From NCBI GenBank assembly GCA_034231615.1, contig CM067298.1, positions 55,518,883 through 55,582,882 on the forward strand: a stretch of 64,000 nt of DNA. Direction: 5' to 3'. This stretch comes from Meghimatium bilineatum (lineage: Eukaryota; Mollusca; Gastropoda; Stylommatophora; Philomycidae). The notes under the pieces were generated by a model. That model ran no database searches. It was not told where the DNA came from and was given only the letters and a program-made list of their open reading frames with translations. Below, piece by piece: positions 1-64,000 of this stretch. A program made the translations under genes and the position numbers. Position 1 is the first letter of the stretch, and every line of letters begins with the position of its first letter.

Positions 1-314
1 GGAAAGAGAAGAAAACAAATAAAGAGGTGCTAAAGACACTTAATATGAAGAAAGAACTACTAAGAGAAATAAAGATCAGGCAAATAAAATACTTTGGACA
101 CATTAAAAGACATGACACCCTATTGAAGACCTTACTTGAGGGTAAAGTCAAAGGGAAGCGAGCAAGAGGTAGGCAGAGATACAAGTGGGAGAATAACATT
201 ACACGATAGACAGGTTACAGTCTAGCAGAGTGCACCACCAAGACAAGAGACAGGAGATGTTGGAGATACGTTGCAGCCAACCTTCGTTGCGGAGACGGCA
301 CTTGATGATGATGA
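1..314 (+). pseudogene. RTE-A LINE, C-terminal end with TGA-repeat tail, cut by the window edge
   Basis: This is the end of a non-LTR retrotransposon polyprotein, after the RT domain. The frame is open from base 3 and contains IKIRQIKYFGHIKRHD and KGKRARGRQRYKWE, the basic post-RT region typical of RTE-like LINEs. An in-frame TAG at 207-209 replaces the TGG (Trp) seen in the copies at 10846 and 47759. After it the same frame continues through TGYSLAECTTKTRDRRCWRY to CGDGT and a TGA that opens a (TGA)4 tail at 303-314. Coding and tail are therefore continuous, and a single nonsense change interrupts this part. RT and endonuclease would lie upstream of the window. The family assignment is by motif; the clade is inferred. 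Confidence 0.85.
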
Positions 315-498
315 TGACGTTTTATATTGTGTGTGCATCTTTTTAGTGGTAGATATTTTTTTCGCTACTTGACATCATTCCCACCAGTATAATCTGTACT
401 GAGTTGTCATGTCATTTTACATGAAAAAATTAGTGTGAATTTTCGTGTTATGTCAGAACCCAAAACGGAAGCAAATAAAAACAACACTGTTTACATTA

Positions 499-720
499 TA
501 TGTATGTCGTAAGAAGCGAATGAGGATATGGGTGTGGAATTGACTTTACTTTCCCATATATGGTCAAAATGACACATAAACCATGCTGAAATAGGACGTA
601 TTCGACCGAAAGGGGCAAATATTGCAGCACAGCTAAAAACTATCACACAAAGCACTCTGTTCTCCTGAATGAATGCTGATAATTTGCAGGAGTTGAGAAC
701 GATCGAAGAGGAAGAACAGA
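499..720 (-). repeat. Repeat A copy
   Basis: Member of the dispersed family best seen at 2052-2332. Reading the minus strand, it has the diagnostic TTCTCAACTCCTGCA-like start, the CTGTGCTGCAATATTTGCCC core, and the TCGCTTCTTACGAC end. It has no protein function. The ORFs crossing it are chance frames. Confidence 0.7.
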
Positions 721-857
721 TGTATGACAAGAAAAAAGTATACACAGACTAGAAAGCGCAGTCTGTAATGAATATCAAAGAGAGAACAAGTAATGTTCAT
801 ACCCCATCGTGAATCGAGAACAAACAACATCACAAAATGTTCTCCTTTGGAACTCCC

Positions 858-930
858 TGGCGTGATGTTTAGCCGTATGTTTTGCGCTCCAGAGGTCGTG
901 CGTTTGTATCCCTCTCAAGACGTTTAGTTT
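858..930 (+). repeat. tRNA-like SINE remnant
   Basis: A stretch with an A-box-like TTAGCCGTATG and, about 30 bases on, a B-box-like GCGTTTGTATCC, spaced as in a tRNA. It is too degraded to fold as a real tRNA. It probably descends from a tRNA-derived SINE head. Confidence 0.4.
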
Positions 931-2050
931 ATAAAGCGTCGGAGATATCTTGAGAGTCTCATTAGAAGCGACGGAGGAACGTGCTATGGGTGGTACTTCC
1001 AGAGACGTATCGATTCATTTTAGCGGAACGGAGTACATATTAGGTAACCCGAATAAAATGAAGTCAATCGTCTACGCTTTTTGAGTCTTTTGATCATTAT
1101 AAAATATAATTATACTTCTGCATTTGAAAACCAATGTAATGGATGCATATGACACCCAATAATACAATATCTAATACAATCAACCGTTGTTTAACACAAA
1201 ATATAATTACATTAAACTGGGAGATATATAATGGGTATCAATGGACACACAAGCAATATGTTTTAAAGTTTACAAAAGAAAGATTAACTGCTAATGAAAA
1301 TATAGTACACCGTATATAAAACACTGTATAATAAATCGGCGTTTCAGTCTGTCTTGCAAACTGTAAAACGCATTTTTTGTTTTCCGTTAATATCTATTGG
1401 TAAATAGTGTTACTTCAGTCCTACCTATTATCACACGAGATATACAATATAATGCATTTAAAAGAATAATGTTGGTGATTATTAAAAGTATGCGCTATTA
1501 TCTAAGCTGCAATTTAGCTACCAGAAATAACAAAAATATAGTCTCCAGAATAGGAAATCAACTCCATAAATATACACACAATCTTGTAACTAGAGAGCGA
1601 AGTCTGTGGCACAATCGTTCGCTAATTCTGGTAGTGCTTACTGTCACTGGACCGTGCATTGGCACAGGCTGACTAAACGTAGCAGCAAACTCAAAGTTTA
1701 TCTGCCAATACCATTACGTAATACTGTCCAGATTGGTACGTTATCGTAAGCACCTTCTGCTCTCCCTGACTAGCATAGATCGATACCTCTAGAATTATCA
1801 GGCATCTTAAAATATTTACTGTCCTTCGCAAATATTTGTCTTTTATTGGGAGTGGGGGAGGATGGCGTGTTGGGAGAGGCTGGGGTGGGGGAGGGCGAGG
1901 TGTTTGTAGTGACAGTGTAAACGTTTCCACCAAAAATTAGAGAAAGTACATTTAGAGTGACTTTTCGTTAAAAAAAAAAAGAAGGCAAACTGTCTAACCC
2001 ATAATCAATCTGAACGTAGGAAAGTCCCGTTTTTGTGATGATAATGAATA
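931..2050. other. No gene recognised
   Basis: AT-rich sequence with no recognisable protein. A 91-residue frame at 1397-1672 matches nothing I know. The only structural feature is a G-rich tract at 1848-1902 (several runs of three to five G), which could form a quadruplex on this strand. Confidence 0.5.
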
Positions 2051-2051
2051 G

Positions 2052-2332
2052 CCTTCTTCTTCTTCGCTCGTTCTCAAACTCCTGCAGATTATCAGGATGT
2101 AGTCCGGAGAACGGAATGCGTTGTGTCATGGTTTACAGCATTGTTGCGATATCTGCACCTTTCGGCCTGACACATATTCGACTTCAGCATGGCTTTGGGT
2201 CACTGACCCTATACGGGATGGGACAGCCAACTCCATCACATAACCTCCTTAGTCGCCTTTTACGACATGCGTGGAAGGTAAACAGTGTTGCTATTCTTTG
2301 CTCCCCTTTTGGACCCCGGCAACACTCGGGCG
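2052..2332 (+). repeat. Repeat A copy, near full length
   Basis: One of the longest copies of the family. Landmarks in order: CTTCTTCTTC start, CTCAAACTCCTGCAG, GATGTAGTCCGGAGAA, GCGTTGTGTCATGG, GCGATATCTGCACCTTTCGG, GACACATATTCGACTTC, GGGATGGGACAGCC, CCTCCTTAGTCGCC and CCCGGCAACAC. About eleven other partial copies occur in the window on both strands. I cannot name the class; a SINE or a non-autonomous element is possible. A 100-residue ORF across it is incidental. Confidence 0.8.
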
Positions 2333-2408
2333 AATGAATAGCCAAAGAACATATACATTTGAATACATATGGATAGATCGGCTCTGAACGTAGTGAAGAA
2401 TGGACATT

Positions 2409-2434
2409 TTATATATATATATATATACATATAT
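2409..2434. repeat. (TA)n microsatellite
   Basis: Short TA dinucleotide run directly downstream of a repeat A copy. Confidence 0.9.
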
Positions 2435-2811
2435 GCGTGAGTGTAGTATAACAAAACTATATAGAATATAGATGCAATCAAACGGCAATTGAGAAAGTAT
2501 GCCACAATTACTAAGCAATATTCAAATTTTTATTTAAAACAACACACGTGGAGTGAAACTTTTGACACGTCTGTAATATGTAATATTTCTGATAAATGCA
2601 AAATCAACACTCCGAGCAGTAGGTCTCAACACAATCAGCACGACAAAGTAGATAGGATAATAAAGAGAGTGCTACCGATGACTAGCCAGAACGTGTCAAT
2701 CATCAGACGAAATAGATGATGAATAATGATCATATGAACCAGAAAGCCAGCAACACCAACACACAATAACTACCAAATTATGAAAAGACTAAAAAACATG
2801 TCATTCTAAAC

Positions 2812-2940
2812 ATCGCCGCCGAAGACGGATGTGTCGGGCCATTGGCGCAAACAAAACGGCGACACAACGCATTTCCAATCTCAGGACTACATCCTGCAGG
2901 AAATCTAGTAGGGCCATGGTCCTGCTACAAGGGAGATGCA
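2812..2940 (-). repeat. Repeat A copy, partial
   Basis: On the minus strand it reads GATTTCCTGCAGGATGTAG, GCGTTGTGTCGCCG, and GGCCCGACACATCCGTCTTC. These landmarks match the copy at 42672-42826 closely, including the GTCTTCGGCGG end, so the two share a subfamily. Confidence 0.7.
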
Positions 2941-2944
2941 GCGG

Positions 2945-3835
2945 GAGATGTAGCTGAAGAGTAACAAAAATTGTACACATTACACCATGATATAACTTAT
3001 CATGGTCACATGGTATAAGTGGTCACTTATACTTAAAATACAAGAATAGCAACACGGGCATGTGTATATAGCACCTAGAACATACATCAAGAACGTTCCA
3101 AATATGAATAGATGAAGCATACACAACGACCCAAAGTAACACACATGTAACACAACTGAAACACAAATCTACGGACATTCGTATGAGCTATACACCACAG
3201 TCACATTTAGGAGACTGTTAAACAACGCATGTGGTCAAATACATTGAAAAACTTAATGAGAATGAAAGACAATTAGCCAATAGCAAGAGAATACAACATG
3301 ACAATGGAAACTACAAAAAGCAGAGGAAAACCACAAAGAATGTGAATCGAAGATGCTAGAAACTTTCTGAGACGTCATAATGGTAATGCATATCACGCGA
3401 ACAAACGTGGAATAGCCCAAAAAACGGATTGTCATTTAATCTTGCGACGCCTAATAACAAAAGCAGATGAAGGATATACATTTATGGAAGTGATAAAACT
3501 GCAAATATAGGTACATTGCAGGAAAACGGCACAATAAAAATGAACAATTCGATTCACATAATGAACCGCTTACAAATAGGACATAAAGTATGTCCTATAG
3601 ACAACGTCTTACAAGTGGGACATATATTATGTGGCAAATGGGATACGAAATAATGAAAATTAAACTAGCTAAGATAATTACATTCTTGGTGGTCTATATC
3701 AGTAGTTTAAAATGTGGATCGCATGGCTATTCATTGCTGGGGGTATGAAGAAAAATTGGAAATATGGACGGTCACCCGTTTAAAAGGTGCGGGGAACTAC
3801 ATAATGCTATTCGGATGTTATTTAATCACATTGTT
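2945..3835. other. No gene recognised
   Basis: AT-rich and purine-rich stretch without a recognisable domain. A small perfect palindrome-like element lies around 3570-3590 (GGACATAAAGTATGTCC). Nothing else stands out. Confidence 0.4.
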
Positions 3836-3837
3836 GT

Positions 3838-3985
3838 TGCGTTCATTCGCAAACTATCACTGACTCTCTCTTATAGCATGAAAGTGCTCCTACTTGATTT
3901 CCAGCAGGATGTAGGCCAGGAAACGGAAATGTGTAGCGTCTCCGTTATATTTTCGGCATTGGCCCAACACATACAACTTCAATGG
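3838..3985 (+). repeat. Repeat A copy, 5' half
   Basis: Carries GTTCATTCGCAAACT, GATTTCCAGCAGGATGTAG, a degraded ATGTGTAGCGTCTCCG core and GGCCCAACACATACAACTTC. It lies a hundred bases from the RNase H remnant on the opposite strand. Confidence 0.65.
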
Positions 3986-4081
3986 AATAATATATTTGGT
4001 TGTAGGTTCTAGGGAACAACGATTGAAGATTCTCCACGTATTTGGACCACAAGAGCAAAACTGTTGACAAACGTTTATCAC

Positions 4082-4444
4082 TTATCTGTTAGTTAATAAG
4101 TTAGTCGTTGGATCATCGTCATTGCACTCTGGACAAGTCCATAGGTGATCAGATATTTCCTTGAGTGTATCCGCTATTACACGTTGACTGACGGTCCCCG
4201 TACGTCGTTGATTGACCATCATTCTTTCTCGCCCACGTTTCAAACCAAGCTCCTTTATTCTAATCATGGAACAATAATCATCGTCACGTGTACAGTCATT
4301 TGTTCGTACGTTTTCCCGTAGGGCATTCAAAATGTCAGCCCGATCCATCGCTCCACCAACAGCCGTAGTAGCATCGTGGGCGGACAACCTATCTGCTCTC
4401 TCATTACCCCGGACTCCCGCGTGTCCCGGCACAAAAATATCACT
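4082..4444 (-). pseudogene. I-like LINE, C-terminal RNase H end
   Basis: A 3' fragment of a LINE whose polyprotein ends in RNase H. On the minus strand the frame starts at DIFVPGHAGVRGNERADRL, the last RNase H block, with the conserved His and Asp. It runs to HLWTCPECNDD, a Cys-containing tail also found as HLWECPACCD in the large I-like element at 34512-36973. The first three RNase H motifs and the RT are missing: the similarity starts abruptly near 4444 and a stop lies just upstream. This is a 5'-truncated insertion, not a gene. Assignment to the I/Nimb group rests on the RNase H plus the CxxC tail. Confidence 0.85.
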
Positions 4445-5213
4445 TATCTATCGGAGGCCAATGGCGAGTATACTTGATCCTCTTATATACATACATATAC
4501 GCCTACATGTATTCACAATAAGTTGTTACTCCTTAGACATGCGCAGTAATTATCGTTAACTGAAGAAGTAAACGTATCACAAGCAACAACGAGTTGATCA
4601 ATGCTAGCATGCGTATATGTCAATTAGTGCGCAAACCAACCATATTACATGTATTTAATAATTGTTATACTTATGATAGAACACTACTGTCTGAGATAAA
4701 ATGTGTAGTACAGTGCATTGATATAGTCTGCTGACGTGTTTGATTTCTACAGACGGTAGATAATAGCATTACCAATATCCGAAATGTGCATATGGGCAAC
4801 ATTGTTTTACATATTTGAAAGAATACGGCTTTGCATATCTCAAAGAACATATTGAATGACGATTTAATCAAATAAACGTTATCAAGTACATGACAAAGGA
4901 TAATTGCGTGAGGACCACGAACACAAAATAACTACTCATGTAATGGTGAATATAGTGAGTTTAGAAATTCATGACAACTGGAACAAATTATAATAACACT
5001 ATTGAACCGATTTCGACGAAAATGTATATATAAAATGTACCTTATAAAAACGTTGCGATTATGAAATTGTGCATAATAATCGTGTTAGAAGCACAAGCTA
5101 TGTATTGTACATTGAAATACAATTAACCTCAACTAGATACTTTTCATATATTCTGGGAAATTAAAGATGGCGACCGTGATGCCGATCACATTATCCATAA
5201 GTATGCCGTTCAT
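4445..5213. other. No gene recognised
   Basis: AT-rich sequence with no long ORF, no clear repeat landmark and no domain I recognise. Confidence 0.4.
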
Positions 5214-5268
5214 CATCATCATCAGGTAGAGTATCATGAATAGGATGTAACAGTCATTACAGCCGTGT
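5214..5268 (-). pseudogene. RTE-B LINE, extreme 3' end
   Basis: Minus strand reads AVMTVTSYS...YST followed by TGATGATGATGATGA. This matches the last codons and tail of the RTE-B copy at 36974-39175 (AVMTAISCSEYAT then TGATAATGATGA). Only about 50 bases are present, a severely 5'-truncated insertion. Confidence 0.6.
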
Positions 5269-5774
5269 ATGAGTTGGTATTAAAAATACCGTTGGTCAAA
5301 TAAAATTACAGACCTAACAGGGTATTCCTCAAAATGCCCCAATGACTTATTAATGCACGTAGGAAATCATTTCCACGCTGGGGTTAATATAATATGTGAT
5401 CATTTTCAAATATTGGTGATACATTCACACACTACAGATATAATCGATTTATTCTCTATAAGCGGGTGATGTACTAAAATTGAATCCATATAATGACTGC
5501 ATTACTGCAAAACGGCATTACTCTATTTTCGTGAGAAATTTCATAATTTCCATGAAACTTTTGGTTACCTTTTTGTTCTGAAAATAGTTGAGGGTGGGGA
5601 GAGTGTACCTGTTTTTTGTGTGCTAAATTCATATTATTTCCAAGAACAATCCGCAGATTAAGTCACATTTGATTAAAATAGCCCTAGCACACAAGATGAC
5701 AGCCAAAAAAACCACAGATCTAGTGGAAAAAAAACACAACTGTTGGCATCGCTGATAGCAAAATGTTAATTTTC

Positions 5775-5852
5775 AACCCCTCTCTGTTTAGCACAGTGGT
5801 AGTGTGATCAGCTAAAGTACACATTATCTACTTTGTTTGGGCCCGTCATTCT
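5775..5852 (+). repeat. tRNA-like SINE head
   Basis: TTTAGCACAGTGG is a good A box, followed by GTAGTGTGATCAGCT and, after tRNA-like spacing, GTTTGGGCCCGTC as a degraded B box. It directly precedes a repeat A copy on the same strand, the only place where the two are joined head to body. Confidence 0.5.
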
Positions 5853-5854
5853 CA

Positions 5855-6078
5855 TGCAGGTTAGCAAGATGCAGTCAAAGAACGCAATACGACGTGTTAT
5901 AGTTTACAACGTCGCAGTGATATCCAATTTCAGCAACGCCTGTTGATCACTTTGACCTATGGTACGGGACGACCAACTTCACCCACACACCTCATTAGTC
6001 TTCTCTTACTTTGTGCATGGCATATCACACAGCTATTCTTTCTTCATTTCATTGCATGGTATATCAGAGCAGTTATTT
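5855..6078 (+). repeat. Repeat A copy, diverged
   Basis: Shows GCAAGATGCAGTCAAAGAAC, the ACGTCGCAGTGATATC core, GGTACGGGACGACCAACTTC, and CCTCATTAGTCTTCTCTTAC. More diverged than the copy at 2052 but collinear with it. Confidence 0.65.
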
Positions 6079-6447
6079 CTTCACTTCCCATTTCGTCTCC
6101 ACATACATGAAAGTACATAATTTAATATCCACGGTCGATTCCTCAATCTATCCAGTCGAAAATACATAGATGCACTTTCAGAGTTGGAGGAGGAGGAAGA
6201 TTCAGAATCGATATATTGATTATTGTATGCCTTTTTGTGTGTTTTAATTTAACATTTCACAAATTGTTAAGTCCCATGACAGCAACCTATCGTCGGGGAT
6301 GAAGATACCTCTCCATGTACTAAGATGCAGCAATTATTAGGTGGGCGTGACCGGATTCCTTTCTTGCTGTCTTTACCTCCCCTAACGTAGGTACTCGTGT
6401 GCAGTTGAGTAGACTGTGGTTATGCCAAGCGAGAAATCATATGTTCG

Positions 6448-6535
6448 GACGTGGTTTCGAACCTGTCACGCATTAACACGGTGATAGCAAGTAAGCTCAC
6501 TATCAACTAGGATAACGCGCTTCCTTATGGTTGAG
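6448..6535 (-). repeat. tRNA-like SINE remnant
   Basis: On the minus strand an almost perfect B box, GGTTCGAAACC, follows an A-box-like TAGTTGATAGTGAG at tRNA spacing. The anticodon-arm region does not pair convincingly, so I call a SINE head or tRNA pseudogene. Confidence 0.5.
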
Positions 6536-7249
6536 AAGTAGAAATATCTTGCGCGTTATGCTGTATTAAAAACTGAACATGAGCTCACACAATTAAAAAA
6601 ACGTACATCAAAATGTGTTGGTATTATCAAGTACATGCTTTATCTTTCATGTAATTAAGATGTATCTATTATCGTATGTTGTGTTATTGATATATAAACA
6701 TACTGATGTTTGGTGTATATGCTTATTAGACTTGAATTCTCAGACAATATTTGGGTCTATCACAGTGAATCCCCATCTGGTTTTGCACGAAGTCCCACAT
6801 TTAGAGAAAATAAATTCATTTCCTGGCGCCTCTGGAACCTAAAAGATGGTTGCTGACATTCTGTGCAGAAAACCAAAGCTGTTAACGTTAATTCAACTGT
6901 TAATTCAAAGATTGATCAATGAATATCTTATCTTTGAAATAGTTACCTTCCTTTTCCCGCACCCCTTTAGATGAGACCCTCAATTTCAAACGTTTTCTGC
7001 GTTTCCATCCGTGCAAGTACTTGTGGTCAATACACTTGCTACACATTGTATTCATTATATAATCTACTACTCACGATGCCAGGGATCTCATTGCGCAGTG
7101 ACTAATTACGAAGTGATTTTTCCCCTAGATCCATTATGGTTTTCTCTTGAAGTTACAGAGTCACATGACATGCGTGGTATTCTCGGCAGGCGGCGACTTA
7201 TCACATATTGGAAATCCCGAGTACAAGGGGGTCAATCGTGGCTATAGAC

Positions 7250-7460
7250 GTTACAGGCCTTCTAGCCGAATTAATGAGGCCTTCATTCCGTACGTCTGTG
7301 ATTATTGTCACGAATTATATTGGTTACTATTTATATACTGGAGTGGCCTCGGTTATTTTTGGCATGTGATTCCAAATACATAAATATTGACCAACGGAAA
7401 ACATGGGAATAATCAAGAAAAGGAACGAATGAAGGCCTCATTAATTCAGCTAGAAGGCAT
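7250..7460. mobile_element. MITE-like element with ~32-bp terminal inverted repeats
   Basis: Inverted repeats of about 32 bp (7257-7289 and 7426-7457) share TAATGAGGCCTTCATTC and TTCTAGC. The interior contains GGTTATTTTTGGCATGTGATT and AACATGGGAATAATC, with close counterparts in the second copy at 61311-61499. No transposase is encoded, so it is non-autonomous. The superfamily is unknown and target duplications are not obvious. Confidence 0.7.
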
Positions 7461-8734
7461 GTACTGTCCAGAGCCAGGGGTAAGTCATATACGACTTTTT
7501 AACTATTCTTAACATTGTGAACTTGCAACGTTATTTCAAATTCCCGTTGGATTTATAGTGTAATAGAAGACAGCCCTTACTAGATTTCTAGCAGGGTGTA
7601 TCCTTTGATCAATATATGTGTTGTGTCGTGTTTTATTTGCACCAGTGATCCAAGATCTATGGTACCACATTCGTATTGATGAGGTGAACTAGTCACAATT
7701 TAATAATCGGACATAACATCGTTACAATCTCCTAATTACAATATGAAGACGTCTTAATTTGCTAATGACACTATGAACGCATCACACTCTGATAATTACA
7801 ATATTCACTCGATTTTCTAATCATTATGTGAACTTGCCACATTTTTTGAATACAAGATACACATAAATGAGCCACAAGAGAATTTACTACTTCAGAATCA
7901 TGTAATTATTAGTCAGCTATTGTTGAATTTTGAGGCTCCAATAATTATACATCTCAGTAAAATTCGAATGATCGACATTCGAACCACAAGTTGGTTCGAC
8001 TACTTGAGTTCGCGAGGCGAGCTGACTATAAACTCTGAAATCAAACCGAACCGAAAAGCGCAAGTAACTATTAAGAACTGAATTGACAAAAACAAAATAC
8101 ATCTAGAAAAATCGTCAACCTCAACATAATACCCCAAAACGTTTCCATGTATTTGAAATTGACAGCAAATATATTTTCCATATAGGCCCATTCCATAATA
8201 TAGTCGTATGAATAGGACGTAACTACTGCACTTCATGTATCCTAATGTGCTAACATCACATGCCATGCGTTAAACTACAGGGTTGCCATTATTTTATTCT
8301 CATTTAGTTAAAATAAAAATTACTAGAAAAGAGCCAGAAAAAAAATCAAAAATAATTATGAATTTATCTTACTCGAATGTCATGCTTACAGTAATTTACA
8401 GATTCACGAATTATTGTAAGATTAAACCAATATATAATTATTGAAATTTAAAAGAAAGTCCTTTTTTCCATTTTTATATTTTGATGTTTAATTATAATAA
8501 TTGTCATCAACGTCAGTCTATGATTTAACATATTTCGAAACATTACATTAACATTGCGAAAGTTGAAAGGTAATATTTGGTATGGAAAAAGACACACATT
8601 AATTGGGAAATACATCTCTTAGAAAGCTCTTAAATATTGGATATTACGAATCCATATCAAAGAAGAGCATACGACAGCAAACAGCAAAATGTTTCTACAA
8701 GAATAATCTAAAAATAAGGTAGGATTACATCGGA
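7461..8734. other. No gene recognised
   Basis: Very AT-rich. Around 8190-8245 the minus strand reads AVVTSYSYDY, which may be a worn RTE-B 3' end like the one at 5214, but it is too short to call. Otherwise nothing recognised. Confidence 0.35.
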
Positions 8735-9170
8735 ATTACATCGCAGTATATGCATTATTGCGGCCCATTTGGCACTTGTCACTATGGCCACGCTTTCATG
8801 CCTATCTGCTATTTTATTTCCCTCAAGACCCAGGTGTCCAGGTACAAAATGACGATGATTCTCTTTAGCACAGATTTCGTCCTCGACTCAACCCACTGCG
8901 GCGTAGATAGCCCGAATAAATCTACCGAAACATACTAATAGAATCATTAAGAAAACAGGCAGATGCAGTACTCTGGAACTATAGAAATATCACTGTTTTC
9001 GTTTCGTTACAGGAAACACCCCCATCGTCAAACTAGTAGTGGATGTACAGAAAGAAACCTTCTACTCCGCAATACACTTCTCTCTGCGTCAAGCAGCGAA
9101 TGCCCAAGCTCTACGCACGTGCCGAACTACACATCCATCAGTGTAGACAATAATGCCCCGATTTAAGGAA
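8735..9170 (-). pseudogene. I-like LINE RNase H domain, degraded
   Basis: Minus strand from about 9165 reads IVYTDGCVV, the first RNase H motif with the catalytic Asp, then RRAWAFAA. After stops and frameshifts it resumes as HFVPGHLGLEGNKIADRHESVA, the last RNase H motif with His and Asp. The intervening metal-binding Glu and Asp blocks cannot be read in frame. Order and spacing match the RNase H of the I-like element at 36300-36700, but sequence identity is low, so this is an older or different member. Not functional. Confidence 0.75.
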
Positions 9171-9890
9171 TTCTCACTGAGTAGAAATCAAGTACAATTG
9201 AAATTTAATTTAAAATACACAACTAACTAGACTACGTATATTCACAATGGTAATCTAGGTTGTGAATCATGGACAGTGAGCAAGTCAACGGCAGAGAAAA
9301 TAGCTGCCGTCGAGAAGAGATCACTCCATAATCAAGTGATAGTCTTTCTCCACAATTCTCTGTCTCTTGTATTGCTAATAAGTTCAGTTGCTAATACGTT
9401 CTTTTTGCGCCACAGTTCTTTTTATCAAGTTATTTTTCTGTTTCTTCTCCCATTGATCTTTGTGGCGGTTACTAAATGTTCAGGATTTGCTTTTCTCATC
9501 ACATAACATAAAAAATCGTTATTGTCTGCTTCTATTGTTTTGCTATAAAGTGTCCTTTTACTCCAGCATCTTTGAAGGAAGGCCTAAAGCAACCATAAAA
9601 AAAAAAAAAAAATTAAAGAACGGGAAAGAACAGGTTGCAAGACCATACAAGAACTTAAACTGTAAGCAGCAGACTGCAACACATGGAGAATCACAACCTC
9701 TGTCGTGTGTGATGTCTACGGTACGAAAGGAACACACTAACTAAATAATCTCTAAAGACTTCTATATTAGTTTTCTTGGCTGTCAAAAGAATTTTCATCG
9801 CTCTTCTCAAAAACCACATCTTAGTTGAATTCAGCATATATTGAGCAAGTTTTTTTTTTACCATCCGCGCTTAGTAATGAGAACAAGATA
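9171..9890. other. No gene recognised
   Basis: Two small frames (9276-9506 and 9460-9744) match no family I know. A poly-A run sits near 9597. No inverted repeats or LINE motifs found. Confidence 0.4.
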
Positions 9891-9899
9891 CTAAAGTCA

Positions 9900-10215
9900 A
9901 ATTTGAGAATACCACAAACGGAGAAAACAAAATCAAACTAAGAAGTGAAAGAAGTAAGGTAAACGTCGAAGCGCGCTGGCTTCTTAACAATATTAAGAAA
10001 GATGGTATTCCGTGGTCATATAAAGAGAAATTAAAACAGTACAGAATGACTACTAATGGAAGACATGCTCAACGGTACAGAGGCAGAGGTCGACCAAGTA
10101 AAAGGACAACAGACATATCGAATTGTTCAGAGATGCCACTGGTAGAGGCAGGTCAGCAGTCCCACGTTTACGAGAAGTTCAGTATAGACATAAGAAAGAC
10201 TCCAATCTGGAAATA
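9900..10215 (+). pseudogene. RTE-like LINE C-terminus
   Basis: The forward frames read MVFRGHIKRE, then after a frameshift RGRGRPSKRTTDISNCSEMP and LVEAGQQSHVYEKFSIDIRKTPIW. This is the post-RT basic region and C-terminal helix of an RTE-like polyprotein; the order GHIKR, GRGRP, LVEAGQ parallels RTE-B. It ends against a (TA)n run, which may have been its 3' tail. RT is absent. Confidence 0.65.
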
Positions 10216-10245
10216 ATATATATATATATATATATATATCTGTAC

Positions 10246-10456
10246 TATATTATATTTTTGTGGGAATATATATATATATATATTGCACTGCAATAGAACT
10301 TTCCTGGCACGAATCGGACTCATCGGGCATCAACGAACTCCCAAACAAAATTAGACAATCAAAAAGATTGTTGTTTTGTTCTACTTGTTCTCCACATGTT
10401 TTTTTCATGCCATGCATATATATATCATATATATATTCCCACCAAAATATAATATA
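10246..10456. repeat. Foldback with arms of about 38 bp enclosing a LINE fragment
   Basis: The left arm (10246-10283) reads TATATTATATTTTTGTGGG then (AT)n. The right arm (about 10416-10456) is its near-exact reverse complement, with TATTCCCACC and AAAATATAATATA. The GTGGGAATAT core is not simple repeat, so the arms are a real inverted repeat and not just two TA runs. The loop is a zinc-finger LINE fragment. Confidence 0.7.
10284..10415 (+). pseudogene. ZF-LINE 3' fragment inside a foldback
   Basis: About 130 bp nearly identical to 12353-12478. Its forward frame gives CNRTFLARIGLIGHQRTP, the C2H2 finger that ends the ZF-LINE polyprotein, followed by the 3' UTR with GTTGTTTTGTTCTAC. The final finger His is lost (Pro). 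Both ends abut TA-rich inverted arms and no LINE tail follows. Confidence 0.8.
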
Positions 10457-10459
10457 ATT

Positions 10460-10960
10460 CCATCTTTACACTGAGTTGAAACTCGTAGTCCACTAGATGT
10501 TAGAAAACTACACCAGTCAGGGAAGCTAGAAAACTTAATATTAGAGGCGGAAGTTTTAAATGTAGATATTCAAGGAATAGTAGATGGAAAGATGATGGAT
10601 ATACAAGAAAGGAAAAATGTAATTGTATACATTCAGGAGAAGATTACCATGAAATGGTTGGTGGGGGTGGTGATGGGAATACCGAACAAGAAAGAAATAG
10701 AAAAATACATCAACTGGTACTGGACATACAACAACCGAATGATGATGCTAAATATCACAACACAACCCTTTCATCTAACCATTACACATATATGCAACAA
10801 AGGAGGGGAACAATAGGTAGGCAGAGATACAAGTGAGAGAGTAACATCACGAAATGGACAGGTTACAGTCTAGCAGAGTGGACCACCAAGAGAAGAGACA
10901 GGGGATGTTGGAGGTATGTTGCAGCCAACCTCCGTTGTGGGGACGGACAATGATGAAGAT
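10460..10960 (+). pseudogene. RTE-A LINE with internal deletion: endonuclease start joined to 3' end
   Basis: The first part encodes the N-terminal half of an APE-type endonuclease. One frame reads DVRKLHQSGKLENLILEAE and VLNVDIQGI, and another NVIVYIQEK, WLVGVVMGI and NNRMMMLNI, the order seen in RTE endonucleases. At about 10795-10812 it passes directly into GRQRYK and then SNITKWTGYSLAEWTTK and CGDGQ, the RTE-A C-terminus, ending in TGATGAAGATGAT. The rest of endonuclease and all of RT (over 2 kb in the family) are missing. TGG (Trp) is kept where the copy at 1-314 has TAG. A stop follows GRQRYK. Confidence 0.75.
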
Positions 10961-10974
10961 GATAAGTGCAGCGT

Positions 10975-12285
10975 TTTCGCAATATGATCACGTATAATGC
11001 CATCCAACCCACACTACTTTTAATACAGTGTTACAAAAACGTCACGTAAGACTATCACTACACTAAAATCACAATGCTGTAACAAAATGTTTTGATCACA
11101 AAACAATTGAAGATTAGTGCTCCTGCAAGACATAACAATAAGACTTGCTTAGTCTATTTGTCCAGATTACGATTACGCACTCAATAATTCTACACCACAG
11201 CCGTCATCTGCCTACCTGAATATCGCCCAGAGCCCCTCAATTTTAAAATAAACTAAACTAAATTGCAGCAACTATGCACATATTTTGAAAGATTCGTTGA
11301 AAAAAACATATACTAAAATCAATTATTCCAAAACATGACAGCAAACAGTCAATTCGGCATGACAGCCATAACTACTAGATATATAGAATAGTCAAACATT
11401 TCAACTGCGCCAGAGTTTTATATGCTCACTCGACTCCTGAACTTCCTTACCAGTACATGTCAGGGTGATACGAAGTTGTGTTAAAATGGCAAAATGCCTA
11501 GAAGGCAGCCGGCGATACATAGAAATCAATAAGAGCCAAGTTAGGTGAAGAGATTTGATAAGTGAAGAGCCAATGAACATGGAATTTGAGAGACGGTAGG
11601 AATGAATGCAGAAAAACTGAAGGTTCGTTTTCCTTTGAATTACGATTTATATAGAAGAATATTTGCCCAATGAGCGAAGAGACACCCCATATTTTGTTTA
11701 CTACACTCCGCCTTCCCTATACTTACACAAGGTCAAACAAACACAGGATCGTAGCTTGGATGTGAGAAAATACACTCATGTAGATATTTTAATAATTCAG
11801 TATTTATATGATGCATATACGTACGTGTATGGGTGCTTATTAATGTATGTCTGTATGCGAGTCTGTGTATGCGTGTATGTATATACGTATTTATTATGTA
11901 AGCATATGTATGTATTTACAAACACAAGTTATACAAATTCACCACGATATATCACAGAAAAATAAAAATAATACTGAATTTATATTTCCATATGACAGTA
12001 AACACTAGAGTTGGTGGCATTTTCTGTCCAGCGATCAATGCAGCATTATTTTACTGTAGCGATTGCATAGTCAATATAAAACGTCCAGCAAGCTGTCATT
12101 GTTTTCTGAACAGTACGCACAGTTGTCAGTGGCGGGGTTTGAGCCTAGTACCTAGGCCAACCGAGAAGAACGTACCAAAGAGCCAAAGATCCGGACTAGC
12201 CACAGCAAACACTACTTGTTTTGATAATGTAATGCAATACATCTGTAGCTAATACGCTTACACTGCGTACGGCTCTGCGAGCAAT
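10975..12285. other. No gene recognised
   Basis: AT-rich, with imperfect GTAT/TATG-rich DNA around 11800-11910 that yields a 100-residue low-complexity frame. A stretch at 12125-12150 (CAGTGGCGGGGTTTGAGCC) looks like a DNA-transposon end or a worn SINE but I find no partner. Confidence 0.4.
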
Positions 12286-12287
12286 TT

Positions 12288-12525
12288 ACAAAAGATGGAA
12301 GAGAAAGGACAATTCCGAAAACTCTCAGGGCCCTCTGCACTCATGCATGTACTGCAATAGAACTTTCCTGGCACGAATCGGACTCATTGGGCATCAACGA
12401 ATTCCCAAACAAAATTAGACAATCAAAAAGGTTGTTGTTTTGTTCTACTTGTTCTCCACATGTTTTTTTCATGCCATCCTCATCTTCGCTTGCGAAGAAG
12501 GAACACCATCATTATCATCAATACG
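12288..12525 (+). pseudogene. ZF-LINE 3' end
   Basis: 5'-truncated copy aligned with 33860-34128. It starts in the basic linker, runs through the finger CNRTFLARIGLIG (the second zinc His of the HLRTH block is lost), then the 3' UTR and a CATCATTATCATCAA tail. It is nearly identical to the fragment at 10284-10415, so the two derive from closely related source copies. Confidence 0.85.
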
Positions 12526-12871
12526 TTTACAACAAATTGTTCTATTTAACAACACTTTTTAAGATCCCCAATTATATTTATTATTTATTTTTATACTGCA
12601 TATAGAGAATGTGTATTATATACATCTTTCGTCGGCCCGGAGCAAGGTTTTATAATGGCATTTCACTGTATTAGGAATAAACAGACACGTTACACACTTA
12701 ACATCCAGTGGGTTTTTTTTAATGGTTATCTAGGAGAAAATCTGTGTAATGCAGATTTACTATACAATTTGACTTACAATGTGAACTTATATATGTTTTC
12801 TTCTATTTTTGTTATGTTTAAAATTATCATATTACCTATTTTTAAACATATATAATTGCAGGAAAATTAAT

Positions 12872-14352
12872 TTGGCAAATTAGGATACCTAAGGAACATC
12901 ATAAAAACATGGAAATCTCCAGAATGTGATAATGTAACTGCTGAAATAGTCCAGGCAGAATGAGAAATCACCATATATTACACACGCTGCACCAAGATTT
13001 GGAAAAGTGAAGTGTGGCCCAATGAATGGGCACGATAAGTCTACATAACGTTACTGATGATGGGAAATTTAACACTGTGCAGCAACTACAGAATCATTGC
13101 ACTCATTAGTCACCGTAACAAATACTAATTACTATCATCATGAAAAAGACTACAGCATAAGCTGAAAGAACAGTTAAGGGAAGCATCAAATGTAGCACCG
13201 GCAGGTTTTCGACAGGGCAGAGGCCATAGAGACCATATTTTCAATACGGGGAACACCACTGAGAAATGCAGAGTTTAATGTCGACATGTACACATGTTTT
13301 ATTGACTACACTAAAGCATTCGATTGTTTACAACATCACACAATTTGAAATACCATGGAGTACATGGGTTTCCCGCTACATCTAATCAGCGTCATAAAAA
13401 CATTATATCAAGACCAGCATTCAGCCGTGATAGTAAATAGTGAAGCATCTGATTGGTCCAGCGTGGAAAAAGGAGTCAGACAAGGATGTGTCCTATTTCC
13501 AGGTCTATTCAACATTTATGCATAATGTAATAATGAGGAATGAGGGACATAATGAGGAATGTAATAAATGACCAGCAGAGAAATAGCTTCGACCCACTCG
13601 ACATAGGAGATACCACAGCTAAGATATGCTGGTGATACAACATTATTGGTACAGTGAAGCAAGTGTCGAACACCTCATAAACTCCATTAAAGAACATAGT
13701 GAAAAACAAAACCCATTTCTGAACGGAAACAAGATCAAGATTATAACAAGCGACAAAAACACTAGCAAGTTATCAACATATCAACACTAGCGGATTAGAA
13801 AGTCATCAGTTTTGAATACCCTGTTCTCTTATCAATAGTAACGGTTATTGCTATGACGAAAATCAGGAGTGAAAGAAGCTGATACAAATGGACAAACATA
13901 TGGTTGAGCAACTGCAAAATAACAAAACTAACATTCCTAAGAGCTTGCATATTCCCAGTGGCAATATATGGGTGTGCATCCTGAACAATCACCAACAAAG
14001 ATAAAAAAAAAGAATAGCAACATTTGAAACAACATGGGCCACAAAGATCACCAATGTAGCCATCCTGAGAGAAAATAATGTAATTGAAAACTGGCTAAAC
14101 AGCATGTTTCTTTCCAGAGTACTACAATATTTTGGTCTTAGTATACGCTATAACATCCTAGATAAGAGCATACTAGAGGGGATGATGTCAGGGTGACGAA
14201 CAAGAATCGGACCACAAAGAAAATGGTAGACGCAAGGCATCAAAGACCACCTGAATATGACAGTAACAGGAAGACTATTCATGATCGACAGAAGTTTCGA
14301 AAGCTGTTATTACTCCTACATCATGTTCAGGATATGCTAACTGATGATGAAG
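12872..14352 (+). pseudogene. RTE-B LINE, RT to C-terminus, heavily mutated
   Basis: Collinear with 37690-39170. Readable pieces in order: AGFRQGRG, the RT fingers motif; CFIDYTKAFDCLQH (motif A with the catalytic Asp); VEKGVRQGCV (motif B); RYAGDTT at about 13622, where the catalytic YADD has become YAGD; the thumb region; and a C-terminus ending near SCSGYAN with TGATGATGA at 14342-14350. Many stops and frameshifts interrupt it. The 5' end, including the endonuclease, is missing. No RT activity is expected. Confidence 0.85.
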
Positions 14353-16195
14353 GAACATCAACCTGGACAGATGGCTAGAGCAGTGACTGTTTTAGCCATC
14401 TGTCCTTATATGACTTGATAAAACGGAACTATCCCTCCGTGACTGGAAAACCGGAACTCAAAGTCAGTGTCACAATGAAATTTTGTGGATTCAATACAAC
14501 AATAGTAGCCGTTTTTGTTTATCAGTGCGGATTTTTTTTAACAATCCGAACAAGTAAAGATGAAAAATACAAGAACTGTCGCATCGTATACACACGATTG
14601 TCTTTCCGTATTTTTTATGTATGGGTAAATATTTTATTAGTCGAAACGTTGAAATGGGGTGGTTTGTCCTTTTGCATGCATCAAATTTACCAACTTCAGA
14701 CAGCCAAATAACCGACCAGCTATATCACAGTGTTACTGCAGTGTTAGATTACTTTCAAGTCTATTCCACGCAGGCGCATTTGAGTGGAGGAAAGAATAGT
14801 AGCTCTGTGACTTACTGCGAAGGCCATAGGATACACCTAACGAACGCTGGCAGTAGGACTCATTATTCAGTTAGTTTAATGAGTTTAGAAAAAAAATTAT
14901 AATTCAACAAACGGAATTTGATCCTGGTCGGCCCAGATGGCACATGCTCGCCTCACAACTTGAGTTAAAACGTATTCTGTATTCGACCACACCGGATCCC
15001 CAAAAACGATGTGATTTTAGTCAAGACTTGCAAAGTATATATTCACAAGCTACTATGAATATGGACGGGTCGATAGACACATAGATAACAACACACACAC
15101 TGCACGGGTACGTAAATTCATCAAGAGCCACATAAATAACACATACGCATAAACAAGCTTGCTTCAAAGCGACACGGGCAAATGCATAATATAACGTAGT
15201 ATCATTGAGAATTGGTATTGTTATAGAAAAAAATCAGATATTATGTCGTGAATTATATATTATTGTTATTCGACTTGAGCATGGGTTCTGATAATGTGGT
15301 GCAAAAATAGAATACTGAAGTCAGTGCTGTCGGGACTATAGTGTAATTATAACACCAAAGCTGTAATCTAGGAACCATGAATGTCAATCTTCGGACTGTA
15401 TCCTGAATACCCGCAAATGTTTGAGAACACAGAAGAATAAATATAAGATGGTTTTTGCCAGGATTTACTCAGCAGCGAATAACGATATCACCGCCACGAA
15501 ATACAATTAATGGGTAACCTCTTTTGAGATTTCTCGCTGAGAAGAAATTTTTTAAATTTATTCTCAACATTTGGAAATTCAGTTCTGAGATTTCAGAAGA
15601 TTACTAAGACATTTGCTTTTTTTAAAGAGCAGCGCAGACATCTATTTGTGTAACCTTCTTATTCCTGAAATATTTGTACAATACTCAGAGGAGCAAAACA
15701 ATATTTTATACATGCCTTTCAGCCGAAACGTCGATTAGGTGTAAATTTTGGTGAACTGTAACACTGAGTCATTGTCGTAATTTTATTTTCATTTTTCGCG
15801 TTATGTCAGTGGTTTTCAGTCGAGTGTACCCTATGAGTTAATTGTATTTACGTTGCTCCCTCTAGAGTTATAGTTGGCGCAGTACTGATATGAGAACAAT
15901 TTTGATTTTATTTTACCAAGCTGTCCTATAGTCATACTAAAAAAATTAGTTGCTTGATCTGTATAATCAAGGGGCATTATTTGAAATGTTATTCTATTCT
16001 ATTTTTCCCTAATTAATTTCAGCGAGTTATCTTTCTTTGGCAGACTCTGAGAAGTTCGTACCCCACATCTGCTGAATTGTCAGATGTGTGTTGGTCGTCC
16101 TTGTGGCGCACAATTTCCGATTGGAGAACCACATGGATCAGGTTGAAAACCTGTACAACCTGTAAACAATACATACATGATACTGCAGTTTCAAC
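14353..16195. other. No gene recognised
   Basis: Frames at 14415-14711 and 14621-14902 match no known family. The motif CCGAAACGTCGAT occurs at 15723, but without the rest of a hammerhead core. Otherwise AT-rich and featureless. Confidence 0.4.
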
Positions 16196-16199
16196 TATA

Positions 16200-16990
16200 T
16201 ACCATCAGCAGGATATACATTACATATAGTAGACAAGTTACCAAAATCCCAGACATCAACTAATAAACACGTTAGATTATAGTGGTAAGTTACCAAAACC
16301 ACTGATAAGAACTAAATAGCACGTTCGATAATGGTTGCGAATAACCAAAATCACACACTCAAATTATTAACACATTATATAATAGTTGTGAATTCAGAAC
16401 ACATTGACGATAACTAATACAAATGTTAGATAACAGTAGTGAATGACCAAACCACTGTCAAACTGATAAAACATTGGATATTAACAGCGATTTACCAAAT
16501 CCACTGACTGCAACTAAAATACATTAGATAATAGTGGTGAACAATCACAACCAGGGACAATGACTAAAGCACGTAAGATAATAGTAATGAGTTACCAAAC
16601 CCACTAAAAATAACTAAGAAACCACGTTAAATAATATTTATGAATGACTAACACCAGTAACACACGTTAATAACACGTTATATAATAGTGCTAAATGACC
16701 AAAACCACTAACACACGTTAATAACACGTTATATAATAGTGATAAATGACCAAAACCACTGACACACGTTAATAACACGTTATATAATAGTGATAAATGA
16801 CCAAAACCACTGACACACGTTAATAACATGTTAAATAATAGTGATGAATGATAATAGCCACTGCCATGAACTACAGAGCAAAGTAGATAATAATAATAAT
16901 GAATGATCAAAACAACTGACAGAACTGAATAACGCGTTAAATAATATGGTAAATGACCAAGATCACGGACAGTGACTAAGAGTCGCAACT
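16200..16990. repeat. Satellite array, 51-bp unit
   Basis: Three near-identical adjacent units (about 16665-16820) repeat GTTAATAACACGTTATATAA, then GTGATAAATGACC, then CACTGACACAC, with a 51-bp period. Diverged units extend on both sides. Because 51 is a multiple of three, a 116-residue minus-strand frame with a 17-residue repeat stays open; I regard it as a by-product. Confidence 0.9.
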
Positions 16991-17800
16991 CTACCAGTTA
17001 ATTTCTTCTCAGGCACATAAACGTCGACCGCAATATTTACTTTCTCTATAATGCAATGCTCTCACATACTTAATACGAGCCGATCCAACAGTACACTTGT
17101 CAAAACTGAGGTAAGCACTCTTTTAGATCCTGTGACAGAAGGAAATGGAACTGGATGAATGAGAGAAACCGTTATTCATAATGAATGTTACTGATAAGTG
17201 TTCTGCCGTTGCTTAAGAAAATAACATATACAGACCTCTAATTTTGTGTGTGGTAATACCGTTTCTATATGTGACTTGTTAAGTGTATTTGTAACATATT
17301 TTATAACTACCACTGCCCTGCGTTAATGTACGCGACAGAAGCACGGATCAATGATTCAGCAACTAGAGAACAATTGTATCTTTGAGATGTGGATATGTCG
17401 TGTGACGTATTCTCTACAGAGCATTGTCTTCCCAATGAATCCTTCTCTGTCTTGGGCCATGCGAATTGCACTTTTCCAACGACGTATTCATATTATCGTA
17501 TTCCCCATTATCATATTATCACATTCCTCATTATATTTTCTGCGTAGATGTTGAACAGGTATGGGGAGAGAGTATGTGGATATACAGAAGATTAACTAGA
17601 ACTTCATAGAACTTCATAGAAAGAGAATACAATTCGGTTACAATTCGGTTCTGAAAACACTTTCTTATTTTACTTACTGCATGTTTTTCTGTTAAGGAGT
17701 GCAGGGGATGTTAAGGCTGTGGAAATAAATGCCGCTTTGCCAAAGCTGTCGCCACGACGTGTACAGGAAGAATACCTCCGAAAGATCAAAATCCTTGTCC
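16991..17800. other. No gene recognised
   Basis: No recognisable gene or element. A small direct duplication occurs at 17600-17650 (AACTTCATAGA twice, then TACAATTCGGTT twice). Confidence 0.4.
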
Positions 17801-17804
17801 CAAC

Positions 17805-17880
17805 GACGGATTGAACTCGAGACCTCAGGAAACTGAGTCCGGCGTTCTAGCCGTACGGCCACGCGCTCCACCCTGCAAAC
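17805..17880 (-). repeat. tRNA-like SINE head (tRNA-Leu/Ser-like)
   Basis: Minus strand has GTGGCCGTACGGCTAGAACG, a class II tRNA-like A region, then GGACTCAG in an anticodon-like position and GAGTTCAATCC as a B box. Downstream on that strand comes CAAGGATTTTGATC, not a tRNA 3' end, so a SINE is likelier than a tRNA gene. Confidence 0.55.
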
Positions 17881-17894
17881 ACTGCTAATAAAAA

Positions 17895-18130
17895 GTATTA
17901 AATATAATAAAAAGCAAACAAATAAAATACTCTGGAGATATTACAACAGGACAGCTGGTTAAACATGTTAACTTAAGGTAGAGCTGAGGGGAAGCGAGAA
18001 ATACATTGGAAAATATACAAGTGGGAGGAAAATATCTCGAAATGAATGATACATTGTCAGGGTGCAATACCAAGGTAATAGAGACGATGTTGAATGTCAT
18101 TTACAGCCATGTTACATCGATGAGACTACA
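17895..18130 (+). pseudogene. RTE-A LINE C-terminus, old copy
   Basis: Shares the order of RTE-A: AAGCAAACAAATAAAATACT (compare CAGGCAAATAAAATACTTTG at 77-96), GGGGAAGCGAGAAATAC, ACAAGTGGGAGG, then CAATACCAAGGTAATAGAGAC and a TGATGATAA tail. It is diverged and shifted in frame, clearly older than the copies at 1 and 47729. Confidence 0.65.
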
Positions 18131-18412
18131 TTTCTCGTGATGATAATTAGACACACTGTACTCGTATCAGAAACCATGATTGAATAGTTCATGTCAATTT
18201 TTTTTTCTTTACATACCCCATCCTAGATCAACAAACATTGTAGTGTTATCATTAATTCGTTGGAAAAATCACAGTTACAGTCAGATATATCGATCCCCAT
18301 TTCTTGTCAGTGGTCTATTCTGATGTACAGTTTTTTTTTCTGAATGTATTAATATGTATCCATTAATTGTAGCGTCGCCATCAGCTTCTCCTTAACATGT
18401 CCGAACAGAAGT

Positions 18413-18908
18413 GTTACTGTGGTTCTTGTCTGGAACGCGTACCTACGTAATAGTTCGACTATTAAGCAGGATATGGAACGACATTATGTATCATTCATTG
18501 ACAGGTTCATTGAAAGTGCATTATGGTGTGCACATATTTTGAGCAGTCAATGATTTTACGTCACTTGCAGAGCATGTCGCCACAAACAAAAAAAATTGCT
18601 AATGTTAGCAAAATTATGCTACGATTTAATGAGAAGGGATAATGCTAGGGTTTAGAGAGGGGAGTGATTTAGGCGTAGTTTTAGAACTAATTCTAACCCT
18701 TACCACCCATCCCTCTTCCATAAACTATATACGCCTTCGTGTCAAGGAAGTCAAAACTATGTTCTTACTCTATTTTCTATTTACAATCGCATAAGGGATG
18801 TGACGACACAATATACTAACAAATCACGATCTGAAAATTAAATAATTATTTAAAAACTATGAGCGATGTAATCATTGTCAGGCACTCGTTCCAGACAAGA
18901 ACCGTTAC
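18413..18908. mobile_element. Non-autonomous DNA transposon with ~25-bp terminal inverted repeats
   Basis: The left end has GTTACTGTGGTTCTTGTCTG then GAACGCG; the right end is the inverse, CGTTCCAGACAAGAACCGTTAC. The 496-bp span holds no transposase. No clear target duplication is visible, so the superfamily is open. Confidence 0.65.
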
Positions 18909-19197
18909 TATTATCTTATATCTTTTCTTTTTTTTGTTGCAAGCTTTTCCCTATATTATATATTCATTGATAATCATCCACGCCAATTAATACTAATATG
19001 AGAAGACTTTAATGAATTGTGAATGCATCCATGAAAATTACCCAAAACTCAAGGGAAAAAAACTGTATCATTTACTGATCAACATAATATTTGTATACAG
19101 CAATGTATATATAACCTGGATACGTTTCAGCGATTTAAACACTCTCACTGGGAAAATGAAACCTAATAGTATGAATCAGATGGGCATACATTACAGG

Positions 19198-19287
19198 ACC
19201 CCCCCCCCCCTCCCTCCTTAGAAAATTTTCCAAAAAAAGAAAATTAGACAAAAACAAAGTTATTCATTTTACCCCCCCCCCCCCCAA
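19198..19287. repeat. Two long poly-C runs
   Basis: Runs of about 13 C at 19199 and 14 C at 19273, separated by A-rich sequence. Likely slippage-prone tracts. Confidence 0.8.
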
Positions 19288-19616
19288 CTTCCATTCAAAT
19301 TTAGTAAGCGCGACAGATCATGCAGCCCTACTTGATGAATCAGCTTTAATTCTCTAAGCTCAGAGAAAACAGTGCTCCTAATGCTTCACGACTTCCATAC
19401 GCATACTTTTTTGAATAAAAACATCAGTCTCTGCCTTCGCAAGGAGCAATTAAATCTTAATTCGCTGTTTGTAACGCAGGTTTATGAGTGGGTGCGATTA
19501 TAACGGTTCCGTGCGGCTATATAACTGTTCAAATGGTTTAATGTGTGCACATAACCATCCCAAATTAGAAATGTGCAAGATGTCATGATTATATGGCCAT
19601 TTTTAGCATACATATA

Positions 19617-20107
19617 CAGTATAAATCCGATTATCCTAATCCCTATTAACCGAATCCACAATTCTCCGAATCGAATTTGGGTGAAATAATTTTATAACGA
19701 GAGCGGTTGTTGTGTGAATAAACATGATCAAGGGTTTGAGATAACGACAAATGTGTCTTGGACGAACTACAAGGTGATAACGAAGACAAAGATGATACCG
19801 GGGGAGGGACAGAGGAAGACAAGTGATTTACGTATGTATATACATATGTACAATGTATTATTGTATATATGTGCGATATATTTAACTCTGCATATTTTTA
19901 TAGTACTGTAGTGTATGTAGTTTATTTGCAATACATAGTTGCTTACATATTACTGTACTTTTATCAATAAAATTCCGTTTATTTCAATGTATGAGTGTAT
20001 GTATGTACACAGTTTTGCTTCATTCTGAACTATATTCAATTATCCGAATTTTCGATTATCCAAAAAGTATCGATCCCCAATTAATTCGTATAATCGGATT
20101 TATACTG
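19617..20107. mobile_element. pogo/Tigger-like non-autonomous element
   Basis: Terminal inverted repeats CAGTATAAATCCGATTAT (left) and its inverse ATAATCGGATTTATACTG (right), flanked on both sides by TA, the target of Tc1/mariner/pogo elements. Internal TTATCCGAATTTTCGATTAT is typical of pogo/Tigger ends. The 491-bp body has no DDE transposase. The 65-residue frame at 19714 is not recognisable. Confidence 0.8.
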
Positions 20108-20109
20108 TA

Positions 20110-20985
20110 TATATAAGTCCGGGTTGCGAAGTGTCAATAATTCATGATAATTCGTCGTCCAGATGACCCGAGTTTCGAGTTAATTCTGACTTGCAAATCC
20201 TAATTTAGAGAAAAAATAATAATTAAAATGTAAGAATCAAAATAAAATACCCCAATGGTTCACCCGGGCACATGTTAACTATTAGCAAGGCTTATACTCT
20301 GGAAATATTAGTGAGTGTTATATCTACTGAATAGGTAATGTCGGCTAGACTATAAATGCGGTTTCTGGCCAACCAATAACTAGGTATCACTCATGAGAAA
20401 CATTTATCTTAAATATATATATATATGCATTTCATATATATGCAATCCGTCATTTTGTTCATGGTTGAGGCTCACATATTTCACAATTATTGTAGATATA
20501 AGACAATCATTCCCAATATGATCATAGAAATTGATGTCGCTACTGTCAACCTGTAATATAATGGCGTAATGGAACTATAACGGTCAGTGTCGTTACTACT
20601 ATTTATGGATTTTTCTGATGCGCCGGTCTAAATTAAGCCTAACGTTCTGAAATTAATTACTTTTTTCGCTAAACAGAGGCTAGACGAACATGCATTAAAA
20701 CAATTACATTTCGTGTGCTGGAGATTAGAGGCAGGCAGGGGTTCAACAAACCTAGGATCGTGTTGAATTGCATCATTGTTGTGGATTAAATGAATAACAT
20801 ATATAAGTAACATAAGCAACATATATAATAACCGTCTTATTGTGGTTTGAGAGGGAACAATTCATGACGAGTTCATAATTAGCACGACATTCAAATTCAA
20901 GTATGAATTTTCCTTTGGCGCTGAAGTTAACGCATACGGTAGAGGTCAGAACTCTCCAATCATGTCTGTTCAAAACTATTATGTT
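20110..20985. other. No gene recognised
   Basis: AT-rich sequence with a TA run at 20411-20424 and small frames on the minus strand (20628-20973) that I cannot assign. Confidence 0.4.
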
Positions 20986-20989
20986 CAGT

Positions 20990-21420
20990 TATTGAATAGT
21001 ATGTATACTGATTGTTTTACTTTCTCTAAGTATTGTTCTATGGGTTTTTTTTTTGGTTTACCCCTGGCGCTTTTGCCTGTAGGTGCCCATTCAAGAATTT
21101 GTTGGTGTATTATGTGGATGTCTGCGCGTAGGATATGCCCGATGTAGGACCAACGGCGTTTTCTGATAACATCTGTTATGAAGTTTTGATTTGTCTTTTC
21201 TCTGATTTTATCATTCGATTTGAATTCATTCCAATGGATGTTAGTTATCTACGAAATCATTTGTTCTCGAAACTCAGTAGTTTCTTTTCTAAAGATAAAA
21301 GAACTTTTCCAGCTCTTACATCCATATTATATCACCGAATAACGCAGGAGTTAAATAAGCGTATTATCGTGCGTGTAAGTTTGTCACAAAATAATTCGGT
21401 TTAATGAAAAAGAATTGTAA
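20990..21420 (-). pseudogene. LINE group D C-terminus
   Basis: On the minus strand the frames give a worn YGCKSWK (where YGSESWK stands at 55716), then ITNIHWNEF, DVIRKRRWSYIGHILRAD and LEWAPTGKSARGKP. This is the end of the RT-associated domain and the RKRRW/GH block common to many animal LINEs. It parallels 55595-56000 in order and spacing. RT catalytic blocks are absent and frames shift several times, so this is a 5'-truncated relic. Confidence 0.8.
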
Positions 21421-21429
21421 CTAGTTCTG

Positions 21430-22025
21430 ACTGTACGACAATCCCGCATTGACGACGAAGAGAAATCACATGTGCTATCTTAAATTCAAGTATAGACATA
21501 AATAACTCTGGTCTCTTGCCATACAATATACGTACGTACTGAAATTTTAGAGACATTCCGACAAAAAAATATTAATTTGATCTGATCAGTAAATGAACGA
21601 ACCAGAGTATACATTGTTTGATTTGTGATATATATTAGAAATTGTCGCTTGGTGTCAATATGTAATCATGGAATAGAGGTGCGAAATACCATAAAGATAT
21701 CACCAAACATAGCTAGGGAGACTGTGATAAGAAACATGTGTCTTAATTTGCTAAATACCTGACCTAATATATTGTCAAACGCTCAAAATTTCAACGAGAC
21801 ATAACTCAGAAATGACGCGTGTAAAAAAAAAATCACAATTACAATTAGGAAAGTAGATGAAAGCAAATTATACACAGGGTGATGCCATTGTTACAGTTTT
21901 ATATTCTTCTAAAATAGTCTTTTAAATTGATGAGCATGGTCACAGGAATGGTGGACATGAGTGAAAACATCTGTGATACCCGGAAACAGTATGGAGTTAA
22001 AGCGCTACAACCATGTCTTACAATT
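21430..22025. other. No gene recognised
   Basis: No recognisable feature. AT-rich with a poly-A run near 21823. Confidence 0.4.
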
Positions 22026-22029
22026 TATA

Positions 22030-22475
22030 AATAGCGGAGTGCGATAGAGCACAAGGTTGGGATGCAGAGACGAGAAGAGAGACACCTGAGCGCGCTTCGC
22101 TCGCGAGGACCAGGACTTTTACTGGTCCAGACCTTGCTACTCTTCCTCGCGGAGTACCCCAGGCAACAGAGCAATCTGGCTACGCTAGCAAGGATCGAAT
22201 CATCTCCATCTGAGGTGGGAACCTGCTGTGGACTTGGAAATTCCAAGAGAGCACCGACTCTTTCATCTAAAGTTGGTCGCGGGATTTCAAGCAAGCCTCA
22301 GCAAAACTTTCGTCAGCCTTTTCGACTTTTCGCCAAGGCTCAAGTACGTTTCGCCAGTCCCCCCAGTCACCCCAGCGTCAGACAGTCCTTTTTAGGACTA
22401 GGTGGAAAGCGACGTGCCTGGCGATTGCCTGGTCGAATCCCTCAACTAACGACCAAAACCATAAACAAACAATGA
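22030..22475 (+). other. GC-rich island with ORFs on both strands, unidentified
   Basis: A block clearly richer in G and C than its surroundings. It holds a 137-residue forward frame (22062-22475) and an 89-residue reverse frame (22025-22294). The forward product is rich in Arg, Ser, Pro and Leu and matches no domain I know. A perfect 7-bp hairpin, GGACCAG with CTGGTCC, lies near 22108-22129. It could be part of an LTR element, an exon or an unknown repeat. The sharp composition change suggests an insertion. Confidence 0.35.
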
Positions 22476-22479
22476 GCAC

Positions 22480-22805
22480 AAGTTATACATAATAGATAAT
22501 GTGGTATGGCACCCTAGAAATGACGTCTACCACACAAAAGAAAAACTTAATGCAGGGAGTTAATTATTCCAACGAATAATTATTTGCTTGCTCTAGTAAA
22601 ATTCAATCGCGTATGCCTTGCCTGTGGCCAGGCGTTTTGCCAGTAGAAAAATCATCCATAATATCATATGCCTCACCAACGAGAAGTAGTTCCACACCAT
22701 GACGTTAGTGGTGCGCTATTAAATGTTTGAGCAAATATTGCAGGCCAATTGTTTTACATGATAATTGTGTACGGTTGACATTTTATGTTTTAAATGTGCA
22801 AATTT
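22480..22805. other. No gene recognised
   Basis: Sequence between the GC-rich island and the first hAT MITE. Nothing recognised. Confidence 0.4.
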
Positions 22806-22813
22806 GTTGGAGG

Positions 22814-22925
22814 CAGGGCCGGCCCTAACAATTTAATAAAATAAAGTATAATATGAATTTATGGGCCTATGAAAGTACGGGGCCAACTGCGGCCGCATAG
22901 GTTGCAATGGCCTAAGACCGGCCTG
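22814..22925. mobile_element. hAT MITE, 112 bp, with 8-bp target duplication
   Basis: Starts CAGGGCCGGCCCTA and ends TAAGACCGGCCTG, imperfect inverted repeats. It is flanked by a perfect 8-bp duplication GTTGGAGG at 22806-22813 and 22926-22933, diagnostic of hAT insertion. The interior (TATGAATTTATGGGCCTATG, GGCCAACTGCGGCCGC) is nearly identical to the right half of the element at 23913-24078. No coding capacity. Confidence 0.9.
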
Positions 22926-23074
22926 GTTGGAGGATGGTCTACTTGACTTCCAGGAAAAATGCAGTATTAAGAATGGAAATGCGTTGTGTAGTCATTTAAT
23001 GTTAGCCAATGGCTGGATCAATGCATTGTCAGCGGTTTTGGAACATAAATACTTGGAATCTGGTTGAAGACTTA

Positions 23075-23235
23075 ACTTGAGGGGCGACGCACAAGAGGTG
23101 GACAGATATCGGAGGGGACCATCATGAGATAGATATGTTACAGTCTATCAAATTCCACCACAACAACAAGATTTAGAGGATGGAGGTCGAAGATGGAGAC
23201 GTTGAAAGATACAGAGTCAATACTTAGTGAAAATG
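23075..23235 (+). pseudogene. RTE-A LINE C-terminus, diverged
   Basis: Order of RTE-A landmarks: TTGAAGACTTAACTTGAGGG, CGACGCACAAGAGGTGGACA, ATGAGATAGATATGTTACAG, AGTCTATCAAATTCCACCAC. Frames are broken and the tail is worn away. The Trp codon region again reads with a TAG here. Confidence 0.6.
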
Positions 23236-23239
23236 TTAC

Positions 23240-23635
23240 GTCTGACATTGTTAATACCTAAAGTAGCTCTGTGGGAATGACCACAGATGAACATATGCAT
23301 CCACTGACTGCACGCAAAAACTCATCTTCCTAAAGATATCCAAAAAATACAAAATGAGACAATCGCAGAAAACGATATGTTTTCTCGGTGTAGAATGAAA
23401 GGTCTAGACATACCAAGCGTGAGACATGATTATTAATGACAGTCAGCCTGTGTTTACGTTAGTCCAGGTCAGTTAATCGCCATGGCAAAATATTGATATT
23501 TGGAAGCTATACATAGTTTCCATTATTACCAAGATATTATTTAAATAGTATTCGCATGATGATGATACATGAAAGAGTTGGAATTTGGATTAGTTTTCTT
23601 CTTCTGCTGAAAATGTACCTACCAGTCACACTCAC
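23240..23635. other. No gene recognised
   Basis: Unassigned sequence downstream of the worn RTE-A end. No recognisable motif. Confidence 0.35.
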
Positions 23636-23639
23636 GCGC

Positions 23640-23681
23640 GCACGAATACACACACACGCACATATATATATATATATATAT
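23640..23681. repeat. (CA)n/(TA)n compound microsatellite
   Basis: Imperfect CACACGCA followed by a TA run. Confidence 0.9.
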
Positions 23682-23912
23682 CGTGTTTTGTGTTGTCAAA
23701 TAAACTGATGCTTCCCATGTATAATAGTGACTAGAATAGTCAGTAGGTAAATCGAATCCAATTATACTCTGGAACTCAAACTATAAACAAATGTTTATTT
23801 AACTAGATTCTAAAAACACTAAATATTTTCCAGAATATAATGGATCATTTAGATCACCGAAGGTTTCTAAATTATAAACATTGTAATTGTACATTTTTTC
23901 TTGATTTGTATC

Positions 23913-24078
23913 CAGGGCCGCACCTAACAATTGTGGGCCCTATGCGAACGGAATGCGCGGGGCCCAGTCTGGGTACGGAAGAGGATAATAAAATAAATTA
24001 TAATATGAATTTATGGGCCTATGAAAGTACGGGGCCAACTGCGGCCGCATAGGTTGAAAAGGACTAAGACAGGCCCTG
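23913..24078. mobile_element. hAT MITE, 166 bp, with 8-bp target duplication
   Basis: Starts CAGGGCCGCACCTAAC and ends CTAAGACAGGCCCTG. A perfect 8-bp duplication TTTGTATC flanks it at 23905-23912 and 24079-24086. Compared with the MITE at 22814 it has extra left-end sequence, including GTGGGCCCTATGCG, so the shorter one is probably an internal-deletion version. The 70-residue ORF at 23840 is a chance frame. Confidence 0.92.
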
Positions 24079-24259
24079 TTTGTATCCATGAGTCGTATAC
24101 ACATTTATAATTGGCTAGAAGAATGTGTTTTATAGTTTAAGGAAATGTGGCGTTATTTTAATAAAATAAATACGTTCACTATTTAATGAAAAGATATATC
24201 CGATAAAGATACATTTCACATAAGCTAAGTCTACTTGCGGATACATTGATCTGCCCATA

Positions 24260-24328
24260 CACTCTGAGAGCCCCCCCCCCGCCTTTGGATAACTCTAGGG
24301 AACCGGGGGCGGGGGGAGGTCCTCAGTG
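24260..24328. repeat. Small foldback element
   Basis: About 69 bp with inverted ends: CACTCTGAGAG plus a C run and GCC on the left; GGCGGGGGGAGG and TCCTCAGTG on the right. The loop is TTTGGATAACTCTAGGGAA. Possibly a tiny MITE; no duplication identified. Confidence 0.55.
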
Positions 24329-24334
24329 TTTAGC

Positions 24335-25650
24335 TCGTAGTTTGAAGCATACCTAGCGACTTTTTAATCCCAACTAGGTCATGAAATCTGAATAATCTAT
24401 GCGTAATATAAAAAATATATGCTTATGTGATGAGGTCACATTTGCTTAACCTGTACCGAATGGCGATCACAACAAATTAAAGCAGATACGGATAAGAATG
24501 AATAGCGGACGTTAAGTTAAGTTTAAAATTCACACAATTAATAAAGGTAATTTATGTGAAGTTTATCTATCTCTGGCTCTTGAATGAAAAAGAATTGGAA
24601 TGAACTGACTTCTGTTACACAAAATGGTCTGGACTGTATGATGTTAGTTGATTAATTCAACGATCGACGGAATGACCCCAGACTTGACTAGAGAAACACC
24701 TTCCATCAACGGACGTCATTACCGAAGTCAAACGATATATAATACTGTCTTAAATATGACAAGCAATTTATTACCTCACACCCAAACCTTGTCCGTGTGG
24801 ATGCAATCACTAAAATGTATCTTGAAAGGGGGTAATGGGCACAAACTATTGAGAAACGCTGACCTAAAACACATTGGAAACATCCTACTCTTTGGTTTAT
24901 CGTAATTAGAAAGTTGCCACATGTTTTACAACAGTTTATTTTCAAGGAAACTATTAACTATACAGCTTTGTCCATCTGTGCACAATCAATACAACGGGAG
25001 AAAAGCAAATGAAAACCAGATGAGAAACAAGACTAAACATACCTGGAGCAAGATAAACAAAAACAACGAAAAAACCCAAGTGCAATTCAAAAGTTCATTA
25101 ACCACATTGGTAATCCGGGAAAGCGCAGGTTGAAAGCGTCAATCTAGAGTCAACCCATCAACTGTTAGTTTTTTCATCGCACAAATGAGGGTGCATGTGC
25201 GCCTCCCGGCCACTGTCACATTCTGATAGAAATTTTGTAGTGCATGCCCTCAACAACAAAAAATAAATTAATGATATTCGCGATCTACGTGGTCCAACAT
25301 AGTGGTTCTCTTCCTTTTTTAGACGCAACTTTCTTTCGGAACACATTTTTTTCGATGCCTCCCATTTGTATCTACAAAAAAACTCCATGTACTTTCTTCC
25401 AAGTCATCAATGCGTTGTAAGCTATGTCGCTATAATTTTTCTTTAAATCATTCAAATATATACCTTTCTATGTAAAACACCAGTAGGCATATATATATAT
25501 ATATATATAGGCGGAGTAGTTTTATAGCATTGTACACAAGTCACCCCGCGTGTTCCTTTAGCGAAGCCACACGCCATCTGCAGAGACTACCACTTATAGC
25601 AGTAATCTACAATAGATAATCCTCAGGGATCTCCTAGAAATAATCAACTT
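24335..25650. other. No gene recognised
   Basis: Frames at 24648-24905, 24921-25133 and 25158-25388 (minus) are unassignable. The string ATAGTGGTTCTCTTCC at 25299 resembles a hAT terminus but has no partner end. A TA run lies at 25489-25510. Confidence 0.4.
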
Positions 25651-25657
25651 TTAAAGA

Positions 25658-25733
25658 ACGACGTAGCGAGCAGGATTCATAAACTCGCGACCTCTTCAGC
25701 GGAAAGCGAGCGGACTAACTACTACGCTGGGAA
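25658..25733 (-). repeat. tRNA-like SINE head
   Basis: Minus strand reads CAGCGTAGTAGTTAGTCCG (A box TRGYNNANNNG satisfied), CGCTCGCTTTCCGCTGAAG as an anticodon-like arm, and GAGTTTATGAATCC as a B box with a small insertion. The downstream sequence is not a tRNA 3' end. SINE or tRNA pseudogene. Confidence 0.6.
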
Positions 25734-25739
25734 GATCTA

Positions 25740-27980
25740 AATACGTAAAAACAGCAAGTAAATGCAATTATAAGAAGCCACCCTCTTGCGATAAATTACT
25801 GGAATATATGAGGTGGAGAATATTAAAACATACGCCCGCTGATACTGGTGTTAGATACATCGTCGTCAATAACCGGCAAACATGAATGAGAAATAAAGAA
25901 ATAAACGACTAGCTGAAATGCTTGGCTCAAACATTTTAAGTCTGTTTATTTTGAAGCGCCTGCGGGTAGAAATCGACCGCTTCCAGCTCGGGAACACGAT
26001 CTCATAAAAAAAAAGAAAAACAAAAGCACAAAGCGGAGAGAACATTTCGATCTTGAAGCTGAAATTATCACAATTACAATATGGCTTGCTCTGATAGTAA
26101 GTTTACTGTTCTTTGATCTAAGCAGCTACTACAGTCGCAGTCGTGGATCAATAGGGTTCATCATGAAAGGCTTCACATATTATTATAGAAATGTATAAAT
26201 ATGTATATCTCTTTGAATAGGAGTAATTATACAGACAGGCGCATTCAGAAGAATGTGAAGTTAGACCGCGCGAAAATCGGCTTGGGAGAATTCTTCGTTG
26301 GGGGGCATTGCTAGAGCAAAGATGAAGCTTATATCAAATTCTTGACAGGGCACTGAATGTCGTCTAGTATTATGTCTGAGACTACATTGGTCGATAACGA
26401 AACTATTTGCATGATACACGACATTACACTATATTTTTTTCTGGAACAGAATATCTCACTTTTTATTGTTTCCTTTTCCTTGGTTAATCTTTCTTAAAAG
26501 CTTGGCACTTATCAGAATATAGCTAATAGAACTGTCCGAGTTGTGTGTTTGTTTAACATGTGGGTGTTATATGTTCGCCTCTCGGAAAATTGGACATCAG
26601 CATGACTATTATGTGTCACTATGGCATTATGTGTATAGTAGCCAACCATACATCCAGCAGCAGTGGTGTGCCTGTTCTCAGTGTGGACTAAATTATTCAT
26701 ATTTAAATTATCTTATATATTTAGCTGTCATTTGAACGTGATCAATGACATTTTTACTCAACTTATTATGTTGTGAATGCGTTCTTGATACAGGTATTTC
26801 GGTCGGTTGCTGATCCAGCGGTCCATGGGCTCATGCCCTTTGACCTAATGCCATTAGATGTCATTATATTGCTGGGAAGTAAATTTCGGTCAAAAAGTGA
26901 TTTCCGTATCATCATATGTGTTTCCAAATATTAACGAAATGTTTTTTAGTTTCGCCTGCTCTATTTCAGTTATGTTGCAGCCATTACCTATTATCGATAG
27001 ATTAAATTATTTTGGTTTTGGAGTTATTCTTTTTCAGCATTCATTCTCAAACCCCCGCTGCATCTCTAAAAACAGCTCGAATTTCCGTATTGATTCCACA
27101 TGTTTGCTAGCACTTTAATAATAAAATAAGCCATTAATTAAGAATATAGCATTTCCAATTATACTCAGTTCATTCTAAGATTGAAGTGAGTCAAACACAC
27201 ACCTATATTTTACTCCGCGACACAGGTGAATTTATACAGTTGATGACATTTAAAAACAATAACATAATTAATTATTCAGAACTACGTCATAGCAACCATG
27301 CCCCCGTCCAATTGCCACTGACAGCTTATAACAAACAATCATCTGGATACAGAGCCCCAAGAGAAGACTGAGAAAGAGACGGATAGGTAACATCACTACC
27401 ACCCTCCACAAACACGAACTCAGGACGACTCAGGTGTGACATCTGGCTTTGTACTGAAATTTACAGCTCCCACCCTCACGCTTAACGGCAAGTGTGGATG
27501 CTATCAACCAGCTTCCACCTGGGCATAGACCAATAAACACGGAACTATAATGGTTGTCCTTTAACCTCATTGAGATGTATAAATATATATCAGCGGCCTA
27601 AGTAATTTATCATGGAGTGATAAAGATATATTATATGAAAATGTATTTTAAAACATACATTTCTACATTACTATTTGATAGGACACGTTTTTATTTAGCA
27701 AATAATTTATTTAAGTTAACAACAGTATCATGTTCAAAAGAACTATATTATTGCGCACTTACATTTGATTTATGCGTTCTGCGACCCAACAACCAATCAT
27801 AAGCACTGGCCTGCTTCATTCTTAGAATAAACAGAGTATAGCTAGTATGTATTGTAGTATAGACGATCATGCCACTTTACCATAGAAAGTCTATACTATC
27901 TTAGATAGCTATTATTCAGTATTGTAATATCAAATATAATTTCTCTTGTGAAAACATAATGCGCGCAATAGTTGATATAT
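25740..27980. other. No gene recognised
   Basis: Over 2 kb without an assignable gene. At 27035-27075, GCATTCATTCTCAAACCCCC may be the first 40 bases of a repeat A copy. Frames at 26541-26735, 26858-27118 and 27617-27802 match no known domain. Confidence 0.4.
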
Positions 27981-27984
27981 TCCA

Positions 27985-28290
27985 GGAATATTAGATGGAG
28001 GACATAACCTAAATAATTTGAGACATGCGGATGACACTGTTCTGATTGCCTAAAAGTGAGGAAGACCTTAAGAATTAATGTAATAGTCACAGACAGTAAA
28101 GAGAAAGGCCTCTTCCTAAATATTAAGAAAACAGAAGTAATGGTTATTTCAAACAAACAAAATAACACAACTTGCAATATCAAAGTGAATGATATAGTAT
28201 TAAAACCGGTACACCAATTCAAGTATTTAGGTACAAAGATCACAGCAGATAGAAGAAGTTCAACAGAAATAAGAAGCTAAATGCAAAAGA
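27985..28290 (+). pseudogene. LINE RT fragment, palm to thumb (probably group C)
   Basis: Begins at LRHADDTVLIA, the RT catalytic motif with YADD read as HADD. It continues, after a stop, in an open frame (28056-28280) with LNIKKTEVMVIS, VNDIVLKPVHQFKYLGTKI and TADRRSSTEIRS: the conserved RT region after the catalytic loop and the YLG thumb motif. It then stops abruptly in an AATGAATGAATG run. Both ends are truncated. The 115-residue minus-strand ORF across it is a shadow. Confidence 0.85.
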
Positions 28291-28299
28291 AGCAAATGA

Positions 28300-29030
28300 A
28301 TGAATGAATATAATGAAATGCGTTTAAAATTATCTACCTCTGCACGCAATGATTACAATTTATTAATATCCAATATAGTTTTGTTTTAAAGAACCGTATA
28401 CAATTCATGCATCCGCACAGTCATTGAGATTCATTCAACAGATGTTTACAATCCTTCTCATTCATCAAGTTAAACAACAAGTCAAAAATACCATATGGGG
28501 GACAATGAGTTATGTTATTGCAAGGATATGTTCCAATGGCTGAACAATCCAGCTGAACATGTGTTACAGATCTGCCCATTGTTCAATAATAAAGGAAACA
28601 GTGTTTGATTGAGGTCTATTTTCCCTCACAGAAAATTGTATAGATTTGCGAAATTACTTTAACAGCCTGCCTCAGTCATAAAAAGCACCTATGTCATCTA
28701 CACGCAGAAGTGTATTCATTACTATTATTCTCCTTTCATCTCCATATCGTTCTGTTTCCCTCAGACGCGCATACATTTAACAAGAGCGTTTCATGAGCAA
28801 AGAATGCAAGCAAAATTGCCAATTATGAACTTTTCAAAATAACATAGAAGGATTCAAACGTTCCACGATGATCCATGTTTCGTCAGGTTTCTGCAATACT
28901 CCTACACAAGAATTGATAAATATATAAATTACAGCCAGAAGAATTGCTATCCAAATAGTTGTTTAATGCATTACGCATGATGTCAACACATCGTCAATAT
29001 TAATACATAAAGATATCATTTTAATTTTAA
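28300..29030. other. No gene recognised
   Basis: AT-rich sequence, nothing assignable. Confidence 0.4.
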
Positions 29031-29034
29031 TTCA

Positions 29035-29150
29035 CACTCTAATTCCAGCAAGGTGGTGTCTAGAGTCAGAATGCGCTGTATCATGGTTTATGCCCTTTGC
29101 TGTGATATCTGCGCCTTTCAACCTGATATATTCCGCCGTCAGCATGATTA
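29035..29150 (+). repeat. Repeat A copy, central part
   Basis: Shows TTCCAGCAAGGTGGTGTC, AATGCGCTGTATCATGG, CTGTGATATCTGCGCCTTTC and CCGTCAGCATG. Its right end is missing; an assembly gap follows about 100 bases later. Confidence 0.7.
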
Positions 29151-29244
29151 AGAAAAAAATAAGATGCATTAAAAATGTGCCCGCATTACCTACTCGATAA
29201 AGCATAATACAATGCAAAAATAGTTTAAACCATGTATGTTCAGC

Positions 29245-29344
29245 NNNNNNNNNNNNNNNNNNNNNNNNNNNNNNNNNNNNNNNNNNNNNNNNNNNNNNNN
29301 NNNNNNNNNNNNNNNNNNNNNNNNNNNNNNNNNNNNNNNNNNNN
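29245..29344. other. Assembly gap, 100 N
   Basis: Exactly 100 undetermined bases, the conventional size for a scaffold gap of unknown length. The two ORFs that run through it are artefacts. Confidence 0.99.
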
Positions 29345-29740
29345 AAGGCAACAAAGGGTTTACCGAATAGATAGAACAGTAATTTAACAAAAATTGAGAA
29401 CAATACATTCAACAACAATATTATAATAACTTCTGATTGCAATACACTAATTAATATTACTGCATCGCACAAGTATATGTTCACGGGAACAAGTTATCTC
29501 GATATTTTTTTCAAGCTGATTAATAATAATAGTAAGAATAATCATGCTGATAGCAGAAGGCAAGAGAGATCAACAAACCAGCTGATCCATCGCCGCATAA
29601 TTGAGACGGTAATACTGCTCTTTATACGAACGCCTGAATTCGTGTTATTTTAAATGAATAAAGTAGGATTGAATGAAGTAGGCCAGTGCTTATGATTGGT
29701 TGTTAATCGAGCCAAATGCGAAACGGACCTTAATCAACAA
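29345..29740. other. No gene recognised
   Basis: AT-rich sequence after the gap, nothing assignable. Confidence 0.4.
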
Positions 29741-29744
29741 TATA

Positions 29745-29990
29745 AGAAAAAGGTAATCTTTATCTTTTTTTGGCCACTTCATGAGACAGGCAGGTTTAGA
29801 GAACATAGTCACAACAGGCAAATTGAAGGCAACAGAGACAGAGGGCGAAAACGTGAGAAAATATAAGACTGTGTGACAACCTGGCACGGCAAGGAAACAG
29901 CAACGACTTTGATACATAATACTGTGGACAGAGAGCTGTAGAGAGCCATGACTGCCTACGCCAGCCGGCATGGCACCTGATGATGATGAT
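29745..29990 (+). pseudogene. LINE group C, C-terminal end with TGA tail
   Basis: Frames give FGHFMRQAGLENIVTTGKL, then a shift to NRDRGRKREK, and a C-terminal block that in all copies resembles LWRAMTAYASRHGT. It ends GGCACCTGATGATGATGAT. The copy at 52950-53123 shares almost every base from ACAGAGACAGAGGGCGA onward. One-base indels and stops break the frame. RT is absent. The 93-residue minus ORF at 29690 is a shadow. Confidence 0.85.
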
Positions 29991-30179
29991 ATTAATAATC
30001 TAGAATAACTGTTAGGTATGGCTGAAAAATGTGTATATTGTGAGATTTCTTTGTTATGGTTACAAAAATTGCGACGCTTGAGTAGATGGTTTCATTTAAG
30101 GCTGACATTATGAGTGAGCTTAGCTACGGATCTCCAAACACAATAATATGCTATGGGATTTGGAACGCCTCCTGGTAGT

Positions 30180-30350
30180 TACACAATATAAAGCATTCCG
30201 GAAGATATTCCTAATGAAGAAAGGTGTTGACACAAGCTTGGGAGTACATGGAAACATCCTCTAAAAAGCTTATTTGGGTACAGTCAGACCTGTATTGCAA
30301 TATATAATACAATCTGGGCAACATCCAAAACAAACACTGGTGGACCTGAC
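30180..30350 (+). pseudogene. LINE RT thumb fragment (I/Jockey-like)
   Basis: One frame reads YLGTVRPVLQY and, after a shift, WATSKTNTG. The combination TVRPVLEYG...WATASKTNT is a known post-palm block of LINEs that carry RNase H. No neighbouring RT or RNase H remains. A repeat A copy begins 75 bases downstream. Confidence 0.65.
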
Positions 30351-30423
30351 ATACTTTCTCTGGACTTATGTTTCAGTGGGAGTTTGAGAACGAGCGTATA
30401 ACAAAATGGCAGCATAAATACTT

Positions 30424-30665
30424 CTGCGTTCACTCTCAAACCTCTGCAGATTAGCAGAATGTAGTCAAGAGAATGAAAAGTGTTATGTCATGACATGCAG
30501 TTTAGTTGCGATAGTTGCGCCTTTTGGCCGTATACCTCTAACTTCAGCAAGGCCTATGGAATGGTACAGCTAAATCCATCCACAAAACCATAATCACCTC
30601 TTACAACATGCCTGGCGGATAACTGTCACTATTGATCGTTTCACTTTCAAGTCCGGCAACACAAT
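30424..30665 (+). repeat. Repeat A copy
   Basis: Collinear with 2060-2332: GTTCACTCTCAAACCTCTGC, GAATGTAGTCAAGAGAATG, TTGCGCCTTTTGGCCG, CTAACTTCAGCAAGG, TCACCTCTTACAACATGC, TCAAGTCCGGCAACACA. Confidence 0.8.
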
Positions 30666-30669
30666 GATT

Positions 30670-31785
30670 AACATTAAAAGAAAATGTATGAAATGTCAAT
30701 AATGATAATGTCAATATAAATAAATGTGTATATAAACATTAATGTTTTTTATATTAAGCTTACTAAATTGGGTGCAGTCAAGAGAATACATGCTCCACCT
30801 CCCTTTAGTATTTCTGAAGTTACTCAAATAAAACCAATGGTGGCTTTTCTTGGAACGGGTTTAATTACATCACTTCTGTCCGCTATGCGCGGCACAAGCT
30901 GTGTGTATGTTGATATTATGACAACTTGTGTATCAATAAGTTTGGTGTCCAGTCTAAACGATAGACTTAAGCCAATTCCCTAAATGATAAATCTTAGACA
31001 GCAACCAGCGAAATCAATAATCGGATCACGTGAACGCCCTACACTGTTAAACCGAGCAATGACTCACGTCACGAGTATACAAGTTTAGGGATGATGGGTC
31101 ATGCATTGTGCTAAGTCAAATATTTATCCAAGAAAACAGCAAAACGTTTGTGATTCACGTTATCACATTATAGTGTCCACACGCACTCAAAATGTTCACT
31201 CTATTAGGTTCAATAACAAACAAAATATACCAAAATGGTAGAAACAACGATTGACAATCAATACAATTAACGAGATGAATCATACTAATCGCCGCAAAAT
31301 TCAGCAATTAATGTTGTGGTATATCTTAAATTATCTTTCACTATCCCCAGAGCGTCTCAGTAGGAGCGTTTCTCTCCTTATATGTTTTAAGAATAGAACA
31401 TATTATAGCGAAGAAACTTGAAAATTTCACAGACCAACTTTCTAATAAGTGATTATCTGACCGACGTCTACTGGTCTCTTCGTAAGAATTCCATCTCTTT
31501 CAACATATGGCGAAATGAATGGATGACGATTGTTACCGTAGCCCCTCTAAAGTATATCTTCTTCATCCCACTCGTCAATAGTTCACTATACTGTGTCCCG
31601 AACAATTTCAGAGTAGTTCAATCTAGTAATTAAATATCGTCCACCACGGCGTCATTGTCTAAAGAAGCTTACTTAGAAAAAGAAAAATGTTTCCTTGTCT
31701 GCAATCTGCTCTAACAGCCTCCAACATGACAATAGATATAGAGGTAGTTATTTGTGTATGTATGTGTATTTACAATGATTATCGA
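30670..31785. other. No gene recognised
   Basis: Frames at 30726-30983 and 31418-31633 are unassignable. No repeat family recognised. Confidence 0.4.
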
Positions 31786-31789
31786 TACT

Positions 31790-32440
31790 TCATTACCCTG
31801 TTCCTAGCTTCGCCCTGAACTGTCTGTCATAACGTTCTCCTTTGTCTTTATATCTTATCTTTCTCCTCCATGCAACACGAACCACGACATCATGTTCCCA
31901 TAATTCCGCATCAATGTCTGTATCATGCATATCGCGTTAACTTACGTCTGTGCACCAAGTAGATGTCGAACATTTTGTCAGACGTATGCTTCCTTAAGTA
32001 CTGTATATCGGTATTCTGCCATCTTCCATACCCGTAGAGTGTCAATGAATCTGAGTCTGCGCAGACTGAGCATAGCAAATACTGATGTATTGCCTGTTTT
32101 TTCCAACACATCAATGTTAGTGACTTTGTTCTGCCACCTAACGCCAATAAGTCTACGCAGGCACTGCCCGTGAACGATGTTTAGATGTCGTTTCTATTAC
32201 ATATTAGTTGACCATGTTTCATCGTCGTCAAGGAGAGTGTTGAGAACAAAAGCCTCGTAGACCAGTAGTTTAATTTGTATAGTTAATTGTCGATTATTCC
32301 AGACCCTTTCTGTAAGTCTCATCATTGTTGCAGAAGCCCCTCCAATCATGATGTGTGTTTCTTGAATCAGAAATAATGTGTTGCTGATTGAGGATCCTAG
32401 ATATGTAAAGTGGTCATGGAATTCTAGTTAATCAATATCG
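31790..32440 (-). pseudogene. ZF-LINE, RT thumb and connector region
   Basis: Reading minus from 32440, broken frames give FTYLGSSISN, MRLTERVWNN, TIQIKLLVYEAFVLNTLL, DETWS, GQCLRRLIGVRWQNKV, NIDVLEKTGNTSVFAML and LRRLRFIDTLRVWKMAE, then ELWEHDVVVRVAWRR. This is the order of the RT thumb and connector in the LINE family whose C-terminus is the finger-bearing block at 33638 and 53255, and it parallels 58027-58509. The GEL...GGQKKR block and the finger are not readable here. Expressed protein is impossible. Confidence 0.8.
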
Positions 32441-32444
32441 ATGT

Positions 32445-32930
32445 CAATCAGTAGCAGAACTATATTGCATTGGGTACAACAAAATTAAAATCAATGCTGT
32501 CTAAGATGAATACACACATTCACTAAATGTGTTTTGTCTTGGTGCAAGCGTTCAAATACAAATGTGATGTAAGTAATTAATTAGCGCCATAACAAGAGGT
32601 TTTATCAAAAATATGTTTAGATATCTAACCATTTCTGAGGTCGTGGTTGCAGGATTACTTGAATCGCGATCCTAACCTCCATTCGTTTTTAGTTATACGA
32701 CTTGATATAACAAAAGCGGACTTTCTTGTTCGTTGAAATGTAAGTCCCTTAATATAAAAGAACATCTTCTTTTAAAACAATTAAGAGAAGAACCACAACT
32801 GTCTGGCTAATGTCGTATTCAGTGAGAAATATGTTGCTTTAAAAAAATTTCAAAAGTGAGCTCTTGCGCCCAGTCTATATTTGCAAGATTCGTCACAGAA
32901 GTTACTTTGAAAATAAAGAGTAACTTTATA
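32445..32930. other. No gene recognised
   Basis: AT-rich, nothing assignable. Confidence 0.4.
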
Positions 32931-32934
32931 ATTT

Positions 32935-33012
32935 CTGCCAGAAATCAAACTCGAGTCGTCAGTTCAACAGACCAGAGATTTAGCCTCAACACTAAAACTA
33001 CCTGCCGCCTGT
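32935..33012 (-). repeat. tRNA-like SINE head
   Basis: Minus strand: GGCAGGTAGTTTTAGTGTTG (A region), TCTGGTCTGTTGAACTGACG (anticodon-like arm), CTCGAGTTTGATTTC (B box). A poly-A/T run borders it at 33026-33038. Confidence 0.5.
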
Positions 33013-33034
33013 ATCAATCATAATTATTTTTTTT

Positions 33035-33635
33035 TTAAAGGAACAGAACACTTTCTTCAGTCACAACTACAATTATGCATTGTATCACATATCCCCAAAA
33101 TACACAATTATAATAATGGTAACATAAAATAGATCCAGTGTGCCGTCTAATAACAAACACGTTACGGTCATAATGATGCCTCGTGAAAAAAAGCACAAAA
33201 CGTCCGACAAACATCAATATTTGTTTGCATATGGACCAGTGCAGAAGCATTACGGTATGTCTAATTCCTTGATGTAAATACAGGAACATCTTTGCCCAAA
33301 AGGTGGGTAAATCCCTCCTCCAATTTCCCAAATACACACACACACACGATTTACAAGAAAGGTTACGACAATTCTAACGAAAGTGAAGGCAAGAACCTAA
33401 AAGCAACCCACAAACATACCTACGATCTTGTGAAGTGTTACATATCCAACCACGTACACTTACATCGCTTCACTGACGACGACAGTGTGGTTTCTGTCGT
33501 TCTACAAATCCATTTAACACGTCCTTCTCCACAACAGTCCCCACAAAATCCCAAGCAGTGTCACTTATCTTGGCTGTTCCGACGTCTCCCTTGCTTTTCA
33601 CTGACATGTACACAATATATTATTAGTATTATTAT
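33035..33635. other. No gene recognised
   Basis: Contains a short CA run (33330-33346). A fragment at 33545-33590 (CACTTATCTTGGCTGTTCCG) resembles the repeat shared by 52275 and 56535. No gene seen; the 149-residue ORF at 33292 runs into the LINE out of frame. Confidence 0.4.
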
Positions 33636-33637
33636 TC

Positions 33638-34128
33638 CCGTATGCCAGACAAGCGTCTTCCAACGAGATTATTCTATGGGGAGCTGTGCGATGGTAAACG
33701 TTCAAGCGGCGGGCAGAAAAAACGCTTCAAGGATCACCTAACAAACTATCTCAAGCACTACATCATCGATCCTGGCTCTAGGAGACTACAGCACTAGATC
33801 ACTCAGCTTCGCACACTCAGATCACTGCTGACATCACTAAATTTGAAAAAGAAAGAACACTGCGGGAAATTTACAAGCGTCGAAAGCGGAAGGACAAATC
33901 CGAAACATGTCCTACTCCAAACCCTCTACACTCCTGCATGCACTGCAACAGAATTTTCCTGGCACGAATCGCACTCATCGGACATCTACGAACTCACAAC
34001 CCAAATAAGACAATCATAAATGTTTTGTTGTTTTTCTACTTGTTCATCGCATTTATTGTTTTTAATGTCATGCTCATCTGCGCTTGCGAAGGAAGAACAT
34101 CATCATTATTATAATACCCAATGAGTAT
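33638..34128 (+). pseudogene. ZF-LINE C-terminus with intact C2H2 zinc finger
   Basis: The best 3' end of this family. It reads RMPDKRLPTRLFYGELCDG, then KRSSGGQKKRFKDHL, the basic post-RT block, followed by a broken stretch. From 33933 one frame gives CMHCNRIFLARIALIGHLRTH: Cys-x2-Cys-x12-His-x3-His, a perfect C2H2 spacing. A 3' UTR with TTTTTCTACTTGTTC follows, then a CATCATCATTATTATAATA tail. The finger probably helps bind the element's own RNA or target DNA (inference). 5'-truncated, with a stop and shift between GGQKKR and the finger. Confidence 0.88.
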
Positions 34129-34299
34129 GGGGCTAATGATCACTGACATCAACCGAGTGACGCTGTTTGGGATCTTTGAGCATGGATATCTAGAGAACGA
34201 TGCATCAAACGTGGCTAACAATTATAATTAACTGAATTCAACAGAAAACCTGACTTGTCAACAAACAAATAGCAACGATTAAGCAATAACCCTCACCGT

Positions 34300-34511
34300 C
34301 CGTTCATTAATGTCTTTAAGTTGTTATCACAAATGTCCGTACATACTGCTGCAGAATGAATATGAAATATAAATACACTTCAATTTCTGCATAGAAAACG
34401 TATTGACAATCATGAACGCTCTATTCTAACAACATCCTAGAACAGTGTTCACGTGGACATCACAAGATGGCAAGACAAAATATCAAATAGATTACATCTT
34501 AATTTATCACA
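34300..34511 (+). pseudogene. RTE-B endonuclease, 5' part of a split copy
   Basis: From about 34373 the frame reads FNFCIENVLTIMNALF, one stop, then QHPRTVFTWTSQDGKTKYQ and IDYILI. This is the C-terminal half of an APE-type endonuclease, including the TWTS.DG and QIDYI motifs. The text stops at 34511. Its continuation, HHRWRSIIPCAKT and DTDYELI, is found 2.46 kb further on at 36980, because the I-like element has inserted between the two. Confidence 0.85.
34499..34511 (+). repeat. Left target-site duplication of the I-like LINE
   Basis: TTAATTTATCACA. The right copy at 36974-36986 is TTAATTCATCACA, one mismatch in 13. The right copy keeps the RTE-B codons CTT-ATT-CAT-CAC-like reading better, so the mismatch probably arose on the left after insertion. 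Confidence 0.85.
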
Positions 34512-34530
34512 TGTGTACATAGGTCAATGA

Positions 34531-35424
34531 AGCGGAGAACAATCGAAACCCAGTACAGGCGTGAGGGACGACACAGGGCAGACATCGATATCAGATGATA
34601 TGAAAGGTAGAGCTTTCTTTGATAGATATCTTCAACAAACTAATCAGGGTGACTTAGATCAGCGCAAAGAAATGCTGCATATCCTGACATCCATCACAGA
34701 TTTTAGGGCCAAAGAAGACCAGCTTGTAGATGTTAAAGAAGTGCAACTGGCTATTAAGAATGCATCCGATGGCGCTCAAGGTCCGGATGGAATCAGGTAC
34801 AGCTTACTCAAGGACATTGGGGAGAATATGCTACCTAAAATAACAGACGATTATAATACGAGTCTGAAAACAGGAGTAGTACCAGAGGAGTGGCTACATA
34901 GCTATCTTATACCCGTTCCAAAACCAGGCAAAGATCCTACAGACATAAAAGGTTATCGCATCATCACACTGCAGAATGTGTACGCTAAGATTCTGGAACG
35001 AAATGTGGCTAGACGCATAACCAGGGAACTAGAGATAAAAGGCGTTCTCCCAAATAACCTAGGTGCATACAGACATAGACAAGACACAGTCACAAATGCA
35101 GCAGTTCTTGCATATGAAGTTTTTCAGAACAAAGAAGAATCTGCAGTTGCAGCGATAGACCTGGAAGATGCATACAATAGAGTTAGCTACACCCATCTCA
35201 TCGACATGCTAAGGGAACAAGATATCCACCCCTGGATCATACGCTGGATAGCAAATGTGCTAATCTGTAGAAAAGTCGCTCTGAGTTGTGGATCCTGGAC
35301 GTCTGAGATCAGAACAATAGCACCTGGTATGCCACCAGGATCTCATCTGTCCCCAGTACTGTTTAATGTGTATACAATGAGAATTGCTCAACTGCAAACT
35401 CCCAGCAATTGTGTAGAGTTTTAA
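34531..35424 (+). pseudogene. I-like LINE RT, N-terminal part (fingers and palm)
   Basis: The frame is open from 34531. RT blocks: GAQGPDGIRYSLLK (fingers), WLHSYLIPVPKPGKD, GYRIITLQNVYAKILE, AAIDLEDAYNRV (motif A, catalytic Asp), APGMPPGSHLSPVLFNVYT (motif B). The usual RPI of block 2 reads RII. It stops at 35424, where a one-base shift moves the reading into the next frame, which overlaps by 16 bases. This is a frameshift, not a programmed overlap, since the YADD motif must follow directly. Confidence 0.9.
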
Positions 35425-36494
35425 CATACGCTGACGATATCCTACTATACAACATGGGCAGGAACAGAACAGATATCGTTGACAGTGTACAAATTGGACT
35501 AGATCAATTGTCGATATGGTGCAGAACATACAACGCTGTGATCAATCCCTCGAAAGCAAAGGTGGTCTGGTACTCCTTAAATAATAATCTGGTCAATGAC
35601 ACACTGCCAGCTGTTAGTTGCATGGGCTCATTCATTGAAAGAGAACAGTACCTTAAATATCTTGGGATAATCTTTGATAGAAGTCTGTCATTCAACAAGC
35701 ACGTCACAAATATGATTCAGAGGGCTAGAAGAGGGATCAGTGTTATCAAGGCTATGGCGACCTTCGACATGCAGCAATGGTTACTTTTTCTGCTTCTGCA
35801 AGTGGTGGTGCTATCTGTAATAGATTATGGCCTCGACCTACTAACTTTGTCACAGACACAAGTCGATAGACTGGAAAAAGTTCCAAATGAGGCAATGAGA
35901 ACAGTACTGGGGTGTACTAGAGATACACCCATCTCTACTATGAGATTTCTGTTTGATCTCCCCAGCATTAGAGTGCGACATCAGGTAGCACAAGTTAAGT
36001 TGTACCTTAAAGTGACAGAATACAACCACCACCCATTACACCATCGTCTAGATGAGTCAAAGGGAAAACGAATCAAGCGTGGCAGATCATGGATGGCAGA
36101 GGCTGAAGACACACTGCGAATAGTATGTGAATTGGAAGAGATAGGAAAGGGCAGTGAATGGGTGGAGGTAGACACTGAGAAGAAATCACTGACTAAAGTA
36201 ATAATACAACTAGATAAAGCATGTCGAAAATGGACGGTAGTCAGGGCTCAAGATACAGTGCAAGAACTCGCCCAACTACACTCGAAACCACAAGACATAA
36301 TTATATACACAGATGGCTCTGTTAGCAGAAACACAAATAAAAGCGGTTACGGTTTTGTTGCCTACAGAAATGGCGTGAAGTTGGTTGAGAAATCTTCAGC
36401 ATATTCTACTGTCACATCGAGCATGAGGATGGAGATAGAGGGAGTTACAGCAGCTCTTAATTGGTTGATAACTGATACATCAACACAAGGGTAA
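35409..36494 (+). pseudogene. I-like LINE RT palm/thumb and RNase H N-terminal part
   Basis: Continues the RT with VLTYADDILLY (YADD at 35427-35438, intact), INPSKAKVVW, YLKYLGIIFD, the thumb (VIDYGLDLL, RTVLGCTRDTP) and a linker. RNase H starts near IIIYTDGSVSRNTNKSGYGF (catalytic Asp at 36312), then SSMRMEIEGVTAAL (Glu). The frame ends at 36494 by a second one-base shift just before the third RNase H motif. The start codon given is only where the frame becomes readable; there is no real start here. Confidence 0.9.
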
Positions 36495-36958
36495 TACTCA
36501 CAAACTCTCAAAGCATGTTACGCAAGATAGAAAAGTTCATTCTAAGAAAAGAATGGTGGGACTTATTGAACAACTCAGTTGTCCAGAGCAGTACATGGAT
36601 ATACTGCCCTGGTCATGCCGGGGTCAGAGGAAACGAGAGAGCCGACTTACTGGCAGGCAATGCGACGATAGACGGCACATTTCTGAGAAGAGATAAAGCA
36701 GATTTAATAAAGGTAGTAATAAATTCATTTCAAGATGCAGATGATATCAATGAGGTTGAGAACGTACAAGTACAGAGGATGTTAGAAATGGGAGTATTCA
36801 GAGGTGAGGGGAGGAAAAGTAAATTTTTTGGAAAGTCCCGAAGATCACACAATCAACACCTGACCGGAACTATGAGTCTACATACACTGGGATGGCTGCT
36901 GGAGCGGAGTGCGGAGCACTTATGGGAATGCCCTGCGTGCTGTGACGCCAGTTTCTAA
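36488..36958 (+). pseudogene. I-like LINE RNase H C-terminal part and CxxC tail
   Basis: After the frameshift, VILTNSQSMLRKIEKF continues the RNase H; the expected catalytic Asp of the TDSQSM motif is Asn (AAC at 36503-36505). Then WIYCPGHAGVRGNERADLLA with the final His/Asp block, a helical region, and HLWECPACCDASF to a stop at 36958. Homologous to 4082-4444. The Asn substitution should abolish RNase H activity, independent of the frameshifts. Confidence 0.9.
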
Positions 36959-36973
36959 TCAAGAATCAAGAAG

Positions 36974-36986
36974 TTAATTCATCACA
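36974..36986 (+). repeat. Right target-site duplication of the I-like LINE
   Basis: TTAATTCATCACA, pairing with 34499-34511. It lies directly after the AATCAAG-repeat tail of the I-like element. Confidence 0.85.
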
Positions 36987-39175
36987 GATGGAGATCGATC
37001 ATTCCATGCGCCAAGACCCTTAAGAGTGCCGACTGTGACACAGATTACGAACTTATCATGGTGTATGTACAAATAAATCTTAAACGGGTTATAAAAGTTG
37101 CTAGCACCATTCGCTTTGACACCAGCAACATACCAGCAGAGTATAGCATTGACGTTCACAACAAATGTTAAATACTTCTGTTAGTACAAGAAGAATTAAC
37201 ACCCGATGACCTAGTAAACTATGCGAAATATATTCCTGTTTCTACAGCACATAATCGTATATCCGCTAAAAGTTACCAAGAAAAGGAACCTACATTTCAG
37301 AAGAAACTTTCAAACTAATTGAAGAAGACAAATGAAAACATTGAATGTAATTGCAAATCACAGAAAAACAAAGAAATAACCAAAACAATAAGGACTAATA
37401 CAAATTAGGACAAAAACAAATATTTACTGGAGACCTGTACCAAGATAGAGAAGATGTACAAACAAAGAAAAATATAAAGTATGTTCAAAGAGATGAACAT
37501 TCTAACAGGCGACTTCAATCCAGCACTAAACATTATTCAAGACAAAAACATGGCAACAAATTGACAGAAAACACATGTATCCTGGAAAGATGGAAAGAAT
37601 ACTGCAAGGAAGAATATGAGGAAAGCCACAGAAACATGAAAAATAACACCCCAAATAACAGTGAAATAGAACCAGAACCCAGTTTAGATGAAGTCGGATA
37701 GGCCATTAAAAAGTGAGAGGGAAATCTCTAGTGTGTGATAATGTAACGGTTAAAGTTATCCAGGCAGGAGGAGAAACCACCATCACCATCTATCACACAC
37801 TCTGCACCAAGATAGGGAAATGTGAAGTTCGGTCAAAGGAATGGACACGATCATTCTACATACTGCTACCGAAGAAGGGAAATCTAATACTATACACCAA
37901 CTACAGAGCCGTTGCACTGGTCAGTCACACCAGCAAAATACTACTTCGCATCATCATGAAAAGACTACATCGTAAGCTGGAAGAAGAGTTAAATGAAGCA
38001 CATGCCAGCTTCAGACAGAGCAGAGGCACCAGCGATTATATTTTCAATATGCAAAACATCATAGAGAAATGCAGATAGTTTAATGTCGATATCTACACGT
38101 GCTTTATTCACTACACCAAAGCATTCGATTGTGTACAACATCAAAAACTTTGCAATATCATGATGGACATGGGTTTTCCGCTACACCTAATCATCCTCAT
38201 AAAAATATTATACGAGGTCCAGTAAGCAGCTGTGAGAGTAAATAATGAAACATATGATTGGTTCAGAGTTCAAAAAGGAGTCAGCCAAGGATGTGTCATA
38301 TCACCATATCTCTTCAACGGTTATGTAGAGAACATAATGAGAGATGTAAAAAATGACCAGGAGAGAAAAAACTTCGACCCACTCAACATCGGACGTCACG
38401 AGATACCAAAACTAAGATATGTTTGTGATACAACAGTATTCGCACACAGTCAAGCAAGTGTCCAAAACCTCATAAATTCCATTAAAGAACATAGAGAAAA
38501 ACAAAACCTATTTCTGAATGAAAACAAGACCAAGTTTATGACAAGTAACAAAACGACTAGCAAGTTCTCAATCAGTATCAACAACAGAGAAGTAGAAACT
38601 CACAAGTTTTGAATACCTTGGTTCTCTTACCAACAGAAAAAGTGATTGATATGCAGAACTCAGAAGGAGGTTGACTATCGCCCCAAAGAAGCTGATACAA
38701 ATGAAAAACATATGCCTAAGTTGCTGCAAAACAACATAACTAACATTCCTAAGAGCATGCACAGTCCCAGTGGCAATATATGGCTGTAAATCATGAACAA
38801 TCACCAACAGAGTGAAAAATAAAATAGCATTTGAAACCAAATGTTACAGAATTATTCACAGAATACCATGGACTAAAATAAAGATCACCAATGTAGCCAA
38901 CCTGAGTTAAACAACAGTGTTCTTTTCCAGAAAACTACAATATTTTTGCCATACCAAACGCCATGACAGCCAAGAGAAGGCCATAATGGACAGGATGATG
39001 CCAGGAGGACGAACAAGAGGCAGACTAAGAAGAAAATGGACGCAAGACACTAAAGACCAAATGAACATGACAGTCACAGAAGCAGGAAGACCGGCTCAAG
39101 AAGGACAGAAGTTTCGAAAGGCTGTGATGACTGCTATATCCTGTTCAGAATATGCTACCTGATAATGATGACACT
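36974..39175 (+). pseudogene. RTE-B LINE, endonuclease end to 3' tail
   Basis: Resumes the split RTE-B copy. In order: HHRWRSIIPCAKT and CDTDYELI (end of endonuclease), RFDTSNIPAEYSIDV, EELTPDDLVNYAKYI, a linker with MFKEMNILTGDFNP and LERWKEYCKEEYEES, EPSLDEV, then RT: IIMKRLHRKLEEELNEA, SFRQSRGTSDYIF, CFIHYTKAFDCVQ (motif A, Asp read as His), VQKGVSQGCVISPYLFN (motif B), LRYVCDTTVF (YADD changed to YVCD at 38418-38429). The C-terminus is YFCHTKRHDSQEK, GRTRGRLRRKWTQD, TEAGRPAQ and AVMTAISCSEYAT. Tail TGATAATGATGA. Stops and shifts are frequent; RT is dead. Confidence 0.9.
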
Positions 39176-39395
39176 TCAAAAGAAATTTCAAGTCACTAAT
39201 TGGTAGAATGGATAAGTCATGATTCCAGTACCTTAACCTCAAGAGAGAGGCTGGCAATTACTTGCATTGATTAAATTGTCGCAAACTATTACAGACTACA
39301 AGTCCACATAGTTGGTGTGTACTGACGCGAGAAAATCCCTATTGAATTGTTTGCATGTAGATAGATTGTCACTGAACAAACTTGGGGATTCGGGT

Positions 39396-39475
39396 CGCCG
39401 AGTAGTGATAGCGTCTGTCTCTCGGGACTACTCAAAAGAGAGGACGGTTTAATTCTCAATTGAAGAGTAATTCTC
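39396..39475 (+). repeat. tRNA-like SINE head
   Basis: GTCGCCGAGTAGTGATAGCG (A region), GTCTGTCTCTCGGGACTACT (anticodon-like arm) and GACGGTTTAATTCTC (B box). It continues into AAGCAGTCCGTGTC, so a SINE body rather than a tRNA gene. Confidence 0.55.
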
Positions 39476-39479
39476 TTTA

Positions 39480-39855
39480 GGAAGCAGTCCGTGTCTAGCT
39501 TTCAGTATTTATTCATTATTTATTTTGTAACAATTTAGGAACAATTCATAGACCATTTTTATTAATAGTCACATGTCTAGAGGCAGTATGCATTTCCAAA
39601 TGCTCGTGACACTAAATCCACTTATTATCTATAATATCACCGCCGGCGATGTGTTAATATGGTCCATAATAGGAAGGAATAATGAGCAGTAACACCGCTA
39701 ACGTAAGGCATGTCACAAGTGGCGACGAATAAGGTTGGATGTGAGGATGGCTACACTACCGTATATATGATGTGATGATATATGGCTGTCCCTAGATTAT
39801 AGCTAAATTTCTGGGAGGAAATCTGTCATTTTATCTGCAATGTCTTGAGATTACA
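39480..39855. other. No gene recognised
   Basis: AT-rich sequence between the SINE head and the satellite. Nothing recognised. Confidence 0.35.
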
Positions 39856-39859
39856 CGAA

Positions 39860-40625
39860 ATTCTCTGCAAAATTTCTTATGGAGAAAATGTATGTTTATC
39901 TCACATAATTGAAAGTTTCCTCTGAAGTAAATACATGTTTATCTCACATAATTGAAAGTTTCTTATGAAATAAATGTATGTTTATCTCACATAATTGAAA
40001 GTTCCCTCTGAAGTAAATATATGTTATGTTATGTTTATCTCACATAATTCAGTTTCCTATAAAACAATGTATGTTTATCTCACTAATTGAAAGTTTCCTA
40101 TGAAATAAATGCATGTTTATCTCACATAATTAAAAGTTTCCTATGAAATAAATGTATGTTTATCTCACATAATTAAGTTTCCTATAGGAAATGAATGTTT
40201 ATCTCTCAGGATTGAAAGTTTCCGATAGGAAATGAATGTTTATCTCTCAGGATTGAAAGTTTCCCCTGAAGTAAATGTATGTTTATCGTACATAATTGAA
40301 AGTTTTCTATGAAATAAATGTATGTTTATCTCACATAATCAAAAGTGTCCTAGAGAAAATGAATGTTTATCTCTCAGGATTAAAAGTTTTCCCTGAAGTA
40401 AATGTATATTTATCACAGAATTGAAAGTTTTCTCTGAAGTCCGTACATGTTTATCTCTCAGGATTGAATGTTTCTCTAAATGTATATTTATCTCACATAA
40501 TTAAAAGTTTCCTCTAAGTAAATGTAGGTTTATCTCACATAATTAAAAGTTTCCTCTGGGGTAAATATATATTTATCTCAAAAGGCTGAAAGCTTTCTAT
40601 AAGTAAATGTATGTTTATCTGGTAG
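39860..40625. repeat. Satellite array, ~43-bp unit
   Basis: About 17 imperfect units of the form TGTATGTTTATCTCACATAA, TTGAAAGTTTCC, then TATGAAATAAA or TCTGAAGTAAA. A subset reads ATCTCTCAGGATTGAAAG instead, a second subtype interspersed at 40200-40460. No coding significance. Confidence 0.92.
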
Positions 40626-40689
40626 TTATCGTCTTCATAAGTCCAACAACCGAACCACTAAAAATATTCAATTTTTGTCAAGATATCAA

Positions 40690-41300
40690 ACGTGCATGGT
40701 ACAACGTTACTAAGAATATGGACCGGATGATCCAAACACAGACAACAAAATATGTTGCACGCCATTAATACCAATTGGAATATATGCTTGCTGATGATAT
40801 CGACATTCTAGAGGAACCAGAACTACAACAACAACTACTAACTTCTAAATTAGAACAACTAACAAATAATATGGAATGGAACAGTACTTAAAGTAAAACT
40901 ATACAAACACATTCGTCTCATCCCCCATGCTATATTGCTGCAAATGCTGGACACTCAACAGTCACGACATATCTGGAGAGAAGGATCGAGGTCTGAACAT
41001 AAATGCTATGGATAGATAATTAACACAGATTTGCTATAGAGATCATATACCAAACAAAATTATCAGGAATAAAATAAAGTTGCTCGAATGATTAGAAGAA
41101 TCATGTATATTAACAGTTGAAGAAAGAAAGATGATGTGGCGTAGACATTCCACCAGACACGACTCCGTGGTTAAATTGTGGTGGGAACAGTGGAGTGTAG
41201 AAGAAGTGGGAGACAAAGAAAGTCGTGGATTGACAACATCAAGGAACGGATAGGGATTGAATTTTAAACACGTGTCGGCACCGCAGGCGGCAGGAGAAAA
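40690..41300 (+). pseudogene. LINE group E, RT palm fragment joined to C-terminus
   Basis: Frames read MLADDIDILEEPELQQQLLT and KLEQLTNNMEWN, an RT catalytic region with (Y)ADD preceded by Leu, then CCKCWTL, VEERKMMWRRHSTRHDS and RRSGRQRKSWIDNIKERIG, the basic C-terminal block of a LINE family common in molluscs and cnidarians. It ends AGGAGAAAATGATGATC. The thumb between the palm and the C-terminus is short, with stops in every frame. Separate from RTE-A and B by its RKSWIDNIKE end. Confidence 0.8.
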
Positions 41301-41374
41301 TGATGATCTATATATGTTGAGGCATCTACCGCAATACTGCTATGATCCTAGATGGTTATATTGTCATCCTGCTG

Positions 41375-41700
41375 CTATTATTACAACTACACTGCAATTT
41401 CTACTACTGCTGCTGCTGCTATTGTAATTGTTAGTACTCATCATCATTATCAGGTGTCATGTCGGCTGGCGAAGGCAATCGTGGCTCTCCACAGCTCTCT
41501 ATCTCAAGTAGTATGTATCAAGAGCGTTGTTGTTTCCCTGCCGTGCCAGGTTGTCAAACTGTCTAATATTTTCTCACGTTTTCGCCCTCTGTCTCTATTA
41601 CTAACAGTAGTAATATTACTAACTGCTACTGTTAACTATTGCTGCTGCTTAAGTATTACTACTACTGCCACTGCTGCTGCCACTACTATACTAGTAACCA
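41375..41700. repeat. Degenerate triplet repeat interrupted by a LINE end
   Basis: CTG/ACT/ATT-type triplets at 41375-41436 and 41600-41695 flank the minus-strand group C LINE end. Triplets next to the LINE's TCATCATCATT tail may have grown from it. The 131-residue ORF across the block is low complexity. Confidence 0.7.
41437..41600 (-). pseudogene. LINE group C, C-terminal end
   Basis: Reverse complement matches 29825-29990 and 52960-53123: GACAGAGGGCGAAAACGTG, TTGACAACCTGGCACGGC, GAGAGCTGTGGAGAGCCACG, ACACCTGATAATGATGATGA. In the best frame it encodes the RDRGRKREK...LWRATIAFASRHDT-type end. Same truncation zone as the other two copies. Confidence 0.85.
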
Positions 41701-41884
41701 TTAAAAACGCATCGGCATGTTTTCACATGAGCCGCTTCATGTGCTGAATTTAAATTCATGAAACAATATTTTTCATGTATAAACCATTTGATGAAAAAAA
41801 TCATTAAAAATAATTAAACAATTAGAACAGGATAGTAAGCAGTTGTCTACCCTTGATGTAAACAAATTATTTTGCACTCACTGT

Positions 41885-42665
41885 CATGAAGTCAAAGCAC
41901 CTAATTAATATCGCATGTGTATAGTGCATCATTACTTGGCATCAAAGTCTCATGATGTTGTAGAGTAGTACGAAAAATTGTTTGGGGTATGGTGTTTCAT
42001 TCTGCAATGAGTGATAGTCAGATAATTCACATTGTTGGTGACATGCTGATTGGTCCCAATGTTCAGTTCATTTCAAGAGTGGTCATGTCAGGAGAGTTTG
42101 TAGGCCAATACAGTATAATAAAAGGTTACTAGCTAAGACAGCCATGGTTACATTAACAGTGTAAGGCCTAGCATTGTCTTATTGAAAGATTTCCACATCT
42201 TAATTATTGCGGAGGACAGTACAGTGATATATCCAGCACTTGATTAACGTGGACATAATCATTTGCCTTAACTGTGAAAACATGAAGAGAGTACGGTCTC
42301 ATGGGAGAATCCACCCCAAACATGTATATCTCCTCCTCCACATCTGTTATGTTGGACTATACACACATCAGCAAAACTTTCTCCAGGACGACGCCAAACT
42401 TAATTTCTCATAAAAATAAATGAGACACCAAACCGGCTTTCAACAGAACATTATCGATGTCCACTACACCCTTGATAGATGAATATTTTGCTGGACTCAA
42501 GCCAGTCTGTTGATTCGACAGCGTCTAGTAAAGATTGGACCAATGTTAAGACAGTATTGCATGGCTGAGAAGTAACGTCCACTTCGCACAGTGTTTCCTC
42601 TAATAAGGCAGCGTGTGTATGAGCTGTTGTCTGAATTGCTGTTTGAAATCAGTTACATTGATGCA
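41885..42665 (-). pseudogene. Tc1-like transposase, degraded
   Basis: Minus strand from about 42625 reads LIRGNTVRSGRYF, corresponding to LIRANTVRRRLHSSG of the copy at 49205. It continues collinearly, including DNARPYTV, which contains the second catalytic Asp, intact here. The final block with the catalytic Glu is not readable. Multiple stops and indels. The two copies are the same family on opposite strands, 7 kb apart. Confidence 0.8.
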
Positions 42666-42671
42666 TCAGTA

Positions 42672-42826
42672 CTTCTTCTTCAGCGTTCATTCTCAAACTC
42701 CTGCTGGATCTCTCATGTGGCAGTACTACTAGATCTCCAGCAGGATGCAGTCCAGAGAATTGAAATGCGTTGTGTCGCCGTTTTATTTGCGCCAATGGCC
42801 CGACACATCCGTCTTCGGCGGAGCAT
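42672..42826 (+). repeat. Repeat A copy, 5' half
   Basis: CTTCTTCTTCAGCGTTCATT, CTCAAACTCCTGCTGGATC, CCAGCAGGATGCAGTCC, GCGTTGTGTCGCCG, GGCCCGACACATCCGTCTTC. Same subfamily as 2812-2940. It starts at the edge of the Tc1-like relic. Confidence 0.8.
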
Positions 42827-42829
42827 CAG

Positions 42830-43365
42830 TACAACATGATGATCTTTAACTAGTGCTGTTTCAGGAGTTTGCCCAGGTCTGCTAGGTAAATAAGTGGTAT
42901 CTGTCGCGAGGGATCTTTGGTGCAGCTTTAATATGGTGGACTAGTCACACCTGAAATATCTAGAACTTTATCAGGTCGCCATTCCAGTGGCAAGCTTACC
43001 AGCAGCTTGCCATCACCCTTATAACGTCATTCGAGGCATGAAAAAAAAGAAACAGCAAGATGACATCATTCGATAAAAACCATATAATACTTTTTACTCG
43101 ACTAAACGTTATTAATGCGTATGCCAAATTTTAACATTCTTCAACTTTTAATAAAGTCAGAAATTATTTATTTGCTGTTTTGCACGTGAAGCATAAACAA
43201 TTCGAAAGAATCATAACATCAACAAAACAGTAGGACCTCACAAAAGTCATCACTTGCACGGGTTATGGGTTGAAAAATAGCACACGTACATAAACATTTT
43301 AAGTGTGAAAACAGACTATGTTTTCAGTGCGTTTTTAATGGATGATAGTATAATAGCACTAACAA
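42830..43365. other. No gene recognised
   Basis: Unassigned AT-rich sequence. Confidence 0.35.
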
Positions 43366-43369
43366 CAAT

Positions 43370-43428
43370 AACATTAATAATAATAATAATAATAATAACA
43401 ATAATAACAATAATGATAATATTCGTTC
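43370..43428 (-). repeat. (AAT)n microsatellite, 3' tail of a ZF-LINE
   Basis: AAT/AAC triplets that on the minus strand follow directly after the 3' end of the ZF-LINE copy. Other ZF-LINE copies end in CATCATTATTATAAT-type tails, so this is probably an expanded LINE tail. Confidence 0.75.
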
Positions 43429-43429
43429 A

Positions 43430-43850
43430 TCGCATGCTATAACAACAGTTTTACAACTTGTGGTGTTTATTTCTCTAGTGTGCGTGGTGATGCAGATAAG
43501 TCCAATTCTAGAATTAAGTCCCCTGCCACATTTTGGGACATTATGGTCAGGATTGGATTATGTATGTTTTCTGTCTTTTAGAGCAGCACGTTTCATCTGT
43601 TTCTCTGAGATTTGCTGTTTCTCAGTGATGTGAGCACCTTTTATTGGATTTCTGTGCTACACTAAGCGATTCTGAGCGATAAATTCCCTGGGCGTGACGC
43701 TGAATTTCTTTAAAGACGCTCTGAGAGAATCCTTTAAGCGTTCCTTCTGCCCACGGGAAAGTCGTTTTCCCGTAAGAAGCTCACTCTGCGCAAGAATACA
43801 GTTATCATTTAGCCCATAATTGGGATGTGCATATAGGCAAAATTCTTTGA
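43430..43850 (-). pseudogene. ZF-LINE C-terminus
   Basis: Minus strand reads ELLTGKRLSRGQKERLKDSL, RASLKKFSVTPREFIAQNRL, then a basic linker and PKCGRGLNSRIGLICITTHT. This matches the GEL...GGQKKRFKD, helix and C2H2 finger order of the family. In this copy the first finger Cys is missing and the His block is shifted, so the finger is broken. 5'-truncated. Confidence 0.82.
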
Positions 43851-43854
43851 AGAT

Positions 43855-44635
43855 TTTAGCCCATTGCCAATAAATGTGATCAAATTGTATATATTACAGT
43901 AAACATGTTACTGTCAGAAACTCAATGTACTTATTTCATCACTTCTGTTGGTGTAACTGATTATTTCAGTGATTTTTATTGGTCCACTATGTTGATAACA
44001 CACAGGACTGACCAATGAATAGATAACTGTCAACGCGAACATGAGTGATGTATGACATAATTTGTATGGATATCTAAAAAAAAAATATAATATTTTGCAC
44101 TCAGAAGATTGTGGCCCATTCTGAAACATGGGCGATATTCCGGTGCGAAACAAGAAATGAAAGTTCCTAGTTTTGTTTGTTTTTTTCTTTAACAAAAACA
44201 CCTGTTTTTGTCACACAGCAACATAGCCCTGCCTGTAGGTAGGGAAAAAGCCGTGATTGGTGACGTTCTTAATTTGTAGCATGTCTTCAATTGGCCAATA
44301 TATTTATACTTTCCGTCACAGCAAATAAACCCCCCCCCCCCAAAAATAACGAAAAGTGGCCAATAAAAATGTGTTCTGATTATTTAGACAGTAATTATCT
44401 GTCGGTAGACTATGGTGAATACTAAAATATTTTATATTTATTCAATTCAATTTATATGCATACGCATATAAGTTATAGAGGAAACTTGTTAAACTACGAG
44501 TACTAACATTTTTACAAAGATAAAACTTTTCATTATGGCGTCGGTATGAATAAAAAGTTGATTTCCAAAGATCTCTGTGATCTGATAGATAAATTCGTAA
44601 ATATTCTTTTCCAACGGCGATTACCAATTTGTGAA
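43855..44635. other. No gene recognised
   Basis: Contains a poly-C run at about 44331-44342. Frames at 43914-44201 and 44442-44627 are unassignable. Confidence 0.4.
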
Positions 44636-44639
44636 CAGA

Positions 44640-45090
44640 CTATAATACTACTGCTACTACTACAGTGCAACTGTTCCTTCTACTACTAATACTGCTCCTG
44701 CAAATGCTGCTACTACTGCTGTCGCTGCTACCATTACTACTACAACTACTACTGTAACTGCTACTAATAGTGGCACTGGTACTAATATTGCTACTACTGT
44801 CGCTGCTGCTACTGATATTGCTATTACTTCCCCTGCTACTATTACCATTCCTACGTCGGCAGCTACTGCTAACGATACTACTATATTACTACTACTATTG
44901 TTAATACTACTGCCGCTGCTGTTACTAATACTACTCTACTGCTACTATTACTAAAACTGGAACAATTGCAGCTGATCCTAATAACGTTGTTGCTACTACT
45001 GCTACTCCTACTGTTACTACTTCTGCTGCTGATGTTACTGTTACTACTATTATTACTACTATTACTACCACCACTAGCACTACTACTCCT
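44640..45090. repeat. Degenerate CTA/CTG triplet block, 450 bp
   Basis: Almost every third base is T followed by A/G pairs: TACTACTGCTACTACT-type triplets with scattered substitutions. On the minus strand it yields Val/Ala/Thr-rich hydrophobic frames (44660-44848, 44931-45125), which are translation artefacts. Confidence 0.9.
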
Positions 45091-45094
45091 AAGA

Positions 45095-45297
45095 CCAGTC
45101 CCGAGAACGCAATAGGTTGTTCCATGAATTTACAGCTTGTCGGCGATATATGAATTCAGCATGGCGTCTGGGTAGCTTTGACTTTTATGGGATGGCACAC
45201 CAAACCCAACCTCCAAAAATCATTTGTCGATTCTTACAAAGTGCATGGCAGGTAGCAGATTATTTGCTACATTTTCTGGGCTCGGCGACACCATGGG
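45095..45297 (+). repeat. Repeat A copy, 3' two-thirds
   Basis: Begins at GACCAGTCCCGAGAACGC directly after the triplet block; then TTCAGCATGGCGTCTGGG, GGGATGGCACACC, GTGCATGGCAGG and GGGCTCGGCGACACC. Confidence 0.7.
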
Positions 45298-45439
45298 TGT
45301 GATTTATTCTACATATTAGTATTATTTTAAAGCATGTTAACGGGTATACGCAATTAGTTACACTGTATTATTTACCAGGTGTATCACTGCCTCTATACTG
45401 ACATAGCGATGGACTTATATCGAACATGTACTTAGAATG

Positions 45440-45665
45440 AATGAAAACAGCCATTACAAGCATTAAAATGGGTACCAGATGGCGCAAGAAAAAGAAGACG
45501 ACCAAGAGAGACTTCATAGAATAACCATCAAAGAGGGTATGACTACGGGTCTAAACAACATACAAGAATTAGACACACTAGCATCAGATCACTCGAACTG
45601 GAGAGCTCTGGTTTCTGAAATTGCATCGCAGTCGGCGCTGAAGGTACATAGATAGATAGATGTAA
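45440..45665 (+). pseudogene. LINE group D/E C-terminus with ATAG tail
   Basis: ALKWVPDGARKRRRPRETS is the WTPDGKRKRGRPRETW block of animal LINEs; then, in shifted frames, MTTGLNNIQEL, SDHSNWRALVSEI and the A-rich end, followed by ATAGATAGATAG. 5'-truncated; no RT. Confidence 0.75.
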
Positions 45666-45669
45666 TGAC

Positions 45670-47475
45670 ATGTTTGAAATAAAAACTCTCAAATATATAC
45701 AAATATTAAAACTATATTTTATAATTTAGCTATCATTATTTACTAAATAAACTCATTTCTTTTTGTTTTGTTTACACATGTTTCTTGATCTTCTGACTAA
45801 GTTCTAGCACTGATTGACTTCCTCAATGTTTGTTGCAATAATGAACATGTCTGTAAAAAAAAAGAGGAGATTTTGGCGCCTGTGTGGTGCAATCCGTTTG
45901 CAGGCAAATATACAAATTGTTGGAACCTGGATGAAAAAAACAAACTATCTACGATTGAAGGAGAAACTTCATCAATTTGCTGCGATGTATCTCACGGGAA
46001 ATCGTTGATAATGGAGTTTAATTTCCTTTTTTTTTTTTGTTTAACTCAGAAAAGATGAAAGTGAAGGGAAAGCAACGTGTATATATTTGCTAGAGTAAGG
46101 CATTTTTCGTTACTTGTGCGGTTCGTGTACGAGAAAAATAAGTTAATATCATTTTGTCTACAGCAAGGGTCAGCAACTGGTTTTTTTTTATTCGTGAATA
46201 GCCGTTTGGATGTTTCATCTGAAACGAAGATAATGAGGTAAAGGCGTATAGGAACAGTTTTAGGAAATAAAATATGTAATAATTTGGAATTTGTGTGTAC
46301 ACACCCTTAATACACATCATGTGGAAGGTCTGAAAGTTTCCATACTGGCATGTCAGGTCAACAATTATGCAACAATAATAATGCCAACTACTGCCCGGTT
46401 GTGACGGCGAGTACAAAACGCATCTGTGATGGCCAAGATACTGGATGCAATTCGCCGCAAGCAATTTTGTACACGAACCGTTTAAAAAGTACTGAACTTA
46501 TTTACACTGCCTAGAAAATCTCTACAGTCCATAAAATGCTGAGCTTATGCGTGACCAAGACAGTACTATGTTGGTTGGCCGCGACTGATGGTTACGCCCT
46601 AAATAGGACATGCTACCATTTTTTTAAAGCGTCCACTAGATGGCATGCCAATATGGGGAAGCATTTACGTGCGGAGACCCTGCAGCACCTCATTTGTATG
46701 ATTATGCTTTCCTTTGTGGTGCAATATTAAGAGAATGAAACCCATAATTATATATCATGCTGGGTAAAGCCAGGTGATTTTCAGCCCTGACAACCGTCCA
46801 ACGTGTCTCGGGTATGAACAGTTGGTGAAAATCAACTCTGTGCAGGGCGTGACAACTTTCTGGGAGAGCCCGGAATCAGGCAAAAACATGTTAGCCGTCC
46901 ATAATTGGAGAGATCCCGTCGGGTAGCCAAATATGTATATTTGGTTGCACCATACAACTCAGGGCTAAGGTGATATTTACATTTCCAATTAGACAGGATG
47001 CTTGCCAGAAAAACTGAAGCTCATAACTCCAACTCTGCATGCAACGGAAATGTAGAAAAGCCATAAAACGTCTATAATTTATTCACTCTTGAGTAATAGA
47101 CTTCATCTCAAAGTACTGAAAGCCGCTGAAAGATAGGGCTTTCTGGGTATACACAGAGCTGTAGAGTCAATGCACAAAACCAAGCAAGATCTATAATGCT
47201 TGCAATTGCCAGGGATCAAAATAAAAAGCTCGTGTTGAGTCCCTCGACCATACAGTACTGTGGCATCGTCGGTTATCACTATTCTAAAGTGAGTTAATGG
47301 TTTCCTGATTTCCCCCCCCCCCCCAAAAAAAATATTCGTTTTTTGCAAAAAAAGGTTAAACGCCAATATTTTTCCTCTGCGTTTGTAATCAAAACACTTG
47401 CAGGCTGACATGATGAAGAAAATGTAATGTTACTGTGATAACTGGACTTTTAGGCATGGCATGTCCGACTTAAGC
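45670..47475. other. No gene recognised
   Basis: A 124-residue minus-strand frame (46090-46464) and a 102-residue one (47103-47411) match nothing known. AAGGGTCAGCAACTGG at 46166 resembles a hAT terminus without partner. A poly-C/poly-A junction lies at 47312-47334. GATGATTTTCAGCCC-like sequence at 46780 is unassigned. Confidence 0.4.
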
Positions 47476-47479
47476 ATAT

Positions 47480-47605
47480 TTTTAGGTTACTGTGATCATT
47501 TACAGAATGGAATAGTCAACCCCAAAACCTCCTTAGTCGTCTCTTACATGACATGGCACACAATATTGTTATTCTTCGCTATCTTCAGGTCCCGGCAACG
47601 CACAG
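47480..47605 (+). repeat. Repeat A copy, 3' third
   Basis: GGAATAGTCAACCCC, CCTCCTTAGTCGTCTCTTAC and CAGGTCCCGGCAACGC: the right end of the family. Confidence 0.7.
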
Positions 47606-47728
47606 ACGATGATCACTATTTAAAATGAAGGATACAAATCCTTACCAGCACAATGGCTGAGACTAAGGGATGGTTTTTAGCAGTTTAGTAGAGATAATTG
47701 TTTAGAGAGCAGTTTAGTAGAGATAATA

Positions 47729-47869
47729 AAGATACAAGTGGGAGAGTAACATCATACGATGGACAGGTTACAGTCTAGCAGAGTGCACCATCAAGACAAG
47801 AGACAGGAGATGTTGGAGATACAATGCAGCCAACCTTCGTTGCGGAGACGGCACTTGATGATGATGATG
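47729..47869 (+). mobile_element. RTE-A LINE 3' end, 141-bp insertion with 10-bp duplication
   Basis: The insert encodes RYKWESNII and then RWTGYSLAECTIKTRDRRCW to GDGT (an indel before the Trp), then TGATGATGATGATG. AGAGATAATA occurs at 47719-47728 and again at 47870-47879, a perfect 10-bp duplication. Almost identical to 186-314, and it has the TGG where that copy has TAG. A young, very short truncated copy. Confidence 0.9.
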
Positions 47870-47879
47870 AGAGATAATA

Positions 47880-48565
47880 CGATTTATACCAGATATAACT
47901 GAATAAATGCTCACACATGATCTCAGTGCCCAGTATGTATTTCTAAACAGGGAATATTATTTGATATGGTTAGAACATCTAATTATGCAACTGCAACTTG
48001 TATTCTCTAGAAAGCGAACGCGATGGATTTCTTTAAACAAATATACGATTCAATCTCTAGAAGACAAAGAGTATAAGCAGATAAGGGTTGAGCGATTACT
48101 CAAAACAAGTTACTGTTCTCCGACAGCCGTCCCCAAATAAAGTTAGCTCCCAGGCCAAATTTGTCTGATTTGCTCCACACAATTCTGCAACTTAGTCTAT
48201 ACCCGTATCTTCACATCGCAACAGGTCAGAGGAGGTTATAGAATTATTGATTTAAAAGTTGGGCCATGAAAGACCGACTAGAAAACCAATATTCACCAAC
48301 GTTCTATATTAAGTTTCAGATGTGTATCTGACTTCTCGTCATCTTCTAGTTCACCGATATTACTGTATTTACATAGAGAGAGAAAAAAACACCTAACATT
48401 TCCACATTATAAGTTTTGACAAATTATATGATAGACTGTTTCATAGTGTATAACTTCTAGGAATTTTCATTTATTTTCTTGTTGTATATGATTCCGGTAT
48501 GCATATTATTGGCAGGAATGAAGAGATATCTGGAGAGATTATTTTACTCCACTGCTTGACGATAT
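47880..48565. other. No gene recognised
   Basis: A 77-residue frame at 47907-48140 is unassignable. Nothing else recognised. Confidence 0.4.
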
Positions 48566-48569
48566 AACA

Positions 48570-48790
48570 GCTACTCCCACCCGTGGGTTGCTTAGGTCCG
48601 AAAGGGCAGGAAATAATAGTAACAATGTACGTCGTAAGAAGCGACTAAAGTGGTTTTCGGGGTGGATTTGGCTGTCTCATCCCATAGAGGGCCAAGTGAC
48701 CCGAAACCCACGCTGAACTCGAATTTCTCAGGCCAACAGTCGCAGATCGAAGCCGTAAGCTATGACACAACGCGCTCTGATCTCTGGTTA
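48570..48790 (-). repeat. Repeat A copy, near full length
   Basis: Plus-strand text is the reverse complement of the family: CCCGTGGGTTGC, GTCGTAAGAAGCGACTAAAG, GGCTGTCTCATCCCATAG, GGGCCAAGTGACCCGAAACC, CACGCTGAACTCGAATTTC, AGCTATGACACAACGCGCTC. It defines the right end as reaching beyond the CCCGGCAAC block. Confidence 0.8.
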
Positions 48791-48794
48791 ATCT

Positions 48795-49195
48795 GCACGA
48801 ATCTGTTTAAAACACACGTAACAGACAGCCACTCCACAAATCTACTACCATAATGAACTTTATTTAGCCATTGTTTTTCCAAACTGCTATTATTTTTAAG
48901 TAAAATAGCTTTCTGTATGGGTTTAGTGGTAATCGTAATGTGGCAAAATCCTATGAGGTGATGCCCCTTCAAATAATGCTCAAAATCGAAGAGGATTGGC
49001 TAAATTTTTGAAGTCCCCATTTTTACTTTGTTGCCTAAAATATCATTCAGAGCACGTAACTGCATTGTTCCGCGTGATATCACCTGCGAACTTCGAACAA
49101 AATATACTAATAAATAAAAAAGCTACGGCACCGAATAGAACTAGTGAAAAGACGTTTAATTAATTAGGCATGGAGACCACCTCAACCTTGTGTGA
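48795..49195. other. No gene recognised
   Basis: AT-rich sequence before the Tc1-like copy. Its terminal inverted repeat should lie here but I cannot identify it. Confidence 0.35.
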
Positions 49196-49204
49196 CAACG
49201 CTAA

Positions 49205-50175
49205 CTTAAGATCGTCATATTGTAATGATGCATCTGCGCAGCTTCTCCCAAACAGCAATCCAAATAGCTTTTCATGCACGTGGCACTAGGGGGCTTATTA
49301 GAGCAAACACTGTGCGAAGGAGACTTCACTCCTCTGGCCTTCAAACCAAAAGCCATAAAATGTATCCATTCCTTACTAAACGCCATTGGAACAATAGACT
49401 GGCTTCGCTCCAAAAACATATTCCATGCCCAAACGGCAGTGGCGAAGCGTGGATCAATGGCGCCCGGGGCGGAATCATTATTTTTCGCCCTTGTGACATT
49501 AAAAAAATATGTCAGTGATTGTGAAAGACTGGACAAAAATAAATTTTCCGCCCTCCTGATGATGCCAACATGGGCGACCGCACCTCCGCCCCCCCCTATC
49601 TACGCCACTGCCAAACGGGGAATGGAGGTTGACGATGTTCCCTGATGAAAGTCGGATCAATGTCTTATTTGCTGATATGAGAAATTAAATCTGGCGTCGT
49701 CCTGAAGAAAGTTACGATGATTTATTCAGCATAATAGATATGGAAAAAGAAGCGGCCATGTTTGTGGTGGACTCATCCATGGACACCGTATTGTATTACC
49801 CTTCATGTTTTTAAAGTTAACATAGCCGATGATGTATACGGTAATGAAATATTGTGTACCTTCCTTCCACAATCACCAAGATGTGGGAATAATCTTTCAG
49901 CACCAGACTGTTAGACCTCACACTAATATAATCCAACCGGAAATGTGTTATTTCAATAACCTTTTGTTGTAATGGATTGACCTGCAAACTCTCCTGCCGA
50001 GAATTTGATTGAACACGCTTGGATGAACCGAAGAGTCTGGCAGCGTGAAATCAACAATGTAACTGATCTGGAGCGAGCACTGATTGCTGACTGACACGCG
50101 ACATTCCAAACATTACTTCGTGATACTCCAACGGTATGAGACACAGATGCCAAGCTTGGATTTATCCAGCTAAAG
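49205..50175 (+). pseudogene. Tc1-like transposase, split by a hAT MITE
   Basis: N-terminal helix-turn-helix region: DRHIVMMHLRSFSQTAIQIA, GLIRANTVRRRLHSSGLQ, FLTKRHWNNRLAS. After the MITE the frame goes on as EWRLTMFPDESRINVLFADM (first catalytic Asp), then IWRRPEESYDD and, after shifts, FQHQTVRPH, where the second catalytic Asp is Gln. Finally DLQTLLPRI or, in another frame, MDWPANSPAENLIEHAWMN with the catalytic Glu. C-terminus NNVTDLERALI. DDE-family cut-and-paste transposase, inactive. Full length for the family apart from the insert. Confidence 0.9.
49437..49610. mobile_element. hAT MITE, 174 bp, inserted in the Tc1 gene
   Basis: Terminal inverted repeats CAGTGGCG (left) and CGCCACTG (right). 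The extended ends are GAAGCGTGGATC and CCTATCTACG. A perfect 8-bp duplication CCAAACGG flanks it (49429-49436, 49611-49618). Interior contains GGCGCCCGGGGCGG and the inverse-like CCGCCCCCC, and no transposase. Different family from the MITEs at 22814 and 23913. Confidence 0.93.
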
Positions 50176-50179
50176 GACA

Positions 50180-50356
50180 CGCGATATTAATGACCGCTGT
50201 GACTTGATGACAGTGACCAACAAACAAAAATGACACTACGGGTAGACAACTGCTTACAATTTGGTTCTAGATTTCACTCAACAAATGGTTCAAAATGTGG
50301 AATAAAAATGGTCTCAGTTGATGTGGTTCATCATGATGTGTTTTTAACAGTTTCTA

Positions 50357-50360
<4 letters not shown>
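50180..50360. other. No gene recognised
   Basis: Short unassigned stretch between the Tc1 relic and a microsatellite. Confidence 0.35.

Positions 50361-50409
<49 letters not shown>
50361..50409. repeat. (CA)n(TA)n compound microsatellite
   Basis: About twelve CA units followed by about thirteen TA units. Confidence 0.95.
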
Positions 50410-50562
50410 CACGCACAAATATAATATAAAGACATATATGTCAGGGCGCTTGAATATTTAGAGAGGCGATCAGAGTGAACTGTCTTTGTTTAGTAGGTAG
50501 GTAGCCCCGTATTTTCCAATCAGAAACACGCCTTAACGGATCTATATAAAATATTACCTGCC

Positions 50563-50975
50563 TTATATAATTTTGTAATGCAGCTCCAGAGGATTGTTCT
50601 TTTTCTCTGCGAAAATGTTCAGTACTATCTCAATAAATGTTGATTCTGATGAAAGGGCACATACAAGTTTCTTCTCAATCGTCATGGAGTGTAAACATGA
50701 AAGACGATTGCTATTCATGTAATTTCTAAGATATGTTTGGATTCTCTTCAGGACACTCATACTTCTTTCCTTGCTGGTTGTAGTGATGGGTATAGTCTAA
50801 ACGGAATAGTTTTATTACTTCCTGATATATTAAGTCTAGGCCATTTACAACAAAATATGTCATGAGTTCTTTAGGAGGTAAATGATCTGTCTCCCCAGCG
50901 TATACATTATGAAGTTCATTTTCTAGTCGGTTGTTATAAAAGAATGCATACTGTTTTATTAAACTATTCAATATA
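50563..50975 (-). pseudogene. hAT transposase C-terminal dimerisation domain
   Basis: Minus strand: a first frame reads NSLIKQYAFFYNNRLENEL, PPKELMTYFVVNGLDLIY and QEVIKLFRL. A one-base shift follows, then LPITTTSKERSMSVLKRIQT, YLRNYMNSNRLSCLHSM and FIEIVLNIFAEKK. The block PxTTxxxERSxSxLKRIKTYLRxxMxxxRL is the hAT family C-terminal dimerisation region. The catalytic core is not found upstream. A remnant of an autonomous hAT copy; whether it relates to the MITEs here is unknown. Confidence 0.85.
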
Positions 50976-50979
50976 CTTG

Positions 50980-52270
50980 TGGAAATTCTTTGCTGTAATC
51001 TTTAAATTTAAATTTACTTTCATATATTAATGACATACGGAAAAACATAATAGCGTATCTTTTACACACATATAAAATATTGTAACAGATAGGGGATTTC
51101 CTTTTTCAGTTCTGAGACATAATGTGTATATAAATTATTTCTAAGCATATGATTGGTCTGAAGCCAGCGTCTGATATAACAAATACATTATCAGTAAATG
51201 ATCACAGTTCAGGTTGTATACAGTCATTTACAGTTGCACCTCTTAATGGAAACATACACTACTATGTTTAGGCGAAAAGGACAGAAAATCTTCAACAAAA
51301 AAACAGAACAACCTGTAATTATTTGTCTTTAATGATTATAGTCTTTCTTTCCTATCTCTTTTCGCTTTATACCACTGTATGCCTTGCAGCGTCCTTATTT
51401 TTTTTTGTTTTCAATCGACAACAATTTTTTTTTTAAATTTAAATATTTGTTAATGATTATAGTAAACAATTGTATGTGCGCTGTTTCTGGTGCTTAAACA
51501 TGGAAGGTAACGCCGAGCATTTCGACCTCTATAGGCATTACATCACTGATATACATATATAAACTAATTGACCTTCAAAAGCCAAACAGTCATCTAAGGG
51601 AGAGGGTTATAAGGGCACATGATTTAAATTAGCACAAAATAGGAGATAAACCGAGAAGGATAAAGACATGCAACATGATGATGATAAAAAAGGGGATAAA
51701 GAGAACTTGCTATCGCTTACAAACACGAAGAAAGCTCAATCCAGCCCGTTGACGCAGAAAAAAAAAAAATTAAACACGATTTTCGCCTCTTCCATAGATG
51801 TATATTAGAGAAAATATTCTGATGATTTCGCAACTTTTCTGATGCACCCTCAAAAAACATTCGTAAAATCACAGGATAAAAAGGGATCAATAAAAACTGC
51901 AAGTTTTCTTAACAACGTGTCATAATAACTATTAAATTGCTGCCCCAACCGAATCTGATCGATCTGTGGCCACTACAAAATCATAAATGGCTACCTGGTT
52001 GTATCAATTCTATCTCCGCAATCCTTTTTTTGTAATCGAACATAAATCGTACATAAATAGATAAAAAGAGAATTTCTTGCAAACAGATAGATACGTATTA
52101 CAACGGACTTACAGCAAATGTTTGATTTCCAGAGAGTATTGAGCAAGCTTTCTTAAAAATACGGAGAGCAGAACCGTGGACATCTAGATATACAAACGGA
52201 GATGAAACAAGAGATGAAAACGTCAAATAAAGAGTCGGCTGTTATAAAAAAAAGAGCCTGTATTTCACGA
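50980..52270. other. No gene recognised
   Basis: AT-rich with T- and A-runs. Nothing assignable. Confidence 0.4.
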
Positions 52271-52274
52271 TCAA

Positions 52275-52390
52275 TGTGTGGTAAGTCCCTTCTCCTGAAT
52301 AGTCTTGCGTGCTGATCTCACATATCATTACTCATCTTGAATAATTCAACGGAGCATTGATCAATTTCTGTATACTTTGTGTTGCTAGAT
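52275..52390 (+). repeat. Dispersed repeat shared with 56535-56640
   Basis: Shared landmarks: AATAGTC(C)T, CGTGCTGATCTCA, TCACTCATCTTG and TACTTTGTGTTGC. A third, weaker relative lies at 33545. Unknown class. Confidence 0.55.
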
Positions 52391-52394
52391 AAAT

Positions 52395-52840
52395 AAAAGC
52401 ACGGGGATGTCGGATATATCAAGAGAAGTGACGCTGCATGAAAAGACTATCATGGAGAAGTACTTGTTTCTAGCTAATGATATAGAGAGAAATTGCACAT
52501 CCATTATTTCACAGAAAGACATCATGATGTATTGACACAGAAGAAACAACCCAGAAGTGTGATGCATTTCAGGCCCAGAATGTATCTAGATGCCTGTGGC
52601 AGAACTCAATTGATAGCAATATCGAGAAGTCTCTAGAAGGGTTGTGGACAATACGAGCAAATAGGGATACCTTTCATACTTTATCCCATAATATATCTAA
52701 TCTAATCTAGGAATTTGATAATTTGGTATTGTAGCACACGTAGTACTGCGTGCATGATGTGCATAATGAGGAATGTGTACAGTATAACAATCGAGTAACG
52801 AGAATCATCATTATGCATACACATTTACACTTGCTGGGGA
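52395..52840. other. No gene recognised
   Basis: Nothing assignable. A TA run follows at 52848-52872. Confidence 0.35.
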
Positions 52841-52949
52841 AGGAAGAATTATATATATATATATATATATAATGTACATACATATATATAAAGTGTTTCC
52901 GAATTATCAGTATGCATACATGTCGGTACATTACCAAAAAATACTAAGG

Positions 52950-53123
52950 CAAAAGTGAAGACAACAGAGACAGAGGGCGACAACGTGAGAAAATATTAGA
53001 CAGTTTGACAATCTGGCACAGCAAGGTAACAACAACGACTTTGATACATAATACTGTGGACAGAGAACTGTGGAGAGCCATGACCGCCTACTCCAGCCGG
53101 CAAGGCACCTGATGATGATGATG
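52950..53123 (+). pseudogene. LINE group C, C-terminal end with duplication
   Basis: From AGTGAAGACAACAGAGACAG onward it follows 29823-29990 closely, ending in CAAGGCACCTGATGATGATG. A 7-bp duplication ACTAAGG flanks it (52943-52949 and 53124-53130), consistent with a short 5'-truncated LINE insertion. Frames are interrupted (TAG in REKILD). Trp in LWRAMTAYSSRQGT is kept. Confidence 0.82.
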
Positions 53124-53254
53124 ACTAAGGGAAAATGACTAGCATATGTACTGAAATAATATAAATATTTTAAGGAATAGTTTTGGAATAATAAGGAATA
53201 AACAAGGAATAGGTTTCTCTGTAACTTATGTGTGAGTTCTCAAGTCTGTAAACA

Positions 53255-53720
53255 TACATACAATGTTGACGAATGTGCAGACACTCTGGGCAAGACATGG
53301 TTCACATAAAAGATCATTTTCCACCAAAAACGTTGTTATATGGAGAACTCCAGACTGGCTCCAGCAAGGCAGGAGGGCAGAAGAAGCGTTTTATAAACAC
53401 TCTTCAGACATCATTGATTCACTTCGAAATGGACACAACATCATGGGAGAATCTTGCACAAGACAGATCCGACTGGCATCGCAGAATCAAGAGTGGTTCA
53501 GCAGCAGCAGCAGCAGCAGAGAACCTCAGACATCATGCTGCGCAACAAAAACGCGCTAGAAAAAAAGGCAAGAGCTTCGCAATGTTCCACAGACTTCTCC
53601 TACATATGCCCATCCATAGTGTGGTAGACAATTACAATCACGCATTGACTCATTACTCACAATCGGGTACACCGTAGACATCATCATCTTCACCATCATC
53701 CAGGTGAGCTGAATGATCAT
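53255..53720 (+). pseudogene. ZF-LINE C-terminus, longest open copy
   Basis: A 134-residue open frame (53273-53677) carries KTLLYGELQTGSSKAGGQKK, RFINTLQTSLIHFEMDTTSW, ENLAQDRSDWHRRIKSGSAA and a basic linker LRHHAAQQKRARKK. A (CAG)6 run encodes poly-Ala at 53503-53519. The finger region at its end has shifted: CPSIVW stands at the Cys pair and THNRVH at the His pair. Tail is CATCATCATCTTCACCATC. No RT upstream: 5'-truncated. Confidence 0.85.
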
Positions 53721-53724
53721 CGTC

Positions 53725-54135
53725 GACTTCGACAGACGGATCAACTCATGTCATATTTGCGACATGATCCAATCAGAATGATGACTCTGTTAACGTTTGG
53801 AAAAAACCTAATCACATCAAGCTCATAAAGTCAGCAGTGCATTCAATTGAACAGACAACAACATCATCTGCTGTTCTACGACATATGAGTCTTTATAATA
53901 TAATAAAAAGTGATGACAGACGCAAGGATATATAAGCGCTTCTCAAACACAAACCACTGCAAGTGGCTTAATCACATTGGCTGATTCACATCAAATATAT
54001 ACCGACACGAGCTCTAGCGCAGTGAACTTTATTAATTATGCACGCATCGGCAACATCGTTAACGGAAATCACAGTAATTGCGTAGACATTGTCTCTGACC
54101 TGCACGTAACAATTAATAGAAAGATACTAGACACT
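53725..54135. other. No gene recognised
   Basis: An 86-residue frame at 53977-54237 runs into the inverted-repeat element and is unassignable. Confidence 0.4.
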
Positions 54136-54138
54136 AGG

Positions 54139-54344
54139 CATGACCGTCTACAGTATACGACATACTGGCTAAATTGGAAATCCAGTCATCTTAATGATGC
54201 ACGTGATTATTCCCGTAATTTTCATTTGTCACTATGATCATACGTTATGTGTCAGCCAATGAAAACCAGGGTCATAGTAAATTAGCCATTATCAAGACTG
54301 GATTTCCAATTGGTCAGCAGGTCGTATTACCGTAAACGGTCATG
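54139..54344. mobile_element. Palindromic MITE-like element, 206 bp
   Basis: The left arm CATGACCGTCTACAGTATAC and TTGGAAATCCAGTC recurs inverted on the right as GACTGGATTTCCAATTGG and CGTAAACGGTCATG. The centre (TTTTCATTTG...CAATGAAAA) is also inverted, so nearly the whole length could fold into one hairpin. No coding. Target duplication not certain. Confidence 0.75.
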
Positions 54345-54349
54345 TTTGA

Positions 54350-55590
54350 CTTGACATTAATGCTGGTAATTTTCTTTCTCAATTAAGTATTTTATCAATA
54401 GTGGAGTGCACTAAAAATCAGATTCCTCGGGGTGGGCATTTTGTCAGCATTCAGTAGCATTTATACCAGTAATTACAGACTGGTAAGCCACTGTTGTTAT
54501 CACATGTGCTTCCAGATGGCGATATGAAAATATAATACTGTATTATAATCTAGCGGCTGGTCTGATATGTATGTTTTTATTTGGGCGAGAGCATGATGGG
54601 AACTTGGTGATAAAAATCCCAGAGTATCTCATATATTTTACGATATGGGTATCCCTAATGCAACCTACGACACAGTAATATTAAAATTCATAATATTAAT
54701 CATCAAAAGCGTTCAAACATTAAGCGTGGTATGTAATAAATGGCACATACTGAGAAGACAAAAGAAGAGGTAACAAACTCTCGAGTTTACCTAGAGCAGA
54801 AAAATTACACCTAATTGATTGGACCATAATGGGAATTCACAATGTTATATACATGACCTTGGTATAGAATCGCGACCGTTGGGGCCCGGTCATGATCGAA
54901 TGTAGAGAATTGGACAATGGAAAGACAACTGATCTTGAAATAAATCAAATGGTTATTAATAATGCTGAAGATGATATCAATGAATCAACCGATGAATCGA
55001 AGAAATCTGGGGTGAAAGATAAACACAAAAATTGTCTTCAAGAGCAGTGCATTACACAGATAAAATACATCAGGTAAGATGATGGGAGTTAAGGCGATGA
55101 TTGCAGCCAAATGATGGATCTCTGAGATTATATTTATACTAAAGAAGTCATTGAATAGGATTTAGAGTTCTCGTTTCATAAGATCCAAATCTCACGAGTC
55201 GTTATGAGTGGATGACATCTATAGGTATGAGGGAAAACCTCGAAACATCATATAGATCCACTGCTCAGGGCGTGTTGGAGTATGCAGTAAGGAGAAAGCA
55301 GGCATGCTCACATTCAAGGCACAATAAACGGGGAGAGTTGACAATGAATAAGGGTAACGTGCTGAAATACTTAGAGCCCCGCTTGATGCAAATACCTACA
55401 GAGCATCATCAAGAGAATGTTCAACCATCTAGCCACAGGAATCATGCACATTGTCAATTTACTAAGCGAGACTAAGCTCATAGGCTCTACTCTGATCTAC
55501 TCTGAGTGCAATAATGTCCGTTCATAACCCTATTTGAAAAAGTAAATTCACAAAGGAAGCATAAATCAGCAACATCAGTAACACTGATTG
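54350..55590. other. No certain gene
   Basis: Frames at 54892-55077 and 55212-55475 precede the LINE at 55595 and could be older parts of it, but I recognise no RT or endonuclease motif. Confidence 0.35.
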
Positions 55591-55594
55591 TGGA

Positions 55595-56000
55595 ATAGTA
55601 AGACGTAAACAACACAACTGGCACATTTGCTAAATTAACTAATATCTGGAAATCAGAAGATCTAGGGACAAACACCAAACTAAAGCTATTTAACACATGT
55701 ATTGTCTCAGTGTTAACGTATGGTAGTGAAAGCTGGAAATCAACTCAAGCAACAGACAACAAACTAAACAGCTCGGAAAATAAATGTCTTCACAAACTGA
55801 TGAACATAAAATTGAGCGACTTCGTCACAAATAGTGATCTAAGAGACAAAACACACCAAGAGTATGTTTCACACATCATAAGAAAACGAAGATGGAAATA
55901 CTTTGGTCACGTTTTACGACTAGATGTAAACAGAATAAACCAACAAGCCCGTATGTGGTCACCTGAAGGTAAAAGAAAAAAGAAGAAGACCTAAAACAAC
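55595..56000 (+). pseudogene. LINE group D C-terminus, well preserved
   Basis: From 55608: VNNTTGTFAKLTNIWKSEDL, KLKLFNTCIVSVLTYGSESW, LNSSENKCLHKLMNIKLSDF, SHIIRKRRWKYFGHVLRLD and QARMWSPEGKRKKKKT to a stop at 55994. These are the post-palm helices (YGSESW, NKCLRKxMNI) and the RKRRW/GHVLR basic block of animal LINEs. The coding run of over 120 residues has no interruption. The upstream RT catalytic region is lost and a shift precedes VNNTT. Confidence 0.88.
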
Positions 56001-56004
56001 CCTT

Positions 56005-56375
56005 AAAAACACCATTCTTAAATAAGGGGAATTAATAGGCTGTAAGACCATTCAGGAACAAAAGCTGCAGGCATTCCTGTATATAGCAAGAATGGCAGCA
56101 TGCACGTGAAGTATATTCATGTATCTGACAAATGAGGTTGGAGGTAGTTAAAAAAAACAACATCCAACACCAACTGTCTTGAAATCTGTTGAATCATGGG
56201 CATGACAAATGCGCTGATACTAAGCAATGTATTTAATGTTTGTATTTTTAAAATGCGTAGCATATTTTATTCAAGATGTAGCCATATGTCATCATCCCAG
56301 TAATATTAGCTCTAATAATTTTGGTAGCATTTGCATTCAATAGTTTGCAATTGCTATTTGAACGGTCTGGATGGA
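56005..56375. other. No gene recognised
   Basis: Probably the LINE's 3' flank; tail not identified. Confidence 0.35.
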
Positions 56376-56379
56376 CAAC

Positions 56380-56450
56380 TGCTTTCGGTGAGATTTGAAC
56401 CCTGTACTTTGGCCGTCACAGACGCGCATTGTAGGTCACCGTAACAGAGC
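56380..56450 (-). repeat. tRNA-like SINE remnant
   Basis: Minus strand has GGGTTCAAATCTC (B box) preceded by ACGGTGACCTACAATGCG at A-box distance. Degraded. Confidence 0.45.
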
Positions 56451-56534
56451 ACAGTTTTATATATATATTAAAGGTTATGCTACGGGGTCACACAAACACC
56501 ACGGTTACGAAAAAATAGCCTGGATTCCTCTTAC

Positions 56535-56640
56535 AGTAAATACTAACTCACTCAAAAATAGTCCTACGTGCCGATCTCAAGCGACGTCACTCATCTTGGC
56601 TGATGCGACTTAGTAGCAGTGTATGTACTTTGTGTTGCCA
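56535..56640 (+). repeat. Dispersed repeat shared with 52275-52390
   Basis: TAGTCCTACGTGCCGATCTC, GTCACTCATCTTGGCTGATG and TGTACTTTGTGTTGCCAG. See 52275. Confidence 0.55.
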
Positions 56641-56644
56641 GCCA

Positions 56645-58020
56645 ATGTAGCAAGTTGAATAAACAAAGTTAAGTGACGGTGAGTGAGATCTGAATGAAGG
56701 GCTATCCTAGGGAGGGTTTGGTATACGCGAAGGCTCATACTTATTCCAGAATACTCGCGAAAAATGGTTCAAGGGAGAGACATCATGGTAAGGCTTCTTG
56801 ACAACCGCCTATTTTTTTAAGCAATAGCATGACATTGTATATACCCAGAAGACCTTGCGCAGCGACAGCAATTTTTATGCATCCTTTATAAAAACTTAAA
56901 AAAATATGAATCCTGTAAAAAGAATGGAATAAATTAACCGAAAAATAGTTACGGAATATCCAGAAATTAATGTAGACGGTATCACGCACACATAAGTATA
57001 ATCCGTGAATAGTTTACTAGTATAATTTACATTTATAGAAAATAAAACATCGTGATAAGTTTACACAAGTCATAACAATAATTGGATATATTATTCAGAA
57101 CAGTGTCAGAATGTACCGGTACCGATATAAAATTGTGGTAGCCTAATCAGGAAGTTTTATTCTAATATGTCCAAGCTACAAATCCGAGTGCGTTAAATCC
57201 AGCTCCAGGAATAAGTTGATATGGAGTAAAAGATGTATCGAAACATCGCCCAACAATAATCAATGGAATGGAATCAGTGGGCGTTTTCGTGCTGTCGAAA
57301 TTGCCGAATTGACACACAATAGAGGGAATGGAGAGTAGGGGTAATGGGGGGGGGGGCTAAATAAATTGAAACAGTAGACATTTGGAGTGTGCGGTGACGT
57401 AATGTACGGGTTGTATGTATAAATAGATCACATACATACACAGGATACCGGAACAATAAGGGATAAGAATCACGTCATCTCATATATTTCAGGGAAGATT
57501 CACCCAAGTTAATAAACTGTCTTGTCATTGATTCAACGGCACTTAGCGTCTCGATCTTCTCCTGTGTTTTTCGTTCACTACAAGTGTCAATGATCATCTG
57601 TTACATCCACTTTATGAAATTCTGTTAGAATTATGTACTTGACTATGAGTTCGGACATGGCTAATAAGTAATAGTATAGCTGCATATGGTATTGGGTAAT
57701 TCGGACATGGGATGACCACAGCACGTGGCTTTTTATTTTCCCGTGACTTTATAGCGTATCTCCGCTGTTTAGCTAATGCATTTCTCATACTGTATTTTCA
57801 CAAGACTCTGCGCTTTTTTGTGTGTACGACTGTAGAGAGTTATAAAGCTTATTTTGTTCAGCGTCTTTCGTGTATCTTGGTTTATGTCAAAGGCTTTCGG
57901 TGAAGTCATTAGTGAATTTTCGTATCACTTCTTTTGGTCACCATGAGAACGTATGCTCTTCTACAAATCACCCTACGAATATGTGTCTGCATCAGGATAG
58001 TGTCAATGGTAGATATAACA
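56645..58020. other. No gene recognised
   Basis: Contains a G run at 57346-57355. Frames at 57712-58064 match no known family. GTTCGGACATGG-type strings occur twice around 57648 and 57700 (a short direct repeat). Confidence 0.4.
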
Positions 58021-58026
58021 GCGTTG

Positions 58027-58509
58027 TCAAGTATTTAGTATCCGAAACATGTCTTGATGTCTGATGTTCATAACTTTTCTGAGATAGGTTGTGTGAAAAT
58101 GATCGAGTTTCCTCACATGAGATATATACACAGTCCATGTTTCATCACCGTATAACAGCACTTCAAGTACTACTGCTCTGTAAACTTTCAACTTAGCACA
58201 TAGGCTAATATATTTTCTATGCGACGCACCAGTGTCGCATTTTTGTCTGCTGCAAGAGCTGCTTGTCTTGCAGATCCTGGTATATATCATCAACGGTTGA
58301 CATTTTTGTGACAGTGCATTACTTAGGTATGTGAATCTATTCACACTGTTCAGTACTACACCATTTACCTTTATGTAAGGCTTGTGATAAATTTTGTCAG
58401 GTGCTGGTTGTAACATGCCTTCTGTTTTTCTCCGTATTAAGATAAGCCCAAAAGTGGTACTGTACAGACTTTGGAATGTGTGCCAATGATTATGTATAGG
58501 AATGTTCAT
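58027..58509 (-). pseudogene. ZF-LINE RT thumb fragment, 160-residue open frame
   Basis: On the minus strand: FGLILIRRKTEGMLQPAPDK (post-palm LxIxxxKTEVMxQP block), IKVNGVVLNSVNRFTYLSNA (VNRFTYLGS), then a shifted stretch, LCAKLKVYRAVVLEVLLYGD and ETWTVYISHVRKLDHFHTTY, then LRKVMNIRHQDM. This is the RT thumb and connector of the ZF-LINE family and matches 31790-32440 in order. No YADD upstream; the similarity stops near 58509. The frame is open but internally shifted, so it is not a working protein. Confidence 0.87.
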
Positions 58510-58697
58510 GAACGTGAAAATGACGGTACGACTGGGGATTTGGATTTAAGTGAGCAAGAGTTGTGCAACGATACAGTTGATGACCACAGTTTTCTACGTG
58601 TCTCACCATGTTCTATGAGGTCCACACCGTTTTCTATGCTGTCCACAACATGTTCTATGTAGTCCACACCGTGTTTCTGAAAATCGCCTTCAAACTG
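58510..58697. other. No gene recognised
   Basis: Short stretch with a three-fold repeat of CACC(G/A)T(G)TTCTATG (about 58602-58675). Confidence 0.4.
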
Positions 58698-58705
58698 GGT
58701 GGGCT

Positions 58706-59149
58706 CAGAGCCGTCTGTACACCAGTTTGGGCCCCTGGGCGAAGAAATATGTTGCCCCCCCCCCCCCCCCCCGCAGAAATAAAAAAATAAATGGTTGATA
58801 ATATTAAAAATAATGTATTATTTACTTTATTATATCTGTAATTCCCCGCCTCACGCCTTGTTTTCACTTGCTGTTCATTGTCACCTGATATAAAATCCAG
58901 TGCATGTTTTATTTTGTCGAAACCCCTACACAAAGCATGGACAGCATCAAAATGTGCTGACCAACGTATTTCATACAGACGCTTGACCACAACATATTTT
59001 TTCTAAATTGAGTTCATGAATACGTGTCTGCAATCCAGTGTATCGTCCAGACATATTTTCCGAAACCCTACAACATATCTGCATGGGGACCCTATGCTCG
59101 TGGGCCCCCGGGTAAATGCCCAACGGGCCTATGCGTTAAGACGGCATTG
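58706..59149 (-). mobile_element. hAT element derivative with ZMYM1-like transposase remnant
   Basis: 444 bp flanked by perfect 8-bp duplications GGTGGGCT (58698-58705, 59150-59157). Ends CAGAGCCGTCTGTAC (left) and GTTAAGACGGCATTG (right) are imperfect inverted repeats. On the minus strand 58990-58816 encodes VKRLYEIRWSAHFDAVHALC and RGFDKIKHALDFISGDNEQQ, then TRREA. The xTRWSARxDAxxAL...IxxAL block is characteristic of hAT transposases of the ZMYM1/zinc-finger MYM type. The rest of the transposase is deleted. A poly-C run (58756-58772) lies inside. Confidence 0.9.
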
Positions 59150-59159
59150 GGTGGGCTAA

Positions 59160-59555
59160 TATATTATCGAGCCTCATACGCGTAAATTCGCTGAAAATCA
59201 GACAGTATATGTATTGGTTGATAAGACCAGCTATGTATTTAGGGGCAATTCCATCATGACATCAAATGTATGGCATTCTAACAGGCTGTCAGTTGAATAT
59301 GGAGACTGAACACGACTAGGGCCGTCCACTAATGAGAGTGTTCACACGATATGTTACGGAGGTCACTACATAATGAACAGTTCAGGACCTTCTACACAAT
59401 GATAGAAGGGTACCCAATAAACTATATGTTGTCACTAGATCATACAGTATACGGTTTTTATTTGCTGCACGTATCAACTCATATGAGGTCGATATAAACA
59501 CATCTGAAAAGACCCTGAAACATGGTTAATGAACAAACAACTAGAATACGATGTC
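59160..59555. other. No gene recognised
   Basis: Unassigned sequence after the hAT element. Confidence 0.35.
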
Positions 59556-59622
59556 TTTGGTGTGTAAATATGGTGTGTACTTGGTGTGTAAATATGGTGT
59601 GTATTTGGTGTGTAAAGAAGGG
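59556..59622. repeat. Short tandem repeat, 24-bp unit
   Basis: TTGGTGTGTAAATATGGTG plus TGTAC/T repeated about two and a half times. Confidence 0.85.
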
Positions 59623-59654
59623 TAGGAAGAACTTCATAGAACGAGAAGAAAAGA

Positions 59655-59770
59655 TACAAAGAGGTTCTGACAATACTGCGTGTAAAAAATGAAATTGTTA
59701 AAGGAAATTACAAATCAAACGCGTAAAGCATTTTAGACATATTAAAAGACATGATACCTTGTTGACAGTG
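59655..59770 (+). pseudogene. RTE-A LINE fragment
   Basis: Follows 15-130 of the window: AAAGAGGTTCTGACAATAC, AAAATGAAATTGTTAAAGG, ACATATTAAAAGACATGATA, CCTTGTTGAC. It encodes the KEVLTIL...EI region and HIKRHDTLL in shifted frames. It stops before the GRQRYK block and has no tail, so both ends are truncated. Confidence 0.75.
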
Positions 59771-59774
59771 TGTA

Positions 59775-61305
59775 ATGATGACGACAAACACATCAGCATG
59801 CACACTAACTATGAAATAAAGACAGTCGAGAGACCACTTGAGAATATATCGAATAATAACATCTACAAGTGCATGTATACGAATATAGGACTTCTGATTC
59901 AATCTTCAATTAGTGTGTCTATATAACTTGTCCAAATATTTACTGCTGTTGTTTACACATTTCTTACTTTACTTCTCATGTGATGATTTTACTAAAGGAC
60001 GTGCACACGAGGAAAATAGTTCCAGAGATAACGAAATATGAAGAGATGGACAGGTCACTGTGTACCGTTATTGGAAGACATTTGAATTTCGAGATCCATT
60101 GCTAACAATCAGACGAAACTAGAAAACGGGTGATGAAACTTTTCTAATCACTGGAAACATACAAGATAACACACACAAATCGACGTTTCAACCAAAAGGT
60201 CTTTATCAAGAGCACATTCACAATATTCGTTTCGATCAATCAAAGACAAAGTGACTGTACTACTGTACGCGATTTTACTTTAAAAATAGATGGGCGGTGT
60301 GAATTTTGAAGAGCTTTCTGTGAAAGACATCTGTATATTTAACGTGTTCTTAACCAGCTGATGTGGTGAAATTATTCCATATGTAGTCTTGTGTAACATT
60401 GCTCTATTTTACTAGTGACGGGATTGTGGGGGGGGGGGTGAGGGTTTAAACCTCTAACAACAACGTTACATTTCTCCGAACTTGCATAAAATGTGTCAAC
60501 ATAAGGTGTGAAGGATTGAATGTACACGCGTTTCCTCATATGTACTTCGCCCCTCTCAATAAAGCAGCCTGCCAATAGTTCGAAATATTACTGGTTCTGT
60601 ATATCCAAGCAGTAATCCACATGATAATCTTCAAACAAATGCACTTATAAAAAAGAAATCATGATCTGGGGACTAAACCTGGATTTTGTACAAGCATGTG
60701 TTAATGTGTATTTTCCTACTCACTCATCACAGTAATAGTTATTCACCGAATCTAGATCTAGCAGTTGGAAACTATTGGGAATCGTCACTGGAATCCCCGA
60801 TGACGTGATCTGAAGCTAATATTTTCTGTACAATCAAATGGACTGAATATAAATAGTGGCATGGCATCGGTTCAAACTAATTCACCTTTTTGATATATCC
60901 AAAATAGATCCCAGTCTTACTTTGAAAGCAGCGTGCGTCGGTCTATTCAGTCCAATCTCGTATTTTACAAACAATTCAAACTAGTTTGTAGAGCAACAAA
61001 GACAATTGATGGTATAAAGGCCGAAACACAAGCAGAAACACAACAGGCTTTCATGCGTCATGTTTTCGTTTAGCTCAATGCATTTCGGTTGCAGGGTACA
61101 CAAAGTACATGGTCCCATAAATAAAAGAGCTATGCTGCATGTTTCCTGTTAATGTGGCTGTAGGAGGCTGCGTATAGATTGTGTGCTAAAATACGCTTAC
61201 CTTTGCTGTCACCGCTGTACAATTATTATTTTTTTTTAATTTACACTAATACAGAAAAAACCTAGTCCTAACCCAGAGTCGAGCCATGACCGTCTGCCTT
61301 AGGAA
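59775..61305. other. No gene recognised; possible worn hammerhead core
   Basis: Nothing assignable in over 1.5 kb apart from a G run at 60428-60438 and, on the minus strand near 60185-60225, TTGATAAAGACC, TTTT, GGTTGAAACGTC. That resembles a hammerhead ribozyme core (CTGATGA, stem II, GAAAC) with two changed bases, but the outer stems are not evident. Confidence 0.3.
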
Positions 61306-61310
61306 ACCTC

Positions 61311-61499
61311 TGCACATAATTAATTAGGTCTTCATTGTTACTTTTTTAAACACTATTTTCGTGTTTCCGTTGGTAACTTTATACGTGGATTAACCTTGGC
61401 TATTTTTAGAATGCGATTCCAAGTATAAAAATAGTGACAAACAAAAATACGACAATAATCAAGAAAATGAACCAATGTAGGCCTGATTAATTATGCGCA
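61311..61499. mobile_element. MITE-like element, second copy of the family at 7250
   Basis: Inverted ends: GCACATAATTAATTAGGTC (left) and CCTGATTAATTATGCGC (right). The interior shares GGCTATTTTTAGAATGCGATT, AATAATCAAGAAAATGAACC with 7350-7430. The ends differ from the 7250 copy in detail but align. Confidence 0.7.
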
Positions 61500-61591
61500 C
61501 ACGTCTTCTTTTGGCGACGGTCATGGCCGAGCTCTGGATCTAACGTTTGTGAGACAAACGTAGCTATCTTGTAGACATCTTACGCCACATG

Positions 61592-61698
<107 letters not shown>

Positions 61699-61984
61699 AA
61701 CGATATTCACGAAAATAAAATAAGCAGAAGCATCACGTATGGAAACTTACTGGCAGGAATTTACTGCTGATAGTCACGGCACAATTTTCTAATGAAAAAC
61801 AGCCACACTTCACGGAAACCTCAATTTTTAACAAAAATATATTTTTTGTTTACCGTAAACTAATACTACGAGGAGGGACGTTGTCAGATCATGTTTTTGA
61901 TTCTGAGCCAATTACGTCGCAACTGATTAGTGTGTTGATTCTTCAGGATATTTATAATTTTGTCTATCCATTGATTGATGGCAA

Positions 61985-62612
61985 TAGACGTACAAAATGA
62001 CATGTACTTGTGATTCATAGATTATAGTAAAGCATTTGACAAGGTGACCATTTCGAAATATAAAAAATGTTAGAAAACTCAATGTTGATCGGAAAGATAA
62101 GAAATATGTATTGGAAACAAACAGCAGCGATAAGGGTTTACAGCAATGTAGAATTCCAAAATATAGAGATGGCGTCAGACAAGGATGTGTAATGTCACCA
62201 GCTCTTTTCTCCATGTATACAGAGGATGTTATGCGAAACATGGAAAGCATGCCAAGAATAGCAGTTGGAGGTTAAAATCTGAATAATATAAAATATGCTG
62301 ACGATACAGTTCTGATTGAATGGAGCGAACGAGATTGTCAAGCCATTGTTATACGTGGTTGTACAGTACAAGAAAGTGGAAACTAAAATTAGAAGCAGTC
62401 AATCAACATTTTTAGGGTAGTGATTAGGAAAGTAAAACTTGACTATTTAGTAACCCCCGGAAAGATTAAGGGGAGAACAGACAGGGGAATACAGAGAAAA
62501 TTCCGGATGGGTTGTCACTGTGGCACAAAAAAAAGTCATCAACTGAATTTATTAACAAACCAAGAGATAAAGAGGTGCATGTTCGCCTACGCCACTCTGC
62601 ATGGCACTTGAT
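61985..62612 (+). pseudogene. LINE group C, RT palm joined to C-terminus
   Basis: Reads FIDYSKAFDKV (motif A with catalytic Asp), then in shifted frames IRNMYWKQTAAIRV, the motif B region GVRQGCVMSPALFSMYTEDV, and NNIKYADDTVLIEWSERD with intact YADD (62294-62305). From about 62430 comes a C-terminal block LDYLVTPGKIKGRTDRGIQR and CMFAYATLHGT to TGATTGATT, matching the group C end. The thumb and connector between 62345 and 62410 are missing, so the copy is internally deleted. Closest to full RT in this group; non-functional. Confidence 0.85.
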
Positions 62613-62780
62613 TGATTAATGTTCTCCCAAAAGACCTATACTACTAGTGTCTTTTAATAAAGAATCCGTTATATCTGATGAGCATTCAAGTAGATTTATT
62701 CTAGTGCCCTTAATTTCCACACTATGGATATTAGGGTTTAGAAAATATACCGAAAGTGCTGCCATCACAGCATGTGTCTA

Positions 62781-62803
62781 TAGGTATATATATATTACTA
62801 TAT

Positions 62804-62889
<86 letters not shown>
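62781..62889. repeat. (TA)n microsatellite, ~100 bp
   Basis: Long AT run preceded by imperfect TATATAC units. The Tyr-Ile repeat ORFs over it on both strands are artefacts. Confidence 0.95.
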
Positions 62890-62893
<4 letters not shown>

Positions 62894-62894
62894 C

Positions 62895-63325
62895 AACGTC
62901 CCCAATCCATTCGAAGAAGAAAGAAATGACAATTAGTATTATGAAGATACCAAATAAAGCGGATAATTCTCCTTTTTTGTCCCCAAAATGTTTTCTCAAA
63001 AAAAAATAATTTAAAATCTCATGAAAATTAGCTTTTTTTTCTTTTCTTTTAATAAAAATAAACATCCCTCACTCTTACCGAATACGTTTCTATGGTTTTG
63101 ATATGAGTATTTAAACTTGTTTACAACGTTAAACTATTTATAATAAAAATGTGTATATTTGTTCAATAGTAAATTGTGCAACAGATGAATAACATAAACA
63201 TTATATGCATATATCCCGTTAAATGCCCAGCAAATAGAAGCTAATAATTCTGTTTGCGCATCTGTATTGGCGGGACTCGAAAGGTGAGCAGGGAATATTC
63301 ATCCGTCCTAGTCTACGATGACCAC
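62895..63325. other. No gene recognised
   Basis: AT-rich with A- and T-runs. Nothing assignable. Confidence 0.4.
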
Positions 63326-63329
63326 TCAC

Positions 63330-63708
63330 CTCAACTGGGATGATGATGAGGATGTCTACAATGTGCCCGACTGCAACTAATAAGTCCTATTGTGCCTGGA
63401 AATGTCTACCACACTGAACATGTGTGGAAGGAGTCTGTGGAACATTGATTATATATTGCCTTTCTTCTAGTGTGTTGTTAATGTGCAGCATAATGTCATG
63501 AGGTTCTCTGCACCACTCTTCAATCAGCGACTCCAGTCGGATCTGTCTTGTGTAAGACTCCTCCATGAATTTATGTCTATTTTCAAGTGAATCAGTGATG
63601 TTTTAAGAGTGTCGTTAAAACTCTTCTTCAGTCCAGTCTAGAAAATCTCCATATAACAACAATTTTGGTAGACGATGATCGTTCACATGGATCATGTATC
63701 CTGCCCAT
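63330..63708 (-). pseudogene. ZF-LINE C-terminus, minus strand
   Basis: Reverse complement follows 53290-53715 base for base in long stretches: TTGTTATATGGAGATTTTC, CATCACTGATTCACTTGAAA, ACACAAGACAGATCCGACTG, TGCACATTAACAACACACTA, CAATGTTCCACAGACTCC. The finger region reads CSVW...TIGLISCSRAH, where the second Cys and first His are changed. Tail CATCCTCATCATCATCCC. Deletions remove the GGQKKR and poly-Ala parts. Confidence 0.85.
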
Positions 63709-64000
63709 CATGTCTACACCTCATCAACATTGTGTGTATGCTTACATGTCTACACCTCATCAACATTGTGTGTATGCTTACATGTCTACACCTCATCAAC
63801 ATTGTGTGTATGCTTACATGTCTACACCTCATCAACATTGTGTGTATGCTTACATGTCTACACCTCATCAACATTGTGTGTATGCTTACATGTCTACACC
63901 TCATAACATTGTGTTTATGCTTACATGTCTACACCTCATCAACATTGTGTTTATGCTTACATGTCTACACCTCATCAACATTGTGTGTATGCTTACATGT
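63709..64000. repeat. Satellite array, 36-bp unit, runs off the window
   Basis: About eight units of GTCTACACCTCATCAACATT plus GTGTGTATGCTTACAT. Period 36 keeps reading frames open on both strands (63692-63906), giving 12-residue protein repeats that are not genes. One unit lacks TC (near 63902), and two adjacent units have GTGTTTATG instead of GTGTGTATG. The array begins at the edge of the ZF-LINE copy. Confidence 0.95.

What the first reader, a model, noticed from the sequence alone, without database searches (positions are those of the whole stretch)
34300..39175. An I-like LINE inserted into an RTE-B LINE, with the target duplication still visible
The endonuclease frame ends at IDYILI (34511) and its exact continuation HHRWRSII begins after 36974. 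Between them lies a 2462-bp RT plus RNase H element flanked by TTAATTTATCACA and TTAATTCATCACA (12 of 13 identical). Removing the insert and one duplicate restores the codons CAA-ATA-GAT-TAC-ATC and ATT-CAT-CAC of the host LINE. This gives a firm relative age: RTE-B older, I-like younger.
Basis: partly seen in the sequence, partly recalled or inferred. Interest (0 to 1): 0.75.

Follow-up and report, generated by a model that had tools for sequence, protein, structure and literature searches.

The report
A LINE nested inside another LINE
A younger jumping gene of the LINE type has landed inside an older, decayed LINE of a different family and left the usual short duplication of the target; it is a clean but ordinary example of nested transposons.

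Summary
(1) Seven of seven sibling loci of the outer LINE that were cut (of 39 listed) run through the site without the insert; one has a 250-aa frame reading NQIDYILIQHRWQSS across it. (2) Insert siblings share its 3' end, and 38 of 39 begin matching at 34516, four bases after the left duplication; 27 of 29 loci continue upstream, so this copy is 5'-truncated. (3) The insert differs from its siblings' majority at 74 of 2455 sites (3.0%), the host at 99 of 830 and 25 of 270 (11.3% together): the RTE copy is older, the RNase H LINE younger. I also found the host's own 9-bp duplication (34375-34383, 39171-39179), giving host limits 34384-39170. The host is RTE/BovB-like; the insert has the EN-RT-RNase H build of the I superfamily; exact clades were not testable. 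Mildly unusual: the insert family's frame runs to 7-25 nt from its 3' end.

The parts
34375..34383 (+). left copy of the outer (host RTE) target-site duplication, ACACTTCAA
   Evidence: exact 9-mer at both ends of the host element; exact 9-mers at spacings 4600-4989 occur 30 times in 3,292,408 sampled pairs; most sibling matches begin at 34383-34384
34384..34511 (+). 5' piece of the older, 5'-truncated RTE/BovB-like LINE (end of endonuclease domain), including the left inner TSD
   Evidence: 39 sibling matches at 82-88%; four of seven siblings share about 0.9-1.05 kb further upstream and a fifth about 0.55 kb
34499..34511 (+). left copy of the inner target-site duplication, TTAATTTATCACA
   Evidence: the 7th base is C in 6 of 7 empty-site siblings and in the right copy, so the T here is probably a change after insertion
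34512..34515 (+). 4 nt (TGTG) between the TSD and the insert that match neither element; probable filler at the 5' junction
   Evidence: 38 of 39 siblings of the 5' probe begin matching at 34516; the family reads AAAC here
34516..36973 (+). younger LINE insert, 5'-truncated (endonuclease lost), with RT and RNase H
34915..35672 (+). reverse transcriptase domain of the insert, in two frames
   Evidence: PF00078 in ORFs 34531-35424 and 35367-36494
36291..36664 (+). RNase H domain of the insert, in two frames
   Evidence: PF00075 in ORFs 35367-36494 and 36476-36958
36956..36973 (+). stop codon (36956-36958) and 15-nt 3' tail TCAAGAATCAAGAAG of the insert
   Evidence: same kind of stop and tail in siblings
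36974..36986 (+). right copy of the inner target-site duplication, TTAATTCATCACA
   Evidence: identical 13-mer at the empty site of L007
36974..39170 (+). 3' piece of the older RTE/BovB-like LINE (end of endonuclease, RT, 3' end with TGATAATGATG tail)
   Evidence: PF00078 in ORFs 37710-38078 and 38226-38612 (the first below Pfam's cut-off); siblings
39171..39179 (+). right copy of the outer target-site duplication, ACACTTCAA
   Evidence: sibling 3' ends stop after a TGATGATG-like tail

Best explanation
An RTE/BovB-like LINE copy inserted first, 5'-truncated within its endonuclease region, making a 9-bp duplication, and then decayed. Later a LINE of a different family (EN-RT-RNase H) inserted into the remnant of that endonuclease frame. 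Its endonuclease nicked the site, its RNA was copied from the 3' end at the nick (target-primed reverse transcription), copying stopped before the endonuclease region, and second-strand joining left 4 filler nucleotides and a 13-bp duplication. Point mutations, including one in the left duplication, have accumulated since. Shown: both duplications, the 5' truncations, the common 3' end, the empty site in siblings and the divergence order. Inferred from established LINE biology: the nicking and reverse-transcription steps.
For: Duplications of 13 bp (12/13) and 9 bp (9/9) at the two pairs of ends. Empty site in 7 of 7 sibling loci cut, of 39 siblings listed, one of them in an open frame. In the 120 listed of 458 homologous proteins of the host endonuclease an IDY-type motif is present in 120, and in 112 a loose pattern for the following R-containing motif follows directly. 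Insert siblings: 39 others from the 3' probe (95-97% identity) and 39 from the 5' probe (95-96%), with a common 3' end and variable 5' ends. 14 of 23 sibling loci tested (of 29) carry an exact 10-16 bp repeat near their ends with shuffle p of at most 0.02. Divergence 3.0% versus 11.3%.
Against: 9 of 23 insert siblings tested showed no convincing duplication, and in a tenth (L024) the scored 12-bp repeat is not at the 3' end, though a shorter 10-bp one is visible there in the printed flanks. Siblings were those scoring best against the window copy, so absolute divergences are biased low, and only 7 and 11 host siblings were used. At the 3' end the host copy's 9.3% lies within its siblings' own range (3.9-10.0%), and the insert's 3.0% is near the top of its siblings' range (0.6-3.2%). 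The TGTG filler is not explained by sequence. Clade names are not proven.
Confidence: 0.97

Rival explanations
1. The two RTE pieces are unrelated RTE fragments that happen to flank an insert, or the insert arose with RTE flanks as one composite element.
For: RTE-type DNA is very common here: a loose first look gave 46,034 candidates for one RT piece, 150 of which were scored, and another copy lies at 12911-14361 in the same window.
Against: The two pieces continue each other in siblings and one exact 9-bp duplication encloses both. No match to the window's host copy at E of 1e-5 or better was found in the 58 insert-sibling loci examined (flanks of at most 1.5 kb).
Confidence: 0.01
2. Assembly artefact: two loci joined at the insert borders.
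For: The genome is rich in young near-identical copies, which can confuse assembly.
Against: Both joins fall exactly at a target duplication and at the family's own 3' end. The only N run in the window is at 29245-29344. The window insert carries many differences of its own (74 of 2455), so it is not a collapsed repeat.
Confidence: 0.02
3. The reverse order: the RNase H LINE is the older one and the RTE DNA came later.
For: None found.
Against: The insert interrupts a frame that siblings keep whole, and it is 3.0% diverged against 11.3% for the host.
Confidence: 0.005

Closest known systems
RTE clade LINEs (RTE/BovB type)
   Same: Endonuclease (PF14529, in a sibling) and RT (PF00078), no RNase H found, a short repeated 3' tail, 5' truncation. 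The endonuclease matches proteins named 'craniofacial development protein 2-like' in several animals; that this name usually marks BovB/RTE endonuclease is recalled. SR3, an RTE of Schistosoma, has 10-12 bp duplications, and RTE elements usually have a short 3' UTR ending in short repeats (PMC1291365, passages).
   Different: The host copy is decayed and truncated and an intact single ORF was not seen. Its tail is a TGA-type triplet repeat, whereas the paper describes A-rich tetramers or pentamers. The sub-clade ('RTE-B') was not tested.
I superfamily LINEs (I, Nimb, Ingi)
   Same: Endonuclease, RT and RNase H in siblings. The locust Nimb element Limi has the same three domains (PMC3391268, passages), and Nimb and Ingi are, apart from one unknown clade, the I-superfamily clades reported in molluscs (PMC10294476, passages). 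A snail protein (Bradybaena similaris, P0036) is 51% identical over 67% of the query.
   Different: No labelled I, Nimb or Ingi reference was available to place it. An ORF1 like Limi's was not found in the stretch read upstream. Limi ends in poly-A; this family ends in TCAAGAA-type repeats 7-25 nt after the stop codon.

Membership tests
RTE/BovB-like LINE (outer element) | APE-type endonuclease and RT | tested here: met
   PF14529 in sibling L003; PF00078 in window 37710-38078 (below cut-off) and 38226-38612
RTE/BovB-like LINE (outer element) | no RNase H domain | tested here: met
   no RNase H family in the four ORFs downstream of the insert given to Pfam (36959-37171, 37710-38078, 38226-38612, 38911-39162); broken frames between them were not read
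RTE/BovB-like LINE (outer element) | short 3' end with short tandem repeats | tested here: met
   TGATAATGATG in the window and TGATGATG-like tails in most of 11 siblings read
RTE/BovB-like LINE (outer element) | single ORF | tested here: inconclusive
   no intact sibling read; the longest open frame listed (538 aa) was mostly a tandem repeat
RTE sub-clade 'RTE-B' | RT phylogeny with labelled references | not testable with these tools
   no labelled reference set held
I superfamily LINE (insert) | endonuclease, RT and RNase H | tested here: met
   PF14529 and PF00078 in sibling L046, PF00078 and PF00075 in sibling L054; RT and RNase H in the window
I superfamily LINE (insert) | separate ORF1 with zinc knuckles | tested here: inconclusive
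   shared sequence upstream reaches about 1.65 kb beyond the window's truncation point in two of four siblings; a 193-aa open frame there (L082) matches no Pfam family; the true 5' end was not reached with certainty
I versus Nimb versus Ingi clade | RT phylogeny with labelled references | not testable with these tools
   of 120 listed homologues (203 found) 12 carry a name and none names I, Nimb or Ingi
Target-primed LINE insertion | target-site duplication, common 3' end, variable 5' truncation | tested here: met
   duplications in 14 of 23 sibling loci tested

The most novel reading that the evidence does not exclude
The insert belongs to a young and numerous LINE family whose coding frame runs to 7-25 nt from the 3' end. 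The RNA signal its reverse transcriptase recognises must then lie inside the coding sequence for the RNase H and final Cys-His region, overlapping protein and template constraints.
Probability: 0.4. Interest if true: 0.3.

Novelty: new member of a known kind. Interest (0 to 1): 0.15.

Why it matters
It is a textbook nested insertion with two duplications, an empty site and two divergence estimates, so it gives a firm order for these two LINE copies. It does not change any view of how LINEs work. The near-absent 3' untranslated region of the younger family may deserve a look by people who study template recognition.

Tried and rejected
Site-specific insertion into this RTE: rejected, since no match to the host copy was found in the 58 insert-sibling loci examined and the 3' flanks of the 29 read there differ. 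L037, which matched through the duplication to query position 587, looked like a second insertion at the same site; its flank is different. Using the longest open frame among RTE hits to classify the host: the 538-aa frame is mostly a tandem repeat. Placing the insert among I, Nimb and Ingi: left open for lack of labelled references. The repeat finder with its default seed did not list the 13-bp pair, because the mismatch leaves only 6-base exact runs. A second sibling search from the host just right of the insert did not complete and was dropped. Paper searches; listings only, except the four papers cited, of which passages were seen.
Full report
Sequence check. The window holds TTAATTTATCACA at 34499-34511 and TTAATTCATCACA at 36974-36986. 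Pairs of 13-mers that agree at 12 or more positions at a spacing of 2300-2649 bp occur 16 times in 3,064,575 sampled pairs of the window. The outer frame reads ...VFTWTSQDGKTKYQIDYILIYH up to the break and ...HHRWRSIIPCAKTLKSADCDTDYEL after it. Between them lie ORFs with RT and RNase H domains. The insert's own reading is broken: RT and RNase H are each split over two frames, and the second piece of each scores slightly below Pfam's cut-off.

Empty site. The window's own genome (G000, 1,612,235,226 bases, 32 contigs) could be searched. Window 34300-34511 gave 39 matches besides the window itself, 82-88% identical, all starting at query position 83 or later, that is, at window 34382 or later; 221 candidates were found and 40 scored. 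Loci were cut for 7 of these 39. In 7 of 7 the homology runs across the junction with no insert, in L008 as two overlapping pieces of which the first covers the junction. One of them, L003, has a 250-aa open frame reading KNQIDYILIQHRWQSS across the site. Among the 120 listed homologous proteins (of 458 found) of that frame, all 120 hold an IDY-type motif, and 112 fit a loose pattern for the R-containing motif directly after it. At the one position where the two duplicates differ, 6 of 7 empty sites have C, as in the right copy, so the left copy probably mutated after insertion.

Insert boundaries. A probe from the 3' end (36400-36986) listed 39 siblings at 95-97% identity out of 4177 first-look candidates, only 40 of which were scored. 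37 of 39 end at window 36968-36975, one at 36977 and one at 36986. The last is L037, whose flank differs. A probe from the 5' end (34499-35100) listed 39 siblings at 95-96% out of 1511 candidates, 40 scored; 38 begin at 34516 and one at 34518. In 27 of the 29 loci cut there the family continues at least 15 bases upstream, with graded 5' ends; L049 and L060 are truncated almost at the same place as the window copy. So the window copy is 5'-truncated, and TGTG at 34512-34515 belongs to neither element. Upstream stretches of four siblings share sequence to about 1.36-1.65 kb beyond 34516 (to 1.65 kb in L082 and L084), including the start of an endonuclease, so the family is at least about 4.1 kb long. 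A 193-aa open frame in that upstream part matches no Pfam family. Of 29 loci from the 3' probe, the 23 with a visible 5' end were tested for duplications. 14 have an exact direct repeat of 10-16 bp with shuffle p of at most 0.02 (200 shuffles each); in one of these, L024, the scored repeat lies away from the 3' end, but a 10-bp repeat at the end is visible. 9 show none. No match to the window's host copy was found at E of 1e-5 or better in 58 sibling loci, with flanks of at most 1.5 kb, and in 29 of 29 the 40 bases after the tail match the window's flank at only 12-18 positions. Two pairs of these loci (L022/L057 and L032/L046) are parts of one element each by their coordinates, so 58 loci are 56 elements. 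This answers the second refutation test and speaks against site specificity for this RTE.

Outer element. Most sibling matches start at 34383-34384. Four of the seven siblings (L003, L004, L007, L008) share about 0.9-1.05 kb more upstream and L006 about 0.55 kb plus more beyond a gap, while L002 and L005 share under 90 bp. So the host copy is itself 5'-truncated. Sibling 3' ends stop after a TGATGATG-like tail; the window has TGATAATGATG ending at 39170. ACACTTCAA lies at 34375-34383 and again at 39171-39179. Exact 9-mers at spacings 4600-4989 occur 30 times in 3,292,408 sampled pairs.

Ages. Against the majority of siblings, column by column, the window insert differs at 74 of 2455 positions (3.0%, s.e. 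0.35; 2458 positions in all). Its sibling loci have a median of 1.5% (range 0.6-3.2%). The host copy differs at 99 of 830 positions near the site (7 siblings, range 5.2-9.9%; 1542 positions in all) and at 25 of 270 at the 3' end (11 siblings, range 3.9-10.0%; 311 positions in all), 11.9% and 9.3%. Positions with too few siblings, no majority base or a gap as majority were dropped. All siblings were chosen as best matches, so the absolute values are low estimates, but the order is clear. One mismatch in a 13-bp duplication fits about 3% divergence per copy (inference: 0.8 mismatches expected).

Naming. The insert family has endonuclease, RT and RNase H, the build of the I superfamily. The locust Nimb element Limi has the same domains (PMC3391268, passages), and Nimb and Ingi are, apart from one unknown clade, the I-superfamily clades reported in molluscs (PMC10294476, passages). 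Of 203 homologues 120 were listed: 49 are 35-52% identical and 68 of the other 71 are 21-29%. Twelve of the 120 carry a name; one of the closer group is a snail protein. None names I, Nimb or Ingi, so these stay unresolved. The host endonuclease matches 'craniofacial development protein 2-like' proteins; that this name usually marks BovB/RTE endonuclease is recalled, not tested. 'RTE-B' was not testable.

A small oddity. In the window the stop codon (36956-36958) is followed by 15 nt of tail, TCAAGAATCAAGAAG. All 29 siblings read keep this stop and the start of the tail, with 7-25 nt of tail after the stop. In 28 of 29 the frame that reaches the stop ends in ASF or ASL; L027 is the exception. 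That frame is open for 3 to 609 codons upstream, because many copies carry stops or shifts. The family therefore has almost no 3' untranslated region. Whether that is unusual for its clade was not tested.

Verdict. Confirmed, well explained, ordinary.

Noticed in passing
window 12911-14361 (+): Second copy of an RTE element related to the host (75% identical over 1505 aligned bases).
   Followed up: partly
window 4118-4438 (-): Fragment 34% identical in protein to the RNase H end of the insert, so probably another LINE with RNase H.
   Followed up: no
window 39869-40620: About 18 diverged copies of a 43-bp repeat starting about 690 bp after the host RTE.
   Followed up: no
window 63709-64000: 36-bp tandem repeat, 8 copies, 98% matches, running to the window's end.
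   Followed up: no
window 16623-16971: Tandem repeat reported with periods of 51, 102 and 153 bp.
   Followed up: no
window 29245-29344: Run of exactly 100 N, probably an assembly gap or a withheld stretch.
   Followed up: no
L042, L045, L053, L057, L063: Insert-family siblings with different internal deletions of about 95-840 bp relative to the window copy.
   Followed up: no
L085:1-1090: Tandem repeat open in three listed frames next to an RTE RT fragment; it inflates the open-frame length reported by the genome search.
   Followed up: partly
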